From Desulfobaccales bacterium (GTDB taxonomy: Bacteria > Desulfobacterota > Desulfobaccia > Desulfobaccales > 0-14-0-80-60-11): a stretch of DNA of 45,893 nucleotides. The translations under genes were made by a program, and so were the position numbers. The stretch lies in NCBI GenBank assembly GCA_037481655.1, contig JBBFLF010000016.1, forward strand, positions 13,955 to 59,847, in the 5' to 3' direction. Positions 1 to 45,893 of this stretch are shown piece after piece. The notes under the pieces were generated by a model that ran no database searches, was not told where the DNA came from, and saw only the letters and a list, made by a program, of their open reading frames with translations. Position 1 is the stretch's first letter, and each line of letters opens with the position of its first letter.

Positions 1-94
1 TACCCCCTCCCTCACGCTCCCACCCCCAATCCCATAAAGGGGGTGGGGAGGGGAGGGTGGGGGAGCCACTGCTCCCCCGGCCCTCCCCTCAGAT
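1..94. repeat. GC-rich intergenic repeat, copy 1 of a direct pair
   Basis: The first ~53 bases are repeated identically at 231-283. The rest, including a hairpin around GGGGGAGC and GCTCCCCC, recurs at 284-331 with a short insertion of about ten bases. It is made of C-rich then G-rich tracts that can fold back. No ORF with coding character lies in it. It belongs to the family of intergenic palindromes found elsewhere in the window and may continue upstream of base 1. Confidence 0.75.
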
Positions 95-200
95 GTTCTT
101 CTTTTGCCGTTTTCGCCCCCAACTGGGTGCAACCATACGCCTTCCTCACCATCCGCAATTTCCGCTGGCTTACGCGCTAGCGAGATGGCCATATAACTTG

Positions 201-244
201 TGAGGGAGGGGGCTAAGGGTCGCGGACCCTTACCCCCTCCCTCA
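201..244. repeat. Long imperfect palindrome
   Basis: TGAGGGAGGGGG at 201-212 pairs with CCCCCTCCCTCA at 233-244. Inside, AAGGGTC pairs with GACCCTT around a 3-base tip, separated from the outer stem by a small internal loop. The stem totals about 19 bp. The layout matches the hairpin module found at 4211, 15515, 22251, 39528 and 45843. There is no T-run, so it is not a classical terminator. Confidence 0.75.
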
Positions 245-331
245 CGCTCCCACCCCCAATCCCATAAAGGGGGTGGGGAGGGGAGTGTGAGGGGAGGCGG
301 GGGAGCCACTGCTCCCCCAGCCCTCCCCTCA
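231..331. repeat. GC-rich intergenic repeat, copy 2 of a direct pair
   Basis: Near-identical second copy of the element at 1-94. It ends just before the stop codon of the minus-strand gene at 333-1463, so it lies in that gene's 3' flank. Its right half contains the hairpin GGGGGAGC-CACT-GCTCCCCC, which is also found in inverted orientation near 22176-22195. Confidence 0.75.
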
Positions 332-332
332 C

Positions 333-1463
333 TTAAAATCTCCCGCCCAGAGGCCCGGCGTAGCCTGTGAGTTCCACGTAGCCCCGGCCCGTGACCGGCG
401 CGTCCTGCAGGCGCCCTGTCACCTTCACCTGGCCCTCCCAGTAAGTGATGCGGGTGCTGCCGGTAGTCCGGAGTTCCTGGTCCGGCAGGGTAGGGGTGAG
501 GCTGAGCTCATAACCCAAAGCAGGCAGGCGGATCTCCCAAGCCGCGGGGTAGCGGGCGCCACTTTGGGCCGAGCGCCAGTGTCCGGTGACCGTGATCCGG
601 AAATCGTCCCGGGTGAGGTGCCGGGTGCGGCCCTGGGGATCGACATAAGTGCCCGAAGAAGCGGCGTCCACCCCGCCGTCGGTGAGGCGCAGGTGATAAA
701 GCATGATCTCCGCGCCGTCCTCCAGCTGCAGGGCGAACCAGTCCCAGCCGGCCTGGTTCGGGGCGAGCTGGCTGCTGGAGAACTCCCGGTCCATCCAGCT
801 TTCGCCGCTGACGCTGAAGCGCCGGCCGTTGACGGTCACGCTCCCCCGGGTAGCCAGCCGGGTGAGGGAGTAATACAGGGAGGCGTGGTCGGTGCCCGCG
901 GCTTTGCGGCTGAAGCCCCCATCGCCATGAAAGACCGGCGGCTTGACCGGGGTCAGGGTCAGGTCCAGGGCCAGCCCTTCATCCCGGGCGGTGAGGCGGA
1001 TGTCCTCTCCCTGGGCCGTGGCCTGCCAGTCGTCCACCCAGACATGCAGCCGGTCGGTGGCGGCCCCGGCCAGCCCCAAGGCCCCCCGCTGGGCCCGCTC
1101 CCGGAAGTAAAACCGCCGGCCAGGCCCGTCCGTGAGGGCGAGGTGAGCAAAATACACTGTATCTGCCGCCCAAGCCGAGGCGCGGCGGGGAGGGCTGGGG
1201 GTAAGGGCCACCCGAAAGAAAGTGACCTGGTAGCCGAAAAGCTCCCCTTGGTCGCTCACCAGATGCCCGGTATAATACCACCACTCGGTGCGATAGCCCG
1301 GGTGGGCGCCGTGATCCCGGGGGAACTGCCACTGGTAGCCGGGCCGGGCGGTTAGAAAGCCCGTGGGTTCCGGCCCGGCCCAGGCGGGCCCTGGTAACAG
1401 GCAGAACATCAGCCAGAAGAGAAGGCAAGGGGGGCGCCAGCGGCGGGGCAGGAAGCGCGTCAT
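333..1463 (-). CDS. Secreted lipocalin-like AttH/CrtC-family protein
   Basis: A 376-residue exported protein of the AttH / carotenoid 1,2-hydratase-like family (often annotated 'predicted secreted hydrolase'). The N-terminus has a basic patch, a hydrophobic core and a likely signal-peptidase site after AWA at residue 29. The family signature EWWYYTGH is at residues 60-67, and a second conserved block, GESWMDREFSSSQL followed by GWDWFALQL, lies near residues 220-245. These blocks line the two lipocalin-like beta barrels of the family. True CrtC hydrates carotenoid double bonds, but no carotenoid gene is nearby, so the substrate is unknown. The ATG has a TAGGATG ribosome site. It is divergent from the cupin gene at 1508, with only 44 bp between starts, so the two share a promoter region. 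Confidence 0.8.
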   Translation of the reverse strand: MTRFLPRRWRPPCLLFWLMFCLLPGPAWAGPEPTGFLTARPGYQWQFPRDHGAHPGYRTEWWYYTGHLVSDQGELFGYQVTFFRVALTPSPPRRASAWAADTVYFAHLALTDGPGRRFYFRERAQRGALGLAGAATDRLHVWVDDWQATAQGEDIRLTARDEGLALDLTLTPVKPPVFHGDGGFSRKAAGTDHASLYYSLTRLATRGSVTVNGRRFSVSGESWMDREFSSSQLAPNQAGWDWFALQLEDGAEIMLYHLRLTDGGVDAASSGTYVDPQGRTRHLTRDDFRITVTGHWRSAQSGARYPAAWEIRLPALGYELSLTPTLPDQELRTTGSTRITYWEGQVKVTGRLQDAPVTGRGYVELTGYAGPLGGRF

Positions 1464-1507
1464 GCTTCATCCTACCCGCTGGGCCTGGGTTTGCCAAGGA
1501 GGATCAG

Positions 1508-1783
1508 ATGGCAGAGATCAAGGTGGAGCGCCGGCCCAGTGAAGCCCGGCTCAAGGAGCTGGGAGTGCGGCAATGGCCCATCTGGACCAAGGAGGTGTCA
1601 GAATTTCCCTGGACCTATGACACCCAGGAGGTCTGCTACTTTCTGGAAGGGGAGGTGGAGGTGATTCCCGAGGGCGGGGACCCGGTGAAAATGGGGGAAG
1701 GCGATCTGGTCACCTTTCCCGCCGGCATGTCCTGCACCTGGAAGGTGACGAAACCGGTGCGCAAGCACTACCATCTGGACTGA
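1508..1783 (+). CDS. Small cupin-domain protein (EutQ/DUF861-like)
   Basis: A 91-residue single-domain cupin. The core reads VCYFLEGEVEVIPEGG, GEGDLVTFPAGMSCTW and ends KHYHLD. The arrangement of a glycine-rich turn, a proline-glycine turn and a final strand is typical of the cupin_3 (DUF861) group related to the EutQ C-terminal domain. The ATG follows AAGGAGG by five bases. Some metal-ligand histidines of the classical cupin motif are not obvious, so it may be a ligand-binding rather than a catalytic cupin. It is monocistronic, convergent with the gene at 1811-2185. Confidence 0.8.
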   Translation: MAEIKVERRPSEARLKELGVRQWPIWTKEVSEFPWTYDTQEVCYFLEGEVEVIPEGGDPVKMGEGDLVTFPAGMSCTWKVTKPVRKHYHLD

Positions 1784-1810
1784 GAGGGCGCGTGGGGCTC
1801 CACGCGGTCT

Positions 1811-2185
1811 TCATCCCTCCACGCCTTCATAAATGTAGGCCCAAGTGGCTTGGCCCGCCACGGTCACCGGGATGAGGATGCGGCGGTAGTCCTCGCCCTC
1901 AAAGTCGTCCAGGTCAGGAAATTTGTCCGGCAGGGAGGGGGAGACGAAGAGCCAGGCCTGGTGTTCCTTGCCGCCCCGGGGGTCATAAGTGAAGGCCTTG
2001 AAGCCCTTGACGATGCGCATGTGGCCGAAGATACTGCAGCGGTACCAGAACCCGCCCAGCCGGGCCAGGATGAAGTTGTTGGCGCCGCCGGGGGCCAGGC
2101 TGCCGTAGACGATGAGGCGCTCTTCCGGACGGTCGCCGAGATAGGGGAGAAGGTCAGCGGTCATAGGGACGGCGGTGCGGGCCAC
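1811..2185 (-). CDS. Gamma-glutamylcyclotransferase-like (AIG2/GGCT) protein
   Basis: A 124-residue GGCT-fold protein. It has the substrate-binding motif VYGSLAPGG at residues 26-34 and the catalytic-type acidic block FEGEDYRR at 95-102, where E96 matches the general acid/base glutamate of the family. Family members release 5-oxoproline from gamma-glutamyl compounds, but many bacterial members are untested. I chose the GTG start at 2185 because AAGGAGAG lies five bases upstream. An in-frame ATG seven codons later has no such site. It stands alone and converges with the cupin gene. Confidence 0.8.
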   Translation of the reverse strand: MARTAVPMTADLLPYLGDRPEERLIVYGSLAPGGANNFILARLGGFWYRCSIFGHMRIVKGFKAFTYDPRGGKEHQAWLFVSPSLPDKFPDLDDFEGEDYRRILIPVTVAGQATWAYIYEGVEG

Positions 2186-2530
2186 TTGTTCTCTCCTTCA
2201 CAAAGCCCGTAGCACGAATCTCGCCTGTCTGCCATCGGGAAAAACCTGATTTTGCAGCCGGGAAGCCACCATAAAGATGACCCGAATTTCTGAAAATGCA
2301 GCCCGACATGCCTGAGCCGGTTACTCCTTCCCCTCCTTCCTGCCAGGGTAGTTGCCGTGCCTGACGCCTGAAAACCACAAGGGGGGGAAAAATGCCTCTG
2401 CCTCCCCCCTTCCTTCCTCCCTTATTGGCAAGTGGCCGGATGGTCCCTCCTGAATACTTCCTCGGCATCTTTTCTGAGTGAAACACCTGGGGGAGATCAA
2501 TCCGGCGCTCGGCCCCAAGCTCCCTGGAGG
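2186..2530. other. Intergenic region without a convincing gene
   Basis: A 345-bp gap between two minus-strand genes. It should hold the promoter of the gene at 1811-2185. An imperfect direct repeat, CTGATTTTGCAGCC at 2246-2259 and CTGAAAATGCAGCC at 2290-2303, is 44 bp apart. A minus-strand open frame crosses it but has shadow-like composition and runs into a real gene. No clear terminator was seen. Confidence 0.5.
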
Positions 2531-3430
2531 TTACTTTTTCCCCGCCAAATAGCGGGCTAGCCCGGCGGCCAAGGGAACCGGCTCCAGGCCGAAGTCCCGG
2601 TAAAAGGCGGTGGGGTCGCAAGTGCTCCCCTCGAGAAGCATGCGCAACTGACCGGGGGTCAAGGGGAACCAGGCAAACCGGCCGCAGACCCGGGCTGCGG
2701 CCCGCATGCACCACACCGGCTGGTGCACCTTGATGACCCGGCGGCCCATGACCCGGGCGAGGGTGTCGATGAGGTCCCGGAAGGCGATGGGCTCCGGCCC
2801 CCCCACCTCGTAGGTCTTATTCTCCGTGTGGGGCAGCTCCAGGGCCAGGGCAAAGGCTTCCGCCACCTGCCACACCGGCACCGGCTGGAGCTTGTAGAGG
2901 CCATCCCCGATGATGGGAAAAAAATGCAGCCGCTGGATGTGGCGAGCGAAGAGGTTGAGGGATTGATCGCCGGGGCCGTAGATCACCGAGGGCCGGAAAA
3001 TGGTGTAAGTGAGGCCTGAAGCCTTGACGATCTCTTCGGCCTGCCAGTTGGTGACGTGGTAGGGGTCCGCGGGTTCCGGCCGGGCCCCCAGGGCGCTCAT
3101 GTGCAGGAAGCGGCGCACTCCGGCCTTCTTGGCCGCCTCCACCACGTTGCGGGTGGCCTCCACATGCACCCGCTCGAAGGTCACCCCCCGGCCGGGAAAT
3201 TCCCGGATGATGCCGATGAGGTGGATGGCGGCGTCGCAGCCCAAAAGCCCCCGCTCCAGGACCTCGGGGTGCAGGCAGTCGCCGGTAATGATCTCCACCC
3301 GCTCCCGTTCCCGGAGCTTCTTTTCCGAGCCCGGCCGGATGAGGGCGCGCACCGCGTGGCCCCGCGTGAGCAACTCCGCCACCACCTCATTGCCCACAAA
3401 GCCGCTGGCACCGGTCACAAAGACCCGCAT
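2531..3430 (-). CDS. NDUFA9-like atypical short-chain dehydrogenase
   Basis: A 299-residue NAD(P)-binding protein of the complex I NDUFA9 / atypical extended SDR group. The dinucleotide fold starts with VFVTGASGFVG at residues 3-13. The block MSALGARPEPADPYHVTNW near 111-129 is the usual active-site region, but the YxxxK lysine is replaced by asparagine (Y124, N128). It is therefore more likely a binding or structural protein than a standard dehydrogenase. RPSVIYGPGD and a later region typical of the family follow. The ATG has an AAGGAGC ribosome site. It is the last gene of a minus-strand group with the holo-ACP synthase and zinc ribbon; no respiratory complex I genes are present. Confidence 0.82.
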   Translation of the reverse strand: MRVFVTGASGFVGNEVVAELLTRGHAVRALIRPGSEKKLRERERVEIITGDCLHPEVLERGLLGCDAAIHLIGIIREFPGRGVTFERVHVEATRNVVEAAKKAGVRRFLHMSALGARPEPADPYHVTNWQAEEIVKASGLTYTIFRPSVIYGPGDQSLNLFARHIQRLHFFPIIGDGLYKLQPVPVWQVAEAFALALELPHTENKTYEVGGPEPIAFRDLIDTLARVMGRRVIKVHQPVWCMRAAARVCGRFAWFPLTPGQLRMLLEGSTCDPTAFYRDFGLEPVPLAAGLARYLAGKK

Positions 3431-3514
3431 AAGCGCTCCTTGGGTGGGTTATGTGGGGGGAAGGCCGGACTACTGCAACTTCCTCGCCTCCCTCCAAGCC
3501 CAACACCCCACCCG

Positions 3515-3898
3515 CTACACTTCCAGGACCACCATGGCCACGGCGTGGCCGTCTTCGTCCGTGAGGCTGACGTGCATCCGGGTGATGCCGTGGGCCCGGC
3601 AGAGCTCCGCCGCCCGGCCGCTGACGTACAGTTCCGGTTTGCCCATCTGATCCGGGAGCACCTCCACCTCCCGCCAGCGGATGCCGCCGGCCCGCAGGCC
3701 CACCCCCAGGGCTTTGGAGAAGGCCTCCTTGGCGGCGAAGCGCTGGGCCAACTGGTAAACGCCCTGGCGGTGGCGGGTGCGGCAGTAGGCGATCTCCCGC
3801 GCCGTGAAGACGCGCTGCAAAAAGCGGTCGCCGAAGCGCTCCAGCACACGGGCCAGGCGGGCCACCCGGATGAGATCCACGCCGATGCCGTAAATCAT
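3515..3898 (-). CDS. acpS: Holo-[acyl-carrier-protein] synthase
   Basis: AcpS transfers the 4'-phosphopantetheine arm from CoA to a serine of acyl carrier protein in the cytoplasm, activating it for fatty-acid synthesis. From the ATG at 3898 the product is 127 residues, normal for the family. It begins IYGIGVD, with the metal-binding aspartate D8. It has the second signature RFAAKEAFSKALG, with glutamate E58. An in-frame GTG five codons upstream (3913) was not chosen, because family members start at MIxGIGxD; neither start has a strong ribosome site. It sits between the zinc-ribbon peptide and the NDUFA9-like gene on the same strand, with gaps of 55 and 84 bp, so co-transcription is likely. 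Confidence 0.9.
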   Translation of the reverse strand: MIYGIGVDLIRVARLARVLERFGDRFLQRVFTAREIAYCRTRHRQGVYQLAQRFAAKEAFSKALGVGLRAGGIRWREVEVLPDQMGKPELYVSGRAAELCRAHGITRMHVSLTDEDGHAVAMVVLEV

Positions 3899-3953
3899 GG
3901 CGTCGTAATTCACGGGAATCCAGAGGGGGCTTCAGTGAGCCCCTTCTGTTCCT

Positions 3954-4088
3954 TCACTTTCCCTTTCCTTTGGGGGTGGGGTTGCCCGCCTTGCCCATGG
4001 TCCCGCTCTCACTGCACTGGGGGCATTTTTTGGGCTTGCAGCGGGTCTCCACTTGGGCGCCGCACTTCTCACAGACAAATACCGCCAT
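3954..4088 (-). CDS. Small zinc-ribbon (RCKP-type rubredoxin-like) peptide
   Basis: A 44-residue peptide, MAVFVCEKCG at its start. CxxC pairs are at C6/C9 and C22/C25, with an extra C17 in the RCKP motif, so four cysteines can bind one zinc or iron. The open frame extends upstream, but the internal ATG at 4088 gives the compact family form. The basic Lys/Gly-rich tail is typical. Function is unknown; such knuckles act in redox or nucleic-acid contacts. It is the first gene of the group with acpS and the NDUFA9-like gene. Confidence 0.7.
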   Translation of the reverse strand: MAVFVCEKCGAQVETRCKPKKCPQCSESGTMGKAGNPTPKGKGK

Positions 4089-4423
4089 CGCCTGCCTCCG
4101 TGACGTAATGGAAGTGATTTCCTGAGGGGAACGCCGGGGGACCACAAGCCCCTCACCCTTCCCTCAGTCTCCCTTCCCCACCACCTTTAAGGGTTTGGGG
4201 GAGAGGGTCTGGGGAGGGGGCAGGGGTCCACGACCCCTGGCCCCCTCTCCCAATGCTGCTGGCAATGTGCGTAAATGAAGGGAGAGAAGCAGTTTCACCT
4301 CCCCATCTATGTAACATATCAATCGTCAGGTCAACTCTGGACCATCGGGAAAATTCACAAAAAGGGAAACCGGGGAACCAGGCGCCCCACGGCCCTTAAC
4401 CCCCTCCCCCAAAAAATGCCCCT
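4089..4423. other. Intergenic region with repeat and possible promoter
   Basis: About 335 bp between lon's stop and the zinc-ribbon gene, both on the minus strand. It contains the palindrome at 4211-4251. A weak minus-strand promoter match, TTGACC (4329-4334) with CATAGA (4306-4311) 17 bp downstream, could serve the zinc-ribbon/acpS group. The 63-codon plus-strand frame at 4275 does not look coding. Confidence 0.4.
4211..4251. repeat. REP-like GC palindrome, copy A
   Basis: GGGGAGGGGGCAGGGG is followed by a short tip and CCCCTGGCCCCCTCTCCC, making an imperfect stem of about 17 bp. It is preceded at 4172-4200 by a C-rich/G-rich pair like that next to other copies. It lies between genes and has no adjacent T-run. 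Confidence 0.75.
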
Positions 4424-6802
4424 TTACCCCTGTTCCTGGGGCGGAAAGGCGATCTCCAGGGCCTGATCCATCCTCTCCACCGGGTGAAAGATGAGGTCCT
4501 TGCGCACCGCTTCGGGGATCTCCTCCAGGTCCACCGCATTTTGGGCCGGCAGGATGATCTCCCGGATGCCGGCCCGGTGCGCCGCCAGCACCTTGTTCTT
4601 GATGCCGCCCACGGGGAGGACGTCGCCCCGCAGGGTGATCTCCCCGGTCATGGCCAGGCCCTTTTTCACCGGCCGATGGGCCAGCCGGGAGACCAGGGCG
4701 GCCAAGAGGGCCAGACCGGCGGAGGGCCCGTCCTTGGGGATGGCCCCCGCGGGCACATGGATGTGCAGATCAGAGCCCTCAAAGAAGTCCTCCTCCACTC
4801 CCAGGAAGGGCGCCCGGGCCCGGATATAGCTCAAGGCCGCCTCGGCGGACTCCTTCATCACCTCCCCCAGCTGGCCGGTGAGCTTGAGGGCCCCTTTGCC
4901 GGGCATGCGCAGCACCTCGATGAAGAGGATGTCGCCGCCGGTGGGGGTCCAGGCCAGGCCGGTGGCCACCCCGGGTTCGGGCCGATCCAGGGCCGCCTCC
5001 CGGAAAAACCGGGGCGGCCCCAGATAGGTGGCCAGGTCGTTGACATCAATCTCCACCCGCTCTTTTAAGCCCTCCACGATCTCCCGGCCGGCGGCCCGGC
5101 ACAGGGCCGCGATCTCCCGCTCCAGGTTTCTCAGCCCCGCCTCACGGGTATAACGGGCGATGAGCTGGCGGGCCGCCTCCTCAGTGAGGCGGAACTGCTC
5201 CGGCGTGAGGCCGTGGGCTTCCAGCTGCCGGGGGATGAGGTACTTAAAAGTAATCTCGATCTTCTCCTCTTCGGTATAGCCGGGCAGCTCCAGCACCTCC
5301 ATGCGGTCCCGCAGGGCCGGCGGGATGGGGTCCAGGAGGTTGGCGGTGGTGATGAACATCACCTTGGAGAGGTCAAAGCCCACATCCAGGTAGTGGTCGG
5401 AGAAGGAGTGGTTCTGCTCCGGGTCCAGGACCTCCAGAAGCGCGGCGGCCGGGTCGCCCCGGAAATCCGCCCCGATCTTGTCCACCTCATCCAGGATGAA
5501 GACGGGGTTGTTGGAGCCGGCCCGGCGCATGGACTGGATGATGCGACCGGGAAGGGCTCCCACGTAGGTGCGGCGGTGTCCCCGGATTTCGGCTTCATCC
5601 CTGACCCCGCCCAAGGAGAGGCGCACGAATTTGCGCCCCAGGGCCCGGGCGATGGAGCGCCCCAGCGACGTCTTGCCGGTCCCCGGCGGCCCCACAAAGC
5701 ACAAGATAGGCCCTTTCATGTCCGGCTTGAGCTTGCGCACCGCCAGATACTCGAGGATGCGCTTTTTCACCTTCTCCAGGTCGTAGTGGTCCTCGTCCAG
5801 GATCTTCCGGGCCTGGGCCAGGTCCAGGTTGTCCTCAGTGCTCACACTCCAGGGGAGTTCGATCATCCACTCCAGGTAGTTGCGGATGACCTGGTGGTCC
5901 GGGGAGGTGGGCGGGGTGCGCTTAAGGCGGGCCAGCTCCCGCTCCGCCTCCTTCAGGGCGTGGGGCGGCAGATGGGCCTCCTCCAGCCGGAATTTCAGTT
6001 CCTCAATCTCCCGGGTGCGCTCATCGGTGCCCCCCAGCTCCTTTTCCAGGATTTTGATCTGCTCCCGGAGGAAATACTCCCGCTGGGCCTTGTCCATCTC
6101 GCTTTTGACCTGGGCCTGGATCTTCTTCCCCAGCTCCAGGATCTCCAGCTCCCGGTTGACATGGGCCAGCACTTTGTGCAGGCGGGCCTTGACATCAATG
6201 GTCTCGAGCAGAGCCTGCTTGTCGGCTTTGCTGATGTTGAGGCTGCCGGCGGCGATGTCCGCCAACACCCGGGGGTCGCTCAGCTCCCGCACCAGCGGCC
6301 CCAGCTCCGAGGGCAGATACGGCGAAAGCTCCAGCATCTTGAGAAAGAGGCCCTTGAGGTTGGAGACCAGGGCCTCGATCTCCATGTCCGGCTCGTAGTC
6401 TTCGCTCAGACCCTCCACCTCGGCGGTGAGGTAAGGCTCGTAGCCCACAAAATGAATCAGCCGGAAGCGGTAGAGCCCCTGGATGAGGAGGCGCACCGAG
6501 CCGTCGTCGGGCTTGCGCATCTTGAGAATGACCGCCGCGGTGCCGGTGGTGAAGAGGTTGTCGGGGCCATAGCCCGTGGCGCCCTCCTGCCGGGAGGACA
6601 GCACCCCGAAGATCTTGTCGTGCATCAGGACGTCGTCCACCAGCTTCTGCCCGGCCTCGTCCCACACCGCCAGAGGCATGATGATGCGGGGGAAAAGGAC
6701 AATGTCCGAGGTGGGCAGAATGGGCAGGACCAGCCTGCCGGGCGGCGGGCCGCCTGCCGGAGCGCGATCATGGTTATTGCCGTGATTGGTCTCAGAAGTC
6801 AT
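4424..6802 (-). CDS. lon: ATP-dependent protease Lon
   Basis: A 792-residue cytosolic Lon serine protease (family S16), which degrades misfolded and regulatory proteins using ATP. The order is an N-terminal substrate-recognition domain (about 25-225), a coiled-coil stretch (about 225-300), an AAA+ module with Walker A GPPGTGKT near residue 370 and Walker B FILDEVDKIG, then the protease domain. The catalytic dyad is S694 in KDGPSAGLA and K737 in GGIKNK, 43 residues apart as in E. coli Lon. The ATG follows AAAGG by about seven bases. It starts six bases after the end of the small heat-shock gene, so the two form a proteostasis operon. No CIRCE or clear sigma-32 site was seen upstream. Confidence 0.97.
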   Translation of the reverse strand: MTSETNHGNNHDRAPAGGPPPGRLVLPILPTSDIVLFPRIIMPLAVWDEAGQKLVDDVLMHDKIFGVLSSRQEGATGYGPDNLFTTGTAAVILKMRKPDDGSVRLLIQGLYRFRLIHFVGYEPYLTAEVEGLSEDYEPDMEIEALVSNLKGLFLKMLELSPYLPSELGPLVRELSDPRVLADIAAGSLNISKADKQALLETIDVKARLHKVLAHVNRELEILELGKKIQAQVKSEMDKAQREYFLREQIKILEKELGGTDERTREIEELKFRLEEAHLPPHALKEAERELARLKRTPPTSPDHQVIRNYLEWMIELPWSVSTEDNLDLAQARKILDEDHYDLEKVKKRILEYLAVRKLKPDMKGPILCFVGPPGTGKTSLGRSIARALGRKFVRLSLGGVRDEAEIRGHRRTYVGALPGRIIQSMRRAGSNNPVFILDEVDKIGADFRGDPAAALLEVLDPEQNHSFSDHYLDVGFDLSKVMFITTANLLDPIPPALRDRMEVLELPGYTEEEKIEITFKYLIPRQLEAHGLTPEQFRLTEEAARQLIARYTREAGLRNLEREIAALCRAAGREIVEGLKERVEIDVNDLATYLGPPRFFREAALDRPEPGVATGLAWTPTGGDILFIEVLRMPGKGALKLTGQLGEVMKESAEAALSYIRARAPFLGVEEDFFEGSDLHIHVPAGAIPKDGPSAGLALLAALVSRLAHRPVKKGLAMTGEITLRGDVLPVGGIKNKVLAAHRAGIREIILPAQNAVDLEEIPEAVRKDLIFHPVERMDQALEIAFPPQEQG

Positions 6803-6808
6803 ATATCG

Positions 6809-7255
6809 TTACCTTTCCTGGTCGTCGTCGGCAGTGGAGACGGTGACCCGGATGCGCCGGGCGGTGGGCCGGGGAAGTTCCACTTCCAGGACCCCATGGA
6901 GACAGCGGGCCTCCACTGCCTCGGGGTCCACGGCAATGGGCAGGAGGAAGCGGCGTTCAAAGACGCCGGTCACCATCTCGTGTTGCAGGATGCGGGCGGT
7001 GCCCGGCGGGGGGCTCAGGCGCCGGCGGCCCTGGATCACCAGTTCCTGGCCGGAAAGCGACAGGCTCAGGTCCTCGGGCGGAATGCCCGCCACCTCCAGG
7101 CGCAGGACCAGACCGGCCGCGGTCTCAAAGAGGTCGGCCGCCGGCCGGAAAGATGGGACGGTCGGCCAGCCCGGCCAAAGCTGCCTCAAGGCCCGGGCCC
7201 GATCCTCCAGGCTTTCCAGATCCCGCAGAATGCGGATTTTGATGAAGCGGTGCAT
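6809..7255 (-). CDS. Small heat-shock protein (Hsp20/alpha-crystallin)
   Basis: A 148-residue holdase chaperone that keeps unfolding proteins soluble for refolding or proteolysis. The alpha-crystallin domain covers about residues 45-140. It includes LEVAGIPPEDLSLSLSGQELVIQGRR, and a region equivalent to the GxFER block reads GVFERRFLLP. The C-terminus ends in a short charged tail, without an obvious IxI motif. It is the first gene of the operon with lon, whose products it would feed. The upstream 35 bp are unusually AT-rich for this genome and are the likely promoter. Confidence 0.92.
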   Translation of the reverse strand: MHRFIKIRILRDLESLEDRARALRQLWPGWPTVPSFRPAADLFETAAGLVLRLEVAGIPPEDLSLSLSGQELVIQGRRRLSPPPGTARILQHEMVTGVFERRFLLPIAVDPEAVEARCLHGVLEVELPRPTARRIRVTVSTADDDQER

Positions 7256-7468
7256 GGATGCCTCAAGTCAAAGTCATAACACTATTTTAAAAATAATAAC
7301 CTCTGGGCGGGGGACAAGGGCAGGGGTGGGGTTTTTCCGCCAGACCGGGCAAGCGGGGAAGATGGGCGGGGTGCGGCTCACACATCAGGGCGGGAGAGAC
7401 CGGGGGGAGATGCGCCGATGCACGGGAGACCGGCGATAAGCTCGCCCGCGGCAGGACTGCCAGGGGGC
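7256..7468. other. Intergenic region, AT-rich promoter island
   Basis: No gene. Bases 7264-7302 are AT-rich against a GC-rich background and lie just upstream of the heat-shock gene start, so the sHSP-lon promoter is probably here. A weak sigma-70-like pair can be drawn on the minus strand, but no inverted repeat of the CIRCE type is present. The rest of the gap is the 3' flank of the solute-binding protein gene. Confidence 0.4.
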
Positions 7469-9064
7469 TCAAGGTTCCCTGGCCCAGGACCAGGTGTGCG
7501 GGTCTGACAAAAGGCCCAGAAGGGAAGGCCTCAGGCCCTTCAGATCCTGGTGGGCCAGATAGAGGCTGTCGAGATGGTAGAGGAAGACCCCGGGCGGATC
7601 CTCCCGCATCACTTCCTGGATCTGCCAGTACATGGCCCGCCGGGCCGAAAGCTCCAGGGTCCGCCGGGCCTTCTCCAGAAGCTCATCCACCCGCGGGTTA
7701 TGGTAGGAGAGAAAATTCCACTTGCCCTCCCCGGTCTTGGAGGAGTGCCAGACATTGTAGAGGTCCGGGTCGGGGAGGTAATGGCGGTGCAGGAGCACCA
7801 GGTCGAATTCCTTCCGGGCGATGGCCCGGTAGCGGAAGGAGAGCCACTCATAGGTCTCAATCTTCACGGGGATGCCGAGCCGCTGGAGCTGGGACTGGAT
7901 GATCTGCGCGGTGAGGGCATTCTCCCGGCTCTCAATATGGGTCACCAGGCGCAGGGGCGGCTGGCCGGCGGCCGTCCACCCCAGGGCGGCCAGTTCCTGC
8001 CGGGCGGCCTCGGGATCATACTCCGGGGCGGCAGGCGCCTCCGGGGAGAACCAGGCGCCGGGAGGGTAGGGGCCGGCGGCGGGCTGGGCCCACCCCTGCC
8101 ACACCGCGTTGATGATGGCCTGCCGGTCGATGGCCCGGGACAATGCCCGGCGCACCCGGGGGTCCTGCAGGCGGGCTTCCCGGCAGTTGAAGCCCAGAAG
8201 GCCATAGCGCCCGGCAGGGCAGCGGTAGAGGCGCAACGGGCCCAGCCCCTGGCGCCCCCGGCTCAGGGTGAGATATTGCGTGGGAGTCACTTCCAGGAAG
8301 TCCAAGCGGCCGGCCCGGAGCTCCATTAGGGCGGTGACCGGGTCGGGATGGATGCTCAGGATCAGGGTGCGGATGGCCGGAGGGCCGCCATGGTACTCGG
8401 GGAAGGCCTCCAGCACCAGGCGCTGGCCGGCCAGCCACTCCTTGACCCGATAAGGTCCGGTGCCCGGCGGGGTGCGGCTGTGGGTGAGCTCCTCCCGCTC
8501 CTTAGGGGTCCGGGGCCGGGGCAAAAGCCCGAAGGTCCAGCTTTCGAGGCCGGAGGAATACACCTCCTCATAGCGTACCACCACTGTCTGCGGGTCAAGG
8601 GCCTGCACTTCCCGGACCGGACCGAAGTGGCTGAGGTGCGGGGTGGGAAGGGTGCCGGAGGTGAGGAGCTCATAGGTGAAGACCACGTCCTCGGCCCGGA
8701 ACTCCCGGCCGTCATGCCAGCGCACCCCGGCCTTGAGGCGGAAGCGGATCTCCCGGCCGCCGTCCCGGATCTCCCAGGCCTCCGCCAGGTCCGGAGCGGC
8801 CTTAAGTTCCGGGGTCAGGCGCACCAGCCCGGGGTTGGTCCAGGCGCTGACGGTGTAGGACACCTGATCGGTGAGAAAGAGGGGATTGAGGGTGGCGGGC
8901 TCGGCAGTGAGCCCGAGGACCACCGTGTCGGCGCGAGGTGCCGGGGGCGGAGATGTGCATCCCGCCACCACCGCCAGGAGGAGAGCCGCCCCATACAGCC
9001 AGGCTCGCAGGCGAAGGACAGGGTGCCTGGTTTTGTCTCCCCCCTCCTGCGGTCCCTTGGCCAT
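7469..9064 (-). CDS. Solute-binding lipoprotein (ABC family 5, peptide/nickel type)
   Basis: A 531-residue extracytoplasmic binding protein of the SBP_bac_5 family (OppA/DppA/NikA-like). The N-terminus has a hydrophobic stretch ending in a lipobox VAGC, with the lipidated cysteine at C36. Family features include VVLGLTAEPATLNPL, PDLAEAWEIRDGGREIRFRL, GVRWHDGREF and GTGPYRV. Ligands in the family are oligopeptides, nickel chelates or heme; the sequence alone does not choose. The ATG lies two bases after the TonB-receptor stop, so translation is probably coupled. No ABC permease or ATPase gene follows, which is unusual. The TonB receptor and methyltransferase upstream suggest uptake of a scarce chelate. 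Confidence 0.9.
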   Translation of the reverse strand: MAKGPQEGGDKTRHPVLRLRAWLYGAALLLAVVAGCTSPPPAPRADTVVLGLTAEPATLNPLFLTDQVSYTVSAWTNPGLVRLTPELKAAPDLAEAWEIRDGGREIRFRLKAGVRWHDGREFRAEDVVFTYELLTSGTLPTPHLSHFGPVREVQALDPQTVVVRYEEVYSSGLESWTFGLLPRPRTPKEREELTHSRTPPGTGPYRVKEWLAGQRLVLEAFPEYHGGPPAIRTLILSIHPDPVTALMELRAGRLDFLEVTPTQYLTLSRGRQGLGPLRLYRCPAGRYGLLGFNCREARLQDPRVRRALSRAIDRQAIINAVWQGWAQPAAGPYPPGAWFSPEAPAAPEYDPEAARQELAALGWTAAGQPPLRLVTHIESRENALTAQIIQSQLQRLGIPVKIETYEWLSFRYRAIARKEFDLVLLHRHYLPDPDLYNVWHSSKTGEGKWNFLSYHNPRVDELLEKARRTLELSARRAMYWQIQEVMREDPPGVFLYHLDSLYLAHQDLKGLRPSLLGLLSDPHTWSWAREP

Positions 9065-9066
9065 CC

Positions 9067-11211
9067 TCAGTATTTTAATTTGAGACCGCCGCCCACGGTG
9101 AAGGGCGCGGCCCGGTAGCCGAAACGCTCCTGATAGCGTTCATCCGTCAGGTTATGCAGAAAGCCATACAACTCCACGTGTTCCCGCCCCCGTAAGCGGA
9201 TGGGCACGGAGCCTTCCAGGTCCAGAGTAACGTAAGCCGGCTGGCGCCGCACCCGCAGGTCGGTGTTGAACAGGGTGTTATTGTTGTAAATGACCTTCTG
9301 GTCGGAGACAAAACTGAGATACAGGGCAATTTTCTCGTTATATTTCCCTTTATATTGAATGCCGGCATTGATTTTATGGGCCGGCAGGGCCGGGACTTCC
9401 TTAAAACCACGATCCTGGGGGACCACAAAACGGTCCACCAGGGGATCGCCCGACACCCGGCTCTTCTGGAAGGTGTAATTGGCGAAGACGGTGAAACCCC
9501 AGGGCAGTTTGTGGGAGGCCTCCAGTTCAATGCCGTAGATGATGGCCCGGTCAATATTGTAGGAGACAAAATTGATCAGATCGAAATGAATGAAATCATT
9601 GATATAGTAAAAGTAGGGAGAGACCCCCAGCATGGTCTTGCCCCGCCAGTTATACTTGACGCCGCCTTGCAGGAGGAGGCCGTCCTCTTTTTTGAGGGGC
9701 AGGCGGCTGAAGACGTCGGCAAAATCGCTGTCCTGGGTGAAGTGCCAGTAATACTCCGGCGGGGTGGCCAGCCTTAAGGCCCGGGCCACGCTAAGATAGG
9801 CCAGGCTGTCCTCCCCCAGGAGATAAGTGAGTTTCAGGGAAGGGGACACCCCTTCCTGGGTCAGGTCCTGGCGGATGAGGTCCGGGGCGGCCCGCCCGGC
9901 CGGGCCGGGGGTGGCCTCCAGCCGGGAATAGCGCAACCCTGGGGTGAGGATCAGCTTGTCGGTGAGCTTCCAGTCGTCCATGAGATAGACGCCCAGGACC
10001 CGGGAATTGACATAGTTGCCGTTCTGGCGGACGAACCCGGGCCGGAAATAGCGGTAATCGTCGGGGAAGAGCTTGTCGCCCCGGTCCAGGAAGCGGCAGT
10101 AATCCACCCCCAGGGTAAAGGTGTGCGGCCCCCAGGGGTGACGGTAACGGCCGTCGAAACCGTAGGAATCATCGTCGAAAAAGGTCTTGTGAAACACCCG
10201 CCCCAGGGCGGCCCGGGTGTTGTAAGCTTCCCGCTGGCCGTAATTCTTCCAGAACCGGGCCTGAAAGAGGCCCTGGAGGATCTTTTGCTCGTAGTTCACA
10301 TCGAAAATCACCCGCTCCTTGGTCCAGAAGCTCCCAGGTTCCGGATAGGCCCCCATGCCGCCGTACATGATATCCCCGTCGGAGGCCGGAAAGTTTGGGT
10401 TGCGGGGGCTGTCGTAGAGGGGCGAGTCATAGTCCTTGCTCAGGCGGTTGTTCACCAGAAAGCCCTTGGTGATGGAGAGGAGCTGGACGTTGGCGAACAG
10501 CTTCCCCTGCCAGGGGAGATTCAGGCCGCTATAGAAATTGAGATTCTTGATGCGGAAGCGGCCGTTATACAGATAACCGTCGCTGGAGGCGTAGCCGCCG
10601 CTGACGGCATACTCAAAAGGGCCGGATTGCGGCCGCCAACCGTGGTAAAAGTTGACAGAGGCGGTATCGAAGCGGGCCAGCCCGGTTTGCAGCTCGAACC
10701 GGGGCTGGGGGGTGGGCTTTTTGGTCACCAGGTTGATCACCCCGCCCAGGGTGTTGCCGTAGCGCGGGTCACTCACCCCCTTGATGAGCTCGATGCGCTC
10801 GATATTGTTCAAGGGGATGGTGGTCCAGTCAATGAAGTGGCCTCCAGCGGTGCCCGGAGTATTCAGGGGCCGGCCGTCGATGGTCACCAGGATCCGCCGG
10901 GCCCCGAAGCCCCGGATGCGGATGGAGTCGTCATCCAAGGCGCCCCCCACCTCCTGGAGCCGCTGCACATCCACCCCCGGGAGGCGCTTCAAGGCGCCGT
11001 CCAAAGTGGTGCCCAACCCCTGGAGGAGGACCTCCGGCTTGATCACCGTCATATTGGGGGTTTCAATGTTGCTTTGCAGTTCCCTCTCGGTGATCTCCAG
11101 CTCCTGCAGCAGGAAGAGTTCCGGGACCTTCTTCCCGGGGTCTTCCTCCGCCCCTGCCGCCACGCCACTGAGAACCGCCAGCGCCATCCAGAGATAGCCC
11201 AGTCTCTTCAT
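9067..11211 (-). CDS. TonB-dependent outer-membrane receptor
   Basis: A 714-residue outer-membrane transporter that uses TonB energy to import a large or scarce ligand. A signal peptide ends near AGA at residue 21. The plug domain (about 35-145) contains LKRLPGVDVQ, SIRIRGFGARRILVTIDGRP and GGVINLVTKKP. The rest is a 22-strand-type barrel ending PFTVGGGLKLKY with the terminal aromatic residue expected for BAM recognition. I chose the ATG at 11211 because AGAGG precedes it and a normal signal peptide follows; an in-frame start at 11238 is possible. The start lies 149 bp inside the upstream methyltransferase frame. The ligand could be a siderophore, cobalamin or nickel/cobalt chelate; no cobalamin riboswitch precedes it. 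Confidence 0.95.
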   Translation of the reverse strand: MKRLGYLWMALAVLSGVAAGAEEDPGKKVPELFLLQELEITERELQSNIETPNMTVIKPEVLLQGLGTTLDGALKRLPGVDVQRLQEVGGALDDDSIRIRGFGARRILVTIDGRPLNTPGTAGGHFIDWTTIPLNNIERIELIKGVSDPRYGNTLGGVINLVTKKPTPQPRFELQTGLARFDTASVNFYHGWRPQSGPFEYAVSGGYASSDGYLYNGRFRIKNLNFYSGLNLPWQGKLFANVQLLSITKGFLVNNRLSKDYDSPLYDSPRNPNFPASDGDIMYGGMGAYPEPGSFWTKERVIFDVNYEQKILQGLFQARFWKNYGQREAYNTRAALGRVFHKTFFDDDSYGFDGRYRHPWGPHTFTLGVDYCRFLDRGDKLFPDDYRYFRPGFVRQNGNYVNSRVLGVYLMDDWKLTDKLILTPGLRYSRLEATPGPAGRAAPDLIRQDLTQEGVSPSLKLTYLLGEDSLAYLSVARALRLATPPEYYWHFTQDSDFADVFSRLPLKKEDGLLLQGGVKYNWRGKTMLGVSPYFYYINDFIHFDLINFVSYNIDRAIIYGIELEASHKLPWGFTVFANYTFQKSRVSGDPLVDRFVVPQDRGFKEVPALPAHKINAGIQYKGKYNEKIALYLSFVSDQKVIYNNNTLFNTDLRVRRQPAYVTLDLEGSVPIRLRGREHVELYGFLHNLTDERYQERFGYRAAPFTVGGGLKLKY

Positions 11212-12007
11212 AGCCAGCCTCTTCGGGACGGTCGACATCCTCTCTGTCCCACCAGAAAATCCCCACCCGGGCCGTATCCGGAAGCCACCAGCGGCCCTGA
11301 TGGAAAACCAGACGCCGCCTCAGGTCCGCCACCTCCCCCGGGGTGGGCGGGCGTCTCAGCCGGTGGCGCAGATGCGCCGCCACCTCCCCCAGGTGGCGGT
11401 AAACGTAGGAGCTCTCCGTGCGGTAAAACCGGAGACGGCTCAAGCGGTAGCCCGCCGTGCCTGCCGGCTTAAGGAGCCGGGGCCAACTCACCTCGCTGAT
11501 GACGCAGACATGCCGGGGCGCGCCGGCAAAGAGTTTCCGGAAGGCCGCCTCAAAGCCGCTGCTGCAGACCTGCAGACTGTTGCAGGCCAGGATGAGGTCG
11601 TACCCCGCAACGTCCGTGAGCGGCAGGTCCTCCCAGGGACGGACCTCCACCTGCCGGGGTGCCAGGCCCCGGCGCCGGCTTTCCTCCCGCAGCAGGCCTT
11701 GCATGCCCCGGCAAGGCTCCAGGGCGGTCACTCGACAGCCCCGCGCCTCCAAGGGCAGGGCCAGGACGCCATTTCCCGCCCCCACATCCAGCACCCGCCA
11801 GCCCGGCCGCACCCGAGGGAATAGAAAGCTCAGGATGGGCCGGTGGTAGTCATTGTGGGCCAGCCACAGGCGGTGCCAGCGGACCTGGCCCTCCCAATAA
11901 GCCAGGTCCCGGATATGGGCCGGGAGGGCCTCCGCCCGTCGGACCCTGGATCTTGGGCCGGGGTGGTCAACTGCCGTCAGCTTGTGCACAGGGACAGAAA
12001 GCCGCAT
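11063..12007 (-). CDS. Class I SAM-dependent methyltransferase
   Basis: A 314-residue protein with a Rossmann-type methyltransferase core: motif I RVLDVGAGNGVLALPL near residues 70-85, motif II VTALEP, and a motif IV-like DLILACNSLQVC. The substrate is unknown. The ATG at 12007 (or TTG at 12010) lies only a few bases downstream of an intrinsic terminator and has no visible Shine-Dalgarno site, so expression probably depends on readthrough of the leader RNA. The last ~50 residues are Gly/Arg-rich and overlap the TonB-receptor start in another frame. They look like read-through of non-native sequence, so a frameshift or lost stop near 11240 is possible. Context suggests modification of a compound taken up through the receptor. 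Confidence 0.8.
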   Translation of the reverse strand: MRLSVPVHKLTAVDHPGPRSRVRRAEALPAHIRDLAYWEGQVRWHRLWLAHNDYHRPILSFLFPRVRPGWRVLDVGAGNGVLALPLEARGCRVTALEPCRGMQGLLREESRRRGLAPRQVEVRPWEDLPLTDVAGYDLILACNSLQVCSSGFEAAFRKLFAGAPRHVCVISEVSWPRLLKPAGTAGYRLSRLRFYRTESSYVYRHLGEVAAHLRHRLRRPPTPGEVADLRRRLVFHQGRWWLPDTARVGIFWWDREDVDRPEEAGYEETGLSLDGAGGSQWRGGRGGGRPREEGPGTLPAAGAGDHREGTAKQH

Positions 12008-12011
12008 CAAG

Positions 12012-12056
12012 AAAAAAAGCCATGAAAGCCGCGTGCGTCGCAGCAGCCTTCATGGC
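12012..12056 (-). terminator. Intrinsic terminator at the end of the structured RNA
   Basis: On the minus strand GCCATGAA pairs with TTCATGGC (12049-12056 with 12019-12026), and further G-C pairs can form inside. A run of seven Ts (A at 12012-12018 on plus) follows directly. It stands five bases before the methyltransferase ATG, so it would block that operon unless readthrough occurs. Confidence 0.8.
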
Positions 12057-12200
12057 TTGGGTAATCGTGGTATTACTCAGCCCATGGGGCTGAGGGGGCC
12101 GCTTACTTTTAGCGAGCGGCCTGTCATTTCTTCTGAACGCGCCGGCTTTTCAGGCCCGGCGCCGGGGTTCATCCCGCGTTGACCGCCACCATAGCGGGAT
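12012..12200 (-). ncRNA. Structured RNA / leader of unknown class
   Basis: Read on the minus strand, this gap folds into serial hairpins. They are CCCGC/GCGGG at the 5' end, a two-part stem at 12134-12171, GGCCGCT/AGCGGCC at 12097-12121, CTCAGCCC/GGGCTGAG at 12076-12094, GTAAT/ATTAC at 12061-12076, and a terminator at 12012-12056. The loop of the second hairpin (GGCCTG) can also pair with CAGGCC just before the third, a pseudoknot or alternative pairing. It sits between the RND operon terminator and the methyltransferase start. It could be a riboswitch-type leader or a free small RNA. I cannot match it to a known class from memory. Confidence 0.6.
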
Positions 12201-12238
12201 TTGCCCCCACTGTCAAGCGAAAGAAGAGGGGGAAAGAG

Positions 12239-12257
12239 AAAAAAGGGCGGCTGCCCT
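12239..12257 (-). terminator. Intrinsic terminator of the RND efflux operon
   Basis: AGGGC-AGCC-GCCCT followed by six Ts on the minus strand, a few bases after the stop codon of the RND pump gene. The stem is short (5 bp) but GC-rich and correctly placed. Confidence 0.6.
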
Positions 12258-12262
12258 GACGC

Positions 12263-15200
12263 TCAGGCGGTGGTCTTCCGGGCCAGGCGGTAGAAGATCA
12301 GGGGCACCACCACCAAAGAAAACGCGGTGGAGGCAAAGAGGCCGAAGATAAACGACCAGGCCAGGCCGGAGAAGATGGGGTCCAGGGTGATAACCCAGGA
12401 GCCGAACATGGCCGCCCCGGCGGTGAGCAAAATGGGCCGGAAACGCACCGCCCCGGACTGCAGCACTGCGTCTTTGAGGCTCAGGCCTTTGTCCAGGTTG
12501 TGGTGAATGAAGTCGATGAGGATGATGGAGTTGCGCACCACGATGCCCGCCAGGGCAATGAGGCCGATCATGGCGGTGGCGGTGAAATAGATGGGGTCGG
12601 CATAGCCTGCCACCTTCCCGGCAAAGAGGAGGTTTAAGAGGGCAAAGCCGGGCATCACCCCGATGAGGGTGAGGGGGATGGCCACCATGATGATAAGGGG
12701 CATGCCGTAGGACTGGGTCTGCAGGACCAAGAGGATGTAGATGCCCACCAAGGCCCCGGCAAAGGCCAGCCCCAGGTCCCGGAAGACCTCCACGGTGATC
12801 TTCCATTCCCCTTCGCCGGACCAGTTCACTCGGAACCCGGGGGGCAGGGGGTGGCGCGAGACCTCCCCCATGAGGTGGAGGATGGCGTTCACCGGGCTGG
12901 TGCCGGCGGTGTCCCCGGTGACGAAGACCACCCGCTCCAGGTTCTTGCGCATGATGGGCTGGGGCGCGGTGTCCAGGACAAACTCACCCAGTTCCGTGAG
13001 CGGCACCAGGCTGCCCGTGGGGCTTTTGAGGCGCAGTTGGCCCAAGGATTCCGTGCCCGAGCGCTCCGTCCGGGGCCAACGCAGGACGATCTCCAGGGGC
13101 AGGCGCTCAGTCTCCACATGCAGCCGGCCCACCGCCTCCCCGGCCTGGGCAATGGCCAGGCTGCGGGCGATCTGCACCGGCGCCAGGCCGCTTAAGGCCG
13201 CCTTTTCCCGGTCGATGAGGAAGCGCCAGCGGGGGCGGTCCGCCTCCACCGTGGTGTCCACGTCCACCACGCCCGGGGTCTCCTGAAACATCTGCTTCAA
13301 TGGCCGGGCGGCGGCAATGAGCTCCTCATAGGCGGCGCCGGGCGGTCCGTAGACCTCCCCCACCAGGGTCTGGAGGACCGGCGGCCCCGGCGGCACCTCC
13401 ACGATCTTCAGGCGCACCTGGTGCCTCTCCGCCAGCCGGGTAAGCTCGGGGCGGATCCGCAAAGCGATGGCGTGGCTGGCGGCGGCGCGGTGGTGCTTGT
13501 CCGCCAGCTTCACCCGGATCTCCCCCACCGAGGGGCCGCGCTTGAGATAGTAGTGGCGCACCAGGCCGTTGAAGTCCATGGGCGAGGTCACTCCGGCGAA
13601 GGTGACGGCGTGGTCCACCTCGTTGACCCGGGAGAGATAGGCGGCGAGCTCGCTTAAGGCCCGCTGGGTGCCCTCCAGGGTGGAGTCCTCCGGCAGGTCC
13701 GCCACCACCAGGAGCTCATCCTTGTTGTCAAAGGGGAGCATCTTCAAGGGCACCAGCCCCACCACCGGCAAAAGCAGGGCGAGGACAAAGAGGAGCACCA
13801 TGCCCGCCAGAAACAGCCGGGCCAGGCGGTCCCGGGTGAGGAGCGGGGTCATGAGGCGGGTGTAGAGGCGATAGATCCAGGTCTCTTCCAGCACAAAGGG
13901 TTTGGCCTCCCGGCCGTATTCCTTTTTGAGCAGGTGGTAGGTGGCCCAGGGGGTGACGGTGAAGGCCACCACCAGGCTCATGAGCATGGCCAGAGGCACG
14001 TTCACTGGCATGGGCCGCATGTAGGGCCCCATCATGCCGGTGACGAAGAACATGGGGATAAAACTGATGATCACTGTGAAAGTGGCGAGGATGGTGGGCG
14101 CCCGCACCTCATCCACCGCCACCAGGGTGGCCTCCAAAGGCGGGTACAGACGTAACTGGAAGTGGCGATGGATGTTTTCCACGTCAATGATGGGGTCATC
14201 CACCAGGAGGCCCAAAGAGAGGATGAGGGCAAAGAGGGTCACCCGGTTGATGGTGTAGCCGAAGAGCATGTTGCCGGTCAGGGTGATGGCCAGGGTCAGG
14301 GGCACCGCCAGGGCCACGATGAGGGCCTCCCGCCAGCCCAGGGCCAGGGTGAGGAGCAGGGTGATGGAGAGCACCGCGATCATCAGCTCCCGGATGAGCT
14401 TGTTCACCTTGTCATTGGCGGTGCGGCCGTAGTTGCGGGTCACCTCGGCAAAGATGTCCGGGGGCAGGATCTGCTTTTTCAGCTCCTCAATGCGGTTCAG
14501 CAGCCCCTGGGCCACCGCCACCGCGTTGGTGCCGGGGCGTTTGGCAAAGGCCAGGGTGACCGCGGGGTAAAAACGGCCGGGCTCCACTCCCGGAGGGAGA
14601 TTGCCGTGGGCCGGACCGAAGACCAGGCGGCTCAGCTCCACCGGCTCCTCGGGGCCGTCGGTGATCTGGGCCACCTCCTCCAGAAAGACCGGCTTGCCCT
14701 GATGCACCCCCACCACCAGGCGGGCCACCTCCCGGGCGCTGCGAAAGAAAGGTCCCGACTCCAGGAGAAACTCCCGGTCATTAAAAGAGAAGTGCCCCGC
14801 CGGCAGGTTGACGTTGCCCGCCTCCAGGGCCCGGGTCAGGTCCAGAAGGTCCAGGTGCCGGGCCGCCAGCCGGGCCGGGTCCGGGGTGATGCGGAGCTGA
14901 CGTCTGGTGCCCGCCACCACGAAGGTGCGGGCAGTGTCGGGAATGTTCTGCAGCCGGTGCAGCAGTTCGTCCGCCACCCGCCGGAGTTCATAGTCATCCG
15001 CCCGGGGGCTCCACAGGGTGAGGGTGAGGATGGGCACATCGTCAATGCCCATGGGCTTCACCACCCAGCCCGCCACGCCGGAGGGCACCTGGTCGATATT
15101 GGAGAAGACCTGGTTGTAGGTCTTCACCAGGGCGTCCTCCATGCGCTCTCCCACCCGGAATTTGGCGGTCACCACCGCAAAACCGGGCCGGGCCAGGGAG

Positions 15201-15478
15201 TAGAGGTCCTCCAGGCCGTCCATCTCCCAGAGCTTCTTTTCCAGGTTGATGACCACCAGGTTTTCCACCTCCTGGGGCTCAGCCCCGGGGAAGCGGATGA
15301 GGACATCCACCATGGGCACCCGGATCTGGGGGTCCTCTTCCCGGGGGGTGGCCAAAAGCGCCACCGCGCCGGCCAAGAGGCTGATGAGGATGAAGATGGT
15401 GGGCAGCTTGGAGGTGAGGAAGACCTCCACCAGGCGGGCGGTGAGGCCCAGTTGGGGCTTGTCGGGGCCGTTCGTCAT
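12263..15478 (-). CDS. RND-family efflux pump permease
   Basis: A 1071-residue inner-membrane proton-driven pump (AcrB/MexB-like HAE family), full length. It has twelve expected membrane spans in two repeats: one span near residue 30, a large periplasmic porter loop, five further spans, and the same again in the second half. TM4 contains the proton-relay pair in LLVDDPIIDVENI. The second half starts its porter with LKMLPFDNKDELLVVADLP. The last gene of the TolC-adaptor-pump operon, it is separated from the adaptor by 136 bp that hold a palindromic repeat. Substrates are unknown; it lacks the metal-specific methionine features of CusA-type pumps as far as I can see. A terminator follows at 12239-12257. 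Confidence 0.95.
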   Translation of the reverse strand: MTNGPDKPQLGLTARLVEVFLTSKLPTIFILISLLAGAVALLATPREEDPQIRVPMVDVLIRFPGAEPQEVENLVVINLEKKLWEMDGLEDLYSLARPGFAVVTAKFRVGERMEDALVKTYNQVFSNIDQVPSGVAGWVVKPMGIDDVPILTLTLWSPRADDYELRRVADELLHRLQNIPDTARTFVVAGTRRQLRITPDPARLAARHLDLLDLTRALEAGNVNLPAGHFSFNDREFLLESGPFFRSAREVARLVVGVHQGKPVFLEEVAQITDGPEEPVELSRLVFGPAHGNLPPGVEPGRFYPAVTLAFAKRPGTNAVAVAQGLLNRIEELKKQILPPDIFAEVTRNYGRTANDKVNKLIRELMIAVLSITLLLTLALGWREALIVALAVPLTLAITLTGNMLFGYTINRVTLFALILSLGLLVDDPIIDVENIHRHFQLRLYPPLEATLVAVDEVRAPTILATFTVIISFIPMFFVTGMMGPYMRPMPVNVPLAMLMSLVVAFTVTPWATYHLLKKEYGREAKPFVLEETWIYRLYTRLMTPLLTRDRLARLFLAGMVLLFVLALLLPVVGLVPLKMLPFDNKDELLVVADLPEDSTLEGTQRALSELAAYLSRVNEVDHAVTFAGVTSPMDFNGLVRHYYLKRGPSVGEIRVKLADKHHRAAASHAIALRIRPELTRLAERHQVRLKIVEVPPGPPVLQTLVGEVYGPPGAAYEELIAAARPLKQMFQETPGVVDVDTTVEADRPRWRFLIDREKAALSGLAPVQIARSLAIAQAGEAVGRLHVETERLPLEIVLRWPRTERSGTESLGQLRLKSPTGSLVPLTELGEFVLDTAPQPIMRKNLERVVFVTGDTAGTSPVNAILHLMGEVSRHPLPPGFRVNWSGEGEWKITVEVFRDLGLAFAGALVGIYILLVLQTQSYGMPLIIMVAIPLTLIGVMPGFALLNLLFAGKVAGYADPIYFTATAMIGLIALAGIVVRNSIILIDFIHHNLDKGLSLKDAVLQSGAVRFRPILLTAGAAMFGSWVITLDPIFSGLAWSFIFGLFASTAFSLVVVPLIFYRLARKTTA

Positions 15479-15514
15479 GCTCTGGCGAGCTCTCCAGCAA
15501 AGGATACGATTATC

Positions 15515-15556
15515 GGGAGAGGGGGCCAGGGGTCGAGGCCCCCTGCCCCCTCTCCC
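15515..15556. repeat. REP-like GC palindrome, copy B
   Basis: GGGAGAGGGGGCCAGGGG, a 3-4 base tip, then CCCCTGCCCCCTCTCCC. It lies inside the efflux operon between adaptor and pump genes, followed by a second C-rich/G-rich pair at 15562-15594. In the mRNA it would form a strong hairpin in the intercistronic spacer and could uncouple or stabilise the two parts. Confidence 0.75.
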
Positions 15557-15614
15557 GAGCCCTCTCCCCCAACCCCTTGAGGGGGTGGGGGGAGGAAGTC
15601 CCAGAGAAGGAGGG

Positions 15615-16679
15615 TCACGGCACGATGATCTTCTCTCCCGGCTGCAGGCCGGAGAGAATCTCCACCAGCTCCCCCACCGCCGCGCCCGGCTGCACCGGCC
15701 GGGAGACCGGGCCGGCCTCGGTGAGCACGTCCACCAGGGTGAGCTGGCCCACCCTTTTTAAGGCCGCCCGGGGGATGGCCACGACCCGGGCCTCCGGCAG
15801 AGGGAAGCGCAGCCGGGCGTACATGCCCGGGGTGAGGCCCGGCGCGGTCAGGCGGGCGGTGCGCACCGTAAAGGTGCGACTTTCGCCTTGGCTGATGGGA
15901 AAGATTTCCGCCAGGGGGAGGCGCCCCTCGTAACTCACCGCCGGCACTGCGACCTCCACTTCCATGCCGGGGGCCAGTAAACTCCGCTGGTCTTCGCTGA
16001 CGTCCGCCTCCAGCTGCACGTCAGCCGGGTCGTACAGGGTGAGAAGGGGCTGGCCGGGCTGGGCCAGGTCGCCCACCGCCGCCGGCCGGGCTGCCACCAC
16101 CCCGATCAGCGGCGCAGTGAGGATGGTATAGCCTTTGAGCACCGCGGCCTCCCGCTCCTGGCCCTGGGCTTGGCTCAACGCAGCCCGGGCGGCCCGGAAG
16201 CGGGCCTCCATGGCCTCAAATTCCCGGGGGCTCACCGCGCCCTCCCGGAAGAGGCGCCGGTAGCGCTCGTAGTCCGCCTGTACCTGGGTGAGCTGCGCCT
16301 GGGCCTGGGCCACCGCCGCCCGGGCCTGGCTCACCCGGGCCTCATACTCCGCCGCCTGCAGGCGCAGGAGGGGTTCCCCCTTCTTCACCCGGTCGCCCAC
16401 CTGCACATATATCTGCTGCACCCGGCCTGGCACCTGGGCCGCCACCTGGGCAAGGCTCTGGGAAATCACCCGCCCGGGGAGGGTGAGGGCCCGGGGCAGG
16501 GGTTGCTCGGTTACCGTCAGGACTTTGCCGGGCGGCGGCGGGGCCGTGGGCGTCGCAGTTCCGGGTGGGATCTTGCCGAATTCCAGCAAGCCCGCCAGCC
16601 AGACCATCACCAGGATCACGCCCACGGTCAGGGCGACCTGGCCGAGAAGGCGTCTGCGGGAGCCCGGTTCCTGGGTCAT
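15615..16679 (-). CDS. RND efflux periplasmic adaptor (membrane fusion protein)
   Basis: A 354-residue HlyD/AcrA-type adaptor that links the inner-membrane pump to the TolC-like channel in the periplasm. One N-terminal membrane anchor (about residues 12-32) is followed by a Pro-rich linker. The biotinyl-lipoyl-like half motif VPGRVQQIYVQVGDRVKKGEPLL is near 83-105. An Ala/Gln-rich alpha-hairpin covers about 110-175, the second half motif is YTILTAPLIGVVA, and beta-barrel and membrane-proximal domains follow. The ATG overlaps the TolC gene stop by four bases. Anchoring looks like a transmembrane helix rather than a lipoprotein. Confidence 0.93.
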   Translation of the reverse strand: MTQEPGSRRRLLGQVALTVGVILVMVWLAGLLEFGKIPPGTATPTAPPPPGKVLTVTEQPLPRALTLPGRVISQSLAQVAAQVPGRVQQIYVQVGDRVKKGEPLLRLQAAEYEARVSQARAAVAQAQAQLTQVQADYERYRRLFREGAVSPREFEAMEARFRAARAALSQAQGQEREAAVLKGYTILTAPLIGVVAARPAAVGDLAQPGQPLLTLYDPADVQLEADVSEDQRSLLAPGMEVEVAVPAVSYEGRLPLAEIFPISQGESRTFTVRTARLTAPGLTPGMYARLRFPLPEARVVAIPRAALKRVGQLTLVDVLTEAGPVSRPVQPGAAVGELVEILSGLQPGEKIIVP

Positions 16680-18073
16680 GGTGTCGCCCCTTTCCCTTGG
16701 ACGTCGGAGCCCTTGAGTTGGGCGGTGCCCTCCGGGGGGCCGCTTAAGGTCCCCAGGGCCAGCTCCAGGCCGGCGTGGGCCAGGTGGGTGTCGAAGAGGG
16801 CCTGCAGGCGCCGGAGCTCCGCCTCCTTGGCGGCATCCTCGGCGGTCAGGAGGTCCAACAGCAGCGTGAGGCCCTCCTGATACCGGAGGCGGATGAGGCG
16901 CAGGCTCTCCTGGGCCTCGGCCACCACCGTTTTGGCCACCTGATAGCGCTCCCGGGCGGTTTTGAGGTGCAGGGCCGCCTCGGTCACCTGATGTCGGATG
17001 TGGTCCACAAGTTCCCGCTCCAGCTCCCGGACCTTGGCCTCCCGGGCGGCGGCCTCCCGCTGGCGGGCCAGATCCGCCAGGCCATTGAACAGATTGAAGT
17101 GGAGGAGGGCCATGACGGTGAAACTGTCGCCGGAGGGGCCGAACAGGCGGCGCTGATCCACATCGTATTCCGCCACCAGCCGGGCCCGGGGGAGGTAATT
17201 CAGGCGGGCCTTGGCGGTCTCTTTCTGGGCCGACTGGGCCGCCAGCTTCAGCTCCTGAAGGTCCGGCCGCCGTGCTTGGGCGGTGTGTAGGAGTTCCTCC
17301 AATGACCTCGGCAGCGGCGCCGGTTCCCGGGGGGCGGGGGCCAGCGGCCGGGCGGCGGTGTCAGGCCGGCCCACCGCAGTGTTGAGAGCGCTTTGGCTCA
17401 CTCCCACCTGGGCCGCGGCGCTGAGCTCCTCCTGTTTCATCTTGGCCAGGTGCACCTCGGCGGAAAGCACATCCGCCCGGATCACCGCCCCGGCGTCGTA
17501 GCGTTGCTGCACCAATTGCCGGTGCCGCCGGGCGGTCTCCAGGGCCTGGCTCAAAACCTGGTGGCGTTCCCGGGCCAGGTGCAGGCCATAGTATGCCCGG
17601 ATGACCTGGAAGATGACCTCCTGACGCCGTTTGAGGGCCTGGGCTTGGGCCATCTCCCGGCCAAGCTTGGCCTGCTGATAGCCCAGCGTGGCCTCCCCGG
17701 CCTGGAACAAGGGCTGGCTCAAAGTGAGCCCGGCCCGGAAATTGCCATACGGGGAGGGATGATTAAGGTTGTCCAGGAGAAAGTCCTGCCCGGCAAAGCG
17801 CCGTTGGTTCAGCTTACTCATGAAGACCTGGGAGGGGCTGTTGGAGTAGGTATAAGTCTCGGCGAAATCCAGGCGGGGGAGGAAGCGGGCCCGGGCCTTG
17901 GCCACCTCCGCCTCGGCGGCGGTGACCTCCAGGCCCGCGGCCTTGAGGCCCGGATGATGCTTCATCGCCAGGAGGATAGCCTCCTCCAGGGTCAGGGGCT
18001 CTGCGCCTGCCACGGGGCTGAAGTGGCCCAGGCACAGGAGGATAACGCCGGCAAGGACTAGACTGCGCACCAA
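16676..18073 (-). CDS. TolC-family outer-membrane efflux protein
   Basis: A 465-residue outer-membrane channel subunit that trimerises into a beta barrel with a periplasmic alpha-helical tunnel. The signal peptide ends near VAGA (about residue 24). Two structural repeats are visible: one begins LTLEEAILLAMKHHPGLKAAGLEV, the second RSLEELLHTAQARRPDLQELKLA. The start is TTG at 18073 or GTG at 18070, with a GGGGGA site upstream; both are acceptable and the exact one is uncertain. It is the first gene of the operon tolC-adaptor-pump, with its promoter in the 300-bp divergent region shared with the lipid operon. Confidence 0.92.
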   Translation of the reverse strand: MVRSLVLAGVILLCLGHFSPVAGAEPLTLEEAILLAMKHHPGLKAAGLEVTAAEAEVAKARARFLPRLDFAETYTYSNSPSQVFMSKLNQRRFAGQDFLLDNLNHPSPYGNFRAGLTLSQPLFQAGEATLGYQQAKLGREMAQAQALKRRQEVIFQVIRAYYGLHLARERHQVLSQALETARRHRQLVQQRYDAGAVIRADVLSAEVHLAKMKQEELSAAAQVGVSQSALNTAVGRPDTAARPLAPAPREPAPLPRSLEELLHTAQARRPDLQELKLAAQSAQKETAKARLNYLPRARLVAEYDVDQRRLFGPSGDSFTVMALLHFNLFNGLADLARQREAAAREAKVRELERELVDHIRHQVTEAALHLKTARERYQVAKTVVAEAQESLRLIRLRYQEGLTLLLDLLTAEDAAKEAELRRLQALFDTHLAHAGLELALGTLSGPPEGTAQLKGSDVQGKGATP

Positions 18074-18370
18074 GGTTCAGGTTCCCCCGGGGGCATTGTA
18101 GCAGCTCCTTGGGGTCTGTGACAACCTCCGGATTCATGCCGGGTATCAGGAAGGGGGTGAGGAGATGCTTTACAGGCTTTCCCAACTGTTTCCTTAAATT
18201 TCCCGCCAAAAATCAGCAGAGAAAAAATCTCCCGCCAATTTTCCGGAAACGTCGGTGCCGTAACCAGTGAGCCAGGAGAAAGGGTGATGGGGCCAGACTG
18301 TGCCGAGCCCGTCACCGGCAGTGTGAGGCCCGGAAGCACTTCCGGGTCACTTTTAAAAGAAGGGGGAAGC
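18074..18370. promoter_or_regulatory. Divergent regulatory region with direct repeat and hairpins
   Basis: No gene in 297 bp between the divergent efflux and lipid operons. TCCCGCCAA occurs twice, at 18201-18209 and 18230-18238, with AT-rich flanks and 29 bp between starts (nearly three helical turns), suggesting an operator. On the plus strand two hairpins follow: GGTGA-GGG paired with CCC-TCACC at 18283-18316, and CCCGGAA/TTCCGGG at 18329-18346, just ahead of the methyltransferase ribosome site. Whether they regulate anything is unknown. Confidence 0.45.
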
Positions 18371-19063
18371 ATGGAAGAGTTCAGCCTCAATGTGGAACGC
18401 CTCCGGGACATCCTGCACTACGCCAAACCCTTCGGCCATCACGAGCACGCCAAAACCCTGAACCTGGGCTTCGGCTTCCTCTACTATGGGGTGGCCCGGT
18501 CCATCCGGCCGCAGCACGTCCTGGTCATCGGCTCGGGCTACGGCTTCAGCGTCGTCTGCCTGGCCCTGGGGCTCAAGGACAACGGCAAAGGCCGCTTGAG
18601 CTTCGTGGACCCGTCCTACTCCCTGATCAAAAACGGGCCGTTGGCCACCATCGGCGGCCGGGGCTACTGGGACGATGAAAATCAGGTGCGCCGGCATTTC
18701 GAGCGCTTCGGGGTGGCGGAGATTGTCCGCCATTATAAACTCCGCAGCGATGAATTCTTCCCCCGCTACGCCGAGCTGGGGCTGCCGCCCATCGATCTGG
18801 CCTTCATTGACGGCAGCCATGCCTTCAAGGACGTCAAATACGACTTCCTCCAGGTGCTGGAGCACTCCCGCAAAAACACCTACATCTTCCTGCATGACAC
18901 CAACATCTACATCCGGGAGCTTTTGCGCCACGCCGGGGTCAAAAGGTGGCTTCGCCTCCTCAAGCAGCAGGAGCAGGCCTTCGAGGTGGTGAACTTCCCC
19001 TTCTCTTCGGGGGTGGCCCTGGTGAGGGTGCTGTCGCCCGCAGCGGGAAAGGAGCTGAATTGA
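18371..19063 (+). CDS. Class I methyltransferase (Methyltransf_24-like)
   Basis: A 230-residue SAM-dependent methyltransferase. It has motif I VLVIGSGYGFSVVCLALGL, an acidic residue after strand 2 (SFVDPSY), and IDLAFIDGSHAFKDVKYDF, the hallmark of the O-methyltransferase/sugar methyltransferase group. The ATG at 18371 follows AAGGGGGAAGC; an open frame extends upstream to 18284 but lacks a ribosome site. Its stop overlaps the next gene's TTG start. Because it is coupled to a phosphatidylserine-decarboxylase-type enzyme and a glycosyltransferase, its substrate may be a lipid or surface sugar; that is inference. Confidence 0.85.
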   Translation: MEEFSLNVERLRDILHYAKPFGHHEHAKTLNLGFGFLYYGVARSIRPQHVLVIGSGYGFSVVCLALGLKDNGKGRLSFVDPSYSLIKNGPLATIGGRGYWDDENQVRRHFERFGVAEIVRHYKLRSDEFFPRYAELGLPPIDLAFIDGSHAFKDVKYDFLQVLEHSRKNTYIFLHDTNIYIRELLRHAGVKRWLRLLKQQEQAFEVVNFPFSSGVALVRVLSPAAGKELN

Positions 19064-19764
19064 ACCCGGGTTGGCTGGCCGTCCCCGCCGCTCTGGCGGC
19101 AGGCTATCTCTATTGGCGCTACGTCTGGTTTTTCCGCAACCCGCCCCGGCGCATTCCCCCCGGGGAGAACCTCGTCAGCCCGGCGGACGGCACCGTGGTC
19201 TATGCCCGGGTGGCGGCGGCCGAAGAGGACGTCATCCTCATCAAGGCAGGCCGCCGGGCGACGCTGACGGACATCGCCCGCTATGACCTGAGCGTCCCCC
19301 GGGTGCACATCGGGGTCTTCATGAGCCCCTGGGATGTGCACTACAACCGGGCGCCCCTGGCCGGGGAGGTGGCGGCCATCACCTATTTTCCGCCCCAGGG
19401 CCGCAACTATCCCATGACCCCCATGCAGTGGCGCACGCTTCTCCAGCGGCCGCCGCTGTATCGCAACTCCCGCCACCTGCTCACCAACGAGCGCCTGGTC
19501 ACCACCCTCAGGGGCACCTTTCTGGGGCAGGAGGTACACTGCCAAGTGGTGCAGATCGCCGGCTGGCGGGTCAGGGGCATTGACAGCTACACCCAAGTGG
19601 GCGCCCGGCTGGAGAAAGGCGCCATCTTCGGCATGATCCGTATCGGCTCCCAGGTGGATGTGGTGCTGCCCTACCACCCGGACATGGAGCTCAGGGTCCG
19701 CCCTGGCGAGAAGGTGCGGGCCGGGGAAACCGTTCTCATTGCCGCAAAGCGAGGGGAGTCATGA
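19060..19764 (+). CDS. psd: Phosphatidylserine decarboxylase-type proenzyme
   Basis: A 234-residue pyruvoyl-dependent decarboxylase of the short PSD group, making phosphatidylethanolamine from phosphatidylserine at the membrane. An N-terminal hydrophobic segment (about residues 3-18) is followed by FFRNPPRRIPPGENLVSPADGTVV, VHIGVFMSPWDVHYNRAP, and the self-cleavage site RIGSQVD with S197 expected to become the pyruvoyl group. I chose TTG at 19060: AAAGGAG lies eight bases upstream, and the start overlaps the methyltransferase stop. A longer ATG frame from 18946 would lie inside the previous gene. No phosphatidylserine synthase is adjacent, so another serine- or amino-lipid substrate is possible. 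Confidence 0.9.
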   Translation: MNPGWLAVPAALAAGYLYWRYVWFFRNPPRRIPPGENLVSPADGTVVYARVAAAEEDVILIKAGRRATLTDIARYDLSVPRVHIGVFMSPWDVHYNRAPLAGEVAAITYFPPQGRNYPMTPMQWRTLLQRPPLYRNSRHLLTNERLVTTLRGTFLGQEVHCQVVQIAGWRVRGIDSYTQVGARLEKGAIFGMIRIGSQVDVVLPYHPDMELRVRPGEKVRAGETVLIAAKRGES

Positions 19765-22154
19765 AGATCGATTTGCATGTGCATTCCCGTTACTCCACCC
19801 GACCATCCCAATGGGTGCTGCAGAAGCTGGGGTGCCAGGAGTGCTACACCGAGCCCCTGGTCCTTTACCGCACCGCCAAGGCCAGGGGCATGCACCAGGT
19901 GACCGTCACCGACCACAACGTCATTGACGGCTGCCTGGAGCTGGCCCACCTGCCGGACACCTTCATCAGCGAGGAGATCACCACCTATTTCCCGGAAGAC
20001 GGCTGCAAGGTCCATGTCCTGGCCTACGACCTCACGGAGCCAGACCACCGGGAGATCCAGCGGCGGCGGGAAAACATCTTCGATCTGGTGTCTTATCTCC
20101 AGGAACGGCAGATTTTTCACACCCTGGCCCACCCCTTCTGGTCGGTGAACGGCAAGCTCACCCCGGCCCACTTTGAGAAATTGCTCCTGCTCTTTGAGAA
20201 CTTCGAGCTCAACGGCGGCCGGGATCATCGCCTGAATGACGGCCTGAAGCTCCTGTTCTCTCTCATTACCCCCACGGACCTGGAGGAACTGGCGGAGAGC
20301 CACCGCCTGCCGGTCATGGCCCGCCGTCTGTGGCCCAAGCGCTTCACCGGCGGTTCCGACGACCACAGCTCCCTCCATATCGGCCGCATGTTCACGGAAG
20401 TGCCCGGGGCCGCCCGCCGGGCGGTCTTCTTCCAGGGCGTGGCCCAGGGGCAGGGGCTGGTGGGGGGCCAAGCCTCCTCGCCCCTGACCTTGGGGCACAA
20501 CATTTACAGCATCGCCTACCAGTTTTACCGGCAGAAATACCGCCTGGGGGAGGGGGTGCACAAGGACCTCCTCCTCTTTTTCCTGGAGAAGTACCTGCAT
20601 CGGCCCGAAGTCGCGGCCCCGGGCGGCACCCGCATCTTCCAGTATTATCTGGAGCGCTTCCGGACCTGGGTGAAATCCGCCCCGCCCGAGGAAAATGTGG
20701 TGCAGCTCATCAAGAAGGAGGCGGCCCGCATCTCCTGCCCCGAGGATAACTCGGAGACCCAGTGGTATACCATGGTCTCCCAGATGGCGGAGGCGGTCTT
20801 GAAACATTGCCACCGGCATTTCCGCCAGGCCCTGCACCAGGCCGACCTCATCAAGCTCCTCAATGTGCTCTCCTCCCAGGGGCTGATCTATGCCGGGCTC
20901 GCCCCTTACTTCGCCGCCTACTCCTCTTTTGCGGCGGACCGGAAGCTGGCAGCGGAGATTGTCGAAGCCTGGCGAGAGCGGCAACTTAGAAATCCCCAGG
21001 ATCATCGCCGCCTGCAGCTGGCCCACTTCACGGACACCTTCTACGAGATCAACGGCGTCAGCCTCACCCTGAACCGCCAGGTGGAGGCGGCCCGGCGCTT
21101 CGGCAAGCCCTACACCATCATCACCTGCGAGACCGGCTCCCAGCCCTCCCGGCCGGGGGTGCGCAACTTTGTTCCCCTGGGCGTCTTTCACCTGCCGGGC
21201 TACCCGGAGATGAAGCTCTTTCACCCGCCGGTGTTGGAGATTCTCCGCTACTGCTACGACCACAACGTCACCCACCTCAAGGCCGCCACCCCCGGACCCA
21301 TGGGGCTCACCGCCTTAGCGGTGGGCCGCCTCCTCAAGCTGCCGGTGTGGGGCACCTATCACACCGCTCTGCCCCAGTATGCCCTGCATATCACCGAGGA
21401 CCCCACCCTGGTGACCTGGATGTGGAAGTATCTTTTGTGGTTTTACCAGCAGCTGGAGGTGGTGCTGGTGCCTTCCGCCGCCACCGCCCAGGAGCTCACC
21501 CAGGCGGGCCTGCCGGCGGAGAAGATCCGCCTCTATCCCCGGGGGGTGGACGCCGGCCAGTTCACCCCGGAGAAGCGCAACGGCTTTTTCGAACGCCGCT
21601 TCGGCCTCCGGGACCGGGTCATTCTTCTTTATGTGGGGCGGGTCTCCCGGGAGAAGAACCTGGAGCTGTTGGGCCAGGTGTTCCGGGAGCTTTATCCCCG
21701 GCACCCGGAGCTGCACCTGGTGGTGGTGGGGGACGGCCCATATCTTCCGGAGATGCAAAGCAGCTTAGCCGAGGCGCCGGTCACCTTCACCGGCTATCTG
21801 GAAGGGGAGAGCCTGGCCGAGGCCTATGCCTCCAGCGATGTCTTCGTCTTCCCCAGCACCACCGACACCTTCGGCAATGTGGTCCTGGAGGCCCAGGCCA
21901 GCGGGCTGCCCGTCATCGTCACCGACATCGGTGGCCCCCGGGAAAACGTGCTCCCCGGCGAGACGGGGATCGTGGTGCCGGGAAATGACCCCGCCGGCCT
22001 CATGGAGGCCATCCTGCACCTGGCCCGCTCTCCGGAGCGCCGCCGGCAGATGGGCCAAGCGGCTAGGAATTATGCCGAGTCCCGCTCCTTTGAGCAGGCT
22101 TTTCTTTCGGCCTGGGAGATGTACGAGGGGCTGGCCTTCCCGGAGCGGCCGTGA
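19761..22154 (+). CDS. PHP-domain / GT4 glycosyltransferase fusion
   Basis: A 797-residue fusion. Residues 1 to about 240 form a PHP metallo-phosphoesterase-like domain: DLHVHSRYS at the start, VTDHNVI, a middle AHPFW, and SDDHSSLHIG give the expected His/Asp metal ligands. About residues 420-790 form a GT-B fold family 4 glycosyltransferase with VSREKNLELL, PSTTDTFGNVVLEAQASGLPVIVTDIGGPRE and the EX7E-type motif. The linker has no recognised domain. The ATG overlaps the PSD stop by four bases, so the three genes are translationally coupled. A lipid-linked or phospholipid glycosylation with phosphate removal is a reasonable but unproven role. No transmembrane helices are evident. Confidence 0.9.
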   Translation: MKIDLHVHSRYSTRPSQWVLQKLGCQECYTEPLVLYRTAKARGMHQVTVTDHNVIDGCLELAHLPDTFISEEITTYFPEDGCKVHVLAYDLTEPDHREIQRRRENIFDLVSYLQERQIFHTLAHPFWSVNGKLTPAHFEKLLLLFENFELNGGRDHRLNDGLKLLFSLITPTDLEELAESHRLPVMARRLWPKRFTGGSDDHSSLHIGRMFTEVPGAARRAVFFQGVAQGQGLVGGQASSPLTLGHNIYSIAYQFYRQKYRLGEGVHKDLLLFFLEKYLHRPEVAAPGGTRIFQYYLERFRTWVKSAPPEENVVQLIKKEAARISCPEDNSETQWYTMVSQMAEAVLKHCHRHFRQALHQADLIKLLNVLSSQGLIYAGLAPYFAAYSSFAADRKLAAEIVEAWRERQLRNPQDHRRLQLAHFTDTFYEINGVSLTLNRQVEAARRFGKPYTIITCETGSQPSRPGVRNFVPLGVFHLPGYPEMKLFHPPVLEILRYCYDHNVTHLKAATPGPMGLTALAVGRLLKLPVWGTYHTALPQYALHITEDPTLVTWMWKYLLWFYQQLEVVLVPSAATAQELTQAGLPAEKIRLYPRGVDAGQFTPEKRNGFFERRFGLRDRVILLYVGRVSREKNLELLGQVFRELYPRHPELHLVVVGDGPYLPEMQSSLAEAPVTFTGYLEGESLAEAYASSDVFVFPSTTDTFGNVVLEAQASGLPVIVTDIGGPRENVLPGETGIVVPGNDPAGLMEAILHLARSPERRRQMGQAARNYAESRSFEQAFLSAWEMYEGLAFPERP

Positions 22155-22163
22155 AGAGGGCCT

Positions 22164-22292
22164 GGTGAGGGGAGGACCGGGGAGCGGTGGCTCCCCCGCC
22201 TTTCTGCACGCTATCTTCCTTGCTTTTTGTGGGGTTGGGGGTGAGGGGGTGGGAGAGGGGGCAGGGGCACCCGGTCCCTGGCCCCCTCTCCC
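22164..22292. repeat. Composite GC-rich repeat, copy C
   Basis: Two modules between the glycosyltransferase stop and the cbiK promoter. 22164-22200 is a close match, in inverted orientation, to the end of the repeat at 289-331, with GGGGAGC and GGCTCCCC arms. 22251-22292 is the main palindrome, GGGAGAGGGGGCAGGGG against CCCTGGCCCCCTCTCCC. The shared modules show this is one composite family. Confidence 0.75.
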
Positions 22293-22332
22293 ACGAGCTG
22301 TGGTCTCTAATGGCGGGGGCCGCATTTTTTTC

Positions 22333-22360
22333 TTGACAAAGGGTCCCACCTCCAGATATT
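22333..22360 (+). promoter_or_regulatory. Sigma-70-type promoter of the cbiK transcript
   Basis: A perfect -35 box TTGACA at 22333-22338 and a -10-like GATATT at 22355-22360, 16 bp apart (alternatively TATTGT at 22357 with 18 bp). Transcription would start about 22367, just ahead of the riboswitch P1 stem, which fits well. Confidence 0.6.
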
Positions 22361-22374
22361 GTGGTGTCACATCG

Positions 22375-22534
22375 TTCGGGTGCCCAGATAGGGCATAATA
22401 GGGAAGCCGGTGCAAGTCCGGCACGGTCCCGCCGCTGTGACCGGGGACGAACCCTGCACGATGCCACTGTCCACCCTCAGGGGATGGGAAGGCGCAGGGG
22501 GAGGAGGATCCGGGAGTCAGAAGACCTGCCCGAA
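22375..22534 (+). promoter_or_regulatory. Cobalamin riboswitch aptamer
   Basis: All the conserved parts are readable: a closing stem TTCGGG (22375) with CCCGAA (22529), AATAGGGAAGCCGGTGCAAG, GGTCCCGCCGCTGTGA, CCACTG, GGGAAGGCGC, and the B12 box GAGTCAGAAGACCTGCC. These match the adenosylcobalamin-type aptamer. Binding of cobalamin is expected to reduce expression of the downstream cobaltochelatase gene through the terminator at 22604-22642. Confidence 0.95.
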
Positions 22535-22579
22535 CACCGGCCGGCGTCGCTACGCGGCATAGCGGACGCCCGGCATACG

Positions 22580-22642
22580 ATTAAGGACCAAGAAGCTGGG
22601 TGCAATCCTTAAGTCATTTTCAGGCTTAAGGATTTTTTTTAT
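22580..22642 (+). terminator. Riboswitch expression platform: terminator with antiterminator
   Basis: Terminator: AATCCTTAAG (22604-22613) pairs with CTTAAGGATT (22625-22634), followed by a run of Ts. Upstream, TTAAGGA (22581-22587) can instead pair with TCCTTAA (22606-22612), which would break the terminator. This gives a mutually exclusive on/off pair directly after the aptamer, and ends about 20 bases before the cbiK ATG. Confidence 0.85.
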
Positions 22643-22662
22643 TTCCGGCCAAGGAGGACAGG

Positions 22663-23535
22663 ATGGGCCAGAAACAGAGGACATGGCGTTGGATGCTGGC
22701 GGCGGCGATGCTGACGGTCTTTGCGGCTCTTCAGGCAAATGCGGCGGACAAACCGGTCATCGTGCTCACCGCCTTCGGGACCACCACCGAGGCCTTCGCC
22801 ACCTATGACCATTTTGAGAAGAAGGTGCGGGAGCGCTTCCCGGGCTACGAGCTCCGCTGGGCCTTCACCTCCCACAAGGTGCGCCACAAAGTGGCCAAGG
22901 AGCAGAGCCGGGAGCTCAAGGACCTGGGCACGGTGCTCAAAGAGCTCAAGGCCCAGGGCCACAGCCGGGTGGCCATCCAGTCCCTGCACATCGTTCCCGG
23001 GGAGGAATGGGAGAAAAAGATCGTGGCGGTGGTGCGGGAGGTGCCGGGGCTGAAGGCGGCTTTGGGGAAGCCGCTGTTGAGCAGCCAGCAGGATATGGAG
23101 CGGGCCCTGAAGGCGGTGGCCGCCACTTTCCCGCCCAAGGACGGCAAGACCGCGGTCCTCCTCATGGCCCACGGCAGCCCGGTGCCCCCGGGCGAGAAGG
23201 CCTACGTGAGCTTTGCCCGGCTCCTGCACTCCCGTTATCCCCATGCCTTCCTCGCCTCGGTGGAGGGCAAGCCCGAGGCCAAGGAGGCCTTTGCGGCGGT
23301 GAAGAAGGCCAATCCGGAAAAGGTGGTGCTCATGCCCTTCATGTTTGTGGCCGGGGACCACGTGCAGAACGATCTCCTGGGGGAGGAGCCCGACAGCTGG
23401 AAGAATCAGCTCCTCAAGCAGAAGGCTTACCAGATCGAAGGGGTGACCAAAGGGCTGGGCTACAACGACGGCATTGTCAATATCTTCCTGGACCATCTGG
23501 CCCAGGCGCTCAAGGAAGCGGAGGGGAAGAAATGA
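22663..23535 (+). CDS. cbiK: Periplasmic sirohydrochlorin cobaltochelatase
   Basis: A 290-residue anaerobic cobaltochelatase, CbiK type, which inserts Co2+ into sirohydrochlorin in cobalamin synthesis. It carries a signal peptide (basic start, hydrophobic core 11-23, cut after ANA at residue 27), so it is exported. Conserved metal-site residues include H170 in LLMAHGSP and H233 in VAGDHVQND, with a glutamate in SVEGKPE. A periplasmic CbiK is known from Desulfovibrio vulgaris and may handle iron, heme or tetrapyrroles rather than making B12 directly. The gene is controlled by the cobalamin riboswitch. Its stop overlaps the next small gene by four bases. The ribosome site is AAGGAGGACAGG. Confidence 0.95.
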   Translation: MGQKQRTWRWMLAAAMLTVFAALQANAADKPVIVLTAFGTTTEAFATYDHFEKKVRERFPGYELRWAFTSHKVRHKVAKEQSRELKDLGTVLKELKAQGHSRVAIQSLHIVPGEEWEKKIVAVVREVPGLKAALGKPLLSSQQDMERALKAVAATFPPKDGKTAVLLMAHGSPVPPGEKAYVSFARLLHSRYPHAFLASVEGKPEAKEAFAAVKKANPEKVVLMPFMFVAGDHVQNDLLGEEPDSWKNQLLKQKAYQIEGVTKGLGYNDGIVNIFLDHLAQALKEAEGKK

Positions 23536-23786
23536 AAAGCGGGGTCATTGTCTATCTGGTGGGCGGCGCCGAGGTGCCCCCGGGCATGGATGTGGCGGCC
23601 CGCTGCCGGGAGCTGGGCCTTAACCCTGACCGGGTGGAGGTGGTGGGCGGCGAGGGTTTTTACGATGTCCAGGAGGCCTGGCATTACCTTCTCACCCAGG
23701 GCTATGGCCGCATCCAGCTTCTGGTGGCCAGACCTGAAGATGATCATCTGAGGCCGGTGCATCCGCCGGTGAGGCTGTATGGCTGA
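23532..23786 (+). CDS. Small protein of unknown function downstream of cbiK
   Basis: An 84-residue protein whose ATG overlaps the cbiK stop (ATGA), which argues for real, coupled translation. It starts MKSGVIVYLVGGAEVPPGMD and contains GGEGFYDVQEAWHYLLTQGYGRIQLLVARP. It has no signal peptide, no cysteines except one and no membrane span. The beta-alpha-beta-like pattern resembles a short fragment of a CbiX/CbiK-like alpha/beta fold or an unrelated small domain; I do not recognise the family. Cobalamin-dependent co-regulation suggests a role near tetrapyrrole or cobalt handling. Confidence 0.65.
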   Translation: MKSGVIVYLVGGAEVPPGMDVAARCRELGLNPDRVEVVGGEGFYDVQEAWHYLLTQGYGRIQLLVARPEDDHLRPVHPPVRLYG

Positions 23787-23866
23787 GGCAGGCAGCGGTC
23801 GGCGGATGAAGGGCCTCAGTTTGTAAATTCTGGTTTCCTCGCTCTCTTTATCCGTGGTTGGTGGGC

Positions 23867-23905
23867 GGCGGGACCGGGTCCTGACCCCGGTTCCGCCATT
23901 TTTTT
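23867..23905 (+). terminator. Strong intrinsic terminator of the cbiK operon
   Basis: GGCGGGACCGGG (23867-23878) pairs over 12 bp (one G-U) with CCCGGTTCCGCC (23886-23897), 7-base loop, then seven Ts. The T-run touches the stop codon of the convergent gene on the minus strand. Confidence 0.9.
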
Positions 23906-26469
23906 CAGGCGGGCAGATGCAGGTGCTCCCGGAGGAATTCCTTGATATACCAGTCCACGATGCCGTCGGAGAACAGCGCCATGTCCAATTGTTTGGTATA
24001 AACCGTGAGCTTCCCCAGCAGGGTGAGGCGCTGGCACATCTTCTCCAGGGGGTATTTGGCCAGACGGGCCTCGATGAAGTCGCCTTGGCGGGTGTGCTGC
24101 AGGTCCATGTGGTCGATGATGGTCTCGATGAGGCGGGTGCGGCGCTCCCGGCGCTCGGGGGTGGAGCCGCCCCCCCGGAAACTGAAGGTGAGGTAGTTGT
24201 CGTTCAGCACCTCGGAGACATAGGCCTCCACGTTGGAGAGGTGGTAGCCCAGGCGGATGCTGAAGTTCATGTAGTTTCTGGAGAGCACCACATAGCTCTG
24301 GTCCCGCCAGGGGTCGGCCCCTTGGGCCACCTCCGCCTCATCCTTGACAAAGACGGAAGAAAGGCTTTTTACCCCCGGGGCCGGTTTGGGCCAGGGCATG
24401 CTCCTCAAGCCCTGCCAGAAGGCCTTGAAGGGGAGGGAGTCGATGTCGGAGGGCCGAACCCGCCGGCGCCGACGTTTGAGCCCGCCCCCCAGGTCCAGGA
24501 GGCGCAGCTTCAGGGGGATGTCCGCCTCCAGCTCCTGCACCTCCCCGGTTTCGCCGAGCTCCAGCTCGGTCATGCGGAAGAGCTCCCGCATGGCGTATTC
24601 ATGGCCGTAGCGCACAATGTCGTGGATGGTGCGGCAGCCCTCAGGGGTGAAATTCTCTCCCCGGGGATTGATGAGATTCAGGGGGATGACCTTCTGGAGC
24701 ACCGCCTTGAGGACCTGAAAGACGGGGCTGTCCGCCAGGTCGCTCTCCCGGCGCTCCCGGCCTTCCAGCAATTCCGGAATAATCCCGTCATAGACGTTGT
24801 TGTAGTCTGCATCCACGGTGACCAGCTGGCCGGGGGTGAGGACCCGGGTGGCCTTGCCGGTGTCCAGGATGGTGGGCACCTGGAATTCCCGGGCCAAAAG
24901 CGCCATGTGGCCGGTGACGCTCCCTGCGTCGGTGAGGATGGCCGCGGCCTGGCGCATGACGGTGACGAACTTGGGGGAGGTGAAGCGGGACACCAGCACC
25001 CCGCCGGGGGGGAAGTTTCTCAGGTCCTCATCGGTCTTCACCAGGACCACGGGCCCGGCGCCCACCCCCCGGCAGGCCACCTTGCCGGAGTCCAGGAGCA
25101 CCGGGTATTCCTGTTTCAGCCGGGGGCGGGCCGAGGGAGCCCGGCGGGCCTGGACCCTTAAGGGGCGGGTCTGCAGGAGCCACAGGCGGCCGTCCTCCCC
25201 CAGGGCCCACTCCACATCCTGGGGCTTGCGGAAATACTCCTCCAGGCGGCGGGCCCAGTCCACCAGGTGGGCCAGATGCTCCCGGGTGAGGCAGGGCGCG
25301 GCCGCTTCCGCCGGCGGCACCGGCTCCTGCACTTCCCCGCCCTCCGGCCGCCATACCAGCCGCACGGGCTTGGCAGGAATGGTCTGTTCCAGGATCTCCC
25401 CCGGCGGCTCATAGGCGGCCAGGTAATGATCGGGCTGCACCTTGCCGCCCACCGCGTACGTGCCCAGGCCCCAGACGGCGTTCACCAGGACGGCGTCCCG
25501 CTCCGGCGCCTCGGGCTGACGGGTGAAGAGCACCCCGCTGGCCTTGGCCCGGATGAGGGGCATGACCACCACCCCCATGGCCAGCTCCTCCTCGTTGAAA
25601 CCCTTGTCTTTGTAATAGAACAGGGCCCGGGGGGTGAAGAGGCTGGCCAGGATGTCCTTGTAGCGGGCCGCCAGGTCGTCGGGGGGGACGTTGAGAAAGC
25701 TCACATACTGGCCGGCGAAGGTGAAGGCCAGGTCTTCCCCCACGGCGCTGGAGCGCACCGCCAGGAAGGGCCGCTCGCCCAGGCGGCGGCAGAGCTCTTC
25801 ATAGGCCGCCGCCAAGGCCTTCTCCAGCTCCGGGGGCACCTGGGCCGCCAGGATGATGGCCTTGAGCTCCTCGCTCACCCGGGCCAGGCTGTCCAGGTCC
25901 TCCAGGCTCCAGCCTTTGAGGAGCTCGGTGATCCGTTGGGAGAGATGATTGTGTTCCAGGAATTTTTTGTAGGCCGCAGTGGTGATGGCGAAACCCGGCG
26001 GCACCGGCAGCCCCAGTTTCCGGATGACCTCCCCCAGGTTGGCGGCCTTGCCCCCCACCAGCGGCGCCTGGGACAGTTCCACGGCGGCCAGGTCCAGGAC
26101 CAGGGGCCCGGCGGGGATTTCCCGGCGGTGTTCCAGGAGGGCCTCCACCTCCCGGCCAAGCCGGGCCGCGGCCTCCTTCAGCTTCCCGTAGCGCCCCTCC
26201 CCCAAGCCGTCCAGGGCCTCAGCCAAGGCCCGGGTCTCCTCCAGCAACTCCCCCACCGAGGCCCGGATGTAAGCCATATCAAAAATAAATTCCCCGGAGA
26301 GCTTCTCATTCATGTCGGCCATGAGGGCTAGGGCGCGGTTGTTGGCCTTAAGCAGCCGCTGGAAATGGGCATAGCGGGAGGCCAGACGGGCCGAGGGCGG
26401 GGACTCGGGGGCGCCGCCGGTGAGGCGTTTGAGGGAGCGTTTGATGACTTTCATGACAGGAGGCGTCAC
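23905..26469 (-). CDS. PEP synthase-like protein with unusual C-terminus
   Basis: An 854-residue protein with two modules of the phosphoenolpyruvate synthase/PPDK family. The ATP-grasp nucleotide domain (about 110-430) has VGGKAANLGEVIRKLGLPVP, LAVRSSAVGEDLAFTFAGQ and a GLGTYAVGGKVQPDHY block. The phosphohistidine domain has LTDAGSVTGHMALLA with H521. The usual C-terminal PEP/pyruvate TIM barrel is not recognisable. Instead about 280 residues of unfamiliar sequence follow, with an Arg-rich patch and RDQSYVVLSRNYMNFSIRLGYH. An extra N-terminal region of about 100 residues may be helical. It may phosphorylate a substrate other than pyruvate. I chose GTG at 26469, with AGGAA seven bases upstream; an ATG at 26535 would overlap the carbonic anhydrase and lacks a ribosome site. 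Confidence 0.85.
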   Translation of the reverse strand: MTPPVMKVIKRSLKRLTGGAPESPPSARLASRYAHFQRLLKANNRALALMADMNEKLSGEFIFDMAYIRASVGELLEETRALAEALDGLGEGRYGKLKEAAARLGREVEALLEHRREIPAGPLVLDLAAVELSQAPLVGGKAANLGEVIRKLGLPVPPGFAITTAAYKKFLEHNHLSQRITELLKGWSLEDLDSLARVSEELKAIILAAQVPPELEKALAAAYEELCRRLGERPFLAVRSSAVGEDLAFTFAGQYVSFLNVPPDDLAARYKDILASLFTPRALFYYKDKGFNEEELAMGVVVMPLIRAKASGVLFTRQPEAPERDAVLVNAVWGLGTYAVGGKVQPDHYLAAYEPPGEILEQTIPAKPVRLVWRPEGGEVQEPVPPAEAAAPCLTREHLAHLVDWARRLEEYFRKPQDVEWALGEDGRLWLLQTRPLRVQARRAPSARPRLKQEYPVLLDSGKVACRGVGAGPVVLVKTDEDLRNFPPGGVLVSRFTSPKFVTVMRQAAAILTDAGSVTGHMALLAREFQVPTILDTGKATRVLTPGQLVTVDADYNNVYDGIIPELLEGRERRESDLADSPVFQVLKAVLQKVIPLNLINPRGENFTPEGCRTIHDIVRYGHEYAMRELFRMTELELGETGEVQELEADIPLKLRLLDLGGGLKRRRRRVRPSDIDSLPFKAFWQGLRSMPWPKPAPGVKSLSSVFVKDEAEVAQGADPWRDQSYVVLSRNYMNFSIRLGYHLSNVEAYVSEVLNDNYLTFSFRGGGSTPERRERRTRLIETIIDHMDLQHTRQGDFIEARLAKYPLEKMCQRLTLLGKLTVYTKQLDMALFSDGIVDWYIKEFLREHLHLPA

Positions 26470-26500
26470 TGAGCGGTTCCTACACGTGCCTCCGGACTGC

Positions 26501-27115
26501 TCACCAGGTGCGGTCCAGAACTTCCACCTGCCCATTGCTGAGGTAGTATTTGCTCACCACCAGGTGCAGGCGGCCGGCGGCCAGGGCCTCCCGGATGATG
26601 ACGCTGTCCCGGCTCAGCTTCTCCTTAAGCCGCTGAAGATGGGCCACGGTGGCCGCCTCCACCAGCTCCGGGCCGGTCAGTCCCTGGGCCTTGGCCTGGG
26701 CCGCGGCCGGGGCGATCTCCTTCACCACCGCGGTGATGTGCCCTTCCTCCAGGTCCGGGTGCTGCACTGCCGCGGTCACCGCGCCGCACGCTTCGTGGCC
26801 TTTAATCACCACCAGAGGCACATGCAGGTGGGCCACCGCATATTCCAGGCTGCCCAAGCTCGCAGGTTCCAGCACCAGGCCGGCGGTGCGCACCACGAAG
26901 AGGTCCCCCAGGGTCTGGTCGAAGATGATTTCCGCCGGCACCCGGGAGTCCGAGCAGCAGAGCACCGCCGCCATGGGGCTCTGCCCCCGGGTGAGGGAGC
27001 GGCGCAGGTCCAGGAGGTCCCGCCCCTTGAAGAAACCCTGGACGAAGCGCATGTTGCCTTCCAGCAGCCGCTGCCAGACTTCCTGGGCGCTGAGAGTCGT
27101 TCCTATGGTTGCCAT
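26501..27115 (-). CDS. Beta-class carbonic anhydrase
   Basis: A 204-residue zinc enzyme interconverting CO2 and bicarbonate in the cytoplasm. The zinc ligands are in CCSDSRVP (C and the D/R dyad, near residues 53-60) and GHEACGAV (H and C, near 107-114). The length is normal for the beta class. The ATG has an AGGTGA site. The PEP-synthase-like gene begins 31 bases downstream on the same strand, so the two are probably co-transcribed; a link to carboxylation or bicarbonate supply is plausible but not shown. Confidence 0.95.
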   Translation of the reverse strand: MATIGTTLSAQEVWQRLLEGNMRFVQGFFKGRDLLDLRRSLTRGQSPMAAVLCCSDSRVPAEIIFDQTLGDLFVVRTAGLVLEPASLGSLEYAVAHLHVPLVVIKGHEACGAVTAAVQHPDLEEGHITAVVKEIAPAAAQAKAQGLTGPELVEAATVAHLQRLKEKLSRDSVIIREALAAGRLHLVVSKYYLSNGQVEVLDRTW

Positions 27116-27231
27116 GCGTCACCTATGCCGATGGGATTATCATTTCCGAAGGCCCGAGCGAAAGCGAAGGCGGTTCTCCCGGTTTCCCCAGGCTCCCCCA
27201 GGAAAAACAGGCGCAACGCCCGCCCCTGAGG

Positions 27232-27651
27232 CTAAGGGGTGCCGCCCTCCAGTTGGCGGCGCAGGGCCTTGTTCTGCTCCACCAGCTCCCGCCAGCGCAT
27301 GGCCTTGTCGATGGCCAAAAGCAACTGCTCCTTGCGGAAGGGCTTGGTGATGTAATCGAAGGCACCCTTGGCCATGGCCTCCTCGGCGGTCTCCAGGGAG
27401 CCGAAGGCGGTGATCACCAGCACCAGGAGGTCGGGGTCCTGCTGCCGGGCAAACTCCAGGAGCTCCATGCCGTCCATGCCCGGCATCTTGAGGTCGGTGA
27501 GCACCAGGTCGAAACGCTCCTTTGTCAGCAGCTCCTTGGCTTCCAGGGGGTTGTTGGTGACCACCACCTGATGGTCGGTGTAGCCTTCCACCATCATCTT
27601 CAGCAGGGAGAGCATGTCCAACTCGTCGTCCACTGCCAGAATGCGTCCCAT
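27232..27651 (-). CDS. Single-domain response regulator (CheY-like)
   Basis: A 139-residue receiver domain with acidic pocket D8/D9, the phospho-acceptor D53 in VLTDLKMPGMDG, the conserved T in VITAFGS and the K in YITKPF. After the domain only about 20 residues remain (MRWRELVEQNKALRRQLEGG), a short helix with no DNA-binding domain. It probably acts by protein contact or feeds a phosphorelay. It lies 18 bp after the histidine kinase and forms a pair with it. Confidence 0.93.
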   Translation of the reverse strand: MGRILAVDDELDMLSLLKMMVEGYTDHQVVVTNNPLEAKELLTKERFDLVLTDLKMPGMDGMELLEFARQQDPDLLVLVITAFGSLETAEEAMAKGAFDYITKPFRKEQLLLAIDKAMRWRELVEQNKALRRQLEGGTP

Positions 27652-27669
27652 GAGTGCCTCCTCCCTGCC

Positions 27670-29886
27670 TTACGCCGGGGGCAGGGTGACATAAAAAGTG
27701 GTGCCGGTGGGGCCGCTGCCCGGATCCTGAGCGGTTCTGGTCTCAAAGCGGATGTTGCCGCCGTATTTTTCCACAATGGCATGGGCCACCGACAGGCCCA
27801 GCCCGGTGCCTTGGCCGGCCTGTTTGGTGGTGAAGAAGGGATCGAAGATGCGGTCCACATACTCCCGGGGGATGCCGGTGCCGGTGTCCGCCACCATTGC
27901 CTCCACCTGGCCGTTGGGCGTCAGCCGGGTGCCCAGGGTGAGACGGCCTCCCTCAGGCATGGCGGCAATGGCATTGGTGATGAGATTCAGAAAGACCTGC
28001 TGCAGCTCCCCGGCATCGCCCCGCACCCGGGGGAGGTGGGGAGCGAAATGGGTCTCCAGCTCCACCTTCTTCACCAGCAGGGTATTTTGCACCAATTTCA
28101 GGAGATTTTCCAGCTCCCGGTTGAGGTCGCAGGATTCCTCCGGTTTGGCCGGGGTGCGGGCGAAGCTCATGAGATTTTCCACGATGCGCTTGCAGTTGAG
28201 GCCCTGGCGCTCGATGGTCTTGAGCATCTCATACTGCTTGCTGTCCTTGGGCGTCATATCCAGGAGCATTTCGGTGAAGCCCAGGATGATCCCCAAGGGG
28301 TTGTTGATCTCATGGGCCACCCCGGAGGCCAGGGTGCCGATGGAGGCCAGCTTCTCGGTGCGGGCCATCTGCTCTTCCATGAGGTGCCGGTCAGTGATGT
28401 CCCGGGCGAAGATGAGGACCCGCTCCACGGTGCGGCCGTCTTCCCCGTAGAGGGGCACGAAGTGGCTGGAGAGCCAGTACTGGCGGCCCCGGATGGTCAT
28501 CTGGCCCTTGTGCTCCACGTTGCGGCCGGTAGTGAAGACATAATGCACCTGGTCCAGAATGACGGCGGCATCCTCCGGCGCAAAGAACTCATAGAGGGAG
28601 CGGCCCTGCAGGCCGATGGCCGGCATGCTGAAGGCCCGGGCGGTGGCGGTGTTGGCCGCCCGGATGAACCCCTGGCTGTCCACCATGAAGATGAAATCCG
28701 GGGAGCGCTCCACCACCGAGCGGTAGCGCTCTTCGCTCTTTTTCAGCTTGGCGGTGGCCCGCTCCACCTCCTCCTGGAGGCTCAGGGTCCAGCGGCGCTC
28801 ATGGTAGAAGATGACCAGGGCCACCCCCAACAGCGAAAAGATGAGGATGCCCTGGATGAGGAACTGGCGGATGTAGAGGGAGGAGATGGTGCCCGCCACC
28901 TCCTCGATGGGCGCGGTGACCGCCACTGCCCAGATGCGGGTGCCCACCGGGTCCACATGGGGGTAATAGCGGGGGCCTTCGGTGTCCACGTGGGCGTGGG
29001 TGAAGGCCACGAACTTCTCCATGCGCTGGATGACGCCCCGGTGCCAGCCGGAGATGTAGCGGGCGGTGCCGTCCTCCCCTTTGAGCATCCGCGCTTTTTG
29101 GATTTCGTTGATCTTGTCGAAGCTGATGGCGGGGTTGCGCCGGCCCCGGGCGGTGAAGGCGTCATCCCCGATGAAATCCCGCTCCGGATGGTAGAGAAAG
29201 AGCCCCTGCTGGTCAATGACCCAGGCATAGCCGGTGCGGCCGGAGCGGATGGTGCCACAGGAGCTGGCCAGAAAGGCGCTGATGTCGATCTTAAAGACCA
29301 GCACCCCTCCCAAACCTCCCGGCGCCCGGGGATGGGCCTCATCCACGCTCTCCAGGTAGATGGGAGTGGCCATGATCATCACCGGCACCTTGAAAAGCCC
29401 CTGATGTTCCACCTCCACCTGACCGTGGTAGATGCGGCCCTTGTTCACCGGCTCCTGGGCCCACTGGTAGTGCGGCGTGGCGGTGAAATCCTCCTTGACC
29501 ACCCGGCTCCCCTGGGCGTCCAGCATATAAGCCCGCTGGCCGTCTAGGGTCAGCCGCAGAATTGCGGTCACCCCCAGGCGGGCCAGTTCGTCGAAGCTGA
29601 TCTGCATGCGGTTGGCCCAGGCCGGGCTCTCCAGATATTGGATGGCGGGGGAATAGGCCAGGATGCGCATCTCCCGGCGCAGAAAGGCCAGGTCGTCCTC
29701 GATTTTGCGCGCCGCGGCCCGGGCCAGGATGAGCTGCTGCTCCTGGAAGTCGTCGGCGATGATCTCCTGGGTGCGCCGCAGCGACAGCAGCCCCAAAATA
29801 AAGGCCACCGCCAGGAGCACCACCACCAGGATGCCCAGGAGTTTGAGGAGGCGGGGGAAGCCGATTTTTTCCACCAGGTGGGCCAT
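27670..29886 (-). CDS. Sensor histidine kinase with Cache and PAS domains
   Basis: A 738-residue membrane kinase. A transmembrane helix at about 14-36 and a second near 328-352 flank a large periplasmic dCache-type sensing region (GYAWVIDQQGLFLYHPERD is the typical Cache core). Next come a coiled linker, a PAS domain (about 380-500, YRSVVERSPDFIFMVD), a HisKA domain with H525 in GVAHEINNPLG and an ATPase domain with N, G1 and G2 boxes (LITNAIAAMP, VADTGTGIP, GTGLGLSVAHAIV). Cache domains bind small molecules such as carboxylates or amino acids. It is divergent from the CBS/SLC13 transporter operon, so control of anion uptake is possible, although its partner lacks a DNA-binding domain. Confidence 0.93.
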   Translation of the reverse strand: MAHLVEKIGFPRLLKLLGILVVVLLAVAFILGLLSLRRTQEIIADDFQEQQLILARAAARKIEDDLAFLRREMRILAYSPAIQYLESPAWANRMQISFDELARLGVTAILRLTLDGQRAYMLDAQGSRVVKEDFTATPHYQWAQEPVNKGRIYHGQVEVEHQGLFKVPVMIMATPIYLESVDEAHPRAPGGLGGVLVFKIDISAFLASSCGTIRSGRTGYAWVIDQQGLFLYHPERDFIGDDAFTARGRRNPAISFDKINEIQKARMLKGEDGTARYISGWHRGVIQRMEKFVAFTHAHVDTEGPRYYPHVDPVGTRIWAVAVTAPIEEVAGTISSLYIRQFLIQGILIFSLLGVALVIFYHERRWTLSLQEEVERATAKLKKSEERYRSVVERSPDFIFMVDSQGFIRAANTATARAFSMPAIGLQGRSLYEFFAPEDAAVILDQVHYVFTTGRNVEHKGQMTIRGRQYWLSSHFVPLYGEDGRTVERVLIFARDITDRHLMEEQMARTEKLASIGTLASGVAHEINNPLGIILGFTEMLLDMTPKDSKQYEMLKTIERQGLNCKRIVENLMSFARTPAKPEESCDLNRELENLLKLVQNTLLVKKVELETHFAPHLPRVRGDAGELQQVFLNLITNAIAAMPEGGRLTLGTRLTPNGQVEAMVADTGTGIPREYVDRIFDPFFTTKQAGQGTGLGLSVAHAIVEKYGGNIRFETRTAQDPGSGPTGTTFYVTLPPA

Positions 29887-29910
29887 GCGGGGCCTGATTT
29901 CTCGGACAGT

Positions 29911-29928
29911 TTCTATAAAATTTTAGAA
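29911..29928. promoter_or_regulatory. AT-rich near-palindrome upstream of the kinase gene
   Basis: TTCTATAAAATTTTAGAA is an inverted repeat centred 34 bp upstream of the kinase start, in an AT-rich pocket. It could be the promoter -10 region or an operator. Nothing more can be said from sequence alone. Confidence 0.3.
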
Positions 29929-30084
29929 TAGTTAAGCCATAAGGTCAAGGGAAGCCGCCAACCCAGGCCCCTCTCGCCCTAGAGGCCTTCCAGCTCCTCG
30001 CTCTCCTTGCCGGAGAGCCGAAACGGGGGAAGGGAGAGCTCAGGAAGTCCCTGGTCCCCTCTGCCGTCGCCCGGCTCCCTCCCA

Positions 30085-30134
30085 TTTTAACGAAATCTTA
30101 ACAGGCCACCCCCTCTTTTTAACCCCTTTTTTAC
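30085..30134 (+). promoter_or_regulatory. Phased T-rich direct repeats resembling a KdpE/OmpR-family operator
   Basis: Four copies of a TTTTAAC-like heptamer lie at 30085, 30096, 30117 and 30128 (TTTTAAC, TCTTAAC, TTTTAAC, TTTTTAC). The spacings are 11, 21 and 11 bp, so all face one side of the helix, as OmpR/PhoB-family dimers require. The stretch TTTTTTACACCCC at 30127-30139 resembles the E. coli kdp KdpE site as I remember it. It lies about 90 bp ahead of the CBS gene, which heads a run of genes ending in a kdpD/kdpE-like pair. Confidence 0.5.
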
Positions 30135-30225
30135 ACCCCCTTTGCTATTCCCTCATCAGGCAGCCGCGGGGACCGGCCGCATCAGGCCGGGGCGGCTGCC
30201 GGCCACACCGACTCAGGAGGCTGCC

Positions 30226-30732
30226 ATGCCGCAAGAGAAGAAGGTCAAGGATTTCATGATCCCTCTGGAGGATTACCCTCACATCCCCTATTGGTTCACT
30301 TTGCGCCAGGCCATGGCCATTGTGCGGGAGGCCAGCATCAAGTTCGAGGGCTCCTTCGAGCCCCGGGCGGTGTTGGTGTTCGATGAGAAATACCAGCTCA
30401 TGGGGATGCTCACCCTAAGAGACATCGTCCGGGGGCTGGAGCCCCGCTTCCTCAAGGACTCCGGGCTCATCAAGGCGGATCCCAGCCTGACGGTCCTTCT
30501 CAAGGACCTCTTCGGACCGGGCCTCAAGGAGGCGTCCCAGAAACAGGTGAGCGAGGTCATGAGCCCCATCCGGGTGACGGTGAACGCCGAGGACCCCATC
30601 GCCAAGGCCCTGGCCCTGATGATCCTGGAGAATGTGGGCATGATGCCGGTGATGCAGAACCAGAAGGTTGTCGGCATGGTGCGCATGAACGAACTCTTCC
30701 AGGAAATCTCCAAAATCGTCCTGGGTGACTGA
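30226..30732 (+). CDS. CBS-domain pair protein
   Basis: A 168-residue cytoplasmic protein with two CBS motifs (about 5-80 and 105-165): VKDFMIPLEDYPHIPYWFTL with RAVLVFDEKYQLMGMLTLRD, then VSEVMSPIRVTVNAEDPIAKA with GMMPVMQNQKVVGMVRMNEL. Such Bateman modules bind adenine nucleotides and tune partner proteins. The ATG follows AGGAGG. The reading frame is open for 28 more codons upstream, but without a ribosome site. It is 29 bp ahead of the SLC13 permease gene and likely regulates it or the other permeases. It is the first gene downstream of the phased T-rich repeats. Confidence 0.9.
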   Translation: MPQEKKVKDFMIPLEDYPHIPYWFTLRQAMAIVREASIKFEGSFEPRAVLVFDEKYQLMGMLTLRDIVRGLEPRFLKDSGLIKADPSLTVLLKDLFGPGLKEASQKQVSEVMSPIRVTVNAEDPIAKALALMILENVGMMPVMQNQKVVGMVRMNELFQEISKIVLGD

Positions 30733-30761
30733 GTCCCGTTATCCCCGAAGGAGAGAAAACC

Positions 30762-32291
30762 ATGGCGGAAGAAACCAAAAAGGTCCCCTTGAGCGCCGGT
30801 CTCCCGGAGATGCCGGAAGAGATCGTCCTGGCGCCCCCTAAGAAGGTCATCGACTGGAAGCGCATCTTCTTCATCTGTCTGGGTTTGGGGTTATTTTTCC
30901 TGTTTTATGCCCTGCCGGGCCTGCCGGATGCGGTGGACCCCACGGGCAAGGTCTTCAAACTCCCCTGGGAGGGCAAGATGGCCCTGGGGCTCTTTCTCAT
31001 GGCCGGCATCTGGTGGGTCTTTGAGGTGATGCCCATCGGCGCCACCGCCATCGCCATCGGGCTATTTCAGGTGCTCTTTTACATCCGCAGTGCCAACGAA
31101 GCCTTGAAGGACTTCCTGGACCCCTCAGTGTGGTTCATCTTTGGCTCGGTGGTCATCGGCACCGCCTTCACCGCCAGCGGCCTCACCAAGCGGATGGCCT
31201 ACAAGATGCTGGACCTGGTGGGGGAAAAAACCAACTTCATCCTCCTGGGCACCTTCCTGGTGGTGGCCGCCATGACCCTGCTCATGGCCCACACCGCGGT
31301 GGCCGCCGCCGTCTTTCCCTTGCTTCTGGCCATCAATGCCCTGTACAGCGAGTCCGACCAGCCCACCAAATTCGGGAAGGGATTGTTCATCGGCATGGCC
31401 TGGACCGCAGGGGCCGGCTCCATCATCACCTTTCTGGGGGCCGCCCGGGGCGTGGCCGCGGCGGGCATGTTCAAGGAGTTCACCGGCAATGACATCGGCT
31501 TCTTTGAGCTCATCTGGTACATGTTCCCCATCGGCTTCCTCATGGTCATCCTCATCTGGCTCATCATCATCATCTGCTTCAAGCCGGAGCGGGCCAGGAT
31601 CGAGGGCCTCAGGGAGAAGGCCCGGGAGCTCACCCGGGAGCTGGGCCCCATGAACAACAAGGAAAAATTCGTCATCTTCACCATGGTGGCCATCATCGCA
31701 CTTTTCATGCTCAAGTCCTTCGCCCCCTGGAAAGTCTTCCAGGATCTGGACCGGGCCGGCATCATGCTCATCGCCACGGTGGCCTTCTTCCTCACCCGGG
31801 TGTTGACGGTGGAGGATCTGGAGACCATCCCCTGGAACATCATCCTGCTCTTCGGCGGCGCCATGTCCATCGGTTTCTGCCTCTGGAAGACCGGCGCGGC
31901 CCAATGGCTGGCGGTGCACTGGCTCACCATGTTCCTCAAGGCCCATCCGTTGATCTTCATCCTGGGCATCGCCTTCTTCGTCCTGTGCATGACCAACTTC
32001 ATCATGAACGTGGCGGCCATCGCCATTTCCCTCCCCGTCTCCCTGGTCATCGCCAAGTACCTGGGGGTGGCGCCCCACGTGATTCTCTTCGCCTCCCTGG
32101 TGACCGCCGGCATGCCCTTCAACCTCCTCATCGGCGCGGCGCCCAACGCCATCGCCTATGAGAGCAAGCAGTTCACCACCGGGGAGTTTTTCATTTACGG
32201 CCTCATCCCCAGCGTGGTGCTGATGGCGGTGTTGGCGGTCTTTGTCTGGTACATCTGGCCCCTGCAGGGCATGCCGGTCTTGGTGAAGTAA
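30762..32291 (+). CDS. SLC13/DASS-family anion:sodium symporter
   Basis: A 509-residue inner-membrane permease of the divalent-anion:sodium symporter family (dicarboxylates, sulfate or similar anions). About eleven to twelve hydrophobic spans are visible after a cytoplasmic N-tail of about 40 residues. The two re-entrant hairpin regions include LMAHTAVAAAVFPLLLAIN (residues near 170-190) and FIMNVAAIAISLPVSLVIA. SLC13 SNT-type motifs are partly altered (AHTAV instead of SNTA), so substrate assignment is unsafe. A ribosome site GGAGAG precedes the ATG. It follows the CBS gene and is followed by two ArsB/NhaD-like permeases. Confidence 0.88.
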   Translation: MAEETKKVPLSAGLPEMPEEIVLAPPKKVIDWKRIFFICLGLGLFFLFYALPGLPDAVDPTGKVFKLPWEGKMALGLFLMAGIWWVFEVMPIGATAIAIGLFQVLFYIRSANEALKDFLDPSVWFIFGSVVIGTAFTASGLTKRMAYKMLDLVGEKTNFILLGTFLVVAAMTLLMAHTAVAAAVFPLLLAINALYSESDQPTKFGKGLFIGMAWTAGAGSIITFLGAARGVAAAGMFKEFTGNDIGFFELIWYMFPIGFLMVILIWLIIIICFKPERARIEGLREKARELTRELGPMNNKEKFVIFTMVAIIALFMLKSFAPWKVFQDLDRAGIMLIATVAFFLTRVLTVEDLETIPWNIILLFGGAMSIGFCLWKTGAAQWLAVHWLTMFLKAHPLIFILGIAFFVLCMTNFIMNVAAIAISLPVSLVIAKYLGVAPHVILFASLVTAGMPFNLLIGAAPNAIAYESKQFTTGEFFIYGLIPSVVLMAVLAVFVWYIWPLQGMPVLVK

Positions 32292-32322
32292 CGTTGCGGG
32301 GAGGACGTGTGAGGAGATGCCT

Positions 32323-34050
32323 ATGAGACCGATGTGGCGTCTGTGGCTGATCATGGCGGTGCTTTTCAGTCTGTCCGGGGTGGGGCAAAGCCCGGCGGCG
32401 GAGCCGGCAGGCCCCGGGGATCGCCTCACCCTCTCCGGGGTGGTGAAAAACCCCCAAGGCAAGGGCGTCAAAGAGGTGGACATCGAGGTAAGGGTAAACG
32501 GCCAGATGGTCCACCCCCTGGGCAAGGAAGAAGAGATCGTCACCGGCAGCAACGGCGGCTTCGTGGCGGAATTCCTCCTGCCCTCGGGGACCCTCCCCGG
32601 CGCCCGGGTGGAGGTGAGCGGCAAAAAACCCAGTTGGCGGCCCCTCCCGGCCACCGCCGTGCAGGTGGTGGAGACCGGGATGGATGAGCAGGGCAACCGC
32701 CTCTTCACCGCCAACCACACCTTCACCCTGAACCGGGCCGTCACTCCGGCCTTCTGGATCGCCACCCTGATTTTATTGGGGGTGTATGTGCTCATCGCCG
32801 CGGAGGTGATGCACCGCACCCTGGCCGCCCTCTTGGGCGCTGCCCTGGTGCTCTTCATCTCCTACACCGCCGGCACCTTCGACAAGAGCTATTTCATCCT
32901 CTCCTTCGAGGATGCCATGCGGGCCATCGACATGAACGTCATCTTCCTCCTCATGGGGATGATGATCATCGTGGGGGTGCTCAAAAAGACCGGCCTCTTT
33001 CAGTGGCTGGCCTACAAGTCCTACGCCCTGGCCCGGGGCAACGTCTTTGTCCTGAGTTTCATCCTGCAGATCGTCACCGCGGTGACCTCCGCCTTCCTGG
33101 ACAATGTCACCACCATGCTGCTGCTTATCCCGGTGACCATCGAGATCGCCGTCACTCTGAAGATCAATCCCGTGTACCTCCTCATTCCGGAGGTCTTCGC
33201 CAGCAATGTGGGGGGCACCGCCACCCTGATCGGCGACCCCCCCAACATCCTCATCGGCTCTTATGCCAAGCTCACCTTTGCCCAGTTCGTGGTGAACCTG
33301 ACGCTGGTGTGCGCCGTCTGCCTGGTGGGCTCCGCCCTGTGGTATCTGTGGTGGTACAAAAAAGGGTATCTGGAGGCGGACGTCCAGGACGTGAACCGCA
33401 CCATCGCCTACCTGAAAGAGGAATACCGCATCACCGACCGGAAGCTGACGGTGATGGGGCTCGGGGTCCTGGCCTTCGTCATCTTCCTCTTCATCGTCCA
33501 CGGGGTGCTGCACATGGAGCCCTCGGTGGCCGCCCTCATCGGCTCCATGCTCCTTTTGGTCATCTCCCGCGTTGACATCGTGGAGATGCTGGAGCATGAG
33601 GTGGAGTGGCCCACCCTCATCTTCTTCATCGCCCTCTTTATGGTCATCGCCGGGGCGGAGGAGACGGGCCTCATCCAGATGATCGCCGAGTGGGTGCTCA
33701 ATGTCTCCAAGGGCAACCTCACCATCGCCATCATCATGATCCTGTGGGTGAGCGCCATTGCCAGCGCCTTCATCGACAACATCCCCTTTACCGCCACCAT
33801 GCTCCCCATCGTGCTCTTTTTGAACGAGAGCATGGGGGTGACCAACAATGTGCTCTGGTGGTCTCTGGCCCTGGGGGCCTGCCTGGGGGGCAACGGCACC
33901 ATGATCGGCGCCTCCGCCAACGTGGTGACCGTGGGACTGATGGAAAAGGCGGGCTACCATGTCTCGTTTCTGGGCTACATGCGGGCCTGCTGGTGGCCCA
34001 TGATGATCACGGTGATCATTTCGATGGGGTATCTCCTGCTCTTTTACTGA
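32323..34050 (+). CDS. ArsB/NhaD-type permease with N-terminal extracytoplasmic domain, copy 1
   Basis: A 575-residue membrane protein. A signal-like first helix (residues 5-23) is followed by about 115 residues forming a beta-rich extracytoplasmic domain (DRLTLSGVVKNPQGKGVKEV), like a carboxypeptidase-regulatory/Ig-type fold. Then comes a full ion-transporter-superfamily permease: EVMHRTLAALLGAALVLF, VIFLLMGMMIIVGVLKKTGLFQ, FLDNVTTMLLLIPVTIEIA, GGTATLIGDPPNILIGSYA, and the second inverted repeat with FIDNIPFTATMLPIV. These motifs match NhaD/ArsB/P-protein permeases, possibly sodium/proton antiport or anion export. I chose ATG 32323, six bases after GAGGAG, over 32317. Confidence 0.9.
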   Translation: MRPMWRLWLIMAVLFSLSGVGQSPAAEPAGPGDRLTLSGVVKNPQGKGVKEVDIEVRVNGQMVHPLGKEEEIVTGSNGGFVAEFLLPSGTLPGARVEVSGKKPSWRPLPATAVQVVETGMDEQGNRLFTANHTFTLNRAVTPAFWIATLILLGVYVLIAAEVMHRTLAALLGAALVLFISYTAGTFDKSYFILSFEDAMRAIDMNVIFLLMGMMIIVGVLKKTGLFQWLAYKSYALARGNVFVLSFILQIVTAVTSAFLDNVTTMLLLIPVTIEIAVTLKINPVYLLIPEVFASNVGGTATLIGDPPNILIGSYAKLTFAQFVVNLTLVCAVCLVGSALWYLWWYKKGYLEADVQDVNRTIAYLKEEYRITDRKLTVMGLGVLAFVIFLFIVHGVLHMEPSVAALIGSMLLLVISRVDIVEMLEHEVEWPTLIFFIALFMVIAGAEETGLIQMIAEWVLNVSKGNLTIAIIMILWVSAIASAFIDNIPFTATMLPIVLFLNESMGVTNNVLWWSLALGACLGGNGTMIGASANVVTVGLMEKAGYHVSFLGYMRACWWPMMITVIISMGYLLLFY

Positions 34051-34080
34051 GTCTCACAAGGAGGTTTGCCAGCCGAACCG

Positions 34081-34238
34081 GAATCATGGTAAGATACCCC
34101 TGGCCCTGAGGGCGGCGGTGCCGCCAAGTCAGGAGCCGGGCTGCAGGGGATAAGCCGGGCGCTTAGAGCTTATCCCCCACATATGGCCGCAGTGGGAGGG
34201 CCTGCCAGGCGGAGACTGTCACCCTGGCAGGCCTTTTT
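34081..34238 (+). promoter_or_regulatory. Structured leader with alternative hairpins and terminator
   Basis: In the 213-bp gap before the second permease, CCCCTG (34097-34102) can pair with CAGGGG (34144-34149), enclosing GGCGGC/GCCGCC (34111-34125). The same Gs, as GGGGATAAGC (34146-34155), can instead form a perfect 10-bp stem with GCTTATCCCC (34168-34177). These are mutually exclusive. A terminator follows. This is the arrangement of a riboswitch or attenuator. No known class is recognised; sodium, lithium and c-di-AMP classes should be tested. Confidence 0.6.
34199..34238 (+). terminator. Intrinsic terminator in the leader of the second permease gene
   Basis: GGCCTGCCAGG (34199-34209) pairs over 11 bp with CCTGGCAGGCC (34223-34233), 13-base loop, then five Ts. 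It ends about 25 bases before the ATG, within the transcription unit, so it either ends the upstream transcript or acts as a regulated attenuator. Confidence 0.88.
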
Positions 34239-34263
34239 CTTTCAGGAAAAGGAGAGACGAGAA

Positions 34264-35985
34264 ATGCGGAGACTTGGCTGGTGGGGAGGAATTCTGGTTG
34301 TGGCAGCCCTTGTCGGGGTTTCGGCGCTGTCGTCCCTGTCCGCTGTCCCGCCGGGGGACCGGCTCACGGTCTTCGGGGTGGCCTCCGACGCCCAGGGGAA
34401 GGGGATCAAGGAAGTGGCGGTGGAGCTTCTGGTGAACGGGCAGCCGGTGCCGCCGGTGGAGAAGGAGCCCCCGGAGACCGGCCGCAGCGGCAGCTTTGTG
34501 GCCCATTACCTCCTGCCCGCCGGGAGTCTCCCGGGAGCGGACCTCATTCTCCGGGTCCATAAGCCCAGCTGGGAGTCCCGGGAGATCCGCCTCACGCCGG
34601 TGGCTGCGGGCACGGACGCCCAGGGCCGCCGCCTCTTTGAGGCCGAAGCCGACCTCACCCTGGCCCGCCGCCTCACCCCCGCCTTCTGGGTGGCCAGCCT
34701 GGTGTTGCTTTTGGTCTATGCGCTCATCGCCGCGGAGGTGATGCACCGCACCCTGGCCGCTTTCCTGGGCGCCTCCCTGATACTCTTCATCTCTTACACC
34801 CTGGGCACCTTCGACAAACGCTATTTCATCGTCTCCTTCGAAGATGCCATGCACGCCATTGACCTGAACGTCATCTTCCTCCTCATGGGGATGATGATCA
34901 TCGTGGGGGTGCTGAAGAAAACCGGCCTCTTTCAATGGCTGGCCTACAAATCCTATGCCCTGGCCAGGGGGAATATTTTTGTCCTCTCCTTTATCCTGCA
35001 GTTCATCACTGCGTTGGCCTCCGCCTTCCTGGACAACGTCACCACCATGCTGCTCCTTTTGCCGGTGACCATTGAGATTGCGGTGACTCTGAAGGTCAAT
35101 CCCCTGGCCCTCATCATTCCGGAGGTCTTTGCCTCCAATGTGGGGGGCACCGCCACCCTCATCGGCGACCCCCCCAACATCCTCATCGGCTCCTATGCCA
35201 AGCTCACCTTCGTTCAGTTTGTCCTCAACCTGGGGCTGGCGGTGCTGGTCTGTCTGATCGTCAGCTCCCTGTGGTATCTCTGGTGGTATAAGAAAGGCTA
35301 CCTGGAGGCGGAGGTCAAGGATGTGGAGCGCACCATTGAATTTCTCCGCCATGAGTACAAGATCACCGACCGCAAGCTGGCGGCCCTGGGGCTGGGGGTG
35401 CTGGGCTTTGTCATCCTGCTCTTTCTCCTCCATGGGCTTTTGCATATGGAGCCGTCCATCGCCGCCATCTTGGGGGCTATGCTGCTGCTCACCCTAAGCC
35501 GCACCGACATCGTGGAGATGCTGGAGCATGAGGTGGAGTGGCCCACCCTCATCTTCTTCATGGGGCTTTTTATCGTCATCGCCGGGGCGGAGGAGACCGG
35601 CCTCATCCAGCTCATCGCCGAAAGCGTGCGGGACCTGTCCCGGGGCAATCTGGCCCTGGCGGTGGTGTTGATCCTCTGGGTCTCGGCCCTGGCATCCGCC
35701 ATCATTGACAACATTCCCTTCACCGCCACCATGCTCCCCATCGTGGCCTTTCTCAACGTGGCCATTCCCGGGGCGGAAAGCGGGGTGCTGTGGTGGGCCC
35801 TGGCCCTGGGGGCCTGCCTGGGGGGGAATGCCACCATGATCGGCGCCTCGGCCAACGTGGTGACCGTGGGACTCCTGGAGAAGGCAGGCTACCACATCTC
35901 CTTCCTGGGTTACATCCGGGCCTGCTGGCTGCCCACGCTTTTTACCATCATCATCTCCATGGCCTATCTGCTGCTTTTTTACTGA
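34264..35985 (+). CDS. ArsB/NhaD-type permease with N-terminal extracytoplasmic domain, copy 2
   Basis: A 573-residue paralogue of the gene at 32323, highly similar along its length and so a tandem duplication. It has the same order: signal-like helix, beta-rich domain (DRLTVFGVASDAQGKGIKEV), then the permease with EVMHRTLAAFLGASLILF, GGTATLIGDPPNILIGSYA and IIDNIPFTATMLPIV. The N-terminal domain has diverged more than the membrane part, suggesting a changed ligand or partner. The ATG at 34264 follows AAGGAGAG; the longer frame from 34183 covers the terminator and is rejected. The structured leader implies control separate from copy 1. Confidence 0.9.
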   Translation: MRRLGWWGGILVVAALVGVSALSSLSAVPPGDRLTVFGVASDAQGKGIKEVAVELLVNGQPVPPVEKEPPETGRSGSFVAHYLLPAGSLPGADLILRVHKPSWESREIRLTPVAAGTDAQGRRLFEAEADLTLARRLTPAFWVASLVLLLVYALIAAEVMHRTLAAFLGASLILFISYTLGTFDKRYFIVSFEDAMHAIDLNVIFLLMGMMIIVGVLKKTGLFQWLAYKSYALARGNIFVLSFILQFITALASAFLDNVTTMLLLLPVTIEIAVTLKVNPLALIIPEVFASNVGGTATLIGDPPNILIGSYAKLTFVQFVLNLGLAVLVCLIVSSLWYLWWYKKGYLEAEVKDVERTIEFLRHEYKITDRKLAALGLGVLGFVILLFLLHGLLHMEPSIAAILGAMLLLTLSRTDIVEMLEHEVEWPTLIFFMGLFIVIAGAEETGLIQLIAESVRDLSRGNLALAVVLILWVSALASAIIDNIPFTATMLPIVAFLNVAIPGAESGVLWWALALGACLGGNATMIGASANVVTVGLLEKAGYHISFLGYIRACWLPTLFTIIISMAYLLLFY

Positions 35986-35994
35986 TGGCCGTGA

Positions 35995-36028
35995 GGGGAG
36001 GGGCGGTACATACCGCCTTCCCCTCCCT
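35995..36028. repeat. GC-rich hairpin after the second permease gene
   Basis: GGCGGT-ACAT-ACCGCC flanked by GGGGAGG and CCCCTCC arms, starting nine bases past the stop codon. No T-run, so termination is uncertain. Related in composition to the intergenic palindromes. The 247-bp gap also holds GGTCCTAGGACC at about 36069-36080 and no gene. Confidence 0.5.
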
Positions 36029-36232
36029 GCCGGCCATATGGGTGGGGGGGAGGATTCGGGGTTAACGGTCCTAGGACCCTTCCCTCACCCGTCAGGTGCG
36101 CCTTCAGGCGAGGTGCACACGCCAGGAAGCGCCTCCACCGCCTTCCCGGCGTCGCCCCCCAAGCCCTCCCGGCCTTGACCCCCTCACGGTTTGGGGGTAT
36201 CTTTCCTCCAGGGAATTCCTAAAGGAAATGGA

Positions 36233-38245
36233 ATGGATATGCCCCTGGAAGGGCAGGTGCAGCCTGGGGACACTTTCCCTCCCGCCGAAGAAGGCGGGCG
36301 CCCGCGGCTTTTGGTCTGCCTGCCGCCCGCGGCAGTTGCGCTAGAGCTGGTGCGCCTGGCCCACCGCCGGGCCGCGGCCCTGGAAGCCGACTGGTTCGCC
36401 CTGACAGTGGAAACGCCAGGGCAGGCAGACCTTCCCTCCGAAAAGCAGGAAGCCCTCCGCCAGGCCTTTAAGTGGGCGGCCCAGCTGGGGGGGCAGGTGG
36501 TGCAGGCCGCCGGCGTCCGGGTGGGCCCGGAGATCCTCCGGTTTGCCCGGGAGAACCGCATCACCGCCCTTCTGGTGGGGCGGAGCCGGCGCCGCGGCTG
36601 GCGGCGGCTGTGGCGCCGGCCACTGGCAGATTATCTCCTGCGCCACAGCGGAGTGGAGGTCTGGGTGGCGCCGCTGCCGGCAGGGGAGTCCAAGAGGAGC
36701 GCGTCCCCCCATGTCCTGCCCCTGTCCCGCCGACTTCTGAGAGAATCCGGGCTGGCCGCCGCGGGGGTGGGGCTCACCAGCGCGGTGGCCGGGCTGGTCT
36801 CTCCCTGGCTCTCCTTCACCGGAGTGGTGCTCCTCTATCTCCTGGCCGTGGCGGTGCTCTCCGCGGTCCTGAGCCGGGGGCCCGCCCTTCTGGCAGCCGG
36901 AGCTGCGGTGGCGGCGGCGGACTTCCTCTTTGTGCCGGAATACTGGTCCTTCCGCATCGCCTATCCGGATTATGCCCTGACCTTGGTGGTCATGCTGGCG
37001 GTGAGTCTCATCATCAGCGGGCTCACGGCCCGCAGCCGCTTTCAGGCCCGGGTGGCCAGGCTGAGGGAGCGCCAGGCCGCGGCCATGTATGAATTGGGGC
37101 AGAAACTGAGCCTGGCGCCGGACCGGGAGACGCTTTTGGCCACCGCGGTGGCCCACCTGGAGGAGGTCTTTGAGGCCCGGGCCTCGGTGCTGCTGCCGGG
37201 AGGGGATAGGGAACTCAGGCTGGCGGCGGGGCCGCCGCTTCCCGAGGACGTGCGGGAGGCCATGGTGGCCCGCTGGGTCTACCGCCACCGCCACCCTGCC
37301 GGGGCCGGTACCGCCACCCTGCCGGCGGTCAAGGCCCTGTATGTGCCCCTGGGCCCGCCCCAGCAGCCGGTGGGGGTGCTGCGGGTGGAGCTGCCGGACA
37401 GGGGCATGGCCGCCTCGGAGATGCTGCCTCTCCTTCAGGGGCTGGCCCGGCAGGTGGGTCTGGCCCTGGAGCGAGAGGAGCTCTCCCGGCAGGCCCGGGC
37501 GGCCCAGGTGGAGGTGGAGGCGGAGCGGCTGCGCAACCTGCTGCTCAGCTCCGTGTCCCATGACCTGAAAACGCCCCTCACCGTGATTGCCGGTTCCGCC
37601 AGCACCCTGCTGGAGAATCCCGGGCTGGACGAGGCCACCAGGACGGAACTGGCCCACACCATCTATGAGGAGGCCCGCCGCCTGGACCGGCTGGTGCACA
37701 ACCTCCTGGAGATGAGCCGCCTGCAGTCCGGGCGGGTGGAGTTGAACCGGGACTGGCATGACCTGGAGGAGGTGCTGGGAAGCGCCCTCAACCAGTTGGA
37801 GGCCCGGCTGCAGGGGCGGGCCCTGACGCTGGAGCTGGACCCCGACCTGCCGCTGGTGCACCTGGATGCCCTGCTCATCGAGCGGGTCTTCATCAACCTG
37901 TTGGACAACGCCCTCAAATACAGCCCCGAGGAGCGGCCCATCACCCTCAGGGCATTCCGGAGCAACGGGGAGGTGGTGGTGGAGGTGGCGGATCAGGGAC
38001 CGGGTCTGCCCCCCGGAGCGGAGGCCAAGGTCTTCGACAAGTTTTACCAGGCGGCGCCGGGCAGCCACCGGGGCGTGGGGCTGGGCTTGAGTATCTGCCG
38101 CAGCATCGTGGAGATCCACGGCGGCCGCATGGAGGCGGCCAACCGGCCGGAAGGCGGGGCAGTCTTCCGCTTCAGCCTGCCCCTGGGGGAGAATGCCCCC
38201 GCCCACAGCCAGGAGATGCCCCCGCCGCAGGGGATCGTTCCATGA
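36233..38245 (+). CDS. KdpD-like sensor histidine kinase lacking the N-terminal KdpD domain
   Basis: A 670-residue kinase. Order: a universal-stress-protein-like domain (about 20-145), four close transmembrane helices (DUF4118-like, about 165-270), a GAF domain (about 285-410), HisKA with H443 in SHDLKTPLTVIAGSAS, and the ATPase domain with LLDNALKYSP, DQGPGLPPG and GVGLGLSICRSIV. The DLKTPLTVIAGSAS motif is the KdpD type. The N-terminal KdpD nucleotide-binding domain (Walker A) of the E. coli protein is missing. The start is ATG 36233, AAGGAAA upstream; the frame is open further up to a TTG at 36191. Its stop overlaps the regulator gene by four bases. Linkage to sodium/anion permeases suggests ion or osmotic sensing. 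Confidence 0.9.
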   Translation: MDMPLEGQVQPGDTFPPAEEGGRPRLLVCLPPAAVALELVRLAHRRAAALEADWFALTVETPGQADLPSEKQEALRQAFKWAAQLGGQVVQAAGVRVGPEILRFARENRITALLVGRSRRRGWRRLWRRPLADYLLRHSGVEVWVAPLPAGESKRSASPHVLPLSRRLLRESGLAAAGVGLTSAVAGLVSPWLSFTGVVLLYLLAVAVLSAVLSRGPALLAAGAAVAAADFLFVPEYWSFRIAYPDYALTLVVMLAVSLIISGLTARSRFQARVARLRERQAAAMYELGQKLSLAPDRETLLATAVAHLEEVFEARASVLLPGGDRELRLAAGPPLPEDVREAMVARWVYRHRHPAGAGTATLPAVKALYVPLGPPQQPVGVLRVELPDRGMAASEMLPLLQGLARQVGLALEREELSRQARAAQVEVEAERLRNLLLSSVSHDLKTPLTVIAGSASTLLENPGLDEATRTELAHTIYEEARRLDRLVHNLLEMSRLQSGRVELNRDWHDLEEVLGSALNQLEARLQGRALTLELDPDLPLVHLDALLIERVFINLLDNALKYSPEERPITLRAFRSNGEVVVEVADQGPGLPPGAEAKVFDKFYQAAPGSHRGVGLGLSICRSIVEIHGGRMEAANRPEGGAVFRFSLPLGENAPAHSQEMPPPQGIVP

Positions 38246-38937
38246 AGCCCCGGATTCTTTTAATCGAGGACGACGTCCATATAAGGCGGTTTTTGCGGGC
38301 CAGCCTGCCCACCCAGGGCTATGAGCTCCTGGAGGCGGCCGACGGCCGGGAGGGGCTGAGCTTAGCCGCTTCCCAGCCGGTGGAGGTCATCCTCCTGGAC
38401 CTGGGCCTGCCGGACCTGGAGGGCATCGAGATCATCCGCCAGGTGCGCCAGTGGTCCCGGGTGCCCATCATCGTGCTTTCCGCCCGGGATCAGGAGCGGG
38501 AGAAGGTGATCACCCTGGATGCCGGTGCCGATGATTATCTCACCAAGCCCTTCGGGGTGGGGGAGCTCCTGGCCCGCATCCGGGTGGCCCTGCGCCGCTC
38601 CCTCCAGGACCGGGAGGGCCGGGATGAGAGTCTCTTCGAAGTGGGGAACATCCGGGTGGATCTGGAGAGGCGGCAAGTCTATCGGGCCGGGGAGGAAGTG
38701 CATCTCACCCCCACCGAATACAAGCTTCTCACCGTGCTCATCCGCCACGCCGGCAAGGTGGTGACCCACCGCCAGCTCCTCAAGGAGGTCTGGGGGCCCT
38801 CCTTTGTGGATCAGGGGGCATATTTGCGCATCTTTGTGCGCCATCTGCGGCGCAAGCTGGAGGACAATCCCGCCCGGCCGGCCTTCCTCCTCACCGACCC
38901 CGGGGTGGGCTACCGCCTTAGGGCCCCGGAGGAGTGA
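38242..38937 (+). CDS. KdpE-like OmpR-family response regulator
   Basis: A 231-residue regulator: receiver domain with D10/D11, phospho-acceptor D53 in VILLDLGLPDLEG, then K in YLTKPFGVGELLAR, and a winged-helix DNA-binding domain (about 135-228) with HLTPTEYKLLTVLIRHAGKVVTHRQLLKEVWGP and YLRIFVRHLRRKLE. It is coupled by a 4-bp overlap to the KdpD-like kinase. Members bind phased direct repeats, so the T-rich repeats at 30085-30134 are a good candidate target. No kdpFABC genes are in the window. Confidence 0.94.
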   Translation: MKPRILLIEDDVHIRRFLRASLPTQGYELLEAADGREGLSLAASQPVEVILLDLGLPDLEGIEIIRQVRQWSRVPIIVLSARDQEREKVITLDAGADDYLTKPFGVGELLARIRVALRRSLQDREGRDESLFEVGNIRVDLERRQVYRAGEEVHLTPTEYKLLTVLIRHAGKVVTHRQLLKEVWGPSFVDQGAYLRIFVRHLRRKLEDNPARPAFLLTDPGVGYRLRAPEE

Positions 38938-38986
38938 AGCAGGCAGCCGCAGGCGGAATTCATGAGGGGAGAAGGTAAGCCCAAAT

Positions 38987-39019
38987 CGCCGAACCCCCTT
39001 CTGCCGGCGAGGTTTTTTT
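38987..39019 (+). terminator. Probable intrinsic terminator after the KdpE-like gene
   Basis: CGCCG (38987-38991) pairs with CGGCG (39005-39009), loop of 13, a short AGG spacer and seven Ts. The stem is short, so moderate confidence. The remaining bases to 39205 contain a second hairpin, GGTTCC/GGAACC near 39072-39092, and no gene. Confidence 0.5.
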
Positions 39020-39205
39020 CCCTGAAGAATCCTGCCGCCCGCCTTTTTGGCCAGGCATCTCCCGATACGCAGGGGTTCCTGAAAAGGGAACCTCACGCTT
39101 CTCAGGCGCATCAAAAGTGGCAGGATGGGGGATGGACTGTAACAGCGATGCCTTGGCGAAACCTCCACGGCGCCAGCCAGTAACCCAGGGAGGAAAGAGG
39201 CGGTC

Positions 39206-39400
39206 TCAGCGGTCCGGCTTTTCAGAGTTTGGCTGGGCAGGGGTGTCGTCGGGGCATTGGCAGAGCCCGTGTTTGTGCACCAGCTGCCCCAGTTTGTGGC
39301 AATAGAGGGCCGAGAAGGTGCGGCAGGAGCCGGCCCCGTCCACCGCCTCGGCAGGGGGGAAGGAGGCCTCGGGGCAACTGAGATCGCACCAGCGGGGCAT
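39206..39400 (-). CDS. Small cysteine-rich protein
   Basis: A 64-residue protein with an unusually strong ribosome site (GGAGGAGAGG ends two bases before the ATG), which supports it as real. Six cysteines are placed as WCDLSCPEA, GSCRTF, YCHKLG and GLCQC. This pattern could hold zinc or an iron-sulfur cluster, or form disulfides. There is no signal peptide. I do not recognise the family with certainty. It ends before the KdpE-like region and starts about 130 bp from the repeat at 39528; its neighbours give no clear functional clue. Confidence 0.7.
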   Translation of the reverse strand: MPRWCDLSCPEASFPPAEAVDGAGSCRTFSALYCHKLGQLVHKHGLCQCPDDTPAQPNSEKPDR

Positions 39401-39527
39401 ACCTCTCCTCCTTCTCGCGAATAATCTGTCATACCGGCCCCGGCCGGTTTGACGAGGGGAATGCCGAGGAAGCCTGGCCCTCCCCTGCCTTCGAGCTCCC
39501 CACCCTATTCCCCCGATAAGGGGTGGG

Positions 39528-39569
39528 GGGAGAGGGGGCAGGGGCCGGTGGTTCCTGGCCCCCTCTCCC
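39528..39569. repeat. REP-like GC palindrome, copy D
   Basis: GGGAGAGGGGGCAGGGG, a short tip, then CCTGGCCCCCTCTCCC. Just before it, 39497-39527 has the C-rich/G-rich companion module also seen near 1-60 and 15562. It stands directly after the stop codon of the helicase-nuclease on the minus strand. Confidence 0.75.
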
Positions 39570-39577
39570 CCAACAAA

Positions 39578-42500
39578 TTATTTTACCAGCCAGAGCTGCC
39601 GCTGCCGCCGGCGCCAGACCTGATACAGCCGCCTCAGGTGCTGCCGGCGGTTGGCGGTCAGTTTCTGATACCCGAAATGTTCGATGATTTTTCGGAAGAA
39701 ATACTCCTCTATCTCCCGATCGTCAAGGGAGGCGGGCAGTTTCCAGCGATCCATGAGGAGAAAGATTTCCCGGGGCGGGATCTCCTCCAGTTTGCGGAGG
39801 CCAGCGGGCCGCTCCACCACGGGAGGGCTGCCCGCCAGCCGTGCCACCTTGCCCTCGGGCTTCCGCTGCCCCAGCTCATCTTCCAGGACGATCTCCCCGG
39901 CCCGCACCAGGCTTCCCAAAGCCTCATCCAGCCGTCCCTTGAGTGCCTGTCCCAGCCGCCCCAGATCAGGGCATCCGGCCAAATAGAGGCGATACAGGAG
40001 AGGTAACGTAAGAGGGCCGTGAACCTCAATGATTTTCTTCAGGACGGCGGCCAGCTGAGGCAGGGAGGCCTCCCGGGGATCCGGGTATACCGCCAGCGGG
40101 GCGACCCCTGGAGCTTCCTCCTTCTCGGGCGTTTCCCCTTCTGAGGCTATGACCGCCGCTTCCGCTGCCGGGGGTTCGGGCTCTTCCGTGCCAGACTCCT
40201 CAGGCTCCGGGGATTCGCCCACCGGGTAGATACCCATGTCGTCACAGGCTTGGACAATCCGCGCCACCGCGCGGGAGCGGTCAGCATAAAACTCCGACTC
40301 CCGCAACCGGACAAACTGCCAGCCCACCCGCTCCAACTGGCGTTGCCGGGCCAGATCCGCCTCGTAGCGATCCGGCCCATGCCACGCTTCGCCATCACAC
40401 TCCACCGCCAGACGTCGGTCGCCGCCCTCCACCACCAGGTCGATGCGGTAGCCTGCCGCCTCATATTGGGGCAGGACCCGGTAACGCCGGCGGAGGAGCT
40501 CCATCGCCACGTCCACCTCAAACCAGCTTTCGTACGGGGGTGGCTGACTGCCCGGGGATCTCGGGATCTCGTTGGAAGCTCTTTCCAGGCGCTCCAGCTC
40601 CTCCGCTTCCGGGCTGACGATCCAAGGGCTGTCAAAGAACCTGAGGAGCCGGGCTCTGAGGCACTCAGAATGAAGGTCCGATAACTGCACACTGTGGAAC
40701 AGCCACACCTGGTCCCGGGCCCGACTCATGGCCACATTGAACCGCCGGACAAAATCCATTTCGGTGAGCGCCCGGAACTTGTAATCCGGGGAGACCACCA
40801 AGGAAAGAAAGATGACCTCCCGCTGGTCTCCCTGGAAAGTGGGGGGAATGCCGCAGCGGAAGCGCCGCTCCCGCAAGGTGCGGGGATCCACCCTGTCCAT
40901 CAGTTTTCGCTCAATCAACTCCGCCTGGGCCCGCCCCTGGAGCACGATTACCCCGAAAGTCTTGCCCTCGTAGGCCGGGTCTTCCAGACAGCGGCAGACC
41001 TGTGCCACCAGCGCCTCGGCCTCCGGGTCGTTGCGCAGGCGCTGCCCCTCCCCCTCGCAGTAACCGCCGGGCACCAAAGTCTTTTTAAGCGGAGGCAGGC
41101 GCTCCGGCGGTGGCTGGCGCAAAGGAATGAGGGGGGCCTCACGGTAACACAGGTCATTGCTGAAGCGGATGATCTCCGGCACACAACGGAAGTGCTCTCT
41201 GAGGGAAATGAGATTGCTGAAAGCCCGCTCGGCGTGATCAAAGAGGCTGGTGTCCGGCCGGAATTCCGCCCGGAAGTGAAAATCCCGTAGGTGCTCCTGG
41301 CCCAGCCGCTCGATGGCATCTTCCCGGATGCCCACCGCTTCCGGGCTGTTCTGCATCTTGTCGCCCACTACGATGACCCGCCGGGCCAGAAGAAACAGGA
41401 TGAGAGAGGTGATCTCCGCCTGGGAGGCCTCATCGATGATGACGGTATCAAACATCCCCGGGCTGGGATCCACCGTCTCCCACAGTTTGTGCAGGGGCAT
41501 GATCCAGGCAGGGATGGCAGGCAGACAGGCCTGCAGATACCTGCGGGCCTCCCGGCGTCGTCTGAGGACATACCTGCCCGTCCCTCTGCCGATGCGCCGC
41601 ATGGCATCGGACCAGGCCTGGAGATTCTGGCGGGTGAAGTCGTCCAGACGGCCAAAAAACGCTGCCCAGGCCTTGGCCGCCGCCAGCCTGGCCGTCACCT
41701 CCTGCAGGCGGTGCTGCAACCGGTGGTGTTCCTTTTCCTTCTCCTCCCATCGGCTCGGATCGGTGAATTGCTCAAGCCAGCCCCGGGCCGAGGCCCAGTG
41801 CCAGGCCTGCTCCAGGGCGAGGAGGCAGGACTGCCAGGCTGGATCCCCCTGGTGAGCTCGCAGGCGCGCGGCCATCTCCGGCCAGGTCTCCTGAATCCGG
41901 GTTATAAGCCGTTGATATTGCGTCAGGCGCTCCTGCCGGCGCCGGACCTCCTCCCGCCGGTGCCAGGCCTTGTCCCAGGCCGCCGGATCCAGCCGCTCCA
42001 CGGCCCCGGCCAGTTCTGTCAGGCAGGGGTGCGGCGCTCTTTCCCCGGGCACCCGCAATTGGCGTGCCAGCCCGGTGAAGATGTGCTGCTGCTCCTGGAG
42101 CTCCCGGCGGGCCACCTCCGCCTGCAAGGTCAGACGCCAACGTTCCCGAGCCTCCGGCTGAGCCAAATGCACCCGCTGCTCCGGGGGCAAAGAGGAGAAA
42201 AATTCGTTCCCCAGACTCTGCAGGCCGTGCAGATAATCCCTCAGGGCGGCGGCCTGCTCCCGGGCCTGGCGGGCCCGGTGGGCCAGGTTGGCCGACGGAA
42301 GATCGGAGCCCGGCCACAGGGAAAAGAATTTTTGCACCGCCAGCTTAAGGTCCAGTTGGGCGAGGAGGTCCTTTAGGGTCTCCACGTCGTCAGGGGGACG
42401 GCCCGCCACCCGGCAGGCCTGCAACAAATATTGGGTTTCCCGGATGACCCGGGGACGGAAAAGCCAGAATCCCCGACGGCCCCCTGCCTGCAGGTGGGTC

Positions 42501-44686
42501 AGACGCCGGTGGGCGTCCGCCCTGAGCGCCAGGGGGTCCCTTTCCGGGGTCAGCTCCACATGCCACTCCTGCACCTGGGCCATCAATTGGCCCATCTCCG
42601 TAGCGATGGCCCCCACCTGGTCAGAGAGATCCTGCCACCTGGCGACCTCCCCGGCCAGGGAATCCTCCAGGATCTTTTGGGCGAGACTTCCCAAGCTGCG
42701 GGCGGCCAGAAAGGCCAGGTCATGAAGGTGGGAGACCTCGGTGAGGCCGGTTTCCAGGGCTTCCCGGGACAGGGGAGCAAGGAGCGCTTGCAGGCCCGCA
42801 TCCGCCCCGTGCTCCAGCGAAGCGGCCTGGGCCGCGGTGGCCTGCAGCTTTTCCACCAGCTCCTGGAACTCTTCAGGGGAGGGCAGGGCGAAGTCCCCGG
42901 TTTCCCGGCGCAGCTCCTCCTCTTCGGCGGGGGTCAGGCGGCCATGCACCTCTGCCAGGACCTCCACCTCCGGGGGCGTGAGAGGAAAGTCGGGCAAAGG
43001 GTGGGGCGGCACCGGCACCCACTCAAAGCCTGCCGCCTCGGCCTCCAGTCGCCGGGCAATCAGGGCCGCGGTCCCTTCGTACCCACCGGGGAGATGGTGC
43101 CAGTGAGTCTCCCTCTCCCGGAAGGCCCGCAAGTCTCGTTCCACCTGAGCGATTATTATTCTGAGCTGTCGGCGCTCTTCGGACAGCTGCTCGATGAGAC
43201 GGGCATTCTCCTCACCTTGGCCCTGGTCCCAGAGGTTTTTGCGCTCAATGATGGTTCGCACCCCGGATTCCAGATGCTGTTGGTCTTCCCGGCTGGAGCC
43301 CAAAGCCAGCAGGCAAAGGTCCCGCAGGTTGGCGTCGCTCCCGGCCGGCAGCATCTCCCTGAGGACATTGAGGGCCTTGGTGGTATGCGCCGTGATGAGA
43401 ATCTTTTCCCCCCGGGCCAGGAGGTGGCAGATGAGGTTGGTGATGGTGTGACTTTTCCCGGTGCCGGGCGGGCCCTTCACTACCACCACAGGGCTTGAGT
43501 TGAGCCTCTCCAGGATCTGGGCCTGTTCTGCGTTGGCGGCCAAGGGAAAGAAAATATCCTCCACAGGAAGGGGAGGAGGGCTCTCCGAGGTCGCTGGATC
43601 ACTCTGGGGCAGCCGGCCTTCCGCCACAAATTGCCGCCAGGGCAAGGGGAGGTCGCTCTCGGGGCCGGCTTGCTCGGACAGGCGGCTTATGACTTCTTCA
43701 TAAGCCGTGGGCCGTCTTTCCCGCAGGATCAGGGCCGGGGCATATCGAACCAGAGGGACCTGAGTGGACCGGGGAGCCGCTGCCATCGCCTCCTCCACCA
43801 CGGCGTCGCTGCGGAGCCGGTGGGTGATCTCCCGCAGAATTTTCCCTAGCTGGTCCGGCTGCCAAAACTGGTGCTCCAGGTCCTCCAGCAGGTCCTCCAC
43901 CCGAGTGTCCCGGAGGGAAGGCTGGTCCTGGGGTTCCAGCATATCCAGCGCTACCCGGAAGGAGGTGAAGGAGGCCGCCGGCACCACGGTCAGGCGGCCC
44001 CGGGCAGCGTCAAACTCAATTTCCGCCGGCCCCAAGAGGAGGTGCCGCTTGATGGTGGCCCCGAAGGAATCCCGCCACTGGAGCAGGCCCACCCCCAGGA
44101 GCAGTTCAAAGCGCTCCTCCGCCTCTTCGAGGCGGCGGCGCATGAAGTCCACTTCCCCATAAACCTGGGCCGCCTCTTCCCATCGCCCTCGCGCCTGCGC
44201 CCAGGGCTCCCATTTCTCCATCAGATATTCCAGCCAGGCCTCTTCGATCTCCGGGTGATCCGCCACTCGACGGATTTTCTCTTCCTCAATGGTGAGGGTC
44301 CGGGGATGGTCCGGAGGAGCCTCGGGATCCGGAATCTCCTTTTTGACAGTGACCCGGATCTCTTCAGGGAGAACCGGTTCCACCCCGGGTTTTTCCAAGG
44401 CATCCTCCGAAATCCACTCCTTGAGGATTTCCGGCAGGGCAGGTCGGGGAGGAGCCGGGGTCTTTTCCACCCGGAGCCAGTAATCCGCTTCGACCTCCGA
44501 ACCGGGAGGCCTCAGGGCCGGGGAGGAGATTTCGGGGCAATCCTGCGGGAGCTCGGCAAACCACAGCACCCGGTCGTCGTCCCGATATTCGGTCTGGCGG
44601 GGGCGACCAAGCCGCACCGCTTCGCGCAGAAAGTCCAGCAAGGAGAGACTTTTGGCACCCAAATCCCGCACCGGTTCGGCCACCAT
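39578..44686 (-). CDS. Giant SF1-type helicase-nuclease
   Basis: A 1702-residue protein. Walker A GPPGTGKSHTITNLI is at 405-419 with K411. A long, mostly helical insertion of about 650 residues follows, rich in Leu/Glu/Arg (coiled-coil-like), then Walker B VIIDEASQAEI with D1085, and later helicase motifs including FNVAMSRARDQVWLFHSV. The C-terminal part has an endonuclease-like fold: EVDVAMELLRRRYRVLPQY, D1416 in YRIDLVV and ECD (E1429, D1431), resembling Vsr/MTES_1575-type nucleases. A final region of about 120 residues resembles DUF3320-type winged helix. The N-terminal 380 residues are unfamiliar. Such proteins occur in antiphage systems, but no partner is present. ATG 44686 with GAGGTGA upstream was chosen over TTG 44692. 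Confidence 0.85.
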   Translation of the reverse strand: MVAEPVRDLGAKSLSLLDFLREAVRLGRPRQTEYRDDDRVLWFAELPQDCPEISSPALRPPGSEVEADYWLRVEKTPAPPRPALPEILKEWISEDALEKPGVEPVLPEEIRVTVKKEIPDPEAPPDHPRTLTIEEEKIRRVADHPEIEEAWLEYLMEKWEPWAQARGRWEEAAQVYGEVDFMRRRLEEAEERFELLLGVGLLQWRDSFGATIKRHLLLGPAEIEFDAARGRLTVVPAASFTSFRVALDMLEPQDQPSLRDTRVEDLLEDLEHQFWQPDQLGKILREITHRLRSDAVVEEAMAAAPRSTQVPLVRYAPALILRERRPTAYEEVISRLSEQAGPESDLPLPWRQFVAEGRLPQSDPATSESPPPLPVEDIFFPLAANAEQAQILERLNSSPVVVVKGPPGTGKSHTITNLICHLLARGEKILITAHTTKALNVLREMLPAGSDANLRDLCLLALGSSREDQQHLESGVRTIIERKNLWDQGQGEENARLIEQLSEERRQLRIIIAQVERDLRAFRERETHWHHLPGGYEGTAALIARRLEAEAAGFEWVPVPPHPLPDFPLTPPEVEVLAEVHGRLTPAEEEELRRETGDFALPSPEEFQELVEKLQATAAQAASLEHGADAGLQALLAPLSREALETGLTEVSHLHDLAFLAARSLGSLAQKILEDSLAGEVARWQDLSDQVGAIATEMGQLMAQVQEWHVELTPERDPLALRADAHRRLTHLQAGGRRGFWLFRPRVIRETQYLLQACRVAGRPPDDVETLKDLLAQLDLKLAVQKFFSLWPGSDLPSANLAHRARQAREQAAALRDYLHGLQSLGNEFFSSLPPEQRVHLAQPEARERWRLTLQAEVARRELQEQQHIFTGLARQLRVPGERAPHPCLTELAGAVERLDPAAWDKAWHRREEVRRRQERLTQYQRLITRIQETWPEMAARLRAHQGDPAWQSCLLALEQAWHWASARGWLEQFTDPSRWEEKEKEHHRLQHRLQEVTARLAAAKAWAAFFGRLDDFTRQNLQAWSDAMRRIGRGTGRYVLRRRREARRYLQACLPAIPAWIMPLHKLWETVDPSPGMFDTVIIDEASQAEITSLILFLLARRVIVVGDKMQNSPEAVGIREDAIERLGQEHLRDFHFRAEFRPDTSLFDHAERAFSNLISLREHFRCVPEIIRFSNDLCYREAPLIPLRQPPPERLPPLKKTLVPGGYCEGEGQRLRNDPEAEALVAQVCRCLEDPAYEGKTFGVIVLQGRAQAELIERKLMDRVDPRTLRERRFRCGIPPTFQGDQREVIFLSLVVSPDYKFRALTEMDFVRRFNVAMSRARDQVWLFHSVQLSDLHSECLRARLLRFFDSPWIVSPEAEELERLERASNEIPRSPGSQPPPYESWFEVDVAMELLRRRYRVLPQYEAAGYRIDLVVEGGDRRLAVECDGEAWHGPDRYEADLARQRQLERVGWQFVRLRESEFYADRSRAVARIVQACDDMGIYPVGESPEPEESGTEEPEPPAAEAAVIASEGETPEKEEAPGVAPLAVYPDPREASLPQLAAVLKKIIEVHGPLTLPLLYRLYLAGCPDLGRLGQALKGRLDEALGSLVRAGEIVLEDELGQRKPEGKVARLAGSPPVVERPAGLRKLEEIPPREIFLLMDRWKLPASLDDREIEEYFFRKIIEHFGYQKLTANRRQHLRRLYQVWRRRQRQLWLVK

Positions 44687-44769
44687 GAACAAGTCACCTC
44701 TGGTCGTACATCGGCAGGGCAGAGAGAAGCGTGAAACCCTCCGTCTCGGGTTTCCCTGTTTCTCTGTTT

Positions 44770-45822
44770 TTACGGCACAAGGCGGATGGAGCCGGGGCCG
44801 GCGGTGGTAACCTCGCCAATGCGGGCGGCGTGGGGGAAGCCCTCCCGGTGGAGGGCAGTGAGGATGGCGTCGGCCGCCTCCGGGGCCGCAGCGATAAGGA
44901 GGCCGCCGTTGGTCTGGGCGTCGGCCAGAAGATCCAGGAGCACCGGATCCACTCCGGGATCCACCCGGAGGCTGGTGGCGCAGAAATTACGGTTGGCAAA
45001 GCTCCCGGCGGGCACCAGCCCCATGGCGGCGTATTCATAGGCCCCGGGGAGAGTCGGCACCCGGCCGGCAAAAATCCTCAGCCCCACGCGGCTGGCCACC
45101 GCCATCTCCAGGGCATGGCCCAGAAGCCCGAAGCCGGTGATGTCGGTGAGGCCATGGACGGCGCCGGGAACCAAAGCCTCCCCAGGCAGACGGTTCAAGG
45201 CGGTCATCACCGCCACCGCCGCAGCCTCGGACTCAGGGGAGGCCAGGCGGCCTTTCAGGGCCGTGGCGATGATCCCGGTGCCCACCGGCTTGGTGAGCAA
45301 AAGCACATCCCCGGGACGGGCCCCGGCGTTGGTGAGGACCCGCTCCGGATGCACCACTCCCGTCACCGCCAGCCCGTACTTGAGCTCGGTGTCATCCACG
45401 CTGTGGCCGCCCACCAGAAGCGCCCCGGCCTCGTGGATCTTGTCCAAGCCCCCCGCCAGGATGTCTTTCAGCACCTCCTTGGGCACCGTGGCGCTGGGGT
45501 AACAGACAATGTTCATGGCCGTCAGCGGCTGCCCGCCCATGGCAAAGACGTCGCTTAAGGCATTGGCCGCGGCGATCTGCCCGAAGGTGTAGGGATCATT
45601 CACCACCGGGGTGAAAAAATCCACCGTCTGGATGAGGGCAATCTCCGACGTCAGGCGGAAGACCCCCGCATCATCCGCGGTCTCAATCCCCACGAGCAGA
45701 TCCGGGTGGGCCCGGCGGGGCAGCGTCGCCAAGATTTCCTCCAACAACCCGGGAGGAAGCTTGGCAGCTCAACCCGCCGCCCGCACCTGCTCCATCAGCG
45801 ACTTGTACGCCTGTTCCGTCAT
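44770..45822 (-). CDS. selD: Selenide, water dikinase, itself a selenoprotein (Sec18)
   Basis: SelD makes selenophosphate from selenide and ATP for selenocysteine and selenouridine synthesis. The frame continues upstream of the apparent start at 45747 through an in-frame TGA at 45769-45771 to ATG 45822. This gives 350 residues beginning MTEQAYKSLMEQVRAAGUAA, followed by KLPPGLLEEIL. Position 18 is the catalytic Cys/Sec of the family, and GUAAKLPPG matches Sec-type SelD. A SECIS hairpin follows the TGA. The rest is the normal ATP-binding fold (DDAGVFRL, GGHSVDD, GFGLLGH, GGLLIA). GGGGGA lies upstream of the ATG. An annotation from 45747 would lack the active site. The organism must have SelA/SelB/SelC. 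Confidence 0.93.
45728..45765 (-). promoter_or_regulatory. Bacterial SECIS element in selD
   Basis: Starting three bases after the TGA (minus strand), GCCAAG pairs with CUUGGC and, after a small bulge, UUCCUCC pairs with GGAGGAA. The loop is CGGGUUGUU and contains the GU expected for SelB recognition. The loop begins 17 bases after the UGA, inside the usual range for bacterial SECIS. Confidence 0.88.
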
Positions 45823-45842
45823 GGCGTTTCCCCCATTTATAT

Positions 45843-45886
45843 GGGGGAGGGGGCCAGGGGCCGGTGGGCCCCTGCCCCCTCCCCCC
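45843..45886. repeat. REP-like GC palindrome, copy E
   Basis: GGGGGAGGGGGCCAGGGGCC against GGGCCCCTGCCCCCTCCCCCC, next to a smaller hairpin CCCCCAT/ATGGGGG at 45830-45847 that covers the selD leader. It is the copy closest to a gene start (about 20 bases) and could affect selD expression. It runs close to the end of the window. Confidence 0.75.
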
Positions 45887-45893
45887 GCCCCTC

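Follow-up and report, generated by a model that had tools for sequence, protein, structure and literature searches.

The leader preceding the methyltransferase operon described here, from a Desulfobaccales bacterium, is probably a protein-dependent antitermination switch for nickel (or nickel/cobalt) uptake, with DUF3842 as its most likely regulator. The RNA structure and the regulon are both well supported. The key feature, overlooked in the first-pass annotation of the window (the whole 45,893-nucleotide stretch of DNA analyzed), is that the 5' arm of the intrinsic terminator doubles as an alternative hairpin, P2. The wider proposal, in which DUF3842 would represent a family of nickel-responsive RNA-binding antiterminators that replaces the non-homologous NikR in many anaerobes and acts on a previously undescribed class of tandem-hairpin RNAs governing entire nickel/cobalt uptake regulons, is about evenly balanced between being right and being wrong. 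The features of the leader and its operon are collected in Table 1.

Table 1. Features of the leader and the downstream operon, in window coordinates.
Feature	Position	Strand	Evidence or remark
Sigma-70 promoter, TTGACA-17-TATGGT	12188..12216	-	Sequence scan; 1 found vs. 0.1 expected
P1 hairpin, CGGG-AUGAA-CCC(C)G	12163..12176	-	Loop of NNGNA type
Extra hairpin	12162-12139	-	Lineage-specific; outside conserved core
Extra hairpin	12121-12097	-	Lineage-specific; outside conserved core
Extra hairpin	12094-12076	-	Lineage-specific; outside conserved core
Extra hairpin	12076-12061	-	Lineage-specific; outside conserved core
P2 antiterminator hairpin, AGCC-AUGAA-GGCU, identical with the terminator 5' arm	12045..12057	-	Covariation, folding
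Possible P3 hairpin, GCG-ACGCA-CGC, at the terminator apex	12031..12041	-	Apical NGNA-type loops in homologous sites
Intrinsic terminator, strong	12012..12058	-	Match to model R1 at 12014-12059, 49.1 bits
Class I methyltransferase, first operon gene	11063..12010	-	Pfam Methyltransf_25
TonB-dependent receptor	9067..11238	-	Profile evidence
SBP_bac_5 solute-binding protein resembling NikA/OppA	7469..9064	-	Pfam SBP_bac_5

Much of the first-pass description of the leader was borne out. It had been proposed to be a transcription unit of its own, and it has its own promoter, from whose position transcription is predicted to start at ~12181 on the minus strand, while the RND operon upstream has a separate terminator-like site at 12257-12244. 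The series of at least five consecutive minus-strand hairpins reported there is present in full (12176-12061), and it does end in an intrinsic terminator just ahead of the methyltransferase, the frame of which starts with TTG or ATG at 12010 or 12007 (minus strand) and, as described, shows no Shine-Dalgarno sequence. The 231-nt leader yielded a folding z-score of -4.84, with none of 200 shuffled sequences equally stable. On the other hand, the multi-hairpin and pseudoknotted body is not supported as the functional core; what is conserved is P2 together with a second hairpin with an NGNA loop. The extra hairpins were rejected as part of this core, since most other sites have P1 approximately 10-90 nt from P2 without them. 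As for the pseudoknot suggested between a GGCCTG loop and a later CAGGCC, the complementary segments do exist (12156-12147 and 12123-12116), but CAGGCC is absent from L002, the sole full-length homologue found (77% identity), leaving the pairing unsupported.

Besides this homologue, a first search of 99 genomes, comprising the window's own and its relatives, gave eight short matches, seven of which cover only the terminator, come from different genera and, in most cases, have their own promoter and leader (a similarity in the promoter region of L010 was judged to be due to chance). The sequence common to the terminator matches is GCCAYGAAGGC...RGCYTTCRTGGCTTTT. A pattern scan of 84,980 species genomes returned 104 matching stretches, nearly all of them from anaerobes (Desulfobacterota, Nitrospirota, Desulfotomaculia and other Bacillota, Treponema, and Synergistes). 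A covariance model restricted to the terminator, R1, revealed variants in two phyla; as it was built from pattern-selected sequences, selection accounts in part for its invariant positions, but not for its covarying ones. The element occurs in Desulfobacterota, Nitrospirota, Bacillota, Spirochaetota, and Synergistota, and a TTGAC-type promoter precedes 59 of the 78 model-found copies, compared with 1-6 in shuffles. At three loci (L242:931-1191, L249:945-1056, and L248:1425-1539), two tandem copies were detected before one operon or locus, which suggests graded or double control.

Comparison among sites indicates that P2 is selected as a hairpin in its own right. Its stem appears as AGCC/GGCU, GGCC/GGCC, GGCC/GGUC, GACC/GGUC, or AACC/GGUU, and pairs 4:14 and 3:15 covary across 110 distinct model-found sites from two phyla (GC/GU/AU counts of 66/22/15 and 37/12/29, respectively), with 0 of 5000 shuffles scoring as high and slid-partner controls remaining empty. 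The terminator alone fails to explain this association, because the covarying positions pair with different bases there. No covariation signal was obtained for the outer P2 pairs in the pattern-selected set, partly because the pattern had fixed letters, and the test was redone on model matches. While the stems covary, the loop is fixed as A-N-G-R-A (ACGAA in 64 of the 110 sites, AUGAA in 34, and AGGAA and ACGGA in 4 each); its second base is free to vary, with matching changes in the terminator 3' arm (CG to UA). When transcripts truncated ahead of the 3' arm were folded in silico, 93 of 106 contained P2, as opposed to 1 of 106 at full length; for the window, the P2 pair probability drops from 0.88 to 0.0 once the 3' arm has been made. 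The features of a terminator/antiterminator leader are therefore all found, namely a conserved alternative structure, its mutual exclusion with an intrinsic terminator, and compensatory changes; the last, which the first-pass annotation had recommended looking for in homologous loci, are present in the P2 stem.

These data bear directly on whether the sites are just ordinary conserved terminators, or a repeat that has spread, without any switching role. The first searches were indeed seeded by sequence, and some weak model matches (L301 and L304) were plain terminators and were dropped. However, the covariation of P2 is independent of the terminator, and the promoter, the partner hairpins, the coherent regulon, and the DUF3842/NikR pattern described below all argue against such an explanation, which is very improbable and already contradicted by covariation and regulon. 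A mobile repeat is unlikely, as stems differ between sites with pairing kept.

A second hairpin, whose loop is of the NGNA or NNGNA type, usually accompanies P2, either upstream of it (P1) or at the terminator apex (P3). P1 was found in 53 of 101 leaders and in only 3 of 97 control regions, its loops being mostly of 4-5 nt, and an apical NGNA-type loop was present in 51 of 101 sites. One or the other exists in 87 of the 101 pattern-found sites. Neither was detected under strict criteria in the remaining 14 nor in 27 of 79 model-found sites, and in the window the P1 hairpin, ~105 nt away from P2, is short-stemmed; these points count against a protein-dependent switch. Three of four permuted loop motifs were at background level, and the fourth, ANGN, which overlaps loops such as AUGAA, was partly raised. 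Mutual substitution of P1 and P3 is not claimed: although the two were negatively associated among pattern-found sites (p 6e-4), model-found sites did not reproduce this. The hairpins differ greatly among sites in their arrangement (P1+P2 or P2+P3) and separation (10 to >100 nt), and no complementarity between their loops was found.

Both of these last observations weigh against a riboswitch, an option already considered in the first-pass annotation. Under this alternative, the tandem loops would bind Ni2+, Co2+, or a related metabolite directly, much as in the two-hairpin guanidine-II riboswitch, and DUF3842 would just belong to the nickel regulon. Such a model would be consistent with the terminator switch, the small conserved loops, the metal-uptake regulon, and the occurrence of the element in several phyla. 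Nevertheless, P2 formation would give the ON state, the opposite of what is expected if an importer responds to its own metal, and the co-occurrence of DUF3842 and the exclusion of NikR would require another cause; a riboswitch is thus unlikely and comes second to regulation by a protein. Known riboswitch classes were ruled out by the search with Rfam 15 covariance models, in which the window leader matched no family, in agreement with the earlier failure to assign it to the NiCo, Moco, cobalamin, or SAM classes. For the NiCo riboswitch (RF02683), no match was obtained in the window at the gathering score or up to E = 10, and none among 34 homologous loci; the Rfam search gave no match to guanidine-II (mini-ykkC) either.

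Regarding the genes controlled, all matches of the SBP_bac_5 protein of the window operon to NCBIfam nickel and oligopeptide binding-protein models were below cut-offs. The methyltransferase and TonB receptor frames overlap by up to ~175 bases (11063-11238, minus strand), and the true start or end of one of them may differ from the ORF call. The element occurs at least four times in the window's genome, with R1 matches just before cbiM (C11:92333), two before a TonB-receptor/BtuF/FecCD/ABC operon and another before the exbB gene of that operon (C34), and one before a TonB receptor (C32) whose neighbors include FmdE-type and SBP_bac_5-like proteins. The window also contains a cobalamin riboswitch (RF00174, 124 bits) at 22361-22547 on the plus strand, with a CbiK-like cobaltochelatase carrying a signal peptide, as read from the sequence, downstream of it (22663-23535, plus strand). 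Because the cobalamin riboswitch precedes this chelatase, cobalt/B12 control seems to be separate, which favors nickel as the signal of the leader here.

Across genomes, the first downstream genes (n = 154) include 28 encoding CbiM/NikM, 30 encoding proteins with TonB plugs, 10 encoding DUF4198 (NikK-like) proteins, approximately 10 encoding methyltransferase domains, and 6 encoding DUF3842; others code for ExbB, TonB, FecCD, periplasmic binding proteins, CobN, FmdE, and CooT. That the RNA element precedes nickel/cobalt uptake genes is well supported, and the earlier view of a regulatory leader linked to metal and matching no Rfam family stands, the link being to uptake. At locus L310, the motif is followed by a gene for a CooC-like protein (CODH nickel-insertion ATPase), named from its sequence and not from a profile search. 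The genome concerned (G429, second phylum; L305-L310) has 13 model matches, ten of them within ~42 kb, which precede NikA/B/C-like transporters, radical-SAM proteins, ABC transporters, and the CooC-like ATPase and make up a very large metal regulon. A flavin-reductase-like protein is encoded near the motif in two phyla (L244:2468-3208 and L305:7085-7699).

The distribution of the motif (E up to 1e-5), DUF3842, and NikR was compared in 98 genomes of the home phylum. The motif is present in 25 of them, and DUF3842 was found in 24 of these 25 versus 13 of the 73 others, or, counted by family, in 14 of 15 motif families versus 5 of 39 others; since the genomes, many of which are MAGs, are related, exact p-values overstate such associations. 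DUF3842 also accompanies the motif in 48 of the 50 motif genomes of the wider scan and, in the second phylum, in 22 of 27 motif genomes versus 29 of 74 others. Motif genomes lacking it, which count against DUF3842 as the regulator, include G087 and G365, as well as G319 and G328, whose assemblies are perhaps incomplete. In the window's genome, DUF3842 is encoded at L192 (G000:C11:2699-3082), on the same contig as cbiM and ~90 kb away. NikR, detected in 49 of the 98 genomes, is absent from the window's genome and occurs in 4 of the 50 motif genomes, only 2 of these being strong matches. Both proteins coincide in 2 of the 98 genomes compared with 18.5 expected, and these two, G100 and G132, have the motif, whereas G065, from the same family, has NikR alone, with neither motif nor DUF3842. 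At L134, L138, and L142, loci from NikR-bearing genomes, GTAACAC/GTAGCAC-like repeats resembling the published deltaproteobacterial NikR operator are found before cbiM/nikM instead of the RNA element. An ANTAR protein (PF03861) was rejected as partner: it is present in 17 of the 50 motif genomes and lacking in 33, and the P2 loops are not hexaloops.

DUF3842 (PF12953) is a protein of ~140 residues with a predicted single Rossmann-like domain (pLDDT 77.6), for which solved-structure and fold searches returned only the generic Rossmann fold and no specific or RNA-binding relative; nothing on it or on the leader RNA was found in open-licence papers. Its gene immediately follows the motif in L019, L074, L080, L107, and L312, which supports a connection between the protein and the element but also fits a role as target instead of regulator; this possibility and the plain fold count against DUF3842 as the regulator. 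Both points would be accounted for if some other protein bound the antiterminator and DUF3842 were a regulated protein of nickel metabolism from bacteria of the same lifestyle, the more so as the co-occurrence analysis covered three protein families only (NikR, ANTAR, and DUF3842). However, within the one family that also has NikR, DUF3842 still goes along with the motif (G100 and G132 versus G065), and we consider the involvement of another protein quite unlikely.

In the antitermination mechanism that we favor, transcription would produce P1 and then P2. If P2 were left unheld, the finished 3' arm would invade it, the terminator would form, and transcription would stop. A regulator bound to the tandem NGNA-type loops (P1+P2 or P2+P3) would instead hold P2 and prevent termination, allowing the methyltransferase/TonB/NikA-like operon to be read. 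This regulator, most likely DUF3842, would act when nickel is scarce, because the genes under control import nickel. We infer DUF3842 as the RNA-binding partner, nickel as the signal, and ON as the bound state.

NikR was found in less than half of the organisms with NikABCDE, from which NikR-independent control was inferred (Zhang et al., 2009; PMC2667541). The element together with DUF3842 provides a concrete and testable candidate for such control. If true, a function would be assigned to a widespread DUF and a widespread RNA class beyond Rfam would be added; the supply of nickel would be connected with the CODH and hydrogenase metabolism of sulfate reducers, as well as of Thermodesulfovibrio-like bacteria, anaerobic Bacillota, and treponemes; and uncharacterized TonB receptors, binding proteins, and methyltransferases would become predictable as nickel/cobalt-chelate uptake genes.

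Several known systems share traits with the element. Like it, the NiCo (czcD) riboswitch links RNA control to nickel and cobalt; however, this riboswitch controls efflux genes and differs in architecture, whereas the leader element precedes uptake genes and has no Rfam match to it. In guanidine-II RNAs, too, a variable linker joins two small hairpins that have similar loops, but an Rfam match and two ACGR loops, which would indicate membership, are both lacking: the element has NGNA/NNGNA loops without loop-loop complementarity and is associated with metal-uptake genes. A closer likeness exists with the targets of ANTAR proteins (EutV/NasR/AmiR), where two small hairpins have conserved loop letters, the second overlaps the 5' arm of an intrinsic terminator, and binding would hold the antiterminator (PMC3369931). 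The leader element shares the exclusion between second hairpin and terminator. By contrast, ANTAR target RNAs consist of dual hairpins with hexanucleotide loops in which the first base is A and the fourth is G (PMC3369931), and neither these hexaloops nor the accompanying ANTAR protein in the genome characterizes the element, whose loops are NGNA/NNGNA (A-N-G-R-A in P2), whose linkers are far more variable, and which controls nickel/cobalt uptake instead of nitrogen metabolism. Finally, NikR controls nickel uptake of the nikMNQO/NikABCDE type in Desulfobacterota (PMC545781), the role that the RNA element seems to fill, but it acts on DNA and is rarely found in genomes that have DUF3842 and the motif.
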